A DNA stretch of 64,000 nucleotides, taken from positions 3,492,684 to 3,556,683 of the forward strand of contig NZ_JH600070.1 of NCBI RefSeq assembly GCF_000245015.1, given 5' to 3'. The notes under the pieces are model-generated. The model had not been told where the DNA came from and ran no database searches. It saw nothing but the letters and a program-made list of their open reading frames with translations. Source of the stretch: Beggiatoa alba B18LD (lineage in GTDB: Bacteria; Pseudomonadota; Gammaproteobacteria; Beggiatoales; Beggiatoaceae). Within the stretch, counting starts at the first letter, position 1. Every line of letters begins with the position of its first letter. The position numbers were made by a program, and so were the translations under genes. Positions 1-64,000 of the stretch are shown piece after piece.

Positions 1-1686
1 ATTGTTGCCGAAGATATTTTTATCCCAGACCAAGAAGAAGCGGCTGTTAAACGTGGCACACTCTTAGATGAAAGCTGGGTTGAAAAATTAGAAACCTTAG
101 GGATAGACCGCGTTAAAGTCCGCTCGGCAATTACCTGCGAATCTCGTTACGGCATTTGTGCAAACTGCTATGGTCGTGACTTAGGACGTGGGCACATTGT
201 CAATATGGGCGAAGCAGTCGGCGTTATTGCGGCACAATCCATCGGTGAACCTGGTACACAGCTCACCATGCGTACCTTCCATATCGGGGGAGCAGCCTCT
301 CGAGCCGTTGCTATCAACAATATTGAAGTTAAAGCCAAAGGGATTGCTAAACTCCATAACATCAAAACAGTGGAACAAAAGAACGCGGAAGGTGTGGCGC
401 GAGTTGTTGCCGTTTCTCGTTCTGGCGAATTAGCCATTCAAGATGATAATGGTCGTGAACGCGAACGCTACAAAGTGCCTTACGGCGCAGTCTTCACCAT
501 CCGTGATGGCGACCCCGTTGAAGCAGGGCAACTTGTTGCCAGTTGGGACCCGCATACCCATCCGATTATTACCGAAGTGGAAGGTCGAATTAGCTTCACT
601 GACGTGATTGAAGGGGTAACGGTAAACCGTCAAACTGACGAATACACAGGCTTAACCAGCATTGTGGTGACTGACCCGAAACAACGTCCTTCTCACGCAA
701 AAGACATGCGTCCAATGGTGAAATTGGTCGACGAAACAGGACAAGATTTAAATATCATCGGGACTCAAATCCCAGCAACCTACTTTTTACCGCCCCGCGC
801 TATTATTACCGTAGAGAATGAACAAAGTGTGAGCATTGGTGACGTTATCGCCCGCTTACCACAAGAATCTTCTAAAACTCGTGATATTACAGGGGGTTTA
901 CCTCGCGTTGCTGACCTATTTGAAGCCCGTATTCCTAAAGAGCCATCCGTTTTGGCGGAATACAGCGGTACAGTCAGTTTCGGGAAAGACACCAAGACTA
1001 AACAACGCTTAATCATCACCTCTAAAGATGGGCAACAATATGAAATTCCCATTCCAAAGTGGCGACATGTCAATGTGTTCGAAGGGGAACATGTAGAAAA
1101 AGGCGAAACCTTAGTTGATGGCGCACCCAATCCACATGACATTTTACGTCTGCTCGGCGTGGCTGAATTGGCCCGTTACATAGTCAACGAAGTGCAAGAA
1201 GTTTACCGCTTACAAGGCGTGAAGATTAACGACAAACACATTGAAGTGATTGTGCGTCAAATGCTCCGTAAAGTTACGATTGTTGACCCAGGTGATAGCC
1301 GTTTACTCAAAGGTGAACAAGTCGAACGGGCAAAATTGCATGAAGAGAATGAGCGCGTTCGTGCTGAAGGCGATGACAAAGCCACAGCCACATGGGAACC
1401 GATGTTATTAGGGATTACAAAAGCCTCTTTAGCCACAGAGTCCTTTATATCTGCTGCCTCCTTCCAAGAAACTACCCGCGTTTTAACCGAAGCATCTGTC
1501 AGTGGTAAATACGATGATTTACGAGGCTTAAAAGAAAACGTGATTGTCGGTCGTTTAATCCCTGCGGGTACAGGGTTAGCCTATCATGATGAGCGTCGTT
1601 CTCAACGGCGTAAAGTCTTAGGGGGAAGTAGTACTATTGCGCCAGAAGCAACCACAATTAGTACAGAAAAGACATCAGAAACTTAG
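1..1686 (+). CDS. rpoC: RNA polymerase subunit beta' (C-terminal part, 5' end outside window)
   Basis: This is the last ~561 codons of the beta' subunit, open from base 1. It begins just before the zinc-binding segment: Cys at fragment residues 46, 53 and 56 ([12 protein letters not shown]) match the last three of the four zinc ligands; the first lies upstream. The bridge-helix/trigger-loop segment [20 protein letters not shown] follows, then the long insertion region and the conserved C-terminal assembly region ([20 protein letters not shown]). Beta' is part of the core polymerase and carries the catalytic centre, though the catalytic Mg-binding motif is not in this part. The reading frame is intact and ends TAG shortly before a strong hairpin terminator, so this is the end of the rpoBC transcript. 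Start is unknown because it is outside the window. Confidence 0.98.
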
Positions 1687-1710
1687 TATTTTTAAAAGCA
1701 TCTGATAGTG

Positions 1711-1750
1711 AAAAGCCCTGTTAGTGTTGAACGCTAACGGGGCTTTTTTT
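1711..1750 (+). terminator. Rho-independent terminator after rpoC
   Basis: AAAAGCCCTGTTAG pairs with CTAACGGGGCTTTT around a short loop, and the stem runs into seven T residues. It lies 25 bases after the rpoC stop. The A-rich left arm could also serve transcripts from the minus-strand gene that ends at 1784. Confidence 0.9.
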
Positions 1751-1783
1751 AAATCCTGAATTTATTAAATGCGAGTTGTTGGC

Positions 1784-2812
1784 TCAATCCGCTAAACGGA
1801 CGACACGGAAGCCTGTCATATTATCTTTATTGGTAGAGTCTTTATTTAATCGATACGTAACACGACAGCCATTTTTATTGCTGTTCCATGAACCGCCACG
1901 TAATACTTTACTACCTGATTGTTGGCTACATTTTAGATGAGCAGTGCTGGAGTTTGTTTCATATGCTCTTTTATCATATTCCGAACATGTCCACTCCCAT
2001 ACATTTCCTACTGTGTCGTACAGTCCAAATTTATTTGCATTGAATGAACCAATCGGTAATGTTTTATTATTATTTCCATAACAATTAGCCTTACCAAGAA
2101 GATCATTTCCCCACCAAAAATTAGTCATTGTTCCCGCACGGGCAACATATTCCCATTCTGCTTCTGTGGGTAAGCGGTATTGATACCCTGTTACTTGACT
2201 TAACCATGCAGCATAGGCAGTTGCATCATCCCAACTCACATTAATAACAGGATGCTTATAACGTCCCCAATTATTATCAGAAGGGGTTTGTCGCCCTGTT
2301 GCATTGGCAAAATAATCATATTGTTCAAAGGTAATTTCGTAGATGCCAATAGCTAAAAGGTCTCGTATGTTAACGTCATGTGCAGGCTTCTGATCCCAGT
2401 CCTCATTCCACTTATTGGTATTACTGCCCATTTTAAATGTACCCGCTGGTATCCAAACCATTTCGGGACAAAAGTCACAGGGGCTACCATTTTCTGCTAA
2501 AACATCTCGAAATACTTTACTATCAGCTAAATCGTTAACAATAACAGGTGCATTTAATTTCAATTCCTTAATAACAGTTGTGCCTGCACTAATTTTAATG
2601 TTTTTCAGTACTGTTGTTCTATTTCCCTGTGTCACTTTGATGTCATGTGAACCTGCAGGAACTTCAACGATAACTTTTGACGAATTTGCTTTAAACTCAC
2701 CATCTACGAAAATATCAGCGATTTCAGGGTCAGTTTTTATCACTAAAAAACCTGTTTGTTCTGCAAAAGTGAGTAGTGGTAGAAAAAGTAAACTCATAGA
2801 AAGCCATTTCAT
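1784..2812 (-). CDS. Exported PEGA + SUMF1 (formylglycine-generating-enzyme-like) protein
   Basis: 342 aa. Residues 1-18 form a signal peptide (MKWLSMSLLFLPLLTFAEQ). Residues ~20-90 look like a PEGA domain (FLVIKTDPEIADIFVDGEF, VEVPAGSHDIKV), a beta fold common in envelope proteins. Residues ~115-342 are a SUMF1/FGE fold (MVWIPAGTFKMGS, RLPTEAEWEYVARAG, GLYDTVGNVWEWTCSEY, LRGGSWNSNKNGCR, GFRVVR). True formylglycine-generating enzymes carry a Cys pair near the RGGS motif; only one Cys is visible here, so sulfatase maturation is unlikely and a binding or structural role is more plausible. It follows the 409-aa gene with a 19-base gap on the same strand, so the two are probably cotranscribed. 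The fold is clear; the function is not known. Confidence 0.85.
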   Translation of the reverse strand: MKWLSMSLLFLPLLTFAEQTGFLVIKTDPEIADIFVDGEFKANSSKVIVEVPAGSHDIKVTQGNRTTVLKNIKISAGTTVIKELKLNAPVIVNDLADSKVFRDVLAENGSPCDFCPEMVWIPAGTFKMGSNTNKWNEDWDQKPAHDVNIRDLLAIGIYEITFEQYDYFANATGRQTPSDNNWGRYKHPVINVSWDDATAYAAWLSQVTGYQYRLPTEAEWEYVARAGTMTNFWWGNDLLGKANCYGNNNKTLPIGSFNANKFGLYDTVGNVWEWTCSEYDKRAYETNSSTAHLKCSQQSGSKVLRGGSWNSNKNGCRVTYRLNKDSTNKDNMTGFRVVRLAD

Positions 2813-2831
2813 AATAGGTGCTCCTTGCTAT

Positions 2832-4061
2832 TTAACCCAATAATTCAATTGCTATATTTGCGACCTCAGTAATACCTGCTTTTACCCCTGCTTCTACAAT
2901 ATCGACCATATTATGCTGTGTAACGCCTATAATTTTTGCAATAGGGTTCACAAATTCATTGATATACGGAATAGGAATAGTTTTAATAATACTTTCAACA
3001 ATAGCCTCATTTCTTAGTGAATTGATATTGTTATTAACATTGTTTAACTGCTGATTCACTTGTACAAATTGTTGTGCCATAAAATCATGATGGGTTTTTA
3101 AAACCACTTTAAGCTCCTGTCCTTGTTGTTGAATTAATCCCACTAATTGTTGATGTTCTGCAACGATGACATCAGTAACTACTTGTTTCATATCGTCAAT
3201 TTTTTTATTGTTTTCATCAAGTTGCTGTTTAATACCATTGAGCAATTGAACAACAACTTGATGTGCTTGTGCATTACTACTGGCAGATGTATGTAAAAAT
3301 AAATCATCTTTTAATAACATGAACTCTCGATTACGCACATGTATGGGTTGTTCCTCTTTTAACATTTTTGAAAATAACAAATTTGCTAGACGGTCACACA
3401 GTGGGTCAGAGTCCTCTAATGTGCATTTTTTATCGCCTAACTTATTTAAAATGGCTTTTTTTTCCGCAACAACCGCCGCCTCAATTGCTTGTGGCACTTG
3501 CATGGCATCAGGAAACATTAAAACGAATAAATCATAATATTCAGCTTTATCCTTCTGTTGTGCTTTTGCATAGGCTAATTCATGAATACGTAATAACGCC
3601 TCAATCGCTTGCGGTGTATTAGGAAAATCAGTCATAAAATTACGATATGCTTTAATCGTATCTTCCTTTTGCGCCAACAAATAAATGGCATGAACGGCGT
3701 TTAAATTAAACTGTGAATCGGGTTTAATCCGCATGAAGTCCTGATAGGTTTCTGCCTTATTTTGATTAGTTGCCTGTTGCCACGTTTTTAAATAACTGAT
3801 AAATCCCGTTTGTGCATCTAGTTCCTGATGACTCACGGCGACAGTTTTCCACGCCTCATAACTATTTGTTTGTTGGGCTTGTTCAACAGCAAGCCAAAAT
3901 GCACATAATTCCGCACTGCCAGTTTCTCCGACCGCTTGTAATAAACGAATCATTTTTGCTTTATCCGTCACTTGGCAAGCGTTTGCAAATACTTGTGTTA
4001 TTACCAAGGGAGTACAAAGCAACCCGTAAAGTAAAAGACTACGATAAAAAAAACGAGACAT
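2832..4061 (-). CDS. Exported protein of unknown function with TPR-like and coiled-coil regions
   Basis: 409 aa, not recognised as a named family. A hydrophobic N-terminus (SLLLYGLLCTPLVITQVFANA, about residues 8-27) is a signal peptide. Residues ~30-230 are alpha-helical with repeat-like spacing (FLAVEQAQ, MRIKPDSQFN, FMTDFPNTPQAIEALLRI, FVLMFPDAMQVPQAI), reminiscent of TPR or YbgF-type helices. Residues ~275-350 are a Gln/Asn-rich coiled coil. The last ~50 residues (IPIPYINEFVNPIAKIIG...) form an amphipathic helical tail. It is the first gene of a pair with the SUMF1/PEGA gene, so a joint envelope function is inferred. No catalytic motif is visible. Confidence 0.7.
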   Translation of the reverse strand: MSRFFYRSLLLYGLLCTPLVITQVFANACQVTDKAKMIRLLQAVGETGSAELCAFWLAVEQAQQTNSYEAWKTVAVSHQELDAQTGFISYLKTWQQATNQNKAETYQDFMRIKPDSQFNLNAVHAIYLLAQKEDTIKAYRNFMTDFPNTPQAIEALLRIHELAYAKAQQKDKAEYYDLFVLMFPDAMQVPQAIEAAVVAEKKAILNKLGDKKCTLEDSDPLCDRLANLLFSKMLKEEQPIHVRNREFMLLKDDLFLHTSASSNAQAHQVVVQLLNGIKQQLDENNKKIDDMKQVVTDVIVAEHQQLVGLIQQQGQELKVVLKTHHDFMAQQFVQVNQQLNNVNNNINSLRNEAIVESIIKTIPIPYINEFVNPIAKIIGVTQHNMVDIVEAGVKAGITEVANIAIELLG

Positions 4062-4248
4062 AAGTCACCTCTACATGAATGAATACTTTCCTTATCGCAA
4101 CAACAATCAAGTTGCTATCGTTATTTTACACTAAACAGAAAATTTTTATTTAAATCAAAACAGTAAAATTTTTTAAATTTCATATTTGATTTGTACTAAT
4201 TAGCAATATAATAATTGAAACAATATTTATCATTGAGGGAAAAAAATC

Positions 4249-4332
4249 ATGGCTAATCGTTTACCCGCTTTATTTATCGCACATGGCAACCCAATGAATG
4301 CTTTAGCTAATAACGCGAGTACGGCGAGATAA
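4249..4332 (+). pseudogene. 5' remnant of a ygiD-like extradiol dioxygenase gene cut by an IS
   Basis: A good ribosome binding site (GAGGG, 4236-4240) precedes an ATG that encodes MANRLPALFIAHGNPMNALA. This matches the N-terminus typical of the 4,5-DOPA dioxygenase/YgiD family (RxPALFxGHGxPMN). After about 20 codons the sequence enters the terminal inverted repeat of the IS982-family element and reads to a TAA at 4330. No further dioxygenase coding sequence is found after the right end of the IS at 5365, so the remainder is deleted or moved, not just interrupted. The assignment rests on a short but distinctive stretch. Confidence 0.7.
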
Positions 4333-5365
4333 TAGATATAAAACAGAGGATTAATGATAAAAGCGGAATAAAAGCGGAATGGAAGAAATAAAAAGTTGTA
4401 CCTAAAGGAAAAGTAGGAATAATGGAACATCACTAAACGTCCACCCCCACTTTCCAAAGGTACAACCATGGATATGATAACAATCCTGTTCTGCTCAATC
4501 GATGACTTTTGTAAATGGTTTATACCCTTATGGGAACAAATGTTGTTAGAAGAAGGAAATCCCAAGAAAAGTCAGCGAGATGGGACAATGTCCCCGTCGG
4601 AAGTGATGACCTTACTCGTGTTGTTTCATCAATCTAATCAACGTCATTTCAAAGGATTTTATACCCACTATGTTCCGCAGGTACTCGGGAGGGCGTTTCC
4701 GAAACGGGTCAGTGCCTACTTGCACAGTCGGCGGGTAAACTCTCGCGGGATTGCCTTCATTGACTCAACCCCGTTAAAGGTTTGTCACAATCGGCGAATT
4801 TCACACCATAAAACCTTTGCAAACCTTGCACAACGGGGGAAGAACTCTATTGGGTGGTATTTTGGCTTTAAATTGCATTTAGTCATTGATGATACAGGGG
4901 AATTAATCTCCTTTTTTCTCACCGCTGCGAATTTTGATGACCGCAAGGGCTTAAGGGCGATGACGCAATTTATTCAAGGTAAGTTATATGGTGACAAGGG
5001 CTATATTTCTAAGGCATTAAAGGCAACTTTGAAAACGCAAGGCATTGAATTAATCACAGGTGTCCGTAAAAACATGAAAAAAGAGTCGCTCAGTGAATTT
5101 GATACGATAATGCTAAAAAAACGCTCCTTGATAGAAACCGTTATCGGTCAGCTTAAATCATTCACTCAGATTGAACATACGCGCCATCGCAGTGTCTTGG
5201 GGTTTATGGTCAATGTCATTGCGGGGCTTATTGCTTACACTTGGAAGCTCCATAAGCCTTCTTTGATGTCTCGCATTAATCCTAAACTTGATGATGGCTT
5301 TAATTTGCTAAATCCTTCTCAACCTCTTTTTATTTAAGTCCTTTTTCGCCGTACTCGCGTTATTA
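4308..5365 (+). mobile_element. IS982-family insertion sequence
   Basis: The element is bounded by perfect 20-bp inverted repeats, TAATAACGCGAGTACGGCGA at 4308-4327 and its reverse complement at 5346-5365, and carries one transposase gene that nearly fills it. No matching target-site duplication is seen (left flank GCTTTAGC, right flank ATTTCTTGG). Its right flank lies within a repeat that recurs at about 52701. The absence of a duplication together with the missing rest of the dioxygenase gene suggests deletion or recombination next to the IS. The IR core is close to the ACCTGAGTTCGGCGA ends of several intergenic repeats in this window. Confidence 0.85.
4468..5337 (+). CDS. IS982-family transposase (DDE), probably with an internal deletion
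   Basis: 289 aa. Residues typical of IS982 transposases are present: IDDFCKWFIPLWEQ at the N-terminus, FIDSTPLKVCHNRRI with the first Asp, GWYFGFKLHLVIDDTGEL, KLYGDKGYISKAL with the second Asp, and KKRSLIETVIGQLK with the Glu. Family members usually have a segment like SYNRFVELMP...PLC between the AFP motif and the YLxxRR motif; here AFPK runs straight into RVSAYLHSRR. About 20 residues thus appear to be missing in frame. The DDE triad survives, so activity cannot be judged. The ATG at 4468 follows AAAGGT with good spacing. Confidence 0.88.
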   Translation: MDMITILFCSIDDFCKWFIPLWEQMLLEEGNPKKSQRDGTMSPSEVMTLLVLFHQSNQRHFKGFYTHYVPQVLGRAFPKRVSAYLHSRRVNSRGIAFIDSTPLKVCHNRRISHHKTFANLAQRGKNSIGWYFGFKLHLVIDDTGELISFFLTAANFDDRKGLRAMTQFIQGKLYGDKGYISKALKATLKTQGIELITGVRKNMKKESLSEFDTIMLKKRSLIETVIGQLKSFTQIEHTRHRSVLGFMVNVIAGLIAYTWKLHKPSLMSRINPKLDDGFNLLNPSQPLFI

Positions 5366-5463
5366 ATTTCTTGGTTTAAGGGGTTTAAATTCTGTTAATT
5401 CTGAAAATCCTGATTCAGACAAGCTGTTGTCTTTTTAAAAGAAAATCGCCGAACTCAGGTTAA
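5366..5463. repeat. Intergenic mobile repeat, partial copy (CTGATTCAG type)
   Basis: The stretch from ATTAATTTCTTGGTTTAAGG through CCTGATTCAGACAAGCTGTT to TCGCCGAACTCAGGT is nearly identical to 52701-52808. Its outer end reads ACCTGAGTTCGGCGA on the minus strand, the same end sequence as other copies at 49128 and 52808. The left half seems to have been lost at the IS right end. Confidence 0.75.
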
Positions 5464-5513
5464 TACGAATCACGTTTTTTAATTCTGCTAATTCTGAAAA
5501 TTCTGATTCAGAC

Positions 5514-5557
5514 AAAAAAAGACCTGCTAAGTTTTACAAACCTAGCAGGTCTTTTTC
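5514..5557 (-). terminator. Palindromic repeat (AGACCTGC type) acting as rne terminator
   Basis: AGACCTGCTAAG and CCTAGCAGGTCT form a 33-bp near-perfect palindrome flanked by A7 on the left and T5 on the right, so it can end transcription in both directions. It lies 15 bases past the end of rne. The same palindrome recurs at 49370, 52613 and 59938. Confidence 0.8.
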
Positions 5558-5571
5558 TATAAACTCAAGGG

Positions 5572-7926
5572 CTAATCTTCGCGTTTCTGTCCTTCATCTT
5601 GTTGTGGAACATGTTGAACAGGGGGGTCGTAAACAACAGGATGGTAAGACGGTTCTGGCACATAGACAGGTTGTTGCTGCACGGGTGGCGCAATCGGTGC
5701 GGAAACAGGTGCGGGTGTGTGTTCTATTGTGCTCGTCTCATTGGTCGTGATGGTTTGGTTTTGTTCCGCGTTATCATAACGGTTTTGTCCTTCCATCGCT
5801 TCGCCATTACCTGTATTTTCAGTGCGTTTACGTCTGCCACCGCGACGGCTACGACGCATTGAGGAACGTTCTTTCTTCGCAGTTGCATTATCACCATTTT
5901 CTGCCAGTGAAGGCATTTTTTCGGTAATAGATTCTACTAATTGTTGTGTTGTTTGGTTATTTGTGCGGTTATTTGCACTACGTCCGTTGTTTGTGTCGCG
6001 TCCTGTGTTATTTTTCCGTGTGTTACGGTTCGCGTTGTTATTCCGTGGTGTATTGCGATTTGAACGGGGGGCAATGGGGGGGACGGCGTTAATTTGTTGA
6101 ACAATAGCTACAGGTTCGGGTTTAGTCGAAGTTGTTTCATTGCCAAATAATAAACCCCACATCCGTTTCAGAATGCCGTGATTTTGGGATTCTTCAGGGG
6201 TGTGATGATGTAGCGGTTGTACAGGCGGTTGTGTATAAGCCAAGCTCTTTACGGCAGGTTCTTCAATCCCTGTTTGTTGTTGTTTGGGTAAGTGGCTGTA
6301 GTGTTCAATAACGGCTTTATCTTCCGTTGGTTCAACCACTGTTTGGTAGCTGGGTTTATCGCTGTTTACGGCTTTATCATCTTGACGGAGACGTTGTACT
6401 TCATATTTAGGCGTTTCGAGATGGGGATTCGGAATTAGTGCTACTTCGATTTTTTGCCGTTCTTCAATTTCTTGGATGGTCTTGCGTTTTTCGTTGAGTA
6501 GGTAAGTCGCAACATCTACGGGTACTTGGGCGACGACTTTTACTGTCCGTTCTTTCATCGCTTCTTCTTCTATCAGGCGTAAGATAGCCAGTGAGAGCGA
6601 TTCGACACTGCGGATTTTGCCTTGTCCGTTACAACGCGGGCACATGATGTGGCTGGATTCGCCAAGCGAGGGGCGCAGACGTTGGCGGGACATTTCTAAC
6701 AGTCCAAAGCGGGAAATACGTCCGACTTGTACCCGCGCTCTGTCCATTTTTAAGGCTTCTTTGAGACGGCTTTCAACTTCGCGTTGGTTTTTATGGCTCA
6801 TCATGTCGATGAAGTCGATAACGATGAGTCCGCCTAAGTCGCGGAGGCGTAATTGTCGCGCAATTTCTTCAACGGCTTCCAGATTGGTATTTAATGCGGT
6901 TTCTTCAATATCGCCGCCTTTTGTGGCTTTGGAGGAGTTGATATCGATGGAAAGTAGGGCTTCGGTATGGTCTAAAACGATAGCTCCCCCTGAAGGCAGG
7001 CGAACTTCGCGTTGAAACGCGGATTCGATTTGGCTTTCAATTTGGTAGCGGGTAAATAGGGGTACGTTGTCGTTGTAGAGTTTGACCTTGGTCAGGTATT
7101 GGGGCATGACTTGACGCATGAAGTCCATGGCTTCTGCGTAAATTTCTTCGTCATCAACGAGAATTTCGTTAATGTCTTCGCGGAAGTAGTCACGAATGGC
7201 ACGAATAATGACGTTGCTTTCTTGGTAGATGAGGAACGGCGCGCTACGGTCGCGGGAGGATTCTTCTATGGCGTGCCATAGACCGAGTAGATATTCTAAG
7301 TCCCATTTGAGTTCTTCGGCGGTTTTGCCCATGCCTGCGGTGCGTAAAATTACGCCCATGCCGTCGGGTATGTCTAATGTGCTGAGTACTTCGCGGGCTT
7401 CGCTGCGGTCATCGCCTTCTATGCGTCGAGAAACGCCACCCGCTCGGGGGTTATTGGGCATTAAGACGACGTAGCGACCTGCAAGGCTGATAAATGTGGT
7501 GAGTGCCGCGCCTTTGTTGCCCCGTTCTTCTTTGTCAACTTGAACGATGAGTTCTTGCCCTTCTTTTAGCAATTCTTTGATATTGCCACGTACAGGGATG
7601 GGTTGAGGGGCGATGGTTTGAATGTCGTCGTCGTTATATTCGTCGCCGTCTAGGGTGTCTTCAGGCAGGGGGGCGTAAGTAACAGGAATTTGGAAGTAAC
7701 TGCGGGAAATGTCTTTGAGGGGTAAAAACCCGTGTCTGTCTGCGCCGTAGTCAACAAAGGCGGCTTCTAAGCTGGGTTCTATGCGAGTGATACGACCTTT
7801 ATAAATATTGGATTTGGTTTGTTTGCGTGCGGCGGTTTCGATGTCGAAGTTGTATAACCGCTGTCCATCGACCATTGCTACACGCAACTCTTCTGGCTGG
7901 GTTGCGTTGATTAATATTCTCTTCAC
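5572..7926 (-). CDS. rne: Ribonuclease E
   Basis: 784 aa from a GTG at 7926 ([16 protein letters not shown]), chosen because AGGGA lies about 8 bases upstream and because the family starts at this point; a TTG eight codons earlier is unlikely. RNase E cleaves single-stranded RNA in mRNA decay and rRNA/tRNA processing and scaffolds the degradosome at the inner membrane. Visible parts: S1 domain ([23 protein letters not shown]), an acidic insert ([13 protein letters not shown]), catalytic Asp motifs [12 protein letters not shown] and [10 protein letters not shown], and the zinc-link CPRCNGQG. The C-terminal half is short compared with E. coli (1061 aa) and consists of Asn/Arg-rich low-complexity sequence, a basic RNA-binding-like patch ([11 protein letters not shown]) and a Pro/Gln tail. 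Confidence 0.96.
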
Positions 7927-8532
7927 GGTTGTGTCCCTAAAAAGTAACAACGCTCAACCCCTTCGGTGTGCGAGTCAGCATCATTGAGTGTCTGGGGATG
8001 TGTTTCCCTCTCAGTGTGCGAGCAAGCCTTCTTCACGGAAGGCGGGAGCGTAATACTATGGATTATTAAGTAGTTACCAATCCAGTGTCCTGCTGGATGG
8101 CGTGGTGAGTGCGTTGTATTGTGTGTAACGTGAGCGGGTGAGCGTAAGCGGTGTACGTTAGACCCACAGGATTAGAAGGGAATAACAGCGATAGTTAAAA
8201 TATTTCGGTTTTCGGTGTAACGTGTTTGGGTTAGTTGACACATTAACTTTTTGATGACCATCATTTTACCCACCTTGTTCCATGCTTTTGGCAATTAAGT
8301 GGTAATGGGTTCTCTTGTCGCTGTTGATTCGTTTTAATTGGGTTGTTAACAGCGTGAAATTCGCACTACTCACGTTACTTGTCCGTTTCACAATTTGTTT
8401 TTAGGTGAAGCGGATGCCGTCTTGTTGCACTCTCTGTTGTTCAGCGTCTTTTGGCACTTAGTGATAAAACAGATTGATTAGGTTCAAACGGCAGTCAGTT
8501 CGCGCTTGTAAAATATCTGAAACAACATGCTA
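7927..8532 (-). promoter_or_regulatory. Probable long structured 5' leader of rne
   Basis: No plausible gene is found here. On the minus strand the segment next to the start holds a hairpin GCCTTCCGTGAAGAAGGC (8016-8033) and two similar stretches, CTCGCACACTGAGAGG and CTCGCACACCGAAGGGG. In enterobacteria rne has a long leader used for autoregulation by RNase E; a leader of about 600 nt is inferred here from the candidate promoter at 8533-8561. The function is inferred by analogy only. Confidence 0.45.
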
Positions 8533-8561
8533 AATATAACAGTGTTAGGCATGTCCATCAA
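8533..8561 (-). promoter_or_regulatory. Candidate sigma70 promoter for rne
   Basis: On the minus strand TTGATG, 17 bases, then TATATT. It points toward rne and would give a transcript with about 600 nt of leader. It is the best match seen in the gap, but it is a short motif in AT-rich DNA. Confidence 0.4.
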
Positions 8562-9200
8562 ACAGGTTATTCTCTTTATTTTTATAAAATTTTCTTGGCT
8601 ATGAAATAAACTTGATAATCGTCAAGTGAATAGTAAAAAAATAATTTGTTTAGGATAATGTGAAATTCTCTTTTTTTAAGGCATAAGTAATGAGTAATCA
8701 GGGGAGAGTTGTGGGGGATTTGTCTGAGATAAACCCTTTTTTTCCGAGCATTAATTGTTAGGAGTTGTTGGCTTTTTTTTAGTATTAAAACAAGAGATTC
8801 ACGTTATAGGATTTTAGTTTATGTCCTTTTTCTTTTGTGGTGTGTTTATAAAGTATTGGAAAGGGGTGAAAGGGATGTTTTTTAAAAATCAGAGATTGTT
8901 TTAATAGAAGGTATTTAAACCAAGGTTTTTTGGGGTTTATTCATGTGATGGGTCTGATTATTTTCTTTTTATTTTAGATGATTATAAAATTTTTATTCCT
9001 GTTTAAGTGAGCGTGTTTAGGTCGTCAGTCGTTCATGTCAATATCTTGTGCGTGGCTTCAGTCTGTTATCGTCCCTTGCTTGGTAGTGGGGTATGGTAAA
9101 ATACGTTTTATCGGTTAAGTCATGGCATAATATTCAGATCACATTGGTGGTTGATGAGTGATGCATAAATTAGCAAATTGATGAAAGGTATTTATCGGTT
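8562..9200. other. AT-rich intergenic stretch before murG, no gene seen
   Basis: About 640 bases with no convincing ORF, RNA gene or repeat. Long T and A runs suggest promoter-rich DNA. A weak promoter-like pair (TTGCTT at 9076, TAAAAT at 9097, 15-base spacer) precedes murG, and AAAGGT at 9184-9189 may be its ribosome binding site. Confidence 0.5.
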
Positions 9201-10328
9201 GTGAAAACAAGTGAAACGGGCATAAACCCTATTTTATTGGTGGCAGGCGGAACAGGCGGGCATGTTTTCCCTGCATTAGCGATTGCAGAGAAATTACGTG
9301 AACAGCAGGTTTCTGTGCGTTGGATTGGAACACGTAAGGGCTTAGAGGCGAGAATCGTGCCGCAAGCAGGCATTGATATCGATTATATCGATGTCAGTGG
9401 TTTGCGGGGCAAAGGGCTTACCCGTTTATTAACTGCGCCGTTTCAGTTGACAAAGGCTTTATGGCAATCGTTACGTATCATGCGCCAACATCGTCCTGTT
9501 GCTGTGGTTGGTATGGGGGGATTTGTGACAGGACCTGCGGCGGTTGCTGCGTGGTTATTGCGTATTCCTGTTTTAATCCATGAGCAAAATGCCATTGCAG
9601 GGCTGACAAATCGGTTATTGGTGCGAATTGCTTCTTGCGTAATGGAGGCATTTCCTTATACGTTTCCTGCTCCTGTGCGTGCAGTGACAACGGGGAATCC
9701 GTTGCGAGCCTCTATTTTAGAGTTAGCAAAGATAGAGCAGGAATTCGCACCGCCTGTTTTGTCGCCTGTGCGTATTTTAGTCGTTGGTGGCAGTTTGGGC
9801 GCGAAAGCCTTAAATGAAATTGTGCCTCAGGCTTTATTGTCGCTTTCGGGTGAAATTAATGTATGGCATCAAACAGGGGAAGCGCATTTTGAAGCCACGC
9901 GCAATGCTTATGCAACGGCTAAATTTGATGCAATTGTTGACCCGTTTATCACAAATATGTCAGCCGCTTACCAGTGGGCTGATTTAGTCATTTGTCGCGC
10001 TGGGGCTTTAACCGTGTGTGAGTTAGCGCAGGCAGGCAAAGCCAGTATTTTAATTCCCTATCCTCATGCAGTTGACGACCATCAAACTGCTAATGCACGT
10101 TTTCTAACCAATCAAAATGCTGCGATTTTAGTTCCACAAAGTGTACTTAATGTGTCTGAATTAACCGATTTAGTACAATCTTTGATTAATAATCCAACCC
10201 GTTTAATAGAAATGTCCGCTAAAGCGCGACAATTAGCCCGTCCTAGTGCGGTCGATGATATTTCTCAGTTAATTTTACAATGGGCGTTGCCCACGATTTC
10301 CAACGTAAGACATAAGGATTCTGTATGA
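9201..10328 (+). CDS. murG: UDP-GlcNAc:undecaprenyl-PP-MurNAc-pentapeptide GlcNAc transferase
   Basis: 375 aa, GTG start. MurG converts lipid I to lipid II at the inner face of the membrane. Family motifs are present: the N-terminal glycine loop VAGGTGGHVFPALAIAE, GMGGFVTGPAAVAAW, HEQNAIAGLTNRLL, the UDP-GlcNAc-site GGSLGAKALNE, and CRAGALTVCELAQAGK with IPYPHAVDDHQTANA. It overlaps murC by four bases (ATGA), so translation is likely coupled. The usual preceding genes (murD, ftsW) are absent; the gene starts the cluster after a 1.2-kb gap, so the dcw cluster is split in this genome. Confidence 0.97.
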   Translation: MKTSETGINPILLVAGGTGGHVFPALAIAEKLREQQVSVRWIGTRKGLEARIVPQAGIDIDYIDVSGLRGKGLTRLLTAPFQLTKALWQSLRIMRQHRPVAVVGMGGFVTGPAAVAAWLLRIPVLIHEQNAIAGLTNRLLVRIASCVMEAFPYTFPAPVRAVTTGNPLRASILELAKIEQEFAPPVLSPVRILVVGGSLGAKALNEIVPQALLSLSGEINVWHQTGEAHFEATRNAYATAKFDAIVDPFITNMSAAYQWADLVICRAGALTVCELAQAGKASILIPYPHAVDDHQTANARFLTNQNAAILVPQSVLNVSELTDLVQSLINNPTRLIEMSAKARQLARPSAVDDISQLILQWALPTISNVRHKDSV

Positions 10329-11758
10329 AAATGACCCACCATCCTGTCAATTTACCGAAACGTGGACGACGCATTCATTTTGTTGGGATTGGAGGGGCTG
10401 GCATGTGTGGCATTGCAGAGGTGATGCATCACATCGGCTATGCTGTGTCAGGGTCTGATTTACATAAAAGTACGACAACACGTCATTTAAGCAGTTTAGG
10501 CATTAAAGTGTATTGTGGACATGATGCCAGTAATATCTTTGGTTGTGATGTCGTGGTGATTTCTAGCGCGGTGAAAGCGGATAATCCTGAGGTTGTCGCC
10601 GCGCGCGAGCAACATATTCCCGTGATTCCACGCGCGGAAATGTTGGGCGAACTCATGCGTTTTCGTCAAGGCATTGCGATTGCGGGCACACACGGCAAAA
10701 CCACGACAACCAGTTTAATCACGAGCTTATTGGCTGAGGGAAATTTAGATCCGACTTTTGTCATTGGCGGTAAGTTAAACAGTGCAGGACGACACGCGAA
10801 TTTAGGCGCGGGTGAATACTTAGTCGCGGAAGCTGATGAAAGTGATGCGTCTTTTTTATATCTCAAGCCAATTATGGCGGTTGTGACTAATATCGATGCT
10901 GACCATTTAGAAACGTATGGTCATGATTTTGGCGAATTGCAACAAACTTTTGTTAAATTTTTGCAACAACTGCCATTTTATGGACTTGCCGTTGTCTGCA
11001 TCGACGACCCTGTCATTAATCAACTGTTGCCCCAGCTCACTAAGCCTTTATTGACTTATGGTACGGCTGAAACAGCAGAGATTCGCGCGGTGCAAATTCA
11101 ACAAGTCCGTGATAAAACTCATTTTCAAGTCTGGCGGGATAACAGTTATTGGATGGATGTGACGTTGAATCTAGCTGGCACGCACAATGTGCGAAATGCG
11201 CTTGCCGCAATTGCGATTGCGCATGAGGCAGGGGTGAGTGATAGCGCAATTCAACGCGGTTTAAAACAATTTAGTGGTATTGGGCGACGTTTCCAAACGC
11301 AACATTTACAAACGACGCAAGGCGATATCATGTTGATTGATGATTATGGACATCATCCGCGTGAAATCGAGGCAGTCTTTCAAGCAATTCGTGCAGGCTG
11401 GTCAGAAAGACGCTTAGTCGTTGTTTTTCAACCGCATCGCTATACCCGCACTCGTGATTTATTTCAAGAGTTTGTCAATGTCTTAGCGGGGGTTGATGTC
11501 TTACTGTTATTAGATGTTTATGCGGCTGGCGAAGCAAGAATTGAAGGAGCAGATGGGCAAGCCTTATGCCACGCACTACAGCAAACTGGCAAACTTACCC
11601 CTATTTTTCTCAGCCATGCTGATGAGTTGGTCAAGTTATTGCCTACCCTCTTACAAGACCAAGATATTTTATTAACATTAGGCGCGGGCAATATTGGTGC
11701 GATTTCTGCCAGCTTACCTGCCCAGCTTTCTGTGATACCCCTCATGGTCAGTGAATAA
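10325..11758 (+). CDS. murC: UDP-N-acetylmuramate--L-alanine ligase
   Basis: 477 aa. MurC adds L-Ala to UDP-MurNAc using ATP in the cytoplasm. Three domains are visible: a Rossmann domain (HFVGIGGAGMCGIAEVMHHIGY), the ATPase domain with P-loop GIAGTHGKTTTTSLI and the ADESDASFLYLKP segment, and the ligase domain (IDDYGHHPREIEAVFQAI, VFQPHRYTRTRDLFQEF). Length is normal for the family. It overlaps murG by four bases and is followed by murB after 56 bases. Confidence 0.98.
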   Translation: MKMTHHPVNLPKRGRRIHFVGIGGAGMCGIAEVMHHIGYAVSGSDLHKSTTTRHLSSLGIKVYCGHDASNIFGCDVVVISSAVKADNPEVVAAREQHIPVIPRAEMLGELMRFRQGIAIAGTHGKTTTTSLITSLLAEGNLDPTFVIGGKLNSAGRHANLGAGEYLVAEADESDASFLYLKPIMAVVTNIDADHLETYGHDFGELQQTFVKFLQQLPFYGLAVVCIDDPVINQLLPQLTKPLLTYGTAETAEIRAVQIQQVRDKTHFQVWRDNSYWMDVTLNLAGTHNVRNALAAIAIAHEAGVSDSAIQRGLKQFSGIGRRFQTQHLQTTQGDIMLIDDYGHHPREIEAVFQAIRAGWSERRLVVVFQPHRYTRTRDLFQEFVNVLAGVDVLLLLDVYAAGEARIEGADGQALCHALQQTGKLTPIFLSHADELVKLLPTLLQDQDILLTLGAGNIGAISASLPAQLSVIPLMVSE

Positions 11759-11814
11759 TTGATTGAAAACACACATGGTTTATATTTTTCTCTTGCAATC
11801 GTGGTGAATCAAGT

Positions 11815-12768
11815 ATGACAGTGATTATTGGGCATAATCCCAATTTTGTGCCGTTTAACGGACGGGGAACATTACGCCATAACGAACCGCTTTCTAAACA
11901 TACCTCATGGCGCATTGGTGGTCCCGCAGAATGGTTTTATGAACCAACGGATTTAGAAGACCTTGCGCAACTGATTCCGCAAATTCCTGACAATATGCCC
12001 ATGATGTGGATGGGGTTAGGCAGTAATTTACTGGTTCGTGATGGGGGCGTGCGGGGGATGGTTATCCTAACAGCGGGCTTGTTGGATGACATGATTTTTT
12101 TAGATGAATATACCTTGCGTGTAGAAGCGGGAGTCAGTTGTGCCAAAGTTGCCCGTTTTGCGGTTAATGCAGGATTAACAGGGGCTGAGTTTTTAGCGGG
12201 TATTCCTGGCACGATGGGCGGGGCATTAGCCATGAATGCGGGCGCGTGGGGTAGTGAAACATGGGCAATTGTGCAAGGTGTCGAAACCATGAATCGACAG
12301 GGTCAACATCAACGCCGTTCTGTCACTGATTATGAAGTGCGTTATCGTCATGTCAAAGGGCCCGACAATGAATGGTTTGTTGCCGCTGTTTTAAAATTAT
12401 TGCCATCAACGATTGAAGAAGGGCAGGAAAAAATCAAAGCCTTACTCCGTCAACGTGGGGAAAGTCAACCGATGGGGTTGCCAAGCTGTGGCTCTGTATT
12501 TCGCAATCCTGCGAATGATTATGCAGCGCGTTTAATTGAAAAAGCAGGCTGGAAAGGGCGTGGCGTTGGTGGGGCTTATGTGTCAGAAAAACACGCTAAT
12601 TTTATTATTAATCAAAAAGCAGCAACTGCGGCAGATGTTGAGGCATTGATTGAACAAATTATTCTTTCGGTGGAACAGCAAAGCGGTGTGCGTTTAATTC
12701 CTGAAGTGCGTATTGTTGGAGAATATGCCACGACTAAGCCTTTTATGAGTGAAACACCCTCATCATAG
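11815..12768 (+). CDS. murB: UDP-N-acetylenolpyruvoylglucosamine reductase
   Basis: 317 aa. This FAD enzyme reduces UDP-GlcNAc-enolpyruvate to UDP-MurNAc with NADPH. The FAD-binding motifs MGLGSNLLVRDGGVRGMVI and GIPGTMGGALAMNAGAWG are clear. The catalytic Ser lies in LPSCGSVFRNP and the catalytic Glu in LIPEVRIVGE. The GKGRGVGGAYVSEKHANFIIN-like segment is the short form typical of type II MurB, as in many mur-cluster copies, unlike the longer E. coli type I enzyme. Confidence 0.97.
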   Translation: MTVIIGHNPNFVPFNGRGTLRHNEPLSKHTSWRIGGPAEWFYEPTDLEDLAQLIPQIPDNMPMMWMGLGSNLLVRDGGVRGMVILTAGLLDDMIFLDEYTLRVEAGVSCAKVARFAVNAGLTGAEFLAGIPGTMGGALAMNAGAWGSETWAIVQGVETMNRQGQHQRRSVTDYEVRYRHVKGPDNEWFVAAVLKLLPSTIEEGQEKIKALLRQRGESQPMGLPSCGSVFRNPANDYAARLIEKAGWKGRGVGGAYVSEKHANFIINQKAATAADVEALIEQIILSVEQQSGVRLIPEVRIVGEYATTKPFMSETPSS

Positions 12769-12884
12769 AGCTATAAATTCGTTTAAAATCATCTGATTGT
12801 TATTGCAAAAATAGCTGTAACTTTGTGATTCAATCAGCGGATATAACATAAAATTCATTCAATTTACTGAGTCTTAAAAACACA

Positions 12885-13805
12885 ATGAATGTGAATACAG
12901 CACAGTGGGGCAAAGTTGCGGTTTTAATGGGGGGGACATCCGCAGAACGTGAAGTGTCCTTAAAAAGCGGACGAGCCATTTTAAATGCTTTATTAAATCA
13001 GGGAATTGATGCAATTGGCATTGATACAGGAACAGGTAATTTATTAGAAAAATTAACCGAAACGATTATTGATCGTGTGTTTATTGCCCTACATGGACGC
13101 GGTGGGGAGGATGGCACAATACAAGGCTTTTTAGACCGTTTGGGAATTCCCTATACAGGCAGTGGTGTTTTAGGCTCTGCCCTCGCAATGGATAAATATC
13201 GCACTAAGTTAGTATGGCAAGGTGCTGATTTACCAACCCCGCCTTATGTGTTACTCACAGAAAAAACAGATTTATCTGCGGTTGCTGAACGCTTAGGCTT
13301 TCCTTTAATGGTAAAGCCTGCAAGCGAAGGCTCTAGCGTGGGAATGAGTAAGGTAACGTCTGTTGTGGAAATGCAACAAGCGTGGCAATTAGCACGGCAA
13401 TTTGATCAAGTGGTTATCGCTGAAAAATACATTAGTGGTGTAGAATATACAGCCAGCATTGTACAAAACCAAGCATTACCACTGATACGCTTAGAAACAC
13501 CCCGCGTATTTTATGATTACGAAGCAAAATATAGTGATAACACACAAACCCGTTATATTTGCCCCTCAGGACTTGCCCCCGACCAAGAGCAAGCTCTGCA
13601 ACAATTAGCCTTGCAAGCCTTTCAAATTATCGGCGCGACGGGGTGGGGACGGGTTGATTTAATGTGTGATGCAACAGGGAAAGCATGGTTATTAGAAGTA
13701 AATACTGTACCAGGTATGACAGATCATAGTCTTGTTCCTATGGCTGCCAATGCTGTTGGCATCGACTTTGAGCATTTAGTGTTACAAATCTTAGCAAGCA
13801 CATGA
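12885..13805 (+). CDS. ddlB: D-alanine--D-alanine ligase
   Basis: 306 aa ATP-grasp enzyme that makes D-Ala-D-Ala for the peptidoglycan stem. Visible motifs: GGTSAEREVSLKSG at the N-terminus, ALHGRGGEDGTIQGFLD, PLMVKPASEGSSVGMSKV, the Mg-binding region WLLEVNTVPGMTDHSLVP. Length is as expected. The preceding 116-base gap shows no terminator. The stop codon overlaps the ftsQ start (ATGA), indicating coupling. Confidence 0.97.
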   Translation: MNVNTAQWGKVAVLMGGTSAEREVSLKSGRAILNALLNQGIDAIGIDTGTGNLLEKLTETIIDRVFIALHGRGGEDGTIQGFLDRLGIPYTGSGVLGSALAMDKYRTKLVWQGADLPTPPYVLLTEKTDLSAVAERLGFPLMVKPASEGSSVGMSKVTSVVEMQQAWQLARQFDQVVIAEKYISGVEYTASIVQNQALPLIRLETPRVFYDYEAKYSDNTQTRYICPSGLAPDQEQALQQLALQAFQIIGATGWGRVDLMCDATGKAWLLEVNTVPGMTDHSLVPMAANAVGIDFEHLVLQILAST

Positions 13806-14764
13806 AAAAAACTTTGTCTGTACGCGGTAGGCGCACAGAACGCTCAGTGACTAAACGGCATAAACAAGCCCGACGCACAGCGACGACTATCACTATTCCC
13901 AGTTTGCAACCGCTCCTTGATTATTTACAACAAGGGGGCAACCTTGTCATTCAAGGAATTGATATTGTTAGCCCTTATTTGCTGAACTATTGGAAAAATA
14001 TTTTATTTATTCTCTTTATCATAGGTATTCTGTTGGGGAGCGTGTTTTGGTTACAAAATCCGCACAATATGCCTATTCGCACGGTCACGATTGAAGGTAA
14101 TCAGCGCGTTAGTACACAGAGCATCCGTGAAGCGGTCGCGCCCTATGTGACAGGTGGACTCTGGCAAGTCAATGAATCTGCTATTCAAACAGCATTAATG
14201 CAGATTGCATGGATAGCTACCGTACAGATTGAACCGCAATGGATGGATACCTTATTGATTAAAATAGAAGAGCATCAAGCTGTTGGTTATTGGCAAGATG
14301 TTGATAATGTAGAAAACCCTACCGCAAAAGGTTATGTCCGTTTAGTCAGTGACAAGGGACTTGTATTTGATGTTCCAGAACAACCGTTGAATCTACCTCA
14401 ATTACAAAGTGCTGCAGATAATACGCAAGAAGCGGTTGAACTCTATCGTATGGCAAATGCCCAGCTACAAGCTAAAAACCTAGAGATTAAGGCATTTGGC
14501 TGTAACCAACGTTATGCGTGGTATATTATCCTTAATAATGGCATCAAATTATTGCTAGGGCGGGGCGGTAATATGTCTCGTTTACAGCATTTTTTAGCAA
14601 TTTACGATAAATTAACGACCCAGTTTCCACTTTGTTCAACAGGTTCAGCCTCCAAAAAAAGCAAGAAACCCCCAACAACTTGTCAACCAGCAATCAGTAA
14701 AAACGTGAAACTCATTGCAGATTTACGTTATACCAACGGCGTTGCAGTACGCTTGGCTCAGTAG
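13802..14764 (+). CDS. ftsQ: Cell division protein FtsQ
   Basis: 320 aa bitopic membrane protein of the divisome, partner of FtsL and FtsB. A very basic cytoplasmic N-terminus (VRGRRTERSVTKRHKQARR) is followed by one membrane segment at about residues 62-82 (NILFILFIIGILLGSVFWL), a POTRA domain (IRTVTIEGNQRVSTQSIREAV), and the periplasmic beta domain (DTLLIKIEEHQAVGYW, GYVRLVSDKGLVF). The C-terminus carries a Lys/Ser/Cys-rich insertion (SASKKSKKPPTTCQP) before the last beta strands. It lies between ddlB and ftsA as in other gammaproteobacteria. Confidence 0.95.
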   Translation: MKKTLSVRGRRTERSVTKRHKQARRTATTITIPSLQPLLDYLQQGGNLVIQGIDIVSPYLLNYWKNILFILFIIGILLGSVFWLQNPHNMPIRTVTIEGNQRVSTQSIREAVAPYVTGGLWQVNESAIQTALMQIAWIATVQIEPQWMDTLLIKIEEHQAVGYWQDVDNVENPTAKGYVRLVSDKGLVFDVPEQPLNLPQLQSAADNTQEAVELYRMANAQLQAKNLEIKAFGCNQRYAWYIILNNGIKLLLGRGGNMSRLQHFLAIYDKLTTQFPLCSTGSASKKSKKPPTTCQPAISKNVKLIADLRYTNGVAVRLAQ

Positions 14765-14777
14765 AGCGAGGAATAAA

Positions 14778-16013
14778 ATGGCAAAAGATAAAAACTTAAT
14801 CGTAGGTTTAGATATTGGCACTTCTAAAGTAGTTGCCATTGTTGGAGAGGTTTCCCCAGAAAGTAATGAAGTGGAAATTATCGGCATTGGACAACATCCT
14901 TCACGGGGATTAAAAAAAGGAGTCGTCGTCAATATTGAATCTACGGTGCATTCTATTCAGCGCGCCGTTGAAGAAGCAGAATTGATGTCAGGCTGTGAAA
15001 TTCATTCCGTTTTTACAGGAATTTCAGGCAGTCACATTCGCAGTATGAATTCTCATGGGATTGTGGCTATTCGTGATAAAGAAGTCACACAAGACGATAT
15101 TGATCGGGTTTTAGATGCTGCTAGAGCCGTTGCAATTCCTGCCGACCAAAAAATTATTCATGTTCTCCCACAAGAATTTGTCATTGATAATCAAGAAGGT
15201 GTCCGTGAACCGATTGGTATGTCTGGGGTGCGTTTAGAAGCAAAAGTGCATTTAGTCTCTGGCGCGGTCAGTGCCGCACAAAATATCGTCCGCTGCGTCC
15301 GTTTATGTGGTTTAGAAGTAGATGACATCATCTTGCAACAACTGGCTTCTAGTGAAGCCGTATTGACAGAAGATGAAAAAGATTTAGGCGTTTGTCTTGT
15401 CGATGTTGGTGGCGGTACAACCGATATTGCCATTTTTATCGAAGGGGCTATCCGTTACACCGCAGTGATTCCCATTGCAGGCGACCAAGTAACCAATGAT
15501 ATTGCTGTTGCCATGCGCACGCCCACTCAATACGCCGAAGAAATTAAAATTAAATATGCTTGTGCCTTAGCCAATCTTGCCAACGCCGATGAAATGATTG
15601 AAGTTCCCAGCGTTGGCGCACGTCCCCCGCGCTATTTAGCCCGCCAAACCCTCGCCGATGTGGTAGAACCCCGTTATGAAGAATTATTTACCCTTGTTCA
15701 GTCGGTTTTACGGCGTAGTGGTTATGAAGATTTAATTGCAGCTGGTTTAGTCATTACAGGCGGTAGTGCCAAAATGGATGGCGTGGTTGAATTAGCCGAA
15801 GAAGTTTTCCATATGCCTGTTCGGATTGGTTATCCGCGTTATGTTTCAGGGCTGGTGGATGTCGTGCGTAATCCCATGCACGCAACAGGTGTCGGATTGT
15901 TACTTTTCGGACATCATCATCGTCATGAACGCTTATCGGATATCACCCACAATCAGGGAGGATTTAAAACCATGTTCACGCGGATGAAAAACTGGTTTCA
16001 AGGTAATTTCTAA
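14778..16013 (+). CDS. ftsA: Cell division protein FtsA
   Basis: 411 aa actin-like ATPase that tethers FtsZ to the membrane. The start chosen is ATG 14778 (MAKDKNLIVGLDIGTSKVVA), preceded by GAGCGAGGA; the open frame further upstream lies inside ftsQ. Phosphate-binding loops GLDIGTSKVV and CLVDVGGGTTDIAIF and the adenosine motif VITGGSAKMDGVVEL are present. The last residues (FTRMKNWFQGNF) form the amphipathic membrane-targeting helix. Thirteen bases separate it from ftsQ. Confidence 0.97.
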   Translation: MAKDKNLIVGLDIGTSKVVAIVGEVSPESNEVEIIGIGQHPSRGLKKGVVVNIESTVHSIQRAVEEAELMSGCEIHSVFTGISGSHIRSMNSHGIVAIRDKEVTQDDIDRVLDAARAVAIPADQKIIHVLPQEFVIDNQEGVREPIGMSGVRLEAKVHLVSGAVSAAQNIVRCVRLCGLEVDDIILQQLASSEAVLTEDEKDLGVCLVDVGGGTTDIAIFIEGAIRYTAVIPIAGDQVTNDIAVAMRTPTQYAEEIKIKYACALANLANADEMIEVPSVGARPPRYLARQTLADVVEPRYEELFTLVQSVLRRSGYEDLIAAGLVITGGSAKMDGVVELAEEVFHMPVRIGYPRYVSGLVDVVRNPMHATGVGLLLFGHHHRHERLSDITHNQGGFKTMFTRMKNWFQGNF

Positions 16014-16222
16014 AAAATATCAAACAGCTAGCAATATAATAGAGCTTTGGTATTCATCATCAATTTTTGTATAAAACAAGCAAGATACCCTTAAGTAAGG
16101 CGGAATGGCATAATTTCTGCGATAGCACACATAAGAAAAAAATCTGCCACCCGCACAGAATATCTTGCTATAAAGCTATAATTCGGATTAGATTAAAAAG
16201 ATTCTAAACAGTTATTATGACC

Positions 16223-16243
16223 ATGCGCTTGCGCATAGGAGGT
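16223..16243 (+). promoter_or_regulatory. Hairpin abutting the ftsZ ribosome binding site
   Basis: ATGCGC-TT-GCGCAT (16223-16236) is a perfect hairpin that ends two bases before AGGAGG (16238-16243), the ribosome binding site of ftsZ. The rest of the 237-base ftsA-ftsZ gap has a TATAAT at 16177-16182 that might be a promoter, without a good -35. Confidence 0.45.
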
Positions 16244-16250
16244 TTTTATT

Positions 16251-17498
16251 GTGTTTGAATTAATGGATACTTTTAGCCAAAACGCTGTGATTAAAGTCAT
16301 CGGCGTTGGTGGTGGTGGTGGCAATGCTGTTGAACATATGCTCTCAGGCAACATCGAAGGGGTTGAATTTATTTGCGCCAATACAGACGCGCAAGCCCTA
16401 CGTAACTCCTCCGCCCGCACGGTTTTACAATTAGGCACAGATGTCACTAAAGGTTTAGGTGCAGGTGCAAATCCTGAAGTAGGTCAACAATCCGCGTTAG
16501 AAGATAGGGAACGCATCATGGCAGTGCTAGAAGGTACTGACATGGTTTTCATTACTGCGGGGATGGGGGGCGGTACAGGTACAGGGGCTGCTCCTGTTGT
16601 TGCACAAGTTGCTAAAGAGTTAGGGGTATTAACCGTTGCCGTTGTGACTCGCCCCTTCCCTTTCGAAGGTAAAAAACGGTCTTCCATTGCGGAACAAGGT
16701 TTAAAAGATTTAGCCCAACATGTCGACTCCTTAATTGTCATTCCCAATGAAAAACTCTTAAGCGTTTTAGGCAAAGATGCCAGCTTATTAGAAGCGTTTA
16801 AGGCAGCAAATAATGTTCTTTATAGTGCGGTTCAAGGGATTTCTGAACTCATTACCCGTCCTGGTTTAATCAACGTTGACTTTGCAGACGTAAAAACCGT
16901 TATGCAAGAAATGGGGATGGCAATGATGGGAACAGGGAAAGCAAAAGGTGAAGGTCGGGCACGCAAAGCTGCAATGGAAGCAATCTCCAGCCCCTTATTA
17001 GAAGATATCGACCTTTCTGGTGCACGCGGTATTCTCGTCAATATGACCGCAGGTTTAGACTTAACCATCGGCGAATTTGAAGAAATGGGCGATGTGATTG
17101 AAGAATTTGCCTCTGAAAATGCGACCGTTGTTGTCGGTACTGTTTTAGACCCAGAGATTAAAGAAGAATTACGTGTAACTGTGATTGCGACAGGGGTAAG
17201 CCAACAAAATAGCGGCGTACATTTTGCCGCAAATCGTCAGGCTCAAGCCGAAACTCGCACCTCAGCCACGAATGTCAAAACCTTACCGTTCACTAATAGC
17301 AAGAGTATTCCCGCCGAGCGCGAACGCTCCAATGAACGTGTTGCTAACAAAATGGATGATTACAAAGACTATGACAAGTCTCCCCTCGTTCGCCGACAAG
17401 TCGATGGTCACGAAAAAAGTTTAGAACATGCAGATAATAACCATCCTAGCGAAACCTATTTAGATATCCCCGCGTTCTTACGTCGACAAGCGGACTAA
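16251..17498 (+). CDS. ftsZ: Cell division protein FtsZ
   Basis: 415 aa tubulin-like GTPase that forms the Z ring. GTG start at 16251 follows AGGAGG at a spacing of 7 bases. Motifs: [21 protein letters not shown], tubulin signature [14 protein letters not shown]7 loop [11 protein letters not shown]. The variable linker (~320-395) is charged, and the C-terminal peptide [13 protein letters not shown] binds FtsA and ZipA. It is separated from ftsA by 237 bases, longer than usual, and followed by a terminator, so it may have its own promoter. Confidence 0.98.
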
Positions 17499-17548
17499 GT
17501 CAACCGATTCGGTGGCATAATACTGTTTAGTATGTTTATTAAAACGAG

Positions 17549-17600
17549 AGGGACAGTGATACAAGCCAAATGGCATCAACTTGTCCCTGCTTGTTTTTTT
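17549..17600 (+). terminator. Rho-independent terminator after ftsZ
   Basis: AGGGACA...TGAT..GCC pairs with GGC.TCA...TGTCCCT across a short loop, followed by GC and seven T within TTGTTTTTTT. It closes the mur-fts transcript and separates lpxC. Confidence 0.8.
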
Positions 17601-17936
17601 AATGCCTAGCGTTTATTTATGACTAAGCGTAATATATTGACAGACAGTCAATTAAGGTTTTTGTTGCAATGCAACAAAAAGGCATACCGTTTTTGACATG
17701 AATATGCTAAGGTGCATTTCAATTATTTTCTATTTGTACGATTCGCCTTATCTCACTTCAATGAATCAGTATTGTTTTACAGTTTGGTATAAAAATTTCA
17801 TACTGGCTTAATAGTGAATAAAATATCATTTACATATTTTAAGCAATTAGTTAATTACCTTAAATAATTAAGTAGTTAAAGTTATCGTGATGGTTAGTTA
17901 TTGGCTACTTGTGTTCTTGTGGAGATATAAAAAACA
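17601..17936. other. ftsZ-lpxC gap with a small inverted repeat
   Basis: No gene. A perfect inverted repeat TTTTTGTTGC-AAT-GCAACAAAAA lies at 17658-17680. The remainder is AT-rich and likely contains the lpxC promoter. GGAG at 17921-17924 precedes the lpxC ATG. Confidence 0.5.
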
Positions 17937-18851
17937 ATGATAAAGCAACGCACCTTGAAGAATGTGATTCGAGCCACGGGGGTTGGCTTGCACACAGGTG
18001 AAAAGGTCTTTCTTACCCTACGCCCTGCTGCGCCGAATACGGGTATTGTTTTTCGACGTACAGATATATCTCCGCCTGTTGATATTGTTGCACATGCGGA
18101 ACGTGTTGGAGATACCCGCCTCTCGACAACGCTCATTCATGGCACTACAAAAGTTTCAACTGTTGAACATCTCTTATCGGCATTTGCAGGTTTAGGTATT
18201 GACAATGCATATGTCGACATCAGCGCGCCTGAAGTACCTATTATGGACGGAAGTGCAGGACCTTTTGTATTTTTAATCCAATCAGCGGGTATTGAAGAAC
18301 AAAACGCAGCCAAGCGTTATATTCGGATTAAACGCAAAGTACAGGTTCAACAAGGGGATAAATGGGCAAAGTTTGAACCTTTTGACGGCTTTAAAGTGAG
18401 TTTTCGCATTGCATTTGATCACCCCGTCTTTAAGCGGACACGCCAATATGCCGAAATGGATTTTGCAAAAACCTCTTTTGTAAAAGAAATCAGTCGTGCC
18501 CGTACCTTTGGTTTTATGCACGAAATTGAATTGTTGCGCGAAAATAAATTGGCACTGGGTGGCAGCTTAGACAATGCGATTGTGGTTGATGACTATCGAA
18601 TTTTAAATGAAGATGGGTTGCGTTACGACGATGAATTTGTCCGTCACAAAATTTTAGATGTTTTAGGGGATATTTACTTATTAGGGCATGGATTAATCGG
18701 TGCATTTAGCGGCTATAAATCGGGTCATGAATTAAATAATTTATTGCTTAGAACATTGCTTGCCGATGAAAAAGCTTGGGAATTAGTGACTTTTGATGAT
18801 GAGCAGGCGCGTTCTTTGCCTGTTGGTTGCCTTCAACCCTTATCTGTATGA
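17937..18851 (+). CDS. lpxC: UDP-3-O-acyl-N-acetylglucosamine deacetylase
   Basis: 304 aa zinc enzyme, the committed step of lipid A synthesis in the cytoplasm. Motifs: [41 protein letters not shown] with the zinc His, FMDGSAGPF-type segment ([11 protein letters not shown]), and [20 protein letters not shown] with the zinc His/Asp and catalytic His. Length is normal. Its last 19 bases overlap the convergent dciA-like gene. Confidence 0.97.
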
Positions 18852-19291
18852 CGCGCTAACCGTAATAAAACCGTCCGTAATCCTTGATCTTTTAAACTAT
18901 GGGCTACATTTTGCAGAAGCATCGCCGTTTCCGTTGATAAATGGGGACGGCGTTTAATCAGTGAGGCAGGTGAGGGAGTTATCACCTCTCGATTGACCGA
19001 GCGCACTTTAATGTCTAGCTTTTGAATTCGTAGCCCTTGTAAGTAAGGATCAGTCAATCCACGCTGTAAAATCTCATCACTTAAATAGCGCAACCGCGTT
19101 GCATAGGGTGCGTTGTCTGCCCAAATAATTAAGCGATGATCGCGAACATTTACCACCCTGCAATGACTACGCAATGCTAAGGGTAAATATGCCTTAAACG
19201 CTCGATCTATTTGTTGCAATGCAGTACAACGTTCAATCAGTGTATGCACAAGATGATGTGATTGTTGCAAAATTTGTGAAACGCTTTTCAT
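18833..19291 (-). CDS. DUF721 protein, DciA-type replicative helicase loader candidate
   Basis: 152 aa. The central part ([36 protein letters not shown]) fits the DUF721/DciA fold, a KH-like domain with the L-x-ADN/SPAWA.QLR pattern. DciA proteins load DnaB in bacteria that lack DnaC. The position between lpxC and secA is conserved in other gammaproteobacteria, which supports the call. The 3' end overlaps lpxC by 19 bases in convergent orientation. The C-terminus is basic and probably disordered. Confidence 0.75.
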
Positions 19292-19591
19292 AACTAATCA
19301 ATGCGAAAAAGTGATATTGATATGCATCATTCTAGCTGATTTCTGCTAAGCATACTGCTTTTTATCAATCATGCCTCTCCCTACTGCTTGATTTCTTAAT
19401 AAAGAGAAGGATAATTGCGCTTTTTTTGTCAGCAATAAGCCTATTACGGTAAACTATGCAGATTAAACACGCGATTTATGTGTTGGATGTTGCATAACTG
19501 ATACATCTAAAACGGTTTTTTAGTTGCTTGCTTATAAACAACATGAAACTTTTCCGCTTTTCAGCCCCAATTTAACAGATATTAACAACCC

Positions 19592-22375
19592 ATGTTAGGA
19601 AACCTGCTAAAAAAAATCTTCGGTAGCCGTAATGAACGGCTGGTCAAACGCATGATGAAGACAGTAGAGCAAATTAACGCGCTCGAGTCTGATATCAGTC
19701 GCTTAAGTGATGATGAACTCCGTCACAAAACCGTGGAGTTTCGGGAACGATTAGCAAAGGGAGCGACTTTAGATGATTTGCTGCCTGAAGCATTCGCCGT
19801 CGTTCGTGAAACGGGTAAGCGTGTTCTTAACATGCGCCACTTTGATGTGCAGTTAATCGGTGGGATGGTCTTACATCACGGCAAAATCGCAGAAATGCGC
19901 ACAGGGGAAGGTAAGACCCTCATGGCGACTTTGCCTGCCTATTTAAATGCCTTATCAGGTTTAGGCGTGCATATCGTAACGGTTAACGATTATTTGGCTC
20001 GGCGCGACGCGGAATGGATGGGGCGAATTTATCGCTTTTTAGGCATGAGCGTTGGTGTCATTGTGCCAAATATGGCACCTGAAGAAAAACGTGAAGCTTA
20101 TACCGCAGATATTACTTACGGCACGAATAACGAATTTGGTTTTGATTACTTACGCGACAATATGGCGTTTAGCGTTGCAGACAGAATGCAACGAAAATTA
20201 AATTATGCCATCGTCGACGAAGTGGACTCGATTTTAATTGACGAAGCGCGTACCCCGTTGATTATTTCAGGGCCAACCGACGATAATTCAGAGTTATATC
20301 AACATATTAATCGAATAGTTCCCCAGCTAAAACCTCAAGCCCGTGAACCGCACAAAGATGATGAGGAAGAAATTCCAGGGGATTACTACGTTGATGAAAA
20401 AGCCAAACAAGTTTTAATCAGTGATGAAGGGCATCAACATATTGAAGAATTATTGATGCGTGAAGGCTTATTAAGTGAAGGAGAAAGCCTTTACGACTCC
20501 GCTAACATCAGCAAAATGCACCATGTCCATGCTGCCTTACGCGCGCATACCTTATTCCAACGTAATGTTGATTACATCGTCAAAGATGGGCAAATCATCA
20601 TTGTGGACGAATTTACAGGGCGCACGATGCCTGGTCGGCGTTGGTCAGAAGGCTTACATCAAGCGGTAGAAGCCAAAGAAGGCGTACCTGTTCAAAACGA
20701 AAACCAGACATTAGCGTCTATCACGTTCCAAAACCTATTCCGTTTATACAAAAAACTCTCAGGGATGACAGGGACAGCAGACACAGAAGCCTATGAGTTT
20801 CAACAAATCTATGGATTAGAGGTTGTCGTTATTCCCACCCATCGTCCGATGGTTCGGAAAGACATGGGCGACTTGGTGTATTTGACCAAACAAGAAAAAT
20901 ACAAAGCCATTCTTACTGATATTCAGGACTGTCAAAAACGCGGACAGCCCGTCTTAGTTGGGACTGCTTCTATCGAAAGTTCTGAAACCCTTTCTCAATT
21001 TTTAACGCAAGAAGGGATTCAACACCAAGTTTTAAATGCGAAATACCACGAGCAAGAAGCCTATATTATTGCCCAAGCGGGGCGAGTTGGTGCAGTAACT
21101 ATCGCAACCAATATGGCAGGGCGCGGAACGGACATTATTCTCGGCGGTAACGTTGAAATTGAAATCCAGAAATTACGGGCAGAAGGCTTGTCTGAAGAAG
21201 AATTACAAGCGAAAGAAGTTGAATTACGAACTGCATGGAAAACCCAACATCAAGCCGTGTTAGACAGTGGTGGTCTGCATATTATTGGTACAGAACGCCA
21301 TGAATCCCGCCGTATCGATAACCAATTACGCGGTCGTTCAGGACGACAAGGGGATAATGGCTCTAGCCGCTTCTATTTATCTTTAGAAGACAATTTAATG
21401 CGGATTTTTGCCTCTGACCGTATCACAGGACTGATGCAAAAGCTTGGCATGGAAGCTGGTGAGGCTATCGAACATCCATGGGTGAGTAAAGCCATTGAAA
21501 ATGCGCAACGAAAAGTAGAAGGACGTAACTTCGATATTCGTAAACAATTGTTAGAATATGATGATGTGGCAAACGACCAGCGGAAAGTGGTTTACGAACA
21601 ACGTAATGAACTGATGGAAAGCGAAAATGTTTACGATACCATCCGCGCTATTCGCCTAGACGTACTTAACGAGATTATTGACACCTATATTCCGCCTCAA
21701 AGCTTGGATGAACAGTGGAATGTTGAAGGCTTAGAAAAAGCCATAGAAGAAACTTTTGGTGCGCAATTACCAATTCGTCAATGGCTGGATGAAGACCATG
21801 AATTACATGAAGCCAGTTTGCGCCAAAAAATTGCGGACCAGTTAGAAGCACGGTATTTAGAAAAAGAACAGCTTGCTGGTGCAGAAGTTCTACGCCATTT
21901 TGAAAAAGCAGTGATGTTACAACTCTTAGATTCTCAATGGAAAGAACATTTAGCCGCAATGGATTATCTCCGTCAAGGGATTCATTTACGCGGTTACGCA
22001 CAAAAAAATCCTAAACAGGAATATAAACGCGAAGCCTTCGAAATGTTTTCCAAACTCTTGGAACGCTTTAAACAAGAAGTAGTTGGCATGGTTTCTAAAG
22101 TGCATATTCGCACACAAGCAGAAGTGGATGCTGTGGAAGAAGAACGCCGTAAACAAGCGGCTGCATTGGCATCAATGCAATTCCAACATGCACAAGTTGA
22201 TGGCTTAACAAATGAACTTACTGAAGTTGCAAGCCCAGCTGAAGAAGCCACCGAAAACAAAGAGCAAGCCTCGCATACCCCTTATGTGCGCCAAGTTCCC
22301 AAAGTGGGGCGTAATGAACCATGTCCTTGTGGTTCAGGCAAAAAATATAAACAATGTCACGGTAAATTAGATTAA
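19592..22375 (+). CDS. secA: Preprotein translocase ATPase SecA
   Basis: 927 aa motor of the Sec pathway. Motifs in order: [21 protein letters not shown], Walker [49 protein letters not shown], Walker [52 protein letters not shown], helical scaffold region, and the C-terminal zinc motif [21 protein letters not shown] that binds SecB and phospholipid. Full length with no disruption. About 300 bases precede it without another gene. Confidence 0.98.
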
Positions 22376-22382
22376 TCTGAGC

Positions 22383-22413
22383 GAGAGATGCAAACCATTT
22401 GTTTGCATCTCTC
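22383..22413 (+). terminator. Hairpin after secA
   Basis: GAGAGATGCAAAC and GTTTGCATCTCTC form a perfect 13-bp stem with a 5-base loop, starting 7 bases after the secA stop. The following sequence CTTGTCTATTTG is only moderately T-rich, so it is a probable, not certain, terminator. Confidence 0.65.
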
Positions 22414-22548
22414 CTTGTCTATTTGTTCACATCCGTAGTACACATCTACCTCATCTTGTCACATGCTGTTCTTACACTAATACAGCAAAGACCTAAAGAT
22501 GAGCTATCCCACTTTTGGCTTTCTTTCACCCACACTGGCACGGATATT

Positions 22549-23769
22549 ATGGCTGTCAATTTTCCTCCTTTTCCTGTTTTACACCCTGTCAAAGGCATTA
22601 AACTAGGCACTGCATTGGCAAAAATAAAACCCACTGCAACCCGTGACGACATCACTTTATTAGAATTAGCGCCAACCAGCACTTGCGCGACAGTTTTTAC
22701 CCGTAATGCCTTTTGTGCAGCCCCCGTTACCCTTGCACGCCAACATCTAAAGCAAACCATGCCGCGTTACTTACTCATCAATGCGGGCAATGCCAATGCG
22801 GGTACAGGTGAACAAGGACTACAAGATGCATTAGCAACTTGCACAACCTTAGCGACACTCACTCATACCACACCAAATACCATACTGCCCTTTTCTACAG
22901 GCGTGATAGGGCAACCGTTACCTGTGGAAAAATTCCGTACCGCGTTACCATTAGCATTACAAACCTTACAAGAAACAGGCTGGCAACAAGCGGCTAATGC
23001 CATCATGACCACAGACACCTTGCCAAAAGGTGCGTCCGTGCAAGCAACGCTGCAAGGTCAAACGGTGACGATTACAGGAATTGCCAAAGGCGCAGGGATG
23101 ATTCGCCCTGATATGGCGACCATGTTGGCATTTATCGCAACCGATGCACAAATACCGCCGACTGTTTTACAAGCCGCCTTAGATATCGCGGTTAATCAAA
23201 GTTTTAATCGGATTAGTATTGATGGGGATACATCTACAAATGACGCTTGTGTCTTAGTGGCAAGCGGGCAAAGTGCAATAGGGATTGAGAGTGTAGAACA
23301 TGCCGATTTCCCCAACTTTGTGCAATTATTAACACAAGTTTGCCAACAATTAGCGCAAATGATTGTCCGCGATGGCGAAGGTGCGACTAAATTTATTAGC
23401 ATTCAAGTTGAACAAGGGGCAACAGCCCAAGAATGTTTAGCGGTTGCTTATACCATTGCACATTCACCCCTTGTTAAAACAGCGTTTTTTGCCAGTGATG
23501 CCAATTGGGGGCGAATTTTAGCCGCCGTAGGACGTGCAGGCTTATCCCAATTAGTTTTAGAAAATATTGTGATTTATTTAGGTGATGTCTGCATTGTCCA
23601 ACAAGGTGGACGTGCGAATGATTACACTGAAGAGCGTGGACAAGCGGTAATGGCAGAAAGCGATATTACCATTCGCGTGTTATTAGGACGTGGGCAAGCA
23701 CAGGAAACTGTCTGGACGTGTGATTTTTCTTATGATTACGTGAAAATTAATGCAGAATATCGGACTTAG
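22549..23769 (+). CDS. argJ: Glutamate N-acetyltransferase / amino-acid acetyltransferase ArgJ
   Basis: 406 aa from ATG 22549 (MAVNFPPFPVLHPVKGIKLG), where family similarity begins; the open frame 50 codons upstream is unlikely to be translated. ArgJ transfers acetyl from N-acetylornithine to glutamate in arginine synthesis. The self-cleavage site with the nucleophilic Thr is in KGAGMIRPDMATMLAFIATDA; NAGNANAGTGEQG and STGVIGQPLP are also conserved. The stop codon TAG lies inside the 8-bp duplication made by the repeat inserted next to it. No other arginine genes are nearby. Confidence 0.95.
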   Translation: MAVNFPPFPVLHPVKGIKLGTALAKIKPTATRDDITLLELAPTSTCATVFTRNAFCAAPVTLARQHLKQTMPRYLLINAGNANAGTGEQGLQDALATCTTLATLTHTTPNTILPFSTGVIGQPLPVEKFRTALPLALQTLQETGWQQAANAIMTTDTLPKGASVQATLQGQTVTITGIAKGAGMIRPDMATMLAFIATDAQIPPTVLQAALDIAVNQSFNRISIDGDTSTNDACVLVASGQSAIGIESVEHADFPNFVQLLTQVCQQLAQMIVRDGEGATKFISIQVEQGATAQECLAVAYTIAHSPLVKTAFFASDANWGRILAAVGRAGLSQLVLENIVIYLGDVCIVQQGGRANDYTEERGQAVMAESDITIRVLLGRGQAQETVWTCDFSYDYVKINAEYRT

Positions 23770-23773
23770 ATAA

Positions 23774-23975
23774 CGCGAGTACGGCGAGTTTCTTTTAAAA
23801 AGACAACAGCTTGAATGTTGTAGGGTGGAATAGCGAAGCGTATTCCACCTTGAAATTCTGCAAAAATTGAGCAAAAACAGATTATAAATCGTATGGTGGA
23901 ATACGCTTTGCTATTCCACCCTACATTTTTTAGTTGAAAAATTCTAAACGGTTTTCGCCACTCGCCGAACTAGCG
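23774..23975. mobile_element. MITE-like non-autonomous element with IS982-like ends
   Basis: 202 bp flanked by direct repeats TTAGATAA (23766-23773 and 23976-23983). Ends are inverted: CGCGAGTACGGCGAG on the left and CGCTAGTTCGGCGAG reading in from the right; the left end equals the terminal repeat of the IS at 4308. Inside is a long hairpin, GTAGGGTGGAATAGCGAAGC (from 23820) pairing with GCTTTGCTATTCCACCCTAC, and no coding capacity. If the ends are taken as AC instead of CG, the duplication is 6 bp (TAGATA). Confidence 0.8.
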
Positions 23976-24036
23976 TTAGATAAGCGAAAAAATTGCGCGT
24001 AGTGTCATGTGTGGCATTACGCCCATTGAGTCAGCA

Positions 24037-24507
24037 TTATGGCTTATCGGAAAAAAAATCAGATTCAATTTTACCCGTTAAAGGATTCACCGTGATTTTT
24101 GCCTTCATACCTTCATACTCTAAAATGATTTCTCCGCCACTACTTCCCCCTTCAGGATAAAACACAATTTCATACACGGATTTATCTTTTGTGGTAATCT
24201 CCCCGCCCCACTGCAATGTTGCACCACGACTAACCCAATTATTCACACTGGGTGTTTTATCTATATCTTCCGTTTCTTTTCCTTCATAAAATTTCACAAC
24301 CTTAGAAGTCCCTTCAATAATTGCAGAACGTCGTGCGTAATTTAAAGCGGCAATCGCTTCACGAAGTTGAGCCTGAAACAAGGTTGACTTACCTGAATTT
24401 AAATGAGGAATTACAATTGCTGCAGCAAGGGCAATAATTGCCATAACTAATAGAATTTCAAATAAGGTAAATCCATATTGACTGGTAAAACGAGAGGGTT
24501 TTAACAT
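24037..24507 (-). CDS. Type II secretion / type IV pilus-like pseudopilin (GspH/FimT family)
   Basis: 156 aa. A prepilin signature is clear: short basic leader, then YGFTLFEILLVMAIIALAAAIVIP with G before F and Glu at +5, cleaved and methylated by prepilin peptidase. The downstream helix (FQAQLREAIAALNYARRSAIIEG) and beta-rich C-terminus with GGGEIILEYEGMKAKI fit GspH/FimT minor pseudopilins. It stands alone; no other T2SS or minor pilin gene is in the window. Confidence 0.85.
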   Translation of the reverse strand: MLKPSRFTSQYGFTLFEILLVMAIIALAAAIVIPHLNSGKSTLFQAQLREAIAALNYARRSAIIEGTSKVVKFYEGKETEDIDKTPSVNNWVSRGATLQWGGEITTKDKSVYEIVFYPEGGSSGGEIILEYEGMKAKITVNPLTGKIESDFFSDKP

Positions 24508-24766
24508 AACTTATTAATAATATTTGATATTAGCTAAAAATTTTGTTTACATGAAACGAGTGTTTTTTGTAAATTTTGAACAACTTGTTTTCTTTAATTT
24601 ATAATTAATTAATAAGTGATTAACTAAAAACTATAGCTAATCCGCAATGTTTAGCATAAATCTTGCCCATCTGATAAACTGGCACACAGTATAAATCAGA
24701 TAAATGTGTTAATGACATTTTAAAACTTGTTTATTTTTTCTTATCTGCCTTCGAGTTCATTCAGTT

Positions 24767-26263
24767 ATGACGATGCGCGATTACTACCAAATTTTAGAAA
24801 TTACCCCTGATGCAGATCAGGAAGAAATTAAACGGGCTTATCGACGGCTCGCACAAAAATATCATCCAGACCGTAGTCCAGAAGCAAATGCCGCACAATG
24901 TTTTCAGACGATTCAAGAAGCTTATGATACTTTAAAAGACCCTATACAACGCATTGAGTACAACCGTACTCGTAAAGTGATTAAACCTTATAGTTTCTCA
25001 TGGTTACGTAACCAATTTTATGCATGGCGACGGGCGCGAGAAAATGATTATGCATTGAAATCAGCAGAACAGCGTGTCTATGCACAAGATGATGATGATA
25101 ACTCTTTTGATTATAAAGGGTTAATGATTGGTATTGGTCTGTTGTTATTTGGCGGTATTGCGGGTGCAGGAGTACATTATTTATGGGCATCTCCAACGGT
25201 ATCAACAGGATTGACTGCATCGCCTGCCTTATCCTCATCATCAACTGCCGAAAAAACGACAGGCTCATCAGAATATCAGTTTGCACTCTTTTTAATTGAA
25301 AATACGAATAATTTAGACCTGATAGATACCTTAGAACGGCTCAGTCAGCAACAGCAAATCAATGTGTTTGCTGATGCACAGGTTAAAGCGGCTTTATTGC
25401 ATTATTACGATAAGCAATATACGGTCACGACTCCTGAGCAAGCATTACAGATATTGACCAAATTACAAGTTAAATATCCGCAAGATAACTTAATTGCAGA
25501 GCGGCAACAGCAGTTACAGCAAATTGTTGGGGCAGCACCGACTTTAACAAGTTCTGTCAATGGGGCAAATCAATTAGATACCAAATCCCCCCCTGATTCT
25601 TCTTTACCTGTACAAGATAATCCTGCAACTCCGCCTGTTTTAGCGAATTTAGCAACGCCTTTGCCTACTGAGACAAGTCCTCCCACAGAGCGAGAGGCAC
25701 ACCCTACGACAGAGACAACAGCAATAACAACACCAGTTCCTGTAGAACCCATTGCAGAACCAATAAATACAGTAGAAACAGCAGATTCAGTCATTACCAA
25801 TGATGCTAATAATCTCGTCACTGCACCTGTTGCAATGACAGCAATCACACAACGCTTGGCTGTTTGTCGTACACACATCAATGAACAACGTTTAACCTAT
25901 GGTCAAGATAGTGCATTGAATTGTTATCGAGAAGTGCTACGAATGGATCCGCGCAATCTTGCTGCACGGCAGGGCATTGACAATTTAAAAAACAGCTTTT
26001 TATCCCGTTTTGATAGCTTGCTTGAACAACAACGTGTTGATAAAGCAAAGTCTTATATTAGAAGCCTAGAACGGATTGATCCCCGTCTGCCCATTTTGAA
26101 AGAGTTAAGATTAAAAGTGGTTGAGTTAGAAAATAAAATCCAAGCTGCCTCTGTCTTATTTTCTGAAACAGCCAATAAATGTGCAGAATTGATTCGTAAA
26201 TTATCAGTTGGCTTAAATCTAGCCCCTCATGAAGATGTTTATTTTAAAGAAAATTGTCATTAG
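24767..26263 (+). CDS. Membrane-anchored J-domain protein
   Basis: 498 aa. Residues 1-70 are a DnaJ J-domain (DYYQILEITPDADQEEIKRA, with the HPD motif in KYHPDRS), which should stimulate an Hsp70 in the cytoplasm. One membrane segment (LMIGIGLLLFGGIAGAGVHYL, about 117-137) puts the remainder in the periplasm. A Thr/Pro/Ser-rich linker (~225-350) follows, then a helical, TPR-like C-terminal region (LAVCRTHINEQRL..ALNCYREVLRMDPRNLAARQGI). It lies 12 bases before the OmpA-like lipoprotein gene, so the two form an operon. Function is unknown; the domain order is unlike DnaJ, CbpA or DjlA. Confidence 0.8.
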   Translation: MTMRDYYQILEITPDADQEEIKRAYRRLAQKYHPDRSPEANAAQCFQTIQEAYDTLKDPIQRIEYNRTRKVIKPYSFSWLRNQFYAWRRARENDYALKSAEQRVYAQDDDDNSFDYKGLMIGIGLLLFGGIAGAGVHYLWASPTVSTGLTASPALSSSSTAEKTTGSSEYQFALFLIENTNNLDLIDTLERLSQQQQINVFADAQVKAALLHYYDKQYTVTTPEQALQILTKLQVKYPQDNLIAERQQQLQQIVGAAPTLTSSVNGANQLDTKSPPDSSLPVQDNPATPPVLANLATPLPTETSPPTEREAHPTTETTAITTPVPVEPIAEPINTVETADSVITNDANNLVTAPVAMTAITQRLAVCRTHINEQRLTYGQDSALNCYREVLRMDPRNLAARQGIDNLKNSFLSRFDSLLEQQRVDKAKSYIRSLERIDPRLPILKELRLKVVELENKIQAASVLFSETANKCAELIRKLSVGLNLAPHEDVYFKENCH

Positions 26264-26275
26264 ACCGAGGACTGA

Positions 26276-27499
26276 ATGATGCAAGTTTCTTCTATGACGT
26301 ATATTCGTCTGTTAAGCCTGTGTTTTTTTCTCGCAGGATGTCAAACCCTTCCAAAACCACCACAGCAAGTAGTTGATTATCCAATCAGTTTTGAAGCGGC
26401 CGTGACCGCAGTAACACATCAATTATTAGGCACACTTGCAAAACAGCAGGCAGGGAATCAGCTCATCATCGTGCTTGACCCTTTTGTCGATGCAAATAGT
26501 GGTGATGTTTTGGAGATAAGCCGTAGTATTGAAGAAGACATGATTGCGGAAGGGAAAAAATATTATCCCAGCTATATTTTAGACCGCCTCACACCTGCTT
26601 TATTACGGCGTGCGCAGTATGTTTTAAACGGCACGATTAATTTACGTGATTATCAGTTGAGCACAGAAAGCGCAACAGATAAGTATTATCAGTTGTCTGC
26701 AAGTTTGGTGGATTTAAAAACAGGTGTTGTTATTGCCCACGCAATGAGTTGGATTGCAGATGCTGATTTAAATTACGTCAGAACGCCGTTGTATCGGAAT
26801 AGCCCCACTTTTTTTAAAGATAAACGGGTACAAAGCCAAATCGAAACAGCAGAAACCCATGAGGGTAAATCAGCAGATGATGAGTATTACAGCAGCTTAG
26901 ATACCAATGCGTTGTTGGTAGAAGCAGAAACCGCCTATGAAAATACGAATTATACTAAAGCGCATTATTTATTTCAGAAAGCGGCAGCACGTAGTGATGG
27001 GCAAGTCATGAAAACTTATCTTGGCTTATATGAAACAACGCGCAAAACAGAAAAAGAAAATGTCGCCAATCAAGAAGCCGCATTTACAAAATTACTGGCG
27101 TTAAGCATTCAAGAAACCAATAGTTTAAATATTCGATTTTTATTTGAAGTGAATTCAATCGAATTTATTAATAACAATAGCATACGCCAACAGTATGCTG
27201 AATGGTTGCGCATGATTAGCCGTTTTTTACAGAAAAATAGTTATTGTTTTCAGGTTGTTGGGCATAGCAGTAAAACAGGAAAAGCTGACTATAATCTTAA
27301 GCTCTCTGTAGAACGGGCAGAACATGTGCGTCAATTATTAGCGGTAGAATTACCCAGTTTAGCCACACAATCAAAAGCCATTGGTAAAGGCTTTAGTGAA
27401 AATTTAGTCGGCTCTGGCACTGATGATGCGCAGGATGCAATTGATAGACGGGTTGAATTATCGATTGTGAATTGCCAAGACTTTAAAGTAACGCCCTAA
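26276..27499 (+). CDS. OmpA-like lipoprotein
   Basis: 407 aa. A lipobox (LCFFLAGCQ, Cys about residue 22) marks it for lipidation; the residue after Cys is Gln, so outer-membrane sorting is likely. The first half (IIVLDPFVDANSGDVLEISRSI, LVDLKTGVVIAHAMSWIAD) resembles the penicillin-binding-protein-activator or FlgO-type domain that assembles at the outer membrane. A short helical TPR-like middle follows. The C-terminal ~120 residues are an OmpA peptidoglycan-binding domain (FQVVGHSSKTGKADYNLKLSVERAEHVRQLL, RRVELSI). GAGG precedes the ATG by 5 bases; the next ATG, one codon on, is also possible. It probably works with the upstream J-domain protein. Confidence 0.8.
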   Translation: MMQVSSMTYIRLLSLCFFLAGCQTLPKPPQQVVDYPISFEAAVTAVTHQLLGTLAKQQAGNQLIIVLDPFVDANSGDVLEISRSIEEDMIAEGKKYYPSYILDRLTPALLRRAQYVLNGTINLRDYQLSTESATDKYYQLSASLVDLKTGVVIAHAMSWIADADLNYVRTPLYRNSPTFFKDKRVQSQIETAETHEGKSADDEYYSSLDTNALLVEAETAYENTNYTKAHYLFQKAAARSDGQVMKTYLGLYETTRKTEKENVANQEAAFTKLLALSIQETNSLNIRFLFEVNSIEFINNNSIRQQYAEWLRMISRFLQKNSYCFQVVGHSSKTGKADYNLKLSVERAEHVRQLLAVELPSLATQSKAIGKGFSENLVGSGTDDAQDAIDRRVELSIVNCQDFKVTP

Positions 27500-27697
27500 T
27501 CCTCCCAAAATATGCGGTATTCACGGACTATCCAGCAATACCGCGTCGCTTTACAACTCGCTTCTCTCGCTCCTATACTCAGTGACGCTTTTAATAAAAA
27601 ATAAGGTAGTACGACGTAGAACAATCTATTTGCATCACCCCGACGGTTTTGCGTTACTTAACTACTCATGACAGTAAACCATCAAGAGAGCATTTTT

Positions 27698-28147
27698 ATG
27701 TCTTACCGTATAATAACCATCGTGCCATTGCTTTTTTCTATGGGCAATGTTTACGCAAATGATTATCCAACCATTGATAAAGTGAATTATGTGTTTGAAT
27801 GCATGGCATTGCATGGCGGGGAAAGTTATGAAAATATGTATCAGTGTGCCTGTACTATAGACGAAATCGCAAATAAGATGTCTTACGATGAATATACAAA
27901 AGCGGATACCTTAGCGCGTTTATTGCAAGCACGGGGCGAGCGTGCAGCAATTTTTCGTGACCCCCCCGAAGCGAAAGCGTTACGTAAAAAATTCGCAGAT
28001 ATCAAAACGGTGGCTGAAAAGCGTTGTTTTATCAATCAAGTTACAGCCCCCAGTCATCCGACTGCAACGTCAACGACTGAAACACCGCAACCTGCAACAA
28101 TGACCGAGCCAGTCCCGACGCAACAGGCGGGTAGCAACACAAAGTAA
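27698..28147 (+). CDS. Small exported Cys-containing protein of unknown function
   Basis: 149 aa from ATG 27698, giving a signal peptide (MSYRIITIVPLLFSMGNVYA). The mature part has four Cys (FECMALHGG, YQCACTIDEI, KRCFINQ) and a helical conserved-looking core (MSYDEYTKADTLARLLQARGERA), then a Thr/Pro-rich tail. Similar proteins are, as I recall, found near PQQ-dependent alcohol dehydrogenases, but no such dehydrogenase is nearby. No catalytic motif is recognised. Confidence 0.65.
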   Translation: MSYRIITIVPLLFSMGNVYANDYPTIDKVNYVFECMALHGGESYENMYQCACTIDEIANKMSYDEYTKADTLARLLQARGERAAIFRDPPEAKALRKKFADIKTVAEKRCFINQVTAPSHPTATSTTETPQPATMTEPVPTQQAGSNTK

Positions 28148-28195
28148 TTTATTTATCAATTTGTTATTGTCTTAATGCCTTTATGAGTGGCAAGA

Positions 28196-29341
28196 TTAAA
28201 TTGCGTGTGTGAGTTGCAATTTATGATTACTCATAAATGCTTGTTGATAGCTGTTTAACATGCCGTTCATCATTTGCGTTAATGTCCAATGTTGATTGGC
28301 ATGTTGTAACGCATTTAGACAGAGTTGTTCCCGCAAACTGGGTTCTCGTAACAAGCGCATGGTATTTTCTGCAAGCGCATGTGCTGATTGTGCAGGACAT
28401 AACAAGCCTGTTTTTTCATGTTCTATCATCTCTACTAATCCCCCTGTTGAGGTCGCAACAACGGCTGTTTTTGTTAGAAATGCTTGAGAAACAAGGCGTG
28501 TTTGTGCTTCTGTTGCGATAGAGGCAATGATAATAACGTCACAAATGCTTAAATAATCTTCAATATTGACGCGATATCCTAGAAAGTGGAAATGTGTTTG
28601 ATACGTAGAGTGAGCAACGGCTGTTAAGACTTGTTGTTTATACGCTTGAGAGTTTTCGGTCGCTTCTCCAATTTGTAAAAAAGTGACATTAGAAAAGTGT
28701 TGCGCAATTTCTTGACAGGCTTGAACAAAAAAGAGTTGTCCCTTGTCTTCGCGTATCATCCCGATATTGGCAATAATCCAATGGTCTGTGGAAATTCCTA
28801 AACTTGCACGTAGTGCTTGGTTTTTTTCTCGTAATTGCGGATAGAAACGGGTTTCATCCACGCCTGCAATAGCAACATCAATGGCATGGATAGACTTTAA
28901 GCCAAAAGAGACTAATTGCGCCTTAATTGTCTGTGCGGTCACTATCACACGGTCATTACCATACTGCCAAATTAAACGATGTACAAAACTGTGGCGAATT
29001 GGGTTAGTGACATGACGAGAGCGTACAACAGTAATGCCTGTTAGCCACTTAATCCAACAGGCTTGATAACTGTCTTTAGAGCTGTGTGTATCAATTAATT
29101 CAATCTGTTGCACATGTAGAAAATGATATAGCTGCCATAATATCGGTAGGCTAAATGCATTATGAATGTCTAAGGGTAAGCAGGATAGCCCGTAACGCCG
29201 CGCTTCGTGCAAAATAGCAGAGCGACTGTGTGCAATAAGCCAAACTTGATGCCCATGCGCACGTAGCCATAACATCTGTTCGATAATGCGTAATTCTTGC
29301 CCGCCCCAATGCAAACTACTTTCTAAATGTGCAATACGCAT
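28196..29341 (-). CDS. GT4-type glycosyltransferase
   Basis: 381 aa, GT-B fold. N-terminal LHWGGQELRIIEQMLWLRAHGHQVW and C-terminal VATSTGGLVEMIEHEKTGLLCPAQ are typical of GT4 enzymes that use nucleotide-sugars on LPS or other glycolipids. The usual E-x7-E region reads ASIATEAQTRLVSQAF, with the first Glu replaced. No signal peptide. The gene stands between an unrelated small gene and mlaD, so its acceptor cannot be told from context. Confidence 0.85.
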   Translation of the reverse strand: MRIAHLESSLHWGGQELRIIEQMLWLRAHGHQVWLIAHSRSAILHEARRYGLSCLPLDIHNAFSLPILWQLYHFLHVQQIELIDTHSSKDSYQACWIKWLTGITVVRSRHVTNPIRHSFVHRLIWQYGNDRVIVTAQTIKAQLVSFGLKSIHAIDVAIAGVDETRFYPQLREKNQALRASLGISTDHWIIANIGMIREDKGQLFFVQACQEIAQHFSNVTFLQIGEATENSQAYKQQVLTAVAHSTYQTHFHFLGYRVNIEDYLSICDVIIIASIATEAQTRLVSQAFLTKTAVVATSTGGLVEMIEHEKTGLLCPAQSAHALAENTMRLLREPSLREQLCLNALQHANQHWTLTQMMNGMLNSYQQAFMSNHKLQLTHAI

Positions 29342-29376
29342 TGTTGCTATATCCGATTAATTCTCTGATAAATAAG

Positions 29377-29859
29377 TTATTTCTTCTCACTATTTTCAAC
29401 GCCGTTTGCAGCACTTCGATATAAGAATTGCCCGATGAGTTGTTCTAACACCATTGCAGATTGTGTAAGGTAAATTTCACTATTACTGTGTAAATACTCA
29501 ACATCGCCACCAGGTTCTAAACCAATATATTGTTCGCCTAATAAACCAGAGGTGAAAATACTGGCGGATGTATCAGCGGGTAACTTGTCGAACTGGGGTT
29601 CTATGCGTAACGTAGCAATCGCTTTATATGTGTTATTATCAAAGCGGATGTCTGTCACGCGCCCAATGGTAACACCGCTGACTTTTACAGGGGCTTTGAC
29701 TTTTAAACCGCCAATATTTTGGAACTTTGCGGTTACTAAATAACCCGCATCATTGTATAACGAGCCTAAGTTACTCACTTTTAAGGTTAAGAGTAATAAG
29801 GCAAGAAAGCCTAACATCACAAAAACGCCAACCCAAATTTCTAATGTTCTTGAATACAT
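29377..29859 (-). CDS. mlaD: MlaD-like phospholipid-trafficking protein
   Basis: 160 aa. A single N-terminal anchor (LEIWVGVFVMLGFLALLLLTLKV) and one MCE domain (YLVTAKFQNIGGLKVKAPVKVSGVTIGRVTDIRFD, ASIFTSGLLGEQYIGLEPGG) fit MlaD, the periplasmic hexameric ring of the Mla ABC system that keeps outer-membrane lipid asymmetry. The length is close to typical MlaD. The partners mlaF, mlaE, mlaC and mlaB are not next to it here, which is unusual; the neighbours are a glycosyltransferase gene and, divergently, mutL. Confidence 0.9.
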   Translation of the reverse strand: MYSRTLEIWVGVFVMLGFLALLLLTLKVSNLGSLYNDAGYLVTAKFQNIGGLKVKAPVKVSGVTIGRVTDIRFDNNTYKAIATLRIEPQFDKLPADTSASIFTSGLLGEQYIGLEPGGDVEYLHSNSEIYLTQSAMVLEQLIGQFLYRSAANGVENSEKK

Positions 29860-29967
29860 AGCGGTTTCCTAGATACGAAAAAATTGCATATTGACATTAT
29901 ACTGTACTTTCATCAGTGCTATAAAACATTGCACAAAAAACCCGCTTGCCTTCGCTAACTTTATATC

Positions 29968-31800
29968 ATGATGAATACGACCGACTTATCAGATATTCCT
30001 TCTATTGCCTTATTACCGTTACCTGTTGCTAATCAGATTGCTGCGGGTGAGGTGATTGAGCGACCTGCGTCTGTGGTTAAAGAGTTATTAGAAAACAGTG
30101 TGGATGCAGGGGCTGACCATATTGATATAGAGATAGAAAAAGGTGGCGTTGGTTTAATTCGTATTCGTGATAATGGGTGTGGGATTCGTGCGACTGAATT
30201 AGAACTGGCAGTGAGTCGTCATGCAACCAATAAAATTAGAACCTTAACCGATTTAGAGCAATTGCATAGTTTAGGGTTTCGTGGAGAAGCACTTGCGAGT
30301 ATTGCGTCAGTCTCACAATTTGCAATGCATTCTCGTTTTTATAGTGCAGAACATGGCTATAGTTTATTGCTCAATACGTTTAGTCAAATACCAACAATAG
30401 AACCCGTTCCCCATCCTGTCGGCACAACGGTTGAAGTGCGCGAATTGTTTTATAACACGCCTGCTCGTCGTAAATTTCTACGCGCTGAAAAAACAGAATT
30501 TGGGCATATTCAAGAAGTCGTAAAACGCCTTGCATTGAGTCGCTTTAACGTCAGCTTTACCCTGCAACATCATGCTAAAACGGTACTTACCTTAAAAAAA
30601 ACGACCGATGAAGCCAGCCGTTTATTGCGTATTGGGCAATTATGCGGGACTGAATTCATGCAAAACGCCTTAACCGTGCAATATGAAAACCAGATGATTC
30701 GTTTATCAGGCTGGATAAGTCCGCCCAGTTATGCACGGGGACAAGCTGACCAGCAATATTTTTTTGTAAATGGGCGGGTTGTGCGGGATAAATTGGTGAG
30801 TCATGCCATTCGCGCTGCTTATCAAGATGTGCTTTACAGTGGACGACACCCTTGTTACGTTTTATATTTGGAAATAGCCCCACATGAAGTCGATGTGAAT
30901 GTTCATCCAACGAAACATGAAGTGCGTTTTGTGCAACAAGGTTGGATACATCATTTTTTAGCCAGCAGTTTGCAACAAACCTTAGGGCAAACACGCCCGA
31001 GTAATTCCGTGAATATTGCTGACCATTTAGACAATACGGCAACAACATTTGCACGTCCACATTTAGATAATCGCCCTTCTCCCCAGTATCAGCCAGCCTT
31101 AGCAATTGCGCCTACCCCCGAATTGACTGTACAAGAAAGCCAACAGTTTTATCAGGTTTTGCATCAAGCTAAACTGCAAACAACAACAGAGACCCAAGCC
31201 CCTCCCGAGTCAGTAATTCCCCCTTTAGGCTATGCAAGAGCACAGTTACATGGGATTTTTATTATTGCGGAGAATGCACAGGGGCTTGTGTTAGTGGATA
31301 TGCACGCAGCCCATGAGCGAATCACTTATGAACGCATGAAAACTGCATGGGAAACACACCGTTTAACAGCACAATATTTATTAGTCCCTGTTACCGTTTT
31401 CATCAGTGAAACCGATGCAGACCAATTGGATACTTTTCATGAAACCCTATTGCGTTTAGGCTTTGAAATCACACGTGCAGGACGGGAAAGTTTATTAGTA
31501 CGTCAAGTACCGCAACTCTTGATACAAGCGGATATTGCGTTATTGGTACAAGCATTACTCAGTGATTTAATTCGTTTTGGTAGCAGTGCGGTTTTAGATA
31601 CGCACATTCATGAGATTTTTGCCACAATGGCATGTCATCATTCAGTACGTGCTAATCGTCAACTGAGTTTAAGCGAAATGAACGCATTATTACGTGATAT
31701 GGAAGCCACTGAACGCAGTAATCAATGTAATCATGGTCGCCCAACATGGGTACAATTGAGTTTAAAAGAATTAGACAGTTTATTTTTACGCGGGCGGTAA
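29968..31800 (+). CDS. mutL: DNA mismatch repair protein MutL (endonuclease type)
   Basis: 610 aa GHKL ATPase. Motifs: ANQIAAGEVIERPASVVKEL, DNGCGI, RGEALASIASV. The C-terminal half carries DMHAAHERITYE, fitting the endonuclease motif DxHA(X)2E(X)4E, as well as ACHHSVRANRQLS and CNHGRPTW, the other metal-site motifs. MutL of MutH-lacking bacteria nicks the new strand itself; the enterobacterial type lacks these motifs. The frame is intact. The 3' end overlaps the convergent nucleotidyltransferase gene by 15 bases. Confidence 0.96.
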   Translation: MMNTTDLSDIPSIALLPLPVANQIAAGEVIERPASVVKELLENSVDAGADHIDIEIEKGGVGLIRIRDNGCGIRATELELAVSRHATNKIRTLTDLEQLHSLGFRGEALASIASVSQFAMHSRFYSAEHGYSLLLNTFSQIPTIEPVPHPVGTTVEVRELFYNTPARRKFLRAEKTEFGHIQEVVKRLALSRFNVSFTLQHHAKTVLTLKKTTDEASRLLRIGQLCGTEFMQNALTVQYENQMIRLSGWISPPSYARGQADQQYFFVNGRVVRDKLVSHAIRAAYQDVLYSGRHPCYVLYLEIAPHEVDVNVHPTKHEVRFVQQGWIHHFLASSLQQTLGQTRPSNSVNIADHLDNTATTFARPHLDNRPSPQYQPALAIAPTPELTVQESQQFYQVLHQAKLQTTTETQAPPESVIPPLGYARAQLHGIFIIAENAQGLVLVDMHAAHERITYERMKTAWETHRLTAQYLLVPVTVFISETDADQLDTFHETLLRLGFEITRAGRESLLVRQVPQLLIQADIALLVQALLSDLIRFGSSAVLDTHIHEIFATMACHHSVRANRQLSLSEMNALLRDMEATERSNQCNHGRPTWVQLSLKELDSLFLRGR

Positions 31801-32358
31801 ATCATCAATCGTATCAATATCCTGTAAAATGCCTTTATCATCACCATGTAAGGGTAGCAGTGTTGTTATATGGGCTTCAATAATTGCCCGCGCACCGCTA
31901 TCCCCTGTTAATTGACTGAGTGGCGTATAAAATTGATGAGCAAACCCAACAGGATGCCCACGTTTCCCACGATAATAGGGGGCAACTAAGGCAACACCAT
32001 TTTCTAAATGTGTCACTAAACGTTGGATTGTTTGTGCTTGAATAAAAGGCATGTCAGCTAAGGCGACTAACCATGCATCAGCCGTTGCACTGGCTTGTAC
32101 GCCACACGCTAAACTGTGTCCCATGCCAAGCGTTGACGCTTCACAAATGACATAAGTATAACCTGCTATTGTTAATAATCTTTGTAATTCAATATCATCA
32201 GGACGTACAACAACCAATAATTGTTTAACCCATGGTTGCAATATTTGCGCACTGGCTAATATCAAGGGCAGTTGTTGTTGCGGCAGAATATGACGTAATT
32301 TGGGACTACCAAAGCGTTGGCTTTGACCAGCGGCTAACAGAATACCTGTAATATGCAT
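31786..32358 (-). CDS. MobA/MocA-like nucleotidyltransferase
   Basis: 190 aa. The N-terminal GILLAAGQSQRFGSPK nucleotide-binding loop, LVALADMPFIQAQTI with the metal-binding Asp, and GKRGHPVGFAHQFY are those of the MobA-like NTP-transferase family, closest in layout to MocA (molybdopterin cytidylyltransferase). The exact substrate cannot be told; no molybdoenzyme gene is nearby. Confidence 0.8.
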   Translation of the reverse strand: MHITGILLAAGQSQRFGSPKLRHILPQQQLPLILASAQILQPWVKQLLVVVRPDDIELQRLLTIAGYTYVICEASTLGMGHSLACGVQASATADAWLVALADMPFIQAQTIQRLVTHLENGVALVAPYYRGKRGHPVGFAHQFYTPLSQLTGDSGARAIIEAHITTLLPLHGDDKGILQDIDTIDDLPPA

Positions 32359-32415
32359 AGTAAAGATGCGAGAGAATAAAAGCCGTTAATAAGCAGTTAT
32401 AATGAGGAGATTGAG

Positions 32416-32727
32416 ATGTTAAAACAAGTCATTGCCAGCGGTGTGTTACTCGCATTATCTTTTCAGAGCTGGGCAGAAGAGAATACTTGTCAATATGCGG
32501 GGATTACTTTGCATGGCAAGGTTAAAAAGGTTGATAGCTTTCCTGATATTAAAATTCAGGTGGTGACATCTTTCCCTGATTTACGGGTACAAGTTGTACA
32601 AAGTTTTCCTGATAATTGCGGTCAATGGCAATGGGTTGATAGCTTTCCTGATTTTACTGTGCAATTTGTTGACAGTTTCCCCCAATTAAAAATCCAATAT
32701 GTTGATGCATTTTCAGGTAAACCGTAA
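32416..32727 (+). CDS. Small exported FPD-repeat protein
   Basis: 103 aa with a signal peptide (MLKQVIASGVLLALSFQSWA) and strong ribosome binding site GAGGAG (32403-32408). The ~80-residue mature protein is built of about six short repeats of ~11 residues, VDSFPDIKIQVV-like, with a central NCGQWQW break and two Cys that could pair. Each repeat would be one short beta strand and turn. From memory this resembles a small bacterial family annotated as the 7(1) septoil-knot domain; that match was not checked. Function unknown. Confidence 0.75.
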   Translation: MLKQVIASGVLLALSFQSWAEENTCQYAGITLHGKVKKVDSFPDIKIQVVTSFPDLRVQVVQSFPDNCGQWQWVDSFPDFTVQFVDSFPQLKIQYVDAFSGKP

Positions 32728-32742
32728 GGCAATCAGGCTACT

Positions 32743-33228
32743 TTAACGGGCTAGTAATAGCGGTAAAGATTTTTTAATCAACCCTTCTAAATAGGCAACA
32801 TCTGGTAACCACGCGCTTTCTAAGCGTTCATTATCAGCAAGTTGAATACCATAGACTAAACCTTTACGTTTTTCTTCGTAAGGATTTAATAAATTTTCAG
32901 GTTTAATAGACAACGCTTGAGGAATATCTGTTGCGAGAAAGGCATAGAAAGGCAACATTTGTGGCGCTTCTAGCCCATACAGTACAACAATACGATAGTT
33001 TTCAGATAAATCAATAGCGGGTAACGACAACGCCGTATTAATGGAAAGAACAGGTACTTTTTGCTCACGCCATAACACAGTTCCTAATAACCAATCGGGT
33101 TGCGTTTCTGCAACAGGGGTTGGGTTAGTATAGGGCGTTACTTCAGCAACTAATGTGCTTGGTAATAAAAAATTACCACTACTAATAGGTATGAGTAAAC
33201 TGCGTACAACATTTTCATTCAGTGACAT
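32743..33228 (-). CDS. chpC: CheW-like protein (ChpC position)
   Basis: 161 aa CheW-like fold (LLIPISSGNFLLPSTLVAEV, DWLLGTVLWREQKVPVLSI). CheW-type proteins couple receptors to the histidine kinase. It is the last gene of the pil-chp cluster, 22 bases after the ChpA kinase gene, the place of chpC in Pseudomonas. Identity as ChpC rests on position and fold. Confidence 0.75.
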   Translation of the reverse strand: MSLNENVVRSLLIPISSGNFLLPSTLVAEVTPYTNPTPVAETQPDWLLGTVLWREQKVPVLSINTALSLPAIDLSENYRIVVLYGLEAPQMLPFYAFLATDIPQALSIKPENLLNPYEEKRKGLVYGIQLADNERLESAWLPDVAYLEGLIKKSLPLLLAR

Positions 33229-33250
33229 ATATTGTTCTCCAGTTTACCTA

Positions 33251-36200
33251 TCAATGCGTAATATTGGCTGTTGCCATCGATTCGGCTAACAAAGTATTGA
33301 TATTATCCAATAACTCCGTTTCATTAAACGGCTTGCCTAAATAACGGTTAATACCAATTTTTTCCGCACGATCACGATGTTTTGTCCCTGTGCGTGAAGT
33401 AATCATGATAATTGGGATATGTTTCCACGTAGGATTATTCCGAACTTGTGTGGCTAATTCATAACCATCCATACGGGGCATTTCCACATCTAACAACATC
33501 AAATCAGGGGTATGTTCCTGCAATTGTGCAATGGCATCCACCCCATCTTTTGCGGTTAATACTTCCATTCCTTGTCGTTTTAATAAACGTGCGGTCACTT
33601 TACGAACCGTGATAGAGTCATCAACCACCATGATAGTTTTCACTGTCACAGGTTTCTCTTCAATGACAGGCTCTACAACTTTTTGTTGTTGCTCGTATTG
33701 TGGCGTTGTATCTGCACGTGTAATTGTTGGAATATCTAAAATGAGCACAACACGTCCATCACCAAGAATTGTTGCACCTGCAATCCAGCGGATTGTACCA
33801 ATCTGAATCCCGACAGATTTCACAACGATTTCTTTACTTCCTTCAATTCCATCAACCAATAACGCAATACGACGATCACCTGTACGAACCAGTAACATAG
33901 GCACTAAGCTAGAGTCAATTGAAGCATTTCTACCAATGCCTAACAATTCCCCTAAATGGAAAACACGGTAATTATTATCCATATACTTGTAATAATGCAG
34001 TTCATCGGCGTTATGCAGTACTTCTTGACGAGGTGCACGCATGACGGCATCAACATGGTTTAAAGGTACTGCCATCGTTTCTTCCCCAACATGTACCATT
34101 AATGCTTGAGTAATGGTTAATGATAAGGGTAAACGAATCTCAAAAAGCGTACCTTCCCCTGTTTTAGAATGGATTTGTAAACTGCCGCCCAGTTGTTTAA
34201 TTTCTGTACTGACTACATCCATACCAACACCGCGTCCAGAGACTTGAGTGATTTTCGTCGCAGTACTAAAAGAAGGTTCTAAAATAAACTGCATTAACTC
34301 TTGATCGCTGATGACTGTACCCTGTTGTATCATCTTACGTTCTTCCGCTTTTTTGCGGATAGCAGGTAAATTTAAGCCTGCGCCATCATCAGATACTTTA
34401 ACAATAAGTTCAGCACCTTCACGGGATATATCGATAATAATTGTTGCATTCGGTGATTTGCCAAGCTGTTGACGAATTTGCGGTTCTTCTACACCATGTC
34501 CAATTGCGTTACGTAACATATGCTCTAAAGGGGCAACAACACGATTTAAAACAGTTCTTTCAAACTCGATACTTTCCCCTTTAATCTGGAACTCTACTTG
34601 TTTACGTAATTCACGCGCGGTTAAACGGGCAATACGTTGTAGTCTTGGAGAAATTCTTGAAAATGGCACCATGCGAGTGCGCAAAATTCCTTCTTGTAAT
34701 TCAGCACCAATACGACTTTGTTGAATTAATAACGCATCACTTTGACGTGCAAGAATTTTTAACGCATCTTGAATATTAAACAAGTCGTTAATGGTTTCCA
34801 TTAAGCTACGCGATAATTGTTGTAAAACAGAGAAGCGATCTAACTCTAACGGATCGAACTCTTCATCGTCTTGCATTTCATCAGAATAATGGGAAATAAT
34901 TTGTGCTTCGGTTTCAATTTCTAAACGACGTAACTGATCACGTAGCCGCGCAACAGTCTGTTCCATTTCAGATAGGTTATTCTTGACCGCGCCCTGTTGC
35001 TGTTCCATATGTGCACGGGAAATGGAAAGTTCACCTGCTAAATTAGTGAGTTTATCGATTAACGTGACACGCACCCGAATACGATCTTCACCGTTTTCGG
35101 TCATTTCTGATTCACGTTCAGCACGCTCCGCTTTTTCTTCTTCTTCCGCTGTGAGGGCATCAGCTGGTTTTTGAGTGGAGCTTGTTTCGACGGTTGGTGT
35201 TGCTGTCGTGGTTAGTGGAGGCATTGGTATCGTTGTTGCGACAGTGTGCTCTTCTTCATCAGAGCCGACTGCATCCTGAATTTGACTAATTAAATCAACA
35301 GGCATGTCCAATGCGACACCAGAACGAACCGCTTCCAACATTGCAGCTAACTCATCTACACTGTTTTGTACAATTTCTTGTAATTTAGGGTTAGATTGCG
35401 CATTTCCCTCAACAATCCGCGTTAATACAGACTCTAAATGATGGCTTAAATCGCCCATTGGAACAATGCCAACCATCCGTGCTCCACCCTTTAAGGTGTG
35501 CAGTTCGCGTTGTAATTCTTTTAATAATTGCAAATTATTGGGAGCTGTTTTCCAACGCTCAATTAAACTCTGTGTATTTTCTAGTATTTCCTCAGCTTCT
35601 TCGAGGAAAATAGCCATAAATTCATCAGTCGCTTCTGTTGTCTCAGGTACAAATCCGATGTTGTTCGTGTTGGCAACACTTGTTTCTGAAGCGACTAAAG
35701 GCGGTAATGCTTTAATTGCAATTTGGGCTTTTTGTAATAGATTTTTTTGCTGTGTTGGTTCTACAGTATCATTATTAACTAATATTTCAATGAGTTGTTT
35801 AGCCTCTTCGAAAATTTTTAACCCTTCTAAGGATAAAGGTAATTTTCGTTCTGCTAAGGCACGCGCATAAGTTTCCATGGGTGCTGCAATATCAGAAATA
35901 CTCGTTACATCAACACTACGTGAACTACCATTTAAGGTATGAAAAGCGCGAATAACATCCTGTTCAATGGGCGCGTTCAAATTAGCTCTATGAAAAGCTA
36001 GGGAGTCCGTTAGTGTTGTTAAATGCGTGATGGCTTCATTTTTAAAAATATTGAAGAGAATAGGGTCTATTGTTTCTGTATCTTCTAGCTCTAGAAAATG
36101 TTTATCCTCTTCTTCAATTTCAATCGCGGTATGATGGGCAACTCTATCAGCTAATAATGCTTGTTCTGCAAGTCGTTCTTCTTCATCTTCCGTTAGTTGA

Positions 36201-36961
36201 GATATATCACCCATCATCTCTAAGGAGAGATCAGCGGGCAAATCAGCAAGTTCATCACGCATTGCTAATTCATCATCGATACTTTCTAAAGCGGGTAATT
36301 CTTCTAAACTTTCTGTTGCTAATGGTTCGTCAGTAGGCAAATCAGCAAGTTCATCACTCATTGCTAATTCGTCATCAACACTTTCTAAAGCGGGTAATTC
36401 TTCTAAATTTTCTGTTGCTAATGATTCGTCAGCAGAACCTTCTAATATATTGACGGATTCTTTAATATCTGTAGTGATGGTTTCATTAATAGCAGAAGGT
36501 TTAGTACTTGTGTCAGCTTCAAACTCGCCTAATTCCTTACCCTTTGTTTGGGTAAGATATTCTGTTTGAGAAATAAGCACTAAAGTCTTATGTGAGGGGG
36601 GCATTGTATTGCTAAATTGCTCTACAAGTTCAGGTAGCACCGCTTGTGCTTGGGCTATTAGGTTAAAAACCTTTTCGTTAGGCGCAAAAGTATTATCCAG
36701 TAAGCGATTTAACATATTTTCAAATCGCCATCCTAATTCGCCAATAATGGTAGCACCTACTAAACGCCCGCTCCCTTTTAAGGTGTGGAAATTACGTCTT
36801 AACGTTTTTAAGGATTCTGTATCGCTGGGATCTGAACGCCACGCATCAAAGCTGGTCTCAATCTCTCCAAGCACTTCGCCCACTTCTTCAACAAAAATCT
36901 CAAGAATTTCTTCATCGACTTCGGTTGATGGCGTTTGTTCTGGAATTTCAATCAGTTTCAT
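33251..36961 (-). CDS. chpA: ChpA-like hybrid histidine kinase (kinase half)
   Basis: 1236 aa from ATG 36961 (MKLIEIPEQTP); an upstream TTG at 37012 lies inside a hairpin and is less likely. Domains in order: Hpt (RRNFHTLKGSGRLVGA), acidic linker with a duplicated 33-residue unit, Hpt-like with Asn for Lys (IRAFHTLNGSSR), Hpt (RELHTLKGGARMVGI), CheA dimerisation region, HATPase (RNAIGHGVEE, VSDDGAGL, GRGVGMDVV), CheW-like domain, and a receiver (MVVDDSITVRK, LLDVEMPRMDG, MITSRTG, GKPFN). It should phosphorylate PilG and PilH to control type IV pili. The N-terminal Hpt part found in Pseudomonas ChpA is encoded separately upstream. Confidence 0.92.
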   Translation of the reverse strand: MKLIEIPEQTPSTEVDEEILEIFVEEVGEVLGEIETSFDAWRSDPSDTESLKTLRRNFHTLKGSGRLVGATIIGELGWRFENMLNRLLDNTFAPNEKVFNLIAQAQAVLPELVEQFSNTMPPSHKTLVLISQTEYLTQTKGKELGEFEADTSTKPSAINETITTDIKESVNILEGSADESLATENLEELPALESVDDELAMSDELADLPTDEPLATESLEELPALESIDDELAMRDELADLPADLSLEMMGDISQLTEDEEERLAEQALLADRVAHHTAIEIEEEDKHFLELEDTETIDPILFNIFKNEAITHLTTLTDSLAFHRANLNAPIEQDVIRAFHTLNGSSRSVDVTSISDIAAPMETYARALAERKLPLSLEGLKIFEEAKQLIEILVNNDTVEPTQQKNLLQKAQIAIKALPPLVASETSVANTNNIGFVPETTEATDEFMAIFLEEAEEILENTQSLIERWKTAPNNLQLLKELQRELHTLKGGARMVGIVPMGDLSHHLESVLTRIVEGNAQSNPKLQEIVQNSVDELAAMLEAVRSGVALDMPVDLISQIQDAVGSDEEEHTVATTIPMPPLTTTATPTVETSSTQKPADALTAEEEEKAERAERESEMTENGEDRIRVRVTLIDKLTNLAGELSISRAHMEQQQGAVKNNLSEMEQTVARLRDQLRRLEIETEAQIISHYSDEMQDDEEFDPLELDRFSVLQQLSRSLMETINDLFNIQDALKILARQSDALLIQQSRIGAELQEGILRTRMVPFSRISPRLQRIARLTARELRKQVEFQIKGESIEFERTVLNRVVAPLEHMLRNAIGHGVEEPQIRQQLGKSPNATIIIDISREGAELIVKVSDDGAGLNLPAIRKKAEERKMIQQGTVISDQELMQFILEPSFSTATKITQVSGRGVGMDVVSTEIKQLGGSLQIHSKTGEGTLFEIRLPLSLTITQALMVHVGEETMAVPLNHVDAVMRAPRQEVLHNADELHYYKYMDNNYRVFHLGELLGIGRNASIDSSLVPMLLVRTGDRRIALLVDGIEGSKEIVVKSVGIQIGTIRWIAGATILGDGRVVLILDIPTITRADTTPQYEQQQKVVEPVIEEKPVTVKTIMVVDDSITVRKVTARLLKRQGMEVLTAKDGVDAIAQLQEHTPDLMLLDVEMPRMDGYELATQVRNNPTWKHIPIIMITSRTGTKHRDRAEKIGINRYLGKPFNETELLDNINTLLAESMATANITH
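36238..36435 (-). repeat. 99-bp tandem duplication inside chpA
   Basis: Two in-frame copies of a 99-bp unit (33 residues) encode LEELPALESVDDELAMSDEL-like acidic sequence in the linker between the first and second Hpt domains. The copies differ at only a few bases, so the duplication looks recent. Confidence 0.75.
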
Positions 36962-37007
36962 GTCAGTCAGTAACCAGTTAGCAATGGGAGAAATACACTG
37001 TGCCGTA

Positions 37008-37042
37008 CACAATAAGAGAGTTAGTCATGCTCTCTTATTGTG
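37008..37042 (-). promoter_or_regulatory. Perfect hairpin between the two chpA halves
   Basis: CACAATAAGAGAG and CTCTCTTATTGTG form a 13-bp perfect stem with a 9-base loop. It lies 5 bases past the stop of the Hpt gene and ends 46 bases before the chosen kinase-gene ATG. No T run follows, so it is more likely an RNA-stability or translation element than a terminator. Confidence 0.6.
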
Positions 37043-37047
37043 ATAAT

Positions 37048-38727
37048 TCATTGTTTCACCAGCACACTGAGGCGTTGTTGCGTCATGTCCAGAATATGCT
37101 TCGCGTCCATTGGATTACCCGCGAGTGTATCTAAATAGAGTTCTATGCTTAAAAGCGCGTCGGCTAATGCTTTTAACTGTTCTTCAGGTGGAACAATACT
37201 TTCTTTGATAAAGGTTTTGACAATGTAGTTGTTGCAATACGCTAATAATTTCGCTGCACGTTCATGCGACATCAGTGCTAAGAATCCTTGAACTTGTTTC
37301 AAGCGTTCAGGAACTTCCATTAACGCTTCATCCTGCGTTTTATTATCTATGAACGTAACAATAGGGTGAATTACTTGATTTAAATCTGTTTTTGCTTCAT
37401 TTACTGCAACACTTAAGACAATACCAAATTGGGGTGTTTCTGCAAATTCAGTATCTGGACTTTGTTGTAAACGTTGGCGTGCATGCACACCTTGTACTGC
37501 TAAGATATCTAATGCGGAATCTGTTTTTAACAATGCGTTCGCAATTTCTAACATTGTTGTCAAGTTTGCAGGGCGGCGTTCTTCACAAATTTCTTGAATA
37601 ATAGCTGCTTGTGCTAACATGGACTTGCGCTGTACCATAAGCCCTAATAGCCCTAAGGTATTAGCCATATCGCGTAACATACTGACAAGTGGCGTTAACT
37701 CAGAAACAGAGGGGTTATCCGCACGGTTAAAAATATCTAATGTTTCTTCTATACGAGCAAAATCATCCCTAATGAGCTTAACAACTATTTTAATTAATTC
37801 TATGTCAGGTCCTGAGAAAATCAGACGTGTTGCTTGTAGCACATTTTCTGTCGGTAAATAGTCTGCAAGATTAAATGTTGTTTTTACAGCAGTAATCTGT
37901 TTACCCGCAGAACGAGCTTGTGCCGCAAAATACAGTAAATTCACAAGTAAAGGCTTAGGCGGTGTAAGACGTAACGCAGCATTGCCATGATCAACCATTT
38001 GTTTTAACAAACCATCTAGTTGCTTAAAAGCTGTAATGAGGTTGTTATTGAGTGCAAGCCCTTTTTGTAATAAGGCTTCTAATACCCCTTCAGTGATCCA
38101 CCATACTTTATTTAACGGAGCATTGCCCGTAATTTGCTGCATCTTTTGCATAACACCATAAAGCAATTTTAATGCCTCAGCAGGTTGTTGAGGTGCTTTT
38201 AATAGTGCCATCAATGCTTTTTGATAAGCTGCCCGCATTTGGTTGACATAGGGTTTAAATTTGTCATCAGGTAGTTTCGGTGCATTTGCAACAGCTGGTA
38301 ATGCAACGGAGACATCAGGCGTAAATAAAGTGACAGCTGATAAAATAGGTTGTTGGCGTAATGCACGCAATTCATTCAGTAATGGTAATAATGCCAGTGG
38401 CATGTCGCGTTGAATAATTGCCAAATGATCCAAGTAGTTTGGTAACTGAACGAGCCCACGCATTAAAATGTCATAGGTTTTTTCACTATTCTCAATTTTT
38501 CCAATCAATAGCGTTTTAATGGTTAATTCTAAATCTTGTACTAATAATCCAGCAGTCTGAAGTTCTAACATATTGAGTACCCCACGAATTTCATGCAGCC
38601 ACACAATACATTGTTGTAATGGGGCTTTATCGTTGGGGTTTTCAACGAATTGTTCTAGTGCCTGCCGTGTTTGTTTCAGGCTCTCATCAATCGTTACTTT
38701 CACCCAAGTGAGGGCTGAATGTCTCAT
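37048..38727 (-). CDS. Hpt-domain protein, separate N-terminal half of ChpA
   Basis: 559 aa, all helical. An Hpt-like motif is visible near the N-terminus (CIVWLHEIRGVLNMLEL, His near 46, with Arg for the usual Lys). Further helical bundles (LKLLYGVMQKMQQITG, LVSMLRDMANTLGLLGL, LSHERAAKLLAYCNNY) resemble the N-terminal Hpt and FimL-like regions of Pseudomonas ChpA. It sits between pilJ and the kinase gene, the place of the ChpA N-terminus, so it is inferred to be the other half of a split ChpA. Confidence 0.75.
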   Translation of the reverse strand: MRHSALTWVKVTIDESLKQTRQALEQFVENPNDKAPLQQCIVWLHEIRGVLNMLELQTAGLLVQDLELTIKTLLIGKIENSEKTYDILMRGLVQLPNYLDHLAIIQRDMPLALLPLLNELRALRQQPILSAVTLFTPDVSVALPAVANAPKLPDDKFKPYVNQMRAAYQKALMALLKAPQQPAEALKLLYGVMQKMQQITGNAPLNKVWWITEGVLEALLQKGLALNNNLITAFKQLDGLLKQMVDHGNAALRLTPPKPLLVNLLYFAAQARSAGKQITAVKTTFNLADYLPTENVLQATRLIFSGPDIELIKIVVKLIRDDFARIEETLDIFNRADNPSVSELTPLVSMLRDMANTLGLLGLMVQRKSMLAQAAIIQEICEERRPANLTTMLEIANALLKTDSALDILAVQGVHARQRLQQSPDTEFAETPQFGIVLSVAVNEAKTDLNQVIHPIVTFIDNKTQDEALMEVPERLKQVQGFLALMSHERAAKLLAYCNNYIVKTFIKESIVPPEEQLKALADALLSIELYLDTLAGNPMDAKHILDMTQQRLSVLVKQ

Positions 38728-38793
38728 TTCAGTTACCAGTTATTTATGAATAGAGAGAGAATAGTGAGCAATGAATCATCTTAAAAACACAGA

Positions 38794-40875
38794 TTACTGG
38801 TTCAACTGTTCACTCATTTCCATGATTTCTTGCATTGCTTCGTCAGGTAGTTTGAAGCCTGCTACAGAGTTACGTAATTCGTTAGCTAATTTTGCTAACC
38901 GTTCAATTGCAGCGGCTGTTTCGTTTGTACCTTGTGAGGCTTGGGTTGTAATTTCTTGAATAATGGTCATTGTGCCAGAAATATTTGACGCAACAGCGGC
39001 TTGAGTCCGAGAGGTTTGCGAAATATTTTCGATTTGGTTTGCAAGTTGTACAGAGACTTTTTCAATTTCTGTTAGAGATTCACCTGCACGTTCAGCAATT
39101 TTTGCCCCTGCAACAACGCCAGAGGTACTTTGTTCCATGGAGCTAACTGCTTCATTTGTATCCCCTTGAATTGTTTTAACCAGTGCATCAATCTGTTTAG
39201 TTGCATTCCCTGAACGTTCTGCGAGTCTTTGTACTTCATCAGCAACAACAGCGAATCCACGTCCTGCTTCACCCGCCATTGCTGCTTGAATTGCGGCATT
39301 GAGTGCAAGGATGTTAGTTTGGTCGGCGATATCATCAATTAAACCAACGATTTCACCAATTTCTTGGGAGCTTTCCCCTAAACGTTTAATCCGTTTTGAG
39401 GTTTCTTGAATTTGTTCACGAATTGCGTCCATGCCTGCAATTGTGTCTTGTACTGCTTTAGCCCCTTTGCTGGCAATTTCAACGGATTTTTTTGCAACTT
39501 CGGCAGATTCTACGGCATTAGCAGAAACTTTTTTCACAGAGTTTGCCATGCCAATAATGGCTTGTCCTGCTTTAGCAATTTGTTGAGCTTGGCGTTCGCT
39601 GGCTTGTATCAATTGGGCAGCAACACCGCGAGTACTTTGGGCTGCAGCGTTAACTTGCATCGCTGTTTTGTTAATTTTAACGATTAATTCACGCAGGGCT
39701 TCAATGGAGTAGTTAATCGCATCAGCAATAGCACCTGTAAAGTCTTCAGTCACAGTCGCATTGACGGTTAAGTCACCATCGGCAAGGTCTGCAATCTCGC
39801 TGAGTAACCGTAAAATAGCTTCTTGGTTACGTTGGTTGGTGCGTTGGCTTTCTTCTAAACGTTCTTTTGTTTCTAATGCACGGACTTTATTGCTGAGGAT
39901 AATCAATGTTCCTAGTAAGAGCAGCATAATAAAGACAATGATTGCGAGAACAATACCTAAGCGAGGAGATACAAAACGTGATTCGATAACTCGATTATAG
40001 TCAGAGGACAGTTGTTCCACGCTGTTTAGGAAAGCAGGGCTTGCGTCCATAATGGCTTGTTGCGCATCTTTTGCATCAAATAATTTATCGGAGTTATCTA
40101 GGAAATCTTCAATTTTTTCTATATTAGTTGTAAAGGATGTTGAAAGATTTTCTATGGCTTTGCGAGCGACGGGGTCAGACATGACCTGAATCTCTTCATT
40201 TCCTTCTAATAAGGCGGAGAGCGTATCACTAAAGCTACTGATATCGTCCCCTAACTGTAAGTCTGCATTGATTGCATCTGCATCCCCTCTAAACGCAACA
40301 CGAATACTGTTAGAAATACGTTCTAGCAACATGAGTAACCGTGTCGCATGATACATTTGATTAGGCGTTGCACCCGCAGCACTCATTGCGTTTAACATTT
40401 CTTCTGTTTCACTGACTAAATTCGTTGTTACTTGAATTAAGTCATTAGATTGTGAATACAGGCGAGTCACTGCGTCGCGGGTTAGTATTAGTTGGGAAAC
40501 ATTGGTATCAATCCCTTGCCAAAACTTGGTTAAGTTACCCAGTGTTGCAATTGCTTCTTCAGGGGTTGCAGGCATTCCTGTTTCAGCATTACCTTCAGTC
40601 AGTAATTTGATACGGTGCTGTAACTCGGTACGTACTTTATCCACAGTGACAAAGCCAACATCATCCCCACGTGCAGCGAAGGCAGCATTTTGTGTCAACT
40701 GCTGACTTTGTAGCCGCAATTGGGTGACATGTCCTAAGTATTCTTCGTCGTATTTATTATCGATAGCGACGCGCGTAAATGTTGCTGCCATTAAAACGAA
40801 TGACAGCATTAAAATACCAATCAGGGCAAATAGCCACGCATTCGTATTAGCGATTGTATTCAGTGAGAATTTCAT
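38794..40875 (-). CDS. pilJ: Methyl-accepting chemotaxis protein PilJ
   Basis: 693 aa. Two membrane segments (about 12-32 and 318-340, [20 protein letters not shown]) flank a helical periplasmic domain typical of type IV pilus chemoreceptors. After a HAMP-like stretch comes the signalling domain with the conserved tip ([38 protein letters not shown]). It is the receptor of the pil-chp pathway that senses pilin or surface. It lies between pilI and the chpA halves. Confidence 0.92.
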
Positions 40876-40999
40876 GGCTAGATTTTACCTCCGCTGGACA
40901 GGGAAACGAGTGTGGAGTGAGTACAGTTAGGATAGTTACGAGGCATAATGGCATATCCAATACTTTTGAAGTTTTTTGTAAACTGGTTTGTTGTCATTT

Positions 41000-41548
41000 T
41001 TAGAGAGACGCCCTTAAAAACACTTCGCTTTCTGCGAGAGCGTGCATGTCAAAAATTGTCCAGATACTGTCTTCTTCGATAAACATACCTTTGGCAAAGG
41101 GGGTCAACCAAGCATCTTTGCAGGGTGTATCTGTATCTTTTGCTTCTTCAGGAAAATGCTTGATCCCCAGCACTTCGTCAACCACCAAGCCTGCGGAAAT
41201 GCCGGCTTGATTGATAATGACAAGACGAGTACGGCTTTCTATGGGTGTCGCCTTACCATCTAAACAAGCCTGTAAGTCAACAATAGGTAAGAGTAACCCG
41301 CGAATATTTGCTAATCCTTTCACCCAAGCTTTCGCACCGGGTACTTTCGCTAAATAAGTGGGGTAAGGAAGAATTTCACGAATTTCATTCAGTGGAGTAA
41401 CAAGGGGGGTGTTACCCACGCGAAAAGCAATACCGCGCCAAATTTGTTGCACTTTTTCTTGGCGTGGTATGCCGCGTGCTTTTTGCTTTGCTCGCCTTTC
41501 TAATTCCTGCAACCACTGAAAGGGGGTTTGCGCCATCGTATTTGGCAT
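41000..41548 (-). CDS. pilI: CheW-like adaptor PilI
   Basis: 182 aa from ATG 41548 (MPNTMAQTPFQWLQELERRA), with AAGG about 8 bases upstream; a GTG six codons earlier is also possible. CheW fold: GIAFRVGNTPLVTPLNEIREIL, VKGLANIRGLLLPIVDLQACL, SAGLVVDEVLGIKHF. It links PilJ to the ChpA kinase. Gene order pilG-pilH-pilI-pilJ matches Pseudomonas. Confidence 0.9.
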   Translation of the reverse strand: MPNTMAQTPFQWLQELERRAKQKARGIPRQEKVQQIWRGIAFRVGNTPLVTPLNEIREILPYPTYLAKVPGAKAWVKGLANIRGLLLPIVDLQACLDGKATPIESRTRLVIINQAGISAGLVVDEVLGIKHFPEEAKDTDTPCKDAWLTPFAKGMFIEEDSIWTIFDMHALAESEVFLRASL

Positions 41549-41687
41549 ACTAAAGACCTTGCTCACAGGTAACGATTGTTTTTCTGTTTGCTAGCGTCGC
41601 CAGCGTGGATTAAAACGGTTTTTGTATCATGGACAGAATAAGAAGTAGATAAAACTTAACTACTCGTTATGCTGAAATTGTAGGGAA

Positions 41688-42050
41688 TTAACCGATGAGT
41701 TTTTTGACGGTTGCAAGTAGTTCCGCCTGTTTAACAGGTTTTACTAAGAATTCCTTTGCACCCTGCATTAGTCCCCATGCACGGTCACTTTCCATATCTT
41801 TAGAAGAAACAATAATAACGGGTATAGATTTTGTGTCTTCGCTTTTTGTAATCTTACGGGTTGCTTGAAAACCATTTAAACCCGGCATGACTACATCCAT
41901 GATGATTAAGTTAGGCTTAATCTCTTTCGCTTTCTGTATGCCTTCTTCGCCATTAGAGGCTTCTGATGTTTGATACCCCTGCGATTCCAGAATATTCTTG
42001 ACGAGGTAGGCATCTGTAGGTGAATCATCCACAATAAGTATATGTGCCAT
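41688..42050 (-). CDS. pilH: Response regulator PilH
   Basis: 120-aa single receiver domain (ILIVDDSPTDAYLVKNIL, LIIMDVVMPGLNGF with the phospho-accepting Asp, VIIVSSKD, LVKPVK). No output domain, as in CheY-like PilH, which in Pseudomonas affects pilus retraction and the ChpA phosphorelay. It follows pilG by 41 bases. Confidence 0.9.
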   Translation of the reverse strand: MAHILIVDDSPTDAYLVKNILESQGYQTSEASNGEEGIQKAKEIKPNLIIMDVVMPGLNGFQATRKITKSEDTKSIPVIIVSSKDMESDRAWGLMQGAKEFLVKPVKQAELLATVKKLIG

Positions 42051-42091
42051 ACCTTTTAGTCTCTTGAGCTTTCACGAATAACCATTAAGTC

Positions 42092-42496
42092 TTAAGCTTG
42101 TGTTTTGGCATCTACAACATACGATTTAATCGTACTGAGTAGTTCCTCACGGGTAAATGGCTTAGTCATGTAGTGATCGGCACCCACAATCCGACTGCGT
42201 GCGCGTTCAAACAATCCATCTTTACTGGATAACATGACTATCGGAATTTTTTTAAAGACAGGATTGTTCTTTATCAAAGCACAGGTTTGATACCCATCAA
42301 GGCGTGGCATCATAATATCTACAAAGATGATATTAGGTTGACATTCCATTACTTTCGACAAAGATTCAAAACCATCTGTTGCGGTAAACACCTCGCAACC
42401 CGCTTTTTTTAATAATGTCTCAGCGGTACGCCGAATTGTCTTACTGTCGTCAATCACGACAACTTTGATACCTTCGAATTCGTTTTCAGTGCTCAC
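42092..42496 (-). CDS. pilG: Response regulator PilG
   Basis: 134-aa single receiver domain (VVVIDDSKTIRRTAETLLKK, IIFVDIMMPRLDGYQ with the phospho-accepting Asp, IVMLSSKDG, YMTKPFTREELL). First gene of the pil-chp transcript; in relatives PilG promotes pilus extension. The start ATG is preceded by a 496-base gap shared with bioA. Confidence 0.9.
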   Translation of the reverse strand: MSTENEFEGIKVVVIDDSKTIRRTAETLLKKAGCEVFTATDGFESLSKVMECQPNIIFVDIMMPRLDGYQTCALIKNNPVFKKIPIVMLSSKDGLFERARSRIVGADHYMTKPFTREELLSTIKSYVVDAKTQA

Positions 42497-42992
42497 TGGT
42501 TACTTGCCCATGCTAGACGAGAACATTCAACATCCCCATTTACTCTACCTGATACCCTACTAAAGGTATATAGTCGAATATGGATTATATTGGGGGTAAA
42601 CTGGAAAAACTATATAGGGAACCTACTCAGCTGAAAGCATACAGCAATAACGACTTTCTACTCGACTTAAAGCATATCATAAAATATGGAATTTAACACT
42701 AATTTCAATGGTCTTGTTGATAGACTTAAAGCATAGTGTTATGAGTGTTAAGAAATATTTTATGAATCATTTACTTTTATCACATTTCTTTGTGTTAAAG
42801 CATGATGCCATTAACGTTGTTATTCCCATGTAAACAGTTGGAAATCTACCCACTTTGTTGTTTATCGTCAAGTGAATGGAAGAGTTTGTACTCTAAACCA
42901 ACTATAAACACTTTATTGTATCCTAGTTCATTATTAAAAATGAGTCTCTTTTTACATTTTTTTATTTATACGGTTGATATATAAAAATAATC
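42497..42992. other. Divergent pilG-bioA region with direct repeats
   Basis: No gene is supported. The 13-mer GACTTAAAGCATA occurs twice (42664-42676 and 42723-42735), and TTAAAGCAT a third time at 42795-42803. The region must hold promoters for both pilG and bioA and the repeats could be an operator. Confidence 0.5.
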
Positions 42993-44354
42993 ATGAGTAA
43001 TTTAGCCAATACAGCTTTTATGCAACGGGATTTAAATGTGCTCTGGCATCCTTGTACACAAATGAAGGATCATGAAAGCATTTTACCCTTAATTCCGATT
43101 AAATCAGGACAGGGGATATGGTTAGAAGATTTTGCAGGTAAGCGATATTTGGACGCAATTAGTTCTTGGTGGGTGAATCTATTTGGTCATGCAAATCCAC
43201 GTATTAACCATGCAATTCAACAACAACTTTCACAATTAGAGCATGTTTTATTAGCAGGATTTACTCATGAACCTGTTGTTGCTTTATCTGAACAATTAGT
43301 TGCTTTAGCCCCAAAAGGCTTAACCCGCTGTTTTTATGCGGATAATGGTTCTTCTGGGATAGAAGTGGCTATAAAAATGAGTTTTCATTTCTGGTTAAAT
43401 CAGGGGCAAACTCGAAAAACTAAATTTTTAATTTTACAAGATGCTTATCATGGCGAAACCTTGGGCGCATTAGCAGTCGGCGATGTTGCCTTATACAAGC
43501 AAACTTATGCCCCTTTGCTAATGCAAACCCTTGTCGCGCCTTCTCCAGCAGGTTGTTATGCTGAAGCGGGCGAATCTTATGCAGACTATGCAGAACGTCA
43601 AGCGCAGGCATTAGAAAAAATTGTTGCGCAACATGCAGATGAATTATGCGCCGTGATTATTGAGCCTTTGGTGCAATGTGCTGGCGGAATGCGTATGCAT
43701 CACCCACATTATTTGACACGTTTACGTGCAATTTGTAATCAGTATCACATTCACTTAATTGCTGACGAAATTGCGGTTGGTTTTGGGCGTACAGGAACGC
43801 TATTTGCGTGTGAACAGGCACAAATTACACCCGATTTTCTCTGTTTATCCAAAGGGTTAACAGGGGGGTATTTGCCTTTATCTGTTGTCATGACGCATGA
43901 GCAAATTTATCAAGCATTTTATGATGATTACAATAAACTCAGTGCATTTTTACATTCGCATAGTTACACAGGCAATCCTTTAGCCTGCCAAGCAGCACTC
44001 GCAACATTAGATATTTTTCGTACGGATAATGTTTTAGAAAAAAATCAGCGGTTAATCAATGCAATGGAACGAGCAACTGCTATTTTGCGTGAGCATCCGC
44101 ATGTGCTTGAAGTACGGCAACAAGGCATGATAGTGGCGATTGAACTGTGTAAGCATAAGGCAACACGTAAAGCGTATGATTGGCAGGAACGACGGGGAAT
44201 TAAAGTTTATCGTCACGCATTAGAACAAGGTGCATTATTACGCCCTTTAGGAGAAGTTGTTTATTTCATGCCACCTTATGTGATTACAGAGGAAGAAATT
44301 GAATGGTTAGCCTCTGTGACATATAGCAGTATTGATGCAGCGACAAAAGACTAA
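42993..44354 (+). CDS. bioA: Adenosylmethionine-8-amino-7-oxononanoate aminotransferase
   Basis: 453 aa class III PLP aminotransferase that makes 7,8-diaminopelargonate in biotin synthesis. Motifs: LWHPCTQMKDHE at the N-terminus, LDAISSWWVNLFGHANPRIN, DNGSSGIEVAIKM, DAYHGETLGALAVGD, ADEIAVGFGRTGTLFA, and the PLP Lys in CLSKGLTGGYLPLS. Length is normal. No other bio genes are near, so it is isolated here. Confidence 0.96.
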   Translation: MSNLANTAFMQRDLNVLWHPCTQMKDHESILPLIPIKSGQGIWLEDFAGKRYLDAISSWWVNLFGHANPRINHAIQQQLSQLEHVLLAGFTHEPVVALSEQLVALAPKGLTRCFYADNGSSGIEVAIKMSFHFWLNQGQTRKTKFLILQDAYHGETLGALAVGDVALYKQTYAPLLMQTLVAPSPAGCYAEAGESYADYAERQAQALEKIVAQHADELCAVIIEPLVQCAGGMRMHHPHYLTRLRAICNQYHIHLIADEIAVGFGRTGTLFACEQAQITPDFLCLSKGLTGGYLPLSVVMTHEQIYQAFYDDYNKLSAFLHSHSYTGNPLACQAALATLDIFRTDNVLEKNQRLINAMERATAILREHPHVLEVRQQGMIVAIELCKHKATRKAYDWQERRGIKVYRHALEQGALLRPLGEVVYFMPPYVITEEEIEWLASVTYSSIDAATKD

Positions 44355-44381
44355 CCATTCAATATTTCCTGCAATGGTTAG

Positions 44382-44405
44382 GGTGTATGTAATTTTTCAT
44401 ACACC
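44382..44405. terminator. Hairpin between convergent bioA and aldolase genes
   Basis: GGTGTATG-TAATTTTT-CATACACC forms an 8-bp stem. A second inverted repeat, CTAACCATT...AATGGTTAG, lies just left (44351-44380). T runs are weak, so function as a bidirectional terminator is likely but not certain. Confidence 0.5.
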
Positions 44406-44420
44406 AGCTAAATTAAAGGC

Positions 44421-45020
44421 TTACTTTTTTACCTTTTTAATTTTCTTTTTTTTCTCCCCTTCTGCTAAACGACCGCTTTGTTGGGCGATAAAATACGTTT
44501 TTGCTGATAACTCTAAAGAACATGTCCATTTATAAGCAAGGTTTAAATTTTTCGCTTGTGCATAAACACCGTGTCCTTTAACAATCATAATGGGATATTC
44601 TGTTAAAACATCCGCAACTAAATCGGGTGAGTCATTGACATAACGTTCAAAAGGAATAGTCAAAACAGGGACACGTGGAAAGTAATAAAATCCTTCAAAG
44701 TCAACGGGAATAAAATCCTTTCCATTCATGGTTAATCCCACTGTGTGCGCACCATGACTATGTAAAACAGCTGTTGCATTGCTATTACGTCTATAGACTC
44801 CTAAATGCAAAGGCGCGTCCAGTGATGCACCTGCTGGGGGAGCGTCATGTAAATGACACTTGATTAAGTCAGAAACTTGTAAAGTATCCGCACAAGCACC
44901 TGTCGGCGTAACCCATACAGTTTCTCCATCTCGGACTGAGGCATTACCGCTATGTGAATCATTAATGCCATGTTGACGTAACCAACGATAATATTGGACT
45001 AATTGTTCAGGTAGGTTCAT
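44421..45020 (-). CDS. Class II aldolase/adducin-family protein
   Basis: 199 aa. GNASVRDGETVWVTPTGA, the zinc pair in AVLHSHGAHTVGL, and IVKGHGVYAQAKNL are conserved in this family (fuculose-phosphate aldolase, MtnB and relatives). The exact substrate cannot be told. The C-terminus carries a very basic tail (GEKKKKIKKVKK). It lies directly after the DJ-1-like gene (1-base gap), so the pair is an operon; both could act in metabolite repair. Confidence 0.85.
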   Translation of the reverse strand: MNLPEQLVQYYRWLRQHGINDSHSGNASVRDGETVWVTPTGACADTLQVSDLIKCHLHDAPPAGASLDAPLHLGVYRRNSNATAVLHSHGAHTVGLTMNGKDFIPVDFEGFYYFPRVPVLTIPFERYVNDSPDLVADVLTEYPIMIVKGHGVYAQAKNLNLAYKWTCSLELSAKTYFIAQQSGRLAEGEKKKKIKKVKK

Positions 45021-45021
45021 T

Positions 45022-45576
45022 TTAATGAGGTCTCACTAAACCAGTTTCTACTTGTTCACGAATGGTTTTACCAACTAATTGCTCAATCAGTTGCAAAGCA
45101 AAATCCATTGCTGTACCAGGTCCTCGTGATGTAATCACTTTATCATCAATGACAACAGGCGCATCAATCAGTTGAATAGTTGGATACTGTTGAGGTTTCA
45201 AACTATTGGGATAACAGGTTGCTTTTTTATGGTCTAAAAGCCCTGCATTGGCTAAAACAGTAGGTGCTGCACAGATAGCAGCAACATATTGTCCTTGTTG
45301 AAATAACTGTTTTAATAAGTGATGAATACGTGCATCACGATTCAAATTTTCCGCACCTGCTAATCCACCTGGTAACACTATCATGTCAAACGAGGTAGTT
45401 AATACCTTATCCAGTGTTGTATCGGGGATTAACATAACACCACGACTTGCTTTAACAGGTTGCTCATCTAATCCTGCTGTAACGACTGTAATACTTGCAC
45501 GACGTAATAAATCAATAATCGTGACTGCTTCTAACTCTTCACATCCTTGAGCAAGAGGAACAAGAACTGTAGGCAT
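45022..45576 (-). CDS. DJ-1/PfpI-family protein, YajL-like
   Basis: 184 aa. The nucleophile elbow Cys is in VAAICAAPTVLANAGLL and the partner Glu in GCEELEAVTIIDLLRRA; GGLAGAENL and SRGPGTAMDFAL are conserved. This matches YajL/DJ-1 stress proteins (protein or glyoxal repair is debated). First of two genes with the class II aldolase. Confidence 0.9.
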   Translation of the reverse strand: MPTVLVPLAQGCEELEAVTIIDLLRRASITVVTAGLDEQPVKASRGVMLIPDTTLDKVLTTSFDMIVLPGGLAGAENLNRDARIHHLLKQLFQQGQYVAAICAAPTVLANAGLLDHKKATCYPNSLKPQQYPTIQLIDAPVVIDDKVITSRGPGTAMDFALQLIEQLVGKTIREQVETGLVRPH

Positions 45577-45623
45577 TGTATTACCTCTCTAAAAAACGAT
45601 GGTAGAAAATTTATTTTATTGAC

Positions 45624-45700
45624 TATAGTAACCGTACCATAAAGTGATTTAAATCTAGGACTGCCAGTCCTTCGCATCGTTTTATAATACGTTTGCTATA
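45624..45700. repeat. TATAGTAACCGTA-type palindromic repeat (short form)
   Basis: 77 bp with inverted ends TATAGTAACCGTACCATAAA and TATAGCAAACGTATTATAAA (from the right) around one AGGACTGCCAGTCCT palindrome. Same family as 49458-49552 and 60021-60115, but with only half of their core. Confidence 0.8.
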
Positions 45701-45744
45701 CAACTCAGCAAGTTTAATAAATTCGTTAATTTTGATACAGAAAT

Positions 45745-45774
45745 AAAAAAGGGCGGTATTATCCGCCCTTTTTC
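45745..45774 (-). terminator. Bidirectional Rho-independent terminator
   Basis: AAAAAAGGGCGG-TATTAT-CCGCCCTTTTT is a GC-rich hairpin with A and T runs on both sides, placed 24 bases after the end of the CHASE sensor gene. Confidence 0.88.
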
Positions 45775-45797
45775 TATATATGTAACTAAACGAGTAG

Positions 45798-47672
45798 TTA
45801 CAGTGCTGCTTTTGCAGGTAGGTAGAGTGTAAATGTCACACTCCGTCCTAATTCACTTTTCACATCTACATAGCCACCCATGAGATGCCACAAATGCGCA
45901 CTGATGACTAAGCCCATCCGAATACCTAAATCTATTTCTGATGCGGAGGTTTCTGCTTTAGATAAACGTAAACGGAGATGTTGACATTGTTCTTCTGTTA
46001 ATCCACCGCCCATATATCCGCTGACTTCGAAACGAATCCATTCTTTATTATCCTTATACTCACGTGCCACATTGACAGTCACTGTTTGATTTTCAGTTGC
46101 TTCAGAGACATTATTGAGTAAATTGAATAAAATCTGATGGGTACGTGTTACATCAGTTTGCATTGTCCCTACTGTATTTGGGCAATTGATGATGAGCGTA
46201 TTGTTGTTTTTCTTCACAAGTGGGCTTGCAATATCAACAATATCCGTTAATAAATGCTTAACTTCCATAATTGACCAGTTAAGTTCAATCTCACCCGCTT
46301 TAATTTTAGAGAGGTCTAAAATGCCTTCACTGAGCGACAGTAAGTATCTAGCAGATATGTAGATTTTATCGATATCTTGAATAATCGATTTATCTTCTAG
46401 CTCCTCAGCCTCTTCACGCAATAACTCGCTGTAACCTGTAATTGCATTTAAAGGGGTACGAAGTTGATGGCTCATATTTGCCAAGAAACGGGATTGAGCT
46501 TGATTGGCTTCTTCCGCTGCTTCTGCTAAATGATAAGCATGACGCATGGCTGCGTAGAAATAACCAGTCATTAATAACGTAACTAATAAACCCAGTGCAA
46601 GTACCGTTAAGGCTTGCCAACCACCGCCTGTCGTTAAGTGATAGCCCACAGATGGCGTACATTCCACAGAAAGATTACGTCCTGCAAAGCTAAATTCTTT
46701 AACCACTTCTAATGCAGGCTCATTTTTCTTCGTGAGTTGACTTGCATCAACACTTTCTAAGAGTTCTGAATCTAATTGACCTAAATAGAGATAGAGAAAT
46801 TGGCGGTCAGCAGGTAACGATTTGTCATACACGCGAATTTCAATAGGACGCTCGTCTAAATACGTCATTGCAACGTCTAAGATGCTTCCAATTTCGAATA
46901 CACCAATCACAAATCCTTTTAAGGCAGCACGGCGTTCTTCTGTCGTGTCTAACGGTGAATCCATTTGATAAATTGGGAGGAAAACCGTTAAGCCAATCAG
47001 ATTCGTATTTTCTGCGAGGGTTGCATGAGAGATAGCACGCGATTTTGTGTCATCTCGTGCAGCGTTGAGCACTTCATTAAATGCATCTGTTGCGGCTAAA
47101 TCGATACCGCGAGCAACTTCATTCCCTTCTAAAGGTTCAATATATTGCAATGGGTAATAAACAGGTTTTTGAGAAGCGACTGTTTTTTTCCCATCCGCAT
47201 TAAAAGTGCTAATTTGAAAGTCGGGAATACTTTGTTTAACCGTACTTTCAAATGCACTGCGTTCAGCATCATTAACTAATGGTGCCCATTGTAATGCTTT
47301 AATATATTCATAACGTTGTAAAAAGGGTTGGCTATAAGCGTGAAAAGTTTGCGGATCAATCGCATTATTTCTGGATTTGAAAAATGCTTCAAACGTTTGT
47401 AATAAGTCTAAATTAAAAACAAGAGAACGTTGAATTGCAAAGGTTCTATCTTCAGCAGCTTTCTTAAAATCAGCTTTAACTCTTTGATGGTCCCAAGCAA
47501 GGGTTAAATAATATAAAACAATTGATAACGTAACGCCGATAGTAACCGTTAAAATAATAGGCAAATAGCGTTGCCACATAGGTCGGGTGTCGATGTGACT
47601 AGGGTGATGATGTCGATGTTTATGCTCTTCTCCCCCTGTATAGGACTCCATTTCATTCGCTGGTTTCCCCAT
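45798..47672 (-). CDS. CHASE-domain sensor histidine kinase-like protein with degraded ATP site
   Basis: 624 aa from ATG 47672, which has GGAG 9 bases upstream; an ATG eight codons earlier lacks one. A His-rich cytoplasmic start (EEHKHRHHHPSHID) is followed by a membrane segment (~37-58), a periplasmic CHASE domain (LLQTFEAFF, YIKALQWAPLV, GNEVARGIDLAAT), a second membrane segment (~358-378) and HisKA (SRFLANMSHQLRTPLNAITGY, with the phospho-His). The ATPase domain keeps an N-box (ILFNLLNNVSEAT), but the expected DxGxG reads SGYMGGGL and the G2 box reads IRMGLVIS. Kinase activity is therefore doubtful. No response regulator is adjacent. Confidence 0.85.
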   Translation of the reverse strand: MGKPANEMESYTGGEEHKHRHHHPSHIDTRPMWQRYLPIILTVTIGVTLSIVLYYLTLAWDHQRVKADFKKAAEDRTFAIQRSLVFNLDLLQTFEAFFKSRNNAIDPQTFHAYSQPFLQRYEYIKALQWAPLVNDAERSAFESTVKQSIPDFQISTFNADGKKTVASQKPVYYPLQYIEPLEGNEVARGIDLAATDAFNEVLNAARDDTKSRAISHATLAENTNLIGLTVFLPIYQMDSPLDTTEERRAALKGFVIGVFEIGSILDVAMTYLDERPIEIRVYDKSLPADRQFLYLYLGQLDSELLESVDASQLTKKNEPALEVVKEFSFAGRNLSVECTPSVGYHLTTGGGWQALTVLALGLLVTLLMTGYFYAAMRHAYHLAEAAEEANQAQSRFLANMSHQLRTPLNAITGYSELLREEAEELEDKSIIQDIDKIYISARYLLSLSEGILDLSKIKAGEIELNWSIMEVKHLLTDIVDIASPLVKKNNNTLIINCPNTVGTMQTDVTRTHQILFNLLNNVSEATENQTVTVNVAREYKDNKEWIRFEVSGYMGGGLTEEQCQHLRLRLSKAETSASEIDLGIRMGLVISAHLWHLMGGYVDVKSELGRSVTFTLYLPAKAAL

Positions 47673-48078
47673 GTTATCGCTCTCCATCAAGTTCATGAAA
47701 ATACATTACCAGTGCAAAAAATAGACCACTGATAAGAATTATACGTGTTTCACTACATATCTTAACGCTTTTGTTGGATATTAACACAACAACTTTTTAG
47801 CTTGTTGACACCTGAATGACCAGTTTGCCAAAAAATACGAAAATGCCTTGTTATATCAGCAAGAATTTTTTTCATCATCTCAGCGTTTATGGCGAGATTT
47901 TATATAAAACGACCCTATCATGATTAGTCACTGCTTAAAACAATCTCAAACTCATGCGGAGCAACTCACTATTTTTAATTCGTAGTGATAATATAAATTA
48001 CTCGCAACTGAAGCGAGTGATATAACATGTAAGTTCATTTCATTTTTATTTGGTAATCCAAAGAAGGAGAGACATACA
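47673..48078. other. Divergent intergenic region with small inverted repeats
   Basis: No gene. Upstream of the beta-propeller gene, TCACTA/TAGTGA (47966-47989) surrounds a likely promoter area ending in GATAATATAAAT, and ACTCGC-AACTGAA-GCGAGT (about 48000-48018) forms a hairpin in the probable leader. Confidence 0.4.
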
Positions 48079-49074
48079 ATGTTCTTATTCAAAAAACCTG
48101 TTGTTCTTGCGAGTTCTTTTTCTTTACTCATGCTATATGCCCTGTCTTCTAGCGCAGCAACAGGCAATATATTTGTCAGTGTGGAAAATGATAATGCTGT
48201 CGTCGTTTTGGATGGTAAAACCTATGAAAAACGCATGACGATTAAAACGAGTGAGCAACCCCGACATTTACAATTCAGTCCAAATCATGACTTGATTTAT
48301 GTTGCTTGTGGCGACGGTAATCGAGTTGATGTGATTGATGTTAACAAACTGTCTGTTGTCAACAGTTTAGATGTTGGCGAAGAGCCAGAAATTTTTGATA
48401 TTAGCCCTGATGGTAAATATCTTTATGTTTCTAATGAAGATGATGGTGAATTAAGTGTTTATGATTTAAACGCACACAAAATTGTTTCACAAGTTGAAGT
48501 TGGTGAAGAGCCTGAAGGGGTATTAGTCAGTCACGATGGCAATACTGTTTATGTGACATCTGAAGTCGCTAATATGGTTCACGTTGTCGATGTAACTGAT
48601 AAAGCCTCTCCAAGTGTGAAGAAAAATATTGTTGTCAATACTCGCCCTCGCCGTTTCGCCCTCACCACTGATGGCAAAACGCTGTTTGTCTCCAATGAAA
48701 TTGGGGGCAGTGTCAGCATGATTGATACAGCTGACAGCAAGGTCAGTGGAGAAATTAAGTTCACTCCAAAAGGCTTCCGTCCTGATGAAGTTACCCCTGT
48801 CGGTCTTGTCTTAAGCAAAGATAATAAAACGCTTTACGTTGCATTAGGACGTGCAAACCATGTTGCGGTTGTGGATACAGAGACAAAAACTGTTAAGGAT
48901 TATGTCCTTGTTGGTAATCGTGCATGGGGAACTACATTGAATAAAGACAACAGCTTGCTTTTTGTCACCAATGGCATGAGCGACGACATGTCTATCATTA
49001 ATACAGCAACCCTTAAAGTTGAAAAGTCTATTCCTATTGGACGTGTACCCCATAGCGTTTTAATTGATGAATAA
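48079..49074 (+). CDS. Exported YVTN-type beta-propeller protein
   Basis: 331 aa with a signal peptide (VVLASSFSLLMLYALSSSAATG) and ribosome binding site AAGGAGAG. About seven ~42-residue blades are visible, each with the YVTN-like core (LIYVACGDGNRVDVID, YLYVSNEDDGELSVYD, TVYVTSEVANMVHVVD, LFVSNEIGGSVSMID, LYVALGRANHVAVVD, LFVTNGMSDDMSII). This layout is like the PQQ-catabolism-associated beta-propeller family, but no alcohol dehydrogenase gene is near. Binding partner unknown. Confidence 0.85.
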   Translation: MFLFKKPVVLASSFSLLMLYALSSSAATGNIFVSVENDNAVVVLDGKTYEKRMTIKTSEQPRHLQFSPNHDLIYVACGDGNRVDVIDVNKLSVVNSLDVGEEPEIFDISPDGKYLYVSNEDDGELSVYDLNAHKIVSQVEVGEEPEGVLVSHDGNTVYVTSEVANMVHVVDVTDKASPSVKKNIVVNTRPRRFALTTDGKTLFVSNEIGGSVSMIDTADSKVSGEIKFTPKGFRPDEVTPVGLVLSKDNKTLYVALGRANHVAVVDTETKTVKDYVLVGNRAWGTTLNKDNSLLFVTNGMSDDMSIINTATLKVEKSIPIGRVPHSVLIDE

Positions 49075-49127
49075 CCAAGTAGTTGAATAGTTTTCGATTT
49101 TTATACCACTTCGTTTTTTATTACTTA

Positions 49128-49437
49128 ACCTGAGTTCAGCGAGTTTCTTTTAAAAAGACAACAGCTTGTCTGAATCAGGATTCTCAGGATTTTCAGGATT
49201 AGTAGGATTAAAAAGCGTGATTCACCTGACCTTTTGGTTTGAGGGTTTTAAATCCTGCTAATCCTGAAAATCCTGATTCAGACAATGTTTTAATCTTGTC
49301 TGGTGAATCCCGATGAAAAACAAGAGAATAATTTCTGCCAGTCCTTCAACCCTTTTCGCGTGTTCCGATAGACCTGCTAGGTTTTGAAAACCTAGCAGGT
49401 CTCTGTTTTATTTTATAAAATTTGCTTAACTCAGGTT
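49128..49437. repeat. Composite mobile repeat with ACCTGAGTT ends
   Basis: Left end ACCTGAGTTCAGCGAG and right end, read inward, ACCTGAGTTAAGC. Inside are a 116-bp hairpin (49168-49283: GTCTGAATCAGGATT against its inverted copy) and an AGACCTGC-type palindrome (49370-49402). The segment after the left end (TTTCTTTTAAAAAGACAACAG) also occurs in the MITE at 23774. Confidence 0.75.
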
Positions 49438-49457
49438 ACTAGGTTTTCAAAACCTAG

Positions 49458-49552
49458 TATAGTAACCGTACCATAAAGTGATTTAAATCTAGGACTGGCA
49501 GTCCTGTGAGGACTGCCAGTCCTTCATGTCGTTTTATAATATGTTTGCTATA
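49458..49552. repeat. TATAGTAACCGTA-type palindromic repeat (full form)
   Basis: 95 bp. Terminal inverted repeats of about 20 bp enclose AGGACTGGCAGTCCT and AGGACTGCCAGTCCT, which can pair with each other. Same length and sequence family as the copy at 60021-60115, which is inverted. Confidence 0.85.
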
Positions 49553-49699
49553 GGTCTGTCGGTAACAGGATTTAAAACCCTTAAACCAAGAAATTAATGC
49601 GAATCACGCTTTTTAATTCTGCTAATTCTGAAAATTCTGTGAATTCTGATTCAGACAAATACTTGTTTTTTTAAAAATAAATCCATCGAACTCAGGCTA
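49553..49699. repeat. Further CTGATTCAG-type repeat copy, degraded
   Basis: GGATTTAAAACCCTTAAACC, ATTCTGATTCAGACAAA and TCGAACTCAGG match parts of the copies near 5400, 49168 and 52700. The left side is incomplete, so it may be a fused remnant. The remaining 200 bases to the pat start are AT-rich with no feature seen. Confidence 0.65.
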
Positions 49700-49908
49700 T
49701 CTTATAACTGATTAAACTGTTATAAATTCAGAAAACACAGTATTATCTTTTTTGATAAAACAATAATCTGCTGTTTATTAATATTAATCATTACAACAAT
49801 AAACAGACTCCATGCAACTCATAATGTTGCAATGCACAAATTTCACCTATATTTTTTGTTATAATTAAACTAACAAATAAGTAGGCATAAAAATGGACCA
49901 TTACACCT

Positions 49909-52587
49909 ATGAGCAAACACTACCTAAAAACCCTATTTTCCCCGACATCTATCGCCGTTTTTGGCGCGAATAATACAGAAGACTCTGTGGGACAAGTGGT
50001 TTTTAAAAACCTGCTTGAAGGGGGCTATAAAGGCAAGCTCTACCCAATTAATCCCCAATTTGACAAAGTTTTAGAACAACCCTGTTATAAAAATTTAAAA
50101 ACCCTTGCACAACCTGTCGACCTTGCCATTATCACCACGCCTGCCAGTGCTGTTGCTTCCATTATTGAAGATTGCGGCGAACACGATGTTAAAATGGCGG
50201 TTATTATCTCCGCAGGCTTTAGCGAAACAGGGCTACAAGGGGCTAAATTAGAAAAGAAAGTTGTAGATTTAGCCAAAAAATACGGGATTCATTTTATTGG
50301 TCCTAACTGTCTTGGATTTATGCGGACAGAAATTAATCTCAATGCGACTTTTTTCAAAAGCAAAGCCAAATCAGGCAATCTTGCCCTTGTGTCACAATCA
50401 GGCGCGCTCTGTGCGGCAGTGCTTGACTGGGCAGTGCCTAACGACGTTGGATTCTCTACTGTTGTTTCCATGGGCACATCGGCCGATTTAGATTTTGGCG
50501 AAGTCCTAGACTTCCTCGTTTCAGACCCAAAAACGCAAGGTATCCTACTCTACGTAGAAGGGATTCATCACTCCCGCAGTTTTATGAGCTCCCTTCGTGC
50601 GGCTGCTCGGATTAAACCCGTATTAGTCATCAAAAGCGGGCGACACCAAGCCACAGCCCGTGCCGCAATGTCACACAGTGGCGCGTTAATCGGTGAAGAT
50701 GAAGCCTTTGATGCAGCCCTGCAACGGGCTGGGGTCGTGCGTGTTAGCAACTTTGGGCAACTTTTCTCCGCAGCTAAAACCCTTGCCTCCCGCTACAAAG
50801 CTAAAGGCAACCGCCTTGCTATCGTTACCAACGGCGGGGGGCCCGGTGTGATGGCGACTGACCGTGCGGCTGATTTACGAGTGCCCCTTGCACAATTAAG
50901 CCAAAGCACATTGGATGAACTCAATAAAACCTTACCTGCAACATGGTCACATGCAAACCCTATTGATATCATCAGCGATGCAGGACAAGAGCGTTATCAA
51001 CAAGCAGTCTCTATTTGCTTGAAAGACCCCAATGTCGACGCGGTGTTAGTCATCCTCACCCCGCAAGCCATGAGCCATCCCTTAGAAGCCGCACAAGCAA
51101 TGGTACAAATTGCAGAACAGTCCAGTAAACCCATACTTGCTTGCTGGATGGGAGGCACACAAATTGCGGAATGTCGTCGCTTATTTGTACAATCACGTAT
51201 CCCTGAATTTCGCACTCCTGAAGCCGCTGTCGAAGCCTTTTATTACCTATCTGCCTATCACAGCAATCAACAACTACTCCTACAAACGCCTGCCTCTATG
51301 GGCTATGTTGAAGCCCCAGACATTGAAGGCGCGCGGATGATTATTGAAAGCGTGTTAGCAGAACGGCGCAAAATTCTCACTGAAATGGAATCCAAAGCCC
51401 TGCTGGGCGCATTCCGTATTCCTATCGTCAACACTGCAACCGCTCACACTGTCAACGAAGCCATAGTATTAGCGGCTTCCATGGGCTTTCCTGTCGCCTT
51501 AAAAATTAACTCGCCCGATATTACCCATAAAAGCGATGTCGGCGGGGTTAAACTCAACTTACAAAACGCCTCCGAAGTCCGTGAAGCCTTCCGTGAAATT
51601 ATGGAAAGCGTCAAAGAATCTGCGCCAGATGCCCGCGTTTACGGTGTCACCGTTGGCAAAATGAGCGACAAAGTACATGGGCGTGAATTATATGTCGGTG
51701 TCTTCCGCGACCCCGTTTTTGGTCCTGTCATCAGCTTAGGCATGGGCGGGACGATGGTCGAAGTCATCGCGGATAAAGCTGTCAGCCTACCGCCACTGAA
51801 TCGCTATCTTGCTAAAAGCATGATTAGCAAAACCCGTGTTGCCAAACTGCTAGAACCTTTCCGCAAAATGCCTGCGGCAAATGTAGAAGCTGTGGAAGCT
51901 GTACTCTTGCACGTTTCTGAAATGGTTTGCGAACTGCCATGGTTACAAGAAATGGATATTAATCCCTTGATTGTCGACGAAAATGGCGCAGTTGCAGTTG
52001 ATGCCCGTATTGTTGTCAACTATTACACCGCAGGCGCAGACCGCTACGCCCACATGGCAATTTATCCGTATCCCACGCATTTAGTAGAAAAATGGGAACT
52101 GCCCGACGGGACAGATGTCACCATCCGCCCGATTCGTCCTGAAGATGCAGACATGGAAAAAGATTTTGTGAAAAATTTATCGGAAGAATCCAAATACTTC
52201 CGCTTTATGCAAAATCTGCATGAACTCACGCCTATTATGGTCGTGCGTTTCACCCAAATTGACTATGACCGAGAATTAGCCCTGATTGCGGTGATTCAAC
52301 GAGATGAGGGTGATTTACAAGTAGGGGTTGCGCGTTACTCTACCAATCCTGATGGTGAAACCTGCGAATTTGCCTTAGTCGTTTCTGACCAATGGCAAGG
52401 ACACGGCTTTGCCCATAAATTAATGACATCCTTAATGAATGCCGCACGAATGAAAGGATTAAAAATCATTCAAGGGGAAGTCTTGAGTAATAATCACAAT
52501 ATGTTAAAACTCATGCATAAACTGGGTTTTGTTTGCATATTGGATGAAGAAGACCGCACTGTAACGTTAGTTAGCCGTAATTTGTAA
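49909..52587 (+). CDS. Protein lysine acetyltransferase of the Pat/PatZ type (NDP-forming acyl-CoA synthetase fold + GNAT)
   Basis: 892 aa. Domains in order: CoA-binding domain (LFSPTSIAVFGANNTEDSVGQ), succinyl-CoA-synthetase-like ligase domain (FIGPNCLGFM, SQSGALCAAVLDWA, MSHSGALIGEDEAFDAAL), ATP-grasp subdomain (GFPVALKINSPDITHKSDVGGVKLN), and a C-terminal GNAT domain from about residue 730 (TDVTIRPIRPEDADMEKDFV, VSDQWQGHGFAHKLMTSLM). Pat proteins acetylate acetyl-CoA synthetase and other targets. Length and order match E. coli PatZ. It sits between two mobile repeat blocks. Confidence 0.92.
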   Translation: MSKHYLKTLFSPTSIAVFGANNTEDSVGQVVFKNLLEGGYKGKLYPINPQFDKVLEQPCYKNLKTLAQPVDLAIITTPASAVASIIEDCGEHDVKMAVIISAGFSETGLQGAKLEKKVVDLAKKYGIHFIGPNCLGFMRTEINLNATFFKSKAKSGNLALVSQSGALCAAVLDWAVPNDVGFSTVVSMGTSADLDFGEVLDFLVSDPKTQGILLYVEGIHHSRSFMSSLRAAARIKPVLVIKSGRHQATARAAMSHSGALIGEDEAFDAALQRAGVVRVSNFGQLFSAAKTLASRYKAKGNRLAIVTNGGGPGVMATDRAADLRVPLAQLSQSTLDELNKTLPATWSHANPIDIISDAGQERYQQAVSICLKDPNVDAVLVILTPQAMSHPLEAAQAMVQIAEQSSKPILACWMGGTQIAECRRLFVQSRIPEFRTPEAAVEAFYYLSAYHSNQQLLLQTPASMGYVEAPDIEGARMIIESVLAERRKILTEMESKALLGAFRIPIVNTATAHTVNEAIVLAASMGFPVALKINSPDITHKSDVGGVKLNLQNASEVREAFREIMESVKESAPDARVYGVTVGKMSDKVHGRELYVGVFRDPVFGPVISLGMGGTMVEVIADKAVSLPPLNRYLAKSMISKTRVAKLLEPFRKMPAANVEAVEAVLLHVSEMVCELPWLQEMDINPLIVDENGAVAVDARIVVNYYTAGADRYAHMAIYPYPTHLVEKWELPDGTDVTIRPIRPEDADMEKDFVKNLSEESKYFRFMQNLHELTPIMVVRFTQIDYDRELALIAVIQRDEGDLQVGVARYSTNPDGETCEFALVVSDQWQGHGFAHKLMTSLMNAARMKGLKIIQGEVLSNNHNMLKLMHKLGFVCILDEEDRTVTLVSRNL

Positions 52588-52612
52588 AAAAAGCTGAGTT
52601 TTCATTAAGAAA

Positions 52613-52808
52613 AGACCTGCTAGGTTTTCAAAACCTAACAGGTCTTTTTTTGTCTGAATCAGAATTCACAGAATTTTCAGAATTAGCAGAATTAAAAAAC
52701 GTGATTCGTATTAATTTCTTGGTTTAAGGGGTTTAAATTCTGTTAATTCTGAAAATCCTGATTCAGATAAACTATTGTCTTTTTAACAAAAACTCGCCGA
52801 ACTCAAGT
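52613..52808. repeat. Composite repeat: AGACCTGC palindrome plus CTGATTCAG hairpin
   Basis: An AGACCTGC-type palindrome with T6 (52613-52651) serves as terminator for the Pat gene. A long hairpin with GTCTGAATCAGAATT at one end and ATCCTGATTCAGAT at the other (52652-52770) follows. The right end TCGCCGAACTCAAGT (52794-52808) overlaps the last codons of the metallophosphoesterase gene and supplies its TGA. Confidence 0.8.
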
Positions 52809-53648
52809 CAATCTCAATACACTAATTTCTGGACGACAGTTAAAACGTAATCCGTATAAATTTCCCACTCCTGTTGTCACATATAACTGTTTTTTACCAA
52901 GCAAATAAAGTCCTGCAACATAAGATTTATCTAACACAGGTGCAAAAGGGGCACGGTTTAAAAAGGGAATCACAAACTGTCCACCGTGTGTATGTCCACT
53001 TAACATTAAATCCCATGAATAATCCATTAAAAAATCTTTTGTATCAGGATTATGTGATAATAAAATCGTAGGGGCTGAAACAGTCGGCAACTGTGCAAAA
53101 GCTGTTTGTGGGTCAGCTTCTCCCGCCCAAACATCACCTAAACCGACTAATTTAAGCGGTTGTTGCGCCAGATTTAGCAGTGCATGTTGATTGTGTAAAA
53201 GTTGAATATTGGCGGATTGCAATAACTCACGGATAATACTTGTATTTGCATAGCCATGATGTTCAATTGCCCATTCTCCGCCGTCATGGTTTCCGAGACA
53301 GGCAAAGGTAGGCGCATGTGTACTAAGACGGTGCAAAATTTGTCGATACCGCTCAAGGGTCTGAGTTTCAAGGGTGCTGGATACGTAATCCCCTGTTAAA
53401 CAAATACAATCTGCTTCAATCTGTGTTGCTAATTGGCAAGCTGTTTCAATAAAATCTAATGAAACAACTTGAGAGGCATGAAAGTCTGATAAGTGTAAGA
53501 GCGTAATCGGTTTTTTTAAGGGTATTTCTAACGGTATTAGTTGTTCAGTGATTTTTAACCACTGTGATTCAATAAAATAGCTGTAGCTGACACCGCCAAC
53601 AAGCGTGCTATAAAATCCCATCCGCAAAAATTGACGGCGTGACAGCAT
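52803..53648 (-). CDS. Calcineurin-like metallophosphoesterase
   Basis: 281 aa. N-terminus MLSRRQFLRMGFYSTLVGG has a twin-arginine-like pattern and a hydrophobic stretch, so membrane anchoring or Tat export is likely. Metal-binding motifs: LLHLSDFHA, CLTGDYV, CLGNHDGG, LLSHNPD, LSGHTHGG. Similar to YaeI/LpxG-type phosphoesterases. The stop codon lies in the end of a mobile repeat. Substrate not known. Confidence 0.88.
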   Translation of the reverse strand: MLSRRQFLRMGFYSTLVGGVSYSYFIESQWLKITEQLIPLEIPLKKPITLLHLSDFHASQVVSLDFIETACQLATQIEADCICLTGDYVSSTLETQTLERYRQILHRLSTHAPTFACLGNHDGGEWAIEHHGYANTSIIRELLQSANIQLLHNQHALLNLAQQPLKLVGLGDVWAGEADPQTAFAQLPTVSAPTILLSHNPDTKDFLMDYSWDLMLSGHTHGGQFVIPFLNRAPFAPVLDKSYVAGLYLLGKKQLYVTTGVGNLYGLRFNCRPEISVLRLT

Positions 53649-53660
53649 GTTAAATACTCC

Positions 53661-54788
53661 CTAACGCAATAATTTTTCTAAAATACGTTCATAAATAGCC
53701 GATAATCGGTCTAATTCTGCAATACTGACACATTCATCAACTTTGTGAATTGTTTGATTAATAACACCAAGTTCAACAACTTGTGTTCCCATCGTAGCGA
53801 TAAAACGCCCGTCTGATGTCCCGCCCGATGTTGATAATTCTGTCGGATAGCCACAGACTTCTTCTATCGCGCTTTGTGTCGCACTGACGAGTTCCGCAGG
53901 TTCGGTTAAAAACGGTAAGCCTGATAATCGCCATGTTATTTCGTAGTTTAAGCCATATTGATCGAGTACAGCTTGCACACGCGCTTTTAATATATCGGCG
54001 GTCACTTCTGTGCTATAACGAAAATTAAACATCACTTCTAATTCCGCAGGAATGACATTTTCTGCGCCTGTACCTGCATGAATATTGGAAATTTGAAAAG
54101 TGGTAGGTGGAAAAAAGGCGTTGCCATTGTCCCACTCTGTTGAGCAAAGTGTCTGCAAAGCCTGCGAAAAGTGATGAATAGGATTATTTGCCAAGTGTGG
54201 ATAGGCGACATGCCCTTGTACCCCTTTCACAATTAACTTGCCATTGAGCGAGCCACGCCGACCATTTTTAACCATATCACCGACTTGTTTAATACTGGAT
54301 GGTTCACCAATAATGCACCAATCTATCAACTCATCGCGTTGTTTCAGGTGTTCTACCACTTTCACTGTACCATCAACGGAAGGCCCTTCTTCGTCGCTGG
54401 TGATTAAAAAGCCAATAGAGCCTTTATGTTTTTGATTTTTTTGCACAAAGCGTTCACACGCGGTCAACATCGCGGCTAATCCGCCTTTCATGTCAGCAGC
54501 TCCCCGTCCGTATAACAATCCATTGTGTATGGTTGGAATAAAGGGCGGAAAACGCCACGCATTGAGCGAACCTGTAGGCACAACATCTGTGTGTCCTGCA
54601 AAAACTAGCAATGGTTGTGCTTTACCACGTCTTGCCCAAAAATTATCGACATCGCCAAAGCGTAAGGGTTCTATTGTAAAATCTAGGGCTTGTAATCTTG
54701 CTATCATCACATCTTGACATCCTGCATCGGTTGGTGTGACCGAGGGACGGCTGATTAAATTGATAGCAAGGTCTAACGTATCAGACAT
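53661..54788 (-). CDS. dapE: Succinyl-diaminopimelate desuccinylase
   Basis: 375 aa dizinc M20 enzyme of lysine and diaminopimelate synthesis. Zinc and catalytic motifs: [39 protein letters not shown] with the catalytic Glu pair, and the C-terminal [11 protein letters not shown] His. The [10 protein letters not shown] motif is typical for DapE. Twelve bases separate it from the downstream phosphoesterase gene, so they may be cotranscribed. Confidence 0.96.
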
Positions 54789-55085
54789 GGTTATTCCTTT
54801 TACAGTGCATTACTGAAAATATAATTCATTCAATATAAAGCGTAATTAAGCGATACTATGTATTTTGTCTTTATCGCTGACTGCTTCTTATTAATGTGCA
54901 ACATTAGGGGGATATCCCCGTATCCATCATGAACTTTCTCGTTATAAAATTCCTACTGGTATTTTTCTTGCTAAGTGGAAAATGACGCGCATTAATTAAA
55001 AAACGGCATGTTACATTATAAACACGCTATGCTATGCACTCCTGCTTTTTAATTTTTCCTATTGAATAGACACGACCTTATTGTT

Positions 55086-56105
55086 ATGACAGAACCTTAT
55101 GCCCATTGTTTACGCCCTCAATTCACAGAACAATTACTCACAACGCTACACCGTAAAGGTAAAAATGGGCTTGCATTAAATTTAGTGGGTGAATCAGGGC
55201 TAGGAAAAGGGCGATTATTAGCGGATATCAAACGATGTCGCCTAGACAATACACAGGTTTTATTAGCCGATATGGCAGTGTATAAAGATAATTATGACCG
55301 ACTGATTATGCATCTTTGGCAGCAAATTCAGCCCTGCTATAAGGGTGATAAACAAGTCGCTGTCGAATTATGGGATATTGTCCGTTTATTTGAAAAAACA
55401 GATAATTATCTTGTTATTTTATTAATGAATTTTGACCAGTTATTGAATAATCCAACGCTAGATAAAAAATATAAATTGAAGTTTTTTGATAATTTAAACA
55501 CGTTACGCCAACACACCAATATGATGTTAATTTGTGTCACACATCGCCCGCATTATTTAAGCAATGTTTTTTTAGAAGGTGAGTTTTATCGACAATCTTG
55601 GCTAAATTTGCAAGAAATGACTTTGCCAGCCTTGACCCGTCAAGAAATTATTACCGAGTTAGTCAAACGCCAAAAATTGGTTTTAACTGTTCCTGAAACG
55701 ATGGCGTTATTACAAGTGATTGAAAACCATTCTCAACCTTATGCTTTACTGGAATATATTGCCCGTAAATTATCTGTGCGTCAGGATAAACATTTAACCA
55801 TTAACGAGCGAGTAAAAAAATGGGAATCGCAATTTAATGAATTAGCAGGGATTAGCTACTGGAAAAAATTTTATGATGGGATTCAATCGACTTTTTCGAC
55901 AGTAAAAAGCTATTTTGTAAATCAATGGTTAAAACTAAAACAAAAACGTTGGCGACCTTCACCGATTATTGAAAGTCCTATTATTCCCTTTGTAAGCGCG
56001 AATGATGCGTTAAAACAACAGTTTGGGGATAAGATAGTTAAGTCTCCGACACAGGCGGAGAAGGTAGATACTGATTTACCCCCACCGTCGCTACCGTCGT
56101 CTTAG
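55086..56105 (+). CDS. AAA/STAND-like ATPase of unknown function
   Basis: 339 aa from ATG 55086; an upstream TTG is less likely. LVGESGLGKGRLLADIK resembles a Walker A loop, but the residue after Lys is Gly, not Ser or Thr. A Walker B-like NYLVILLMNFDQLL and an MLICVTHRP sensor-like segment follow, then a winged-helix-like region (LPALTRQEIITELVKR) and a basic tail. Similar organisation to ORC/TniB-like ATPases. Its 3' end overlaps the convergent glycosyltransferase gene by 68 bases. Not assigned to a pathway. Confidence 0.7.
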   Translation: MTEPYAHCLRPQFTEQLLTTLHRKGKNGLALNLVGESGLGKGRLLADIKRCRLDNTQVLLADMAVYKDNYDRLIMHLWQQIQPCYKGDKQVAVELWDIVRLFEKTDNYLVILLMNFDQLLNNPTLDKKYKLKFFDNLNTLRQHTNMMLICVTHRPHYLSNVFLEGEFYRQSWLNLQEMTLPALTRQEIITELVKRQKLVLTVPETMALLQVIENHSQPYALLEYIARKLSVRQDKHLTINERVKKWESQFNELAGISYWKKFYDGIQSTFSTVKSYFVNQWLKLKQKRWRPSPIIESPIIPFVSANDALKQQFGDKIVKSPTQAEKVDTDLPPPSLPSS

Positions 56106-56889
56106 TGGCTAAAATTGCTTGTAACCGCGCAATATTGGCGGGTTCTTGGCTTCTATCTTGTTCTGGATGCCATAAATGCAACACAGGGACAGCAAACCGT
56201 CCATCTTTACGCTTTATACCAGCCCGAATTAAACGCACGACTAAATCCGCGTCTTCATGTCCCCAGCCCTGAAATTGTTCATCGAAGCCATTCACAGCTA
56301 AAAAATCTGTACGCCAGACTGCCAAATTACACGTTTTTGCCCCTTGCCAACGGTCAAGATATCTTTTACGCCAGTAGGTTGGCATCGGTAAGGGATATAA
56401 AGGCAGAAGTCGATTAATATCGCCTTGCCAGTAAGTCCGCCACCATGTCCAGAAATGCTGGGGAATTATCATTCTGTCTTGCAAAACTGCCTGTGTGAAT
56501 CGTTCACTGAGCAAAACTCGATTACCTGCGACAAAATAACCTACTTCCGCCAATTTAATATGTTGCGCCACGAAATCAGGGCGGGGAATGCAATCCCCAT
56601 CTAAAAAAATACAATAATTTCCCGTCGCTTTTGCAACGGCTCGATTGCGAGCCATCCCTGCACGAAAACCGTCATCTGTTTGCCAACTATGTACTAAGCG
56701 ATAGGGTAAAGTCTTTTGTAATTGCTGAATTAAATAGGCAGTTTCTACCCGCGAGCCATCATCTGCAACAATGATTTCTAAGGTCTGTAAAGCGATTGCT
56801 TGCTGTTGTGCGAGGGCAAGTAAAACCCGTTTTAACGCATCAGGGCGGTTATAAGTCGTGACGATGAGGCTGGGCTGTATTGCTAGCAT
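56038..56889 (-). CDS. GT2 glycosyltransferase with galactosyltransferase-type C-terminus
   Basis: 283 aa GT-A enzyme. SLIVTTYNRPDALKRVL, IIVADDGSR, GMARNRAVAKATGNYCIFLDGDC (DxD) and FQGWGHEDADLVVRLIRAG with the ED catalytic motif are seen. Likely adds a sugar to LPS core or another glycan. It overlaps the preceding glycosyltransferase gene by 41 bases, and its 3' end overlaps the plus-strand ATPase gene. Confidence 0.88.
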   Translation of the reverse strand: MLAIQPSLIVTTYNRPDALKRVLLALAQQQAIALQTLEIIVADDGSRVETAYLIQQLQKTLPYRLVHSWQTDDGFRAGMARNRAVAKATGNYCIFLDGDCIPRPDFVAQHIKLAEVGYFVAGNRVLLSERFTQAVLQDRMIIPQHFWTWWRTYWQGDINRLLPLYPLPMPTYWRKRYLDRWQGAKTCNLAVWRTDFLAVNGFDEQFQGWGHEDADLVVRLIRAGIKRKDGRFAVPVLHLWHPEQDRSQEPANIARLQAILATKTTVATVGVNQYLPSPPVSET

Positions 56890-57628
56890 GATGTTGACAA
56901 TAAAAAAGTTTTAAATAGCGGTAATAAGTCCCTTCCGCATTAGATACAGCGAGCATAAAGCCTTCCCGACCATCTAAAAATCCTAAACGGATGATATAAG
57001 TACGAATAAATGCCCATAAACCATGCAAAATGGCTTTGCTTAAACCGCCTTGTTTACCACGTGCAAATTGCATTTGTGCACTCGCGCTAGAATAAGCATT
57101 GACTTTTTGCAACACTTCTTCCAAGTTTTCAAAGGAATAATGCAATAACGGGGTTGTTAATTGACCGATATGCCCTTGTGTGACTAATAATTTTTCGTGG
57201 ACTAAATCAGCGGAAAAATGTGCACTTCCACGCCGAAATAAACGGGTGACATAATCAGGATACCAGCCACCATGACGCATCCAACGCCCACAATAGCGCG
57301 ATAAACGCGGAATTTGCCATGCTTCATATCTTGAATCTTGCATTACGGTTTTAATCGCCTTTTGTAAATCAGGCGTTACCACTTCATCCGCATCTAGCGA
57401 TAAGACCCAATCACTTTGAGCATACTGCAATGCTCGATTTTTCTGCACACCAAAGCCTTGCCAATCGGTATGAATAAAAATTTTATCGGTATAACGTGCA
57501 CAGCGTGTCAGCGTGTCATCCGTGCTTCCACTATCAACAATGATGATTTCATCCACCCAAGAAACAGAGGTTAAACACCTATCAATATGTAAGGCAGCAT
57601 TTTTAGTAATTACAATGACCGATAACAT
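56849..57628 (-). CDS. GT2 glycosyltransferase, WaaE/KdtX-like
   Basis: 259 aa. SVIVITKNAALHIDRCLTSV, IIIVDSGSTDDTL, GVQKNRALQYAQSDWVLSLDADE, and GWYPDYVTRLFRRG, VHEKLLV are typical of the LPS-core beta-glucosyltransferase WaaE/KdtX family. Starts one base after cyaY ends and overlaps the next GT2 gene by 41 bases; the three are one operon. Confidence 0.88.
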   Translation of the reverse strand: MLSVIVITKNAALHIDRCLTSVSWVDEIIIVDSGSTDDTLTRCARYTDKIFIHTDWQGFGVQKNRALQYAQSDWVLSLDADEVVTPDLQKAIKTVMQDSRYEAWQIPRLSRYCGRWMRHGGWYPDYVTRLFRRGSAHFSADLVHEKLLVTQGHIGQLTTPLLHYSFENLEEVLQKVNAYSSASAQMQFARGKQGGLSKAILHGLWAFIRTYIIRLGFLDGREGFMLAVSNAEGTYYRYLKLFYCQHHASNTAQPHRHDL

Positions 57629-57629
57629 A

Positions 57630-57953
57630 TTACGGCGATGTCAAAGTGACAGGTTCGCAGGCTTGCGCACTGCATAATTGGCTTAAAACTGTAAATAGCT
57701 CTGTTGCCTGCTTGTCATCACTGACCCATTGACCCGCAACATAATTAAAGTGAAAACCACCTAATTTAGACGCAACCCACAATTGTTGAACAGGTGGCTG
57801 ACGATTAATCACGATTTTAGACATATTGGCAAATGTCAAGGTTAAAATACCGCCATTATTTTCATAATCAATATCAACGCTACAGTTTTCAACCGCTTCC
57901 TCTATTGCAAACAAGGTATTATCCGCTAATTGCGCATATTCTGAGTCTGTCAT
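57630..57953 (-). CDS. cyaY: Iron-sulfur cluster regulator CyaY (frataxin)
   Basis: 107 aa. The acidic first helix (YAQLADNTLFAIEEAVE), GGILTLTFANMSKIVINRQPPVQQLWVAS and GGFHFNY are the frataxin signature. CyaY binds iron and IscS and modulates Fe-S cluster synthesis. First gene of an operon with two glycosyltransferases. Confidence 0.93.
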   Translation of the reverse strand: MTDSEYAQLADNTLFAIEEAVENCSVDIDYENNGGILTLTFANMSKIVINRQPPVQQLWVASKLGGFHFNYVAGQWVSDDKQATELFTVLSQLCSAQACEPVTLTSP

Positions 57954-58084
57954 TTGTGAACCCCTTGCAAAAGCCTATTTTTAGATAAATGAGTTATAAA
58001 TCAAAATTTTTCTGAATGACTGGTATAAATATTGCTCACCCTTATTTTAACATTTTGCACGCTATTCCGATGAGGAAAATATTT

Positions 58085-58939
58085 ATGTGGAAAACCCTAT
58101 TTTCCTATATAACACTGCTGATTATGCTGATAGGTAATCAAATACTATTCGCGGCAGAAACAGGGTTGCAACATGGGTATGAATGCGCTCGCTGTGATTT
58201 GCAAGGAAAAGACTTTCAAAAGGTCAACTTAAGCCATGCGAATTTACAAGAAACCCTGTTAATGAGCAGTAACTTACATCAAGCAAATTTGAGCTATGCC
58301 AATTTGCAACGGGCAGACTTGCGGGGTGCAGATTTAAGCCTTGCAATCCTCCATTCAGCCAATTTACAAAAAGCGGATTTACGACGGGTTGAATTAAGTC
58401 AAGCTCAACTACAATCTGCACAATTAATGCAGGTCGATTTAAGCGATGCGGAATTAAGTACCGCTATTTTAACCAAAGCCAATTTACATCAAGCGGATTT
58501 AAAAAACGCTCAATTAGAAAGTGTTCAAGCGAAACAAGCCTTATTCACCGATGCAGATTTACGCAATGCCTTATTAACTAACGCAGATTTACGGGGCGCG
58601 AATTTTTCACGTGCGAAGATGAGCGAGGTTAATTTAGAAAATACCCAATTAAGTTGGGCAATTTTGCAACAAGCCGATTTACGGGGGGCATTTTTAACCG
58701 AAGCGGATTTAAGACGCGCCAATTTACGGGAGGCGGATTTGCAAGGCGCAGATTTACAAAAAGCCGATTTACGTGAGGCGGATTTAACCAATACCAACTT
58801 ACGCAAAGCCAACTTACAAGGTGCGTTATTTAGCAGTGAAAGTGATTTACAAAAAGCCCGTTTACAAGGTGCAAACTTACAAGGCGCGTGTTTTGCGGTG
58901 ACTGTCGCCGAAAATCCCCAATGGAGCTGTATCCGCTAA
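58085..58939 (+). CDS. Exported pentapeptide-repeat protein
   Basis: 284 aa from ATG 58085, with GAGGA 8 bases upstream; this start gives a signal peptide (MWKTLFSYITLLIMLIGNQILFA), while an ATG 23 codons earlier would bury it. The mature part has about 45 A(D/N)LXX repeats (ADLRGADLSLAILHSANLQ), forming a right-handed quadrilateral beta-helix. CARCDL near the start may be a Cys pair. Most pentapeptide proteins are cytoplasmic; export here is notable. Target unknown. Confidence 0.88.
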   Translation: MWKTLFSYITLLIMLIGNQILFAAETGLQHGYECARCDLQGKDFQKVNLSHANLQETLLMSSNLHQANLSYANLQRADLRGADLSLAILHSANLQKADLRRVELSQAQLQSAQLMQVDLSDAELSTAILTKANLHQADLKNAQLESVQAKQALFTDADLRNALLTNADLRGANFSRAKMSEVNLENTQLSWAILQQADLRGAFLTEADLRRANLREADLQGADLQKADLREADLTNTNLRKANLQGALFSSESDLQKARLQGANLQGACFAVTVAENPQWSCIR

Positions 58940-59051
58940 CCAAACATTAACCCATACTAAAAAAAAACAATAAAAACAGAATAGGCGAATGCCATTTTAA
59001 TCCTAATATAATAACCATTACTATCCAGACCACGCACGCAGGGGCTGAATC

Positions 59052-59894
59052 ATGTTGTTTAATCCCACAGAACTTGTTATTGACGCTTTTGTTGAAAAAC
59101 TAGAAGTTGCTTACCGCCGTAATTACGGCACGTTAGAATCAGGTAACGGTTCTATTATTGCGTGGGCAGGACGTATGGCACTGGAGCATTTTGCCAATAG
59201 TGACGCGCTTTACCATAATATGGAACACACTATTATGGTGACGCTAGTCGGGCAAGAAATTCTACGCGGTAAACATATTCGTGATGGTGGCGTATCGCAT
59301 CGTGACTGGCTCAACTTCATTATTTCCTTGTTATGCCATGATATTGGACATATACGTGGTATTTGTCGAGATGATAAAGATGGTCATTACACAACAGGTA
59401 TTCGCAGCGAAACGGTGCAATTACCTTTAGGCTCAACCGATGCCGCCATGTCTCCCTATCACGTTGACAGGGGTAAATTATTTATTCGTGAACGTTTTGG
59501 CGGAAATTCTGTGATAGATGCTGAAGTGATTGCCGCGAATATTGAATTAACGCGTTTCCCTGTCCCGAATGATTCTGACCATCAAAGTACCAGCTCTTAC
59601 CCTGGATTAGTCCGTGCAGCGGATTTAATTGGGCAACTTGCTGACCCGAATTATTTACGTAAATTACCCGCGTTGTTTTACGAATTTCAAGAAACAGGCA
59701 TTAATGAAAAATTAAACTACCATACACCCAATGATTTACGCGCAAACTATCCTGCATTTTATTGGAATATGGTCAGCCGTTATATTCATGATGGATTGTG
59801 TTATTTAAAAGTAACACAAGAAGGAAAACAATGGATTGCGAATTTATATTCGCATGTTTTCTCTTCAGAGCATGCGGAGTTTGATGTGCGTTAA
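59052..59894 (+). CDS. HD-domain phosphohydrolase
   Basis: 280 aa. Metal-binding His/Asp set: YHNMEHTIMV, LLCHDIGH (HD) and RAADLIGQLAD with the distal Asp. This is the HD/PDEase fold; substrate (nucleotide or cyclic nucleotide) is unknown. No signal peptide or regulatory domain. A terminator-like palindromic repeat lies after it (59938-59970). Confidence 0.8.
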   Translation: MLFNPTELVIDAFVEKLEVAYRRNYGTLESGNGSIIAWAGRMALEHFANSDALYHNMEHTIMVTLVGQEILRGKHIRDGGVSHRDWLNFIISLLCHDIGHIRGICRDDKDGHYTTGIRSETVQLPLGSTDAAMSPYHVDRGKLFIRERFGGNSVIDAEVIAANIELTRFPVPNDSDHQSTSSYPGLVRAADLIGQLADPNYLRKLPALFYEFQETGINEKLNYHTPNDLRANYPAFYWNMVSRYIHDGLCYLKVTQEGKQWIANLYSHVFSSEHAEFDVR

Positions 59895-59937
59895 TTCAAC
59901 GTTTGGGATGATTTTGAATATTCTGATTCAGACAAAA

Positions 59938-59970
59938 AGACCTGCTAGGTTTTAAAAACCTAGCAGGTCT
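59938..59970 (+). repeat. AGACCTGC-type palindrome after the HD gene
   Basis: AGACCTGCTAGG...CCTAGCAGGTCT, perfect 33-bp palindrome followed by CGATTTTTTT, likely a terminator. A CTGATTCAGAC fragment of the other repeat family lies just before it (59922-59932). Confidence 0.8.
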
Positions 59971-60020
59971 CGATTTTTTTAGTCTCAGCAAATTCAGGTT
60001 ATTTTGATTTTTCTAAACAT

Positions 60021-60115
60021 TATAGTAACCGTACTATAAAACGACACGAAGGACTGGCAGTCCTTTGAGGACTGCCAGTCCTAAATTTGAATCACTTTAT
60101 GGTACGTTTACTATA
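60021..60115. repeat. TATAGTAACCGTA-type palindromic repeat (full form, inverted)
   Basis: 95 bp, reverse orientation of the copy at 49458. Both AGGACTGGCAGTCCT palindromes and the ~20-bp inverted ends are present. It ends three bases before the serpin stop codon at 60118. Confidence 0.85.
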
Positions 60116-60117
60116 TC

Positions 60118-61584
60118 TTAGGTTGAAACAGACAGTGCAGGATTCAACACGCGCCCCATTAATAGAATTGAGCCTGAGAAATTCTCGACAATGACAAATA
60201 TAAAAGGATGGTCTGCACGAAATACTTCATTTTCTTGTACATCTATTTGTATGGGGGCAGTGCTCACGGCGGTCGCAACACTGGCATCCATTCCCATTTC
60301 ATTTACCGCAGTAAATGTTTTGTGTAAAAAAGTTTGAATCACTAAATCTTGTGTGCCATCAATGCCTGAAAAATCCGCAATATCTTGTTGAAAAGCGTCT
60401 TTAATCCCTAAGGTTGTTAATGCCTCAAATAAATTGAATTCTGCATTTAAAGCAAAACTCGGCAAATAAATATCCATGACTTTTGCCTGACTTTCGTTCA
60501 ATAATCCTAACCATTGTTGTAATAACTCAGGCGTTAATTTCTCTTCTAATTCAATAATCCCATCGACTTGATTAGGTAATAACACCATCATAGACATGGG
60601 TGGTACATCATGTTTTTTAGGAAAGCGATAATCTAAACAAAGAATTTGTAAGCCATTTCTAACTAAATGAAATACCCGCGTTCCCAATTTTTCCATCATT
60701 AAGACTTCAACTTCTTCATGTTCTGAGACATAAAACGTTGCAGGTCTTGTATTTTCAAAATAGCTATACCAATCAGCTTTAAAATAAATTGCGTTTGTAA
60801 TAATCAGACGTGTTTGTTCTGTTAATAAATCAGGGGTTACAATTTGCGGGATTTTTCCCTGTGTTTTTTCTGAACACCATGCATTAATGACATAAGCAAT
60901 TTTTTCATCGCTCATATCAATAAACTCAATGACTGCATCATATTGATTAGTCACTGCTTCAAATTGTGCCAGTAATAATGAAGCCTTGACCCATAATGCA
61001 TTAGCTGTTTGAATCTTAATAAATTTATTATGATTTAACCGTTCTAATGCTTCCATCACTTGCAACATTTCGTTTGTAATTTCATCCACCGTCTCTGCTT
61101 GCAATGCCTGAATCAATTGCATTTGCGTTGTCCCACGTGCGCCAAGGGCAAGCACGGTTAACATCGTTGCAATACTGAATGGCGAAAATAGTAAATTATT
61201 CTCTGTATGCAAGGCTTTATATAAGTTGACGGCAAAACGATTAACTTTAAGGCAGGGAGGTTGCGGGGGAGTATTAACAGTTGTTTCAGGGAGCGTGTTG
61301 AGAATGTCTGTCGGTTCTTCACCGTTGACAGGTTCGTCTTCGGTCTCACTTTTGATGCTTATCTGGTCTAAAACAATGGCATTGCCATATGAGGGAGGGA
61401 TTGGTTTATTCTGCTGTTGAAAGGCAAGGATATTGTCATACAACATCTGACTTAATTGATTACGACAATCATCTAAATTCTCTGATTGTACAATAATCTC
61501 CTGCCATTCAAGGATTTTACCGATAAACCCTGTCTCCGTTTTGATATAAAGCGCGTTATAACTTGTTAGTTTCATGTCGTTCAT
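60118..61584 (-). CDS. Serpin with a HicB-like N-terminal domain
   Basis: 488 aa, no signal peptide. Residues ~6-62 (YNALYIKTETGFIGKILEWQ, NLDDCRNQLSQMLYDNI) resemble the HicB antitoxin-like partial RNase H fold. An acidic/Pro linker (~70-110) follows, then a full serpin (~112-486): NRFAVNLYKAL, NLLFSPFSIATMLTVLALGARG, NALWVKASLLL, ITNAIYFKADW, DIYLPSFALNAEF, and C-terminal FRADHPFIFVIVENFSGSILLMGRVLNP. The reactive-loop hinge reads EMGMDASVATAVSTAPI, with the small residues needed for loop insertion, so it may be inhibitory. The target protease is unknown; an aminopeptidase gene is next to it. Confidence 0.88.
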   Translation of the reverse strand: MNDMKLTSYNALYIKTETGFIGKILEWQEIIVQSENLDDCRNQLSQMLYDNILAFQQQNKPIPPSYGNAIVLDQISIKSETEDEPVNGEEPTDILNTLPETTVNTPPQPPCLKVNRFAVNLYKALHTENNLLFSPFSIATMLTVLALGARGTTQMQLIQALQAETVDEITNEMLQVMEALERLNHNKFIKIQTANALWVKASLLLAQFEAVTNQYDAVIEFIDMSDEKIAYVINAWCSEKTQGKIPQIVTPDLLTEQTRLIITNAIYFKADWYSYFENTRPATFYVSEHEEVEVLMMEKLGTRVFHLVRNGLQILCLDYRFPKKHDVPPMSMMVLLPNQVDGIIELEEKLTPELLQQWLGLLNESQAKVMDIYLPSFALNAEFNLFEALTTLGIKDAFQQDIADFSGIDGTQDLVIQTFLHKTFTAVNEMGMDASVATAVSTAPIQIDVQENEVFRADHPFIFVIVENFSGSILLMGRVLNPALSVST

Positions 61585-61730
61585 GGTCGTTATCTAGTCA
61601 GTACTGCTTACACAAAACGTGATTGCTGAAAGTCAGCATGAAATATAATGAAAATCAACGCACAAAATACTACTAAACAGAAAGATAGCCAATAGGAAAC
61701 TGACATCTACGCAGAAAATCTATTTTACTT

Positions 61731-63221
61731 TTACAGGGTTAATTGCGTTAAAACCTGCTGTTTTAATAATAAATATATACTATAGCGTACACCAAACCCT
61801 GTTATTGCCGTTGGAATATGGGCTAATCCGTTTTCATGGTATTGACTGGCTAAATCAATATGTACCCACGCAATCTCAGGATTAACAAAACGGCTTAAAA
61901 AACGAGTCGCATAAATATGGTCTGCCTCATTATCCTCATTATTTTCAGGGCACTGCTTGATATCTGCAATATCACTATGTAATCGTTCATCATAATCCTC
62001 ATCCCACGGGAACGCACACATCCGCTCACCTGATATCTGTCCCGCTGCGATTAAGCTAGGTAGTAAATGTGCACGATTACAAAATAAACCACTATAACGA
62101 GTCCCTAACGCAAGCAGGCAACCATAAGTTAATGTCGCATAATCAATAATTAAATCAGGTTTTTCCTCACAAGCAAGGACTAAAGTATCCGCTAAGAGCA
62201 AACGCCCTTCTGCATCGGTATCCGTGATTTCAATTGTCACCCCATTACTTGCTTGAATCACATCATTGGATTTATACGCAAACGCACTAATATGGTTTTC
62301 TGCCAATGCAAGCCAGCAATCAACAGCAAAATCAACTTTTAATTGGCTCAACGCTAACAATGTACCTAACGCAACTGCACTGCCTTGCATGTCTAAATGC
62401 ATATTTGCCATGGCAGGACGTGTTTTTAAATGCAAGCCACCTGTATCAAAGCAAATGCCTTTCCCCACTAACGCCACTTTCTGACGATAAGTAGCAGGAC
62501 GATAACGCAGGCATAAAATACCCGCATCATTTGCCTCGCTTGCTTGCGTCACGGCGAGAAACGCGCCCGCATGTTTAACCCGTAGCGCGTTTAAATCGTA
62601 AAATTTCACATCCCATTGATGCTCTTCTGCAAGTCGCTCCACCCGTTGCCGATACAATAAAGGTGTGAGCTTATTCGCAGGTAAAGCCGATAAATAACGT
62701 GCTAACTGATTACCCCGTGCCTCTGCATAGGTTTGTGCAAATTGGTCATCCACCGCAACGCCATAGACTTCAATTTGCAAAAAAGTCTGCCCATTGCTTT
62801 TCGACTGACTTTTAAAACAAGGCATTTCTGCCGCTGCTGCCAATAACGCAGCAACAATATTTTCTGCTAACTGCGCCGCAAATACGTCTGTAAAGCCTGC
62901 AATGCAAACCCCAATGACTTGCGGATGATAAATAACATGAGGCTTAACTAATTGGCGTGCGAGGGTTAAATTTTGAAAACTGCTATTTTTTTCCTGCGAA
63001 AATCCCAATGTGACCAAACTCGCGCTTAAATTCGGTAATTCAATCGTTAAAGGACTTTCCTGCTGTTGATGACGACGCAAATATCGCTGTTTAAATACGT
63101 CCGTATAAGGAAAAACAGGCCATGCTGTCTGCAACACATGTGCGGGTAAAACCATGACCCAATGGCTTAATGAATCGATATCTGATTGTGTTGGCAGACG
63201 CGCATAACTATTAATCTTCAT
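61731..63221 (-). CDS. M17 leucyl aminopeptidase-family protein
   Basis: 496 aa. VALVGKGICFDTGGLHLKTR, MHLDMQGSAVALG and ITDTDAEGRLLLADTLVLA keep the dimetal Lys/Asp/Glu ligands and the catalytic Arg; the canonical NTDAEGR and KPxxxMxxMKxDMGG positions are altered (T for N, KTRPAMANMHLDM). SALPANKLTP is the shorter-branch motif. It removes N-terminal residues in the cytoplasm. It overlaps PspC by four bases (ATGA), so it is coupled to pspBC. Confidence 0.88.
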   Translation of the reverse strand: MKINSYARLPTQSDIDSLSHWVMVLPAHVLQTAWPVFPYTDVFKQRYLRRHQQQESPLTIELPNLSASLVTLGFSQEKNSSFQNLTLARQLVKPHVIYHPQVIGVCIAGFTDVFAAQLAENIVAALLAAAAEMPCFKSQSKSNGQTFLQIEVYGVAVDDQFAQTYAEARGNQLARYLSALPANKLTPLLYRQRVERLAEEHQWDVKFYDLNALRVKHAGAFLAVTQASEANDAGILCLRYRPATYRQKVALVGKGICFDTGGLHLKTRPAMANMHLDMQGSAVALGTLLALSQLKVDFAVDCWLALAENHISAFAYKSNDVIQASNGVTIEITDTDAEGRLLLADTLVLACEEKPDLIIDYATLTYGCLLALGTRYSGLFCNRAHLLPSLIAAGQISGERMCAFPWDEDYDERLHSDIADIKQCPENNEDNEADHIYATRFLSRFVNPEIAWVHIDLASQYHENGLAHIPTAITGFGVRYSIYLLLKQQVLTQLTL

Positions 63222-63583
63222 GATTTATCCTGTAAACGCCAGATTTTACGCTGTAACTCAAAGGTATCTGAAGTTACATAGTTCTCTACTTTTCGCATTC
63301 GTTGTTCAATATCTGTGAATTTAATGTCTAATTCTGTGAGTAAAATGGGTAATTGGGTGACAAATTGCTGTTGTTCCTCATTTATTACCGTGACGGGTTT
63401 AACAGGTAAAAATATCCCCAATAGGAGATAACCGAAAAAAATAACGGGAAAAAAGAAAAAGAGCGTAAAGAAAACCGTAAGACGGATAAAAACAACATCA
63501 ATATCCCAATAATCCGCGATACCCGCACAAACGCCTAAAAGCCACTTATTTTCCTTATTTTTATAAAGTCTTTTGTAGCTCAT
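63218..63583 (-). CDS. pspC: Phage shock protein C
   Basis: 121 aa from ATG 63583 (MSYKRLYKNKENKWLLGVC), whose ATGA overlaps the pspB stop; an ATG five codons earlier is possible. The PspC domain (LLGVCAGIADYWDIDVVFIRLT) with one or two membrane segments (FTLFFFFPVIFFGYLLLGIFL) and a C-terminal coiled coil is clear. PspC and PspB sense inner-membrane stress and release the PspA-PspF complex. Confidence 0.9.
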   Translation of the reverse strand: MSYKRLYKNKENKWLLGVCAGIADYWDIDVVFIRLTVFFTLFFFFPVIFFGYLLLGIFLPVKPVTVINEEQQQFVTQLPILLTELDIKFTDIEQRMRKVENYVTSDTFELQRKIWRLQDKS

Positions 63584-63804
63584 TTTTGTTTCCGCCATTC
63601 AGGAAGGGCATTATCTAAAATAGATTCTAAAACCAAAATGCGATTTTCTAAAACCTCTGCTTTTTTTTGCAAGGCTAAAACCCGTTGCTGGTCTTCTTCG
63701 GACAATGTCCCTTTTTGTTTACTTTTCCAACGATAATGCAAAATCAACCATAACGGTAAAATAAAAACAATCAACACAGCTAATAAATCTGAGAATTCTT
63801 TCAT
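63580..63804 (-). CDS. pspB: Phage shock protein B
   Basis: 74 aa. One membrane helix (FSDLLAVLIVFILPLWLILHYRW), a short loop (KQKGTLSEEDQQ) and a heptad coiled coil (LQKKAEVLENRILVLESIL). Length matches PspB. No pspA or pspF is adjacent; the 130 bases upstream lack a clear sigma54 promoter. Confidence 0.88.
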   Translation of the reverse strand: MKEFSDLLAVLIVFILPLWLILHYRWKSKQKGTLSEEDQQRVLALQKKAEVLENRILVLESILDNALPEWRKQK

Positions 63805-63934
63805 GTTATCTCTCTACGTGGTAACAAAAACGAAGTTCTATTATTTTGCAATGAAACTGTCTTTCTTTATAGTCTTGAATCCTATTTTTACTATAAACAG
63901 ACACCACTTTTTTTTATAAAAAAACCAAAGGAAA

Positions 63935-64000
63935 ATGATGGAAACGCCCGCTTTACACGCCAAAAAAATCTTGTTTTACACCTTATTAGCCCTATTCGCT
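63935..64000 (+). CDS. Start of a gene running off the window
   Basis: ATGATG is preceded by AAAGGA (63927-63932) and opens a frame to the window end: METPALHAKKILFYTLLALFA. The hydrophobic second half suggests a membrane segment or signal peptide. Too short to name; divergent from pspB. Either of the two adjacent ATGs may be the start. Confidence 0.5.
   Translation, partial: MMETPALHAKKILFYTLLALFA

Follow-up and report, generated by a model that had tools for sequence, protein, structure and literature searches.

A HicB-type domain fused to a serpin that lacks an export signal in Beggiatoa alba B18LD

Why would a domain of the HicB antitoxin family stand in front of a serpin? This question is raised by a single gene of Beggiatoa alba B18LD, at 60118..61584 on the (-) strand of the window, the 64,000-nucleotide stretch of DNA that was analysed. 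The gene runs from an ATG at 61584 to a stop at 60118-60120 and encodes 488 amino acids with zero internal stops, within an open frame of 491 codons that leaves at most three codons upstream of the ATG. On the same strand, residues 1-80 (61345..61584) correspond to a whole short HicB fold (b-b-b-a-b, class-2-like, with no DNA-binding domain), as indicated by relatives, model and codon usage; residues 81-113 (61246..61344) form an acidic linker rich in proline and threonine, and residues 114-482 (60139..61245) a complete serpin domain. The Pfam serpin profile PF00079 matches with an E-value of 9e-89 and a score of 299 bits (cut-off 27), over positions 3-370 of 370. PADLOC and NCBIfam searches gave no match. 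This architecture of HicB, linker and serpin is almost certainly genuine. That the fusion has been seen once might point to two genes joined by a sequencing or assembly error, but the chance of such an artefact is practically negligible: a 4.24-Mb contig surrounds the locus in a 4.27-Mb genome scored 100% complete, one frame passes from HicB through the linker into the serpin with no stop, and the serpin half has no in-frame export signal of its own.

Judged by eye, the N-terminus of the fusion has no signal peptide, lipobox or hydrophobic stretch and consists of HicB instead. Every other serpin of this bacterial family that was read with an intact 5' end opens with a signal peptide or a lipobox, likewise by eye. 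With hicB in the place of the export signal, the product would be made and kept in the cytoplasm, a location that we consider very probable. The initial annotation had described an acidic linker, a complete serpin and a missing signal peptide, and these three points are upheld. The fusion is the sole serpin of its genome; the query was matched in 27 of the 43 family genomes, and serpins were found in 11 of 350 genomes of a class sample. One further candidate for a cytoplasmic family serpin, L029, was rejected because it is truncated at the 5' end where its contig stops (G032:C132 ends at 12542). Within this family, serpin genes seem to be multiplying: one genome has two same-strand serpin genes about 2 kb apart (G013:C201:59455-63693) and a third on another contig. 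Serpins may also have been lost repeatedly, since the relative L067 (G038:C183:7321-8305) is a broken serpin gene in several frames with one stop, and another serpin is split in two pieces (G028, C103:7755-8784).

What, then, is the N-terminal domain? Residues 11-63 match the Pfam family UPF0150-like (PF21748) with E-values of 4e-4 for the full chain and 5e-5 when the N-terminus is searched alone, a match below the curated cut-off; the same profile is matched by all nine members of our alignment A1. Stand-alone HicB genes share 33-43% identity with the fusion N-terminus across its whole length, and the best matches in the same bacterial family are stand-alone genes of 72-80 amino acids whose similarity extends through the final strand. 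For the three family HicBs whose neighbours were read, the adjoining genes encode HicA (Pfam). Furthermore, a scan in which each species was represented by one genome yielded 280 confirmed candidates, the best 80 of which are all free HicBs in ORFs of 61-137 amino acids, spread over cyanobacteria, where this subfamily is common, and many other bacterial phyla. None of the 80 has a serpin attached, and hicA lies directly downstream in 64, within 60 nt in 63; being taken from the best 80 of 280, these counts describe the nearest kin of the fusion's HicB and not all HicBs. An AlphaFold2 model based on 33 sequences (mean pLDDT 79.4, pTM 0.67) predicts the order strand-strand-strand-helix-strand, and its Foldseek matches in the PDB are led by the HicB structures 6u0i, 6hpb, 4p78, 4p7d, 6g26 and 5yrz. 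A profile sequence search of the PDB also retrieves HicB, weakly (E 0.008). Both marks of the HicB family, kinship in sequence and a partial RNase H fold of b-b-b-a-b order, are thus found in the N-terminus, the latter as a predicted structure. Structure prediction and a profile search of this region had been called for in the initial annotation, and the predicted HicB fold and the sub-threshold match to the UPF0150-like profile agree with its HicB assignment; the length of about 55 residues given there is too short, the domain covering about 80.

Does this domain still serve as an antitoxin? In the 80 free HicBs, 25 positions are invariant at 95% or more; of these, the HicB half of the fusion retains 13 (A11, Y13, K15, G19, G22, E26, W27, E29, C40, R41, L44, A54 and P63) and has lost 12 (T10N, Y20F, M21I, Q23K, T32V, E33Q, G34S, D46Q, A47M, E50D, M51N and Y55F), although the invariance of positions 19-27 and 36-45 is partly built in, as these belong to the scan's own patterns. 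T32-G34, D46, A47, E50, M51 and Y55 fall outside those patterns, and the free HicBs themselves keep a median of 100% of the near-invariant positions, the lowest 79%. The motifs TEG, DA and EM have become VQS, QM and DN, respectively. The spacing of D46, A47, E50 and M51 would place them along a single stripe of the helix, and HicB has HicA-interacting helices (PMC11594946); loss of the HicA-binding face is a reasonable inference from these substitutions. In the HicB of Streptococcus pneumoniae, Phe22 and Glu47 were reported to be essential for HicA binding (PMC11594946), but that chain is absent from our sequence matches and the two residues thus have no mapped counterpart.

The genomic partners tell a similar story. 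There is no hicA near the fusion gene and no hicA remnant was detected in the linker between its halves. The three hicA genes of the genome are each adjoined by their own hicB of another sequence type, and a hicA of the cognate (NHSIYTN) type was not found in the genome. That the HicB half still docks, binding a HicA-like toxin or RNA and bringing the inhibitor there, is very unlikely. Such docking would draw on the intact fold, the 13 retained positions and the presence of three HicA genes, but these HicAs have cognate HicBs and differ from the NHSIYTN-type partner of the subfamily; the fusion has lost TEG, D46-A47 and E50-M51, which vary very little among free relatives; and DNA binding is most likely not a property of HicB domains themselves (PMC2701414). 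With roughly half of the invariant positions gone and no hicA found beside the fusion when its genomic partners were looked for, as had been proposed, the earlier suggestion of a tether to a toxin-like partner is left unsupported. The tether to RNA that was suggested beside it is unsupported as well. To judge by its sequence, the HicB half no longer serves as an antitoxin. Elsewhere, the genome G239, outside the family, carries two adjacent hicA/hicB pairs that differ in sequence type (L043, 965-1909), and the same-genus genome G005 has a hicA in two pieces in different frames with a hicB-like match remaining adjacent (G005:C1:2546966-2547377).

How did the two halves come together, and does their union matter? 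The codon usage of the HicB half ranks among the lowest 2.9% when compared with 80-codon pieces of the other ORFs of the window, whereas that of the serpin half is typical, which points to two origins and agrees with the joining of a hicB gene to a serpin gene already present. In a tree of a 10-row set, the fusion serpin falls together with nine serpins of the family, most of them lipoprotein-like (support 96/90; 92/90, not starred, after removal of the two longest other branches). Its best identity to same-family serpins is about 40%. Its end branch measures 2.1-2.3 against a median of 0.4, a length that makes its position in the tree less sure. Since 48 of 54 near-invariant family positions of the serpin core are kept despite the long branch, with mostly conservative changes, the serpin fold looks still constrained. 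A second HicB-serpin, for which the initial annotation had proposed a search, was not found in roughly 800 genomes (43 of the family and order, 369 of the class with the N-terminus as query and 398 of the phylum, samples that overlap somewhat), plasmids and phages. Viral and genome contigs scanned with the full-length protein likewise gave no relative; these scans use exact 8-residue patterns, so only close kin come within their reach. The same-genus genome G005 yielded no serpin.

Being known from one genome, the fusion may be a passing accident. On this account it has little effect, with HicB as a passenger and the serpin working, or not, as before; we regard it as rather unlikely. The absence of the fusion from other family genomes, the serpin-less relative of the same genus and the relaxed HicB positions are all in keeping with it. 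However, the HicB positions that are kept are those compatible with the fold while others have changed, the strong divergence of both halves speaks against a very recent event, and loss of export would by itself alter function.

The reactive-centre loop bears most directly on what the serpin does. The hinge and loop occupy residues 429-453 (60226..60300, (-) strand), with P17-P1 EMGMDASVATAVSTAPI followed by QIDVQENEV; by alignment, P1 is probably Ile445. The hinge of the fusion reads EMGMDASVATAV against E.GTEAAAATA in the family. The motif of inhibitory serpins at P17-P9 is ExGTEAAAA (PMC8233489), and the fusion has EMGMDASVA, which agrees with the consensus at P17, P15, P12 and P9. All 26 family serpins scored have Thr, Ser or Asn at P14 and Ala at P10, compared with Met and Val in the fusion. 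Most family serpins carry Arg or Lys at or beside P1, where the fusion has Ile in a loop with no basic residue. The inhibitory-type hinge described in the initial annotation is therefore only partly borne out: P17, P15, P12 and P9 are kept, and P14 and P10 have left the consensus, two changes that may turn the loop into a substrate and not an inhibitor. The serpin may or may not still inhibit proteases.

One answer is that it does not. The loop would have drifted after the fusion, and the protein would now be a substrate of proteases, act in a chaperone-like or storage role, or persist as a leftover in slow decay, a reading that we take to be possible though less than likely. The hinge departs from ExGTEAAAA at P16, P14, P13, P11 and P10, the Met and Val occur in no scored family serpin, the basic P1 is lost, and the protein is an orphan of one genome on a very long branch. 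Nevertheless, P15 Gly, P12 Ala, P9 Ala and P8 Thr are kept, P12-P8 contain no proline or charge, the loop is of near-normal length, the core is conserved and the frame is intact over 488 codons.

Our preferred reading, held tentatively and at somewhat under an even chance as a whole, is that an exported serpin was moved into the cytoplasm and that HicB was exapted as a head for its stabilisation or assembly. The ancestor would have been a serpin of this bacterial family that was exported, probably as a lipoprotein, and a complete hicB gene would have been joined to it in this lineage, replacing the export signal. As the HicB fold is kept but antitoxin-specific positions are lost, the head is predicted to be folded, no longer to neutralise HicA, and most likely to stabilise or assemble the metastable serpin. 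The serpin would most likely still work by loop insertion; with no basic P1, its specificity would be new and non-tryptic, and its target may be a serine protease met in the cytoplasm. Counting against this reading are the occurrence of the fusion in one genome only, the Met at P14 and Val at P10, and the long branch of the serpin. The two subtilisin-type proteases of the genome were considered as targets and set aside, since the serpin-less G005 has two as well.

Known proteins offer partial parallels. In YpHicB3, HicB N-domains mediate dimer-of-dimers contacts (PMC11594946). Tengpin from Thermoanaerobacter has a stabilising N-terminal segment on the native serpin, a precedent for the preferred reading (PMC8233489), and likewise carries an addition, possibly stabilising, before a bacterial serpin (PMC8233489, PMC6718151); its extension is described as a tail, whereas that of the fusion is a folded domain from another family. 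The modular cellulosomal serpins of Clostridium thermocellum (PinA) also bear extra modules but are part of the cellulosome, outside the cell, and have no HicB (PMC6718151). In the DNA-accelerated chloropin of Chlorobium (PMC10090351), something beyond the loop sets the activity of a bacterial serpin, as may hold for the fusion; its cofactor site lies on the serpin body with no added domain. Among same-family serpins (Beggiatoa-like, for example loci L003-L031), the clade and core positions are shared, but these have a signal peptide or lipobox, a hinge of GTEAAAATA or close to it, mostly Arg or Lys at or beside P1, and no HicB. Short hicBA modules, in which HicB lacks a DNA-binding domain (class 2, PMC10865869), match residues 1-80 over the whole HicB including the C-terminal strand; the fusion differs in having no hicA, in the joining of HicB to an unrelated domain and in the loss of near-invariant positions. 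Described HicB fusions are to HicA or DNA-binding domains (PMC10865869). Modular or N-terminally extended bacterial serpins and such HicB fusions are thus already known, and the union of HicB with a serpin is new within the literature and data searched: no paper on a HicB-serpin protein was found in open-licence literature, where the two papers naming both HicB and serpin concern, by title and abstract, other subjects, in line with the initial annotation, to which the combination was unfamiliar.

A different function for the head can also be imagined, in which the fusion is a regulated cytoplasmic protease trap whose HicB head recognises a specific partner (another of its kind, a protein resembling HicA, or a factor from an invader) and through it sets the time or place at which the serpin springs. 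This is quite unlikely; if true, a component of toxin-antitoxin systems would have been built into a device that inhibits proteases. If functional, the fusion would clearly exemplify the reuse of an antitoxin fold beyond toxin-antitoxin biology, as well as the transfer of a bacterial serpin from the cell envelope to the cytoplasm, making the question of bacterial serpin targets testable in one protein.

Could the neighbouring genes indicate a role? The M17 leucyl aminopeptidase gene (61731..63221, (-) strand; PF00883, E 2e-93), which is context and not part of the system, is separated from the start of the fusion by a gap of 146 bp (61585..61730). The initial annotation had taken the aminopeptidase and pspBC as a hint of protease control during membrane stress, a hint that proves weak. 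M17 enzymes are metallo-aminopeptidases, which are not known as serpin targets. In addition, G005 has an M17 ortholog (76% identical) and keeps pspB-pspC-M17 in a genome with no serpin, the synteny stopping just past M17, so that no conserved neighbourhood links the fusion to protease control or membrane stress. There is one weak sigma-70-like match at 61751-61722, and promoter-like matches in the region are no more frequent than chance. Between the fusion and the convergent gene lies a palindrome at 59937..59971, terminator-like on both strands. It is a copy of a dispersed repeat, GACCTGCTAGGTTTT-N-AAAACCTAGCAGGTC, present in perfect or near-perfect form at 5521-5551, 49371-49401, 52614-52644 and 59939-59969, that is, four copies in 64 kb against 0 expected. 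A second inverted repeat, of the AGGACTGCCAGTCCT type and possibly dispersed too, lies just 3' of the fusion gene at 60049-60085. Near the fusion gene, 58016-58939 encodes a pentapeptide-repeat protein with an export-like N-terminal hydrophobic stretch.
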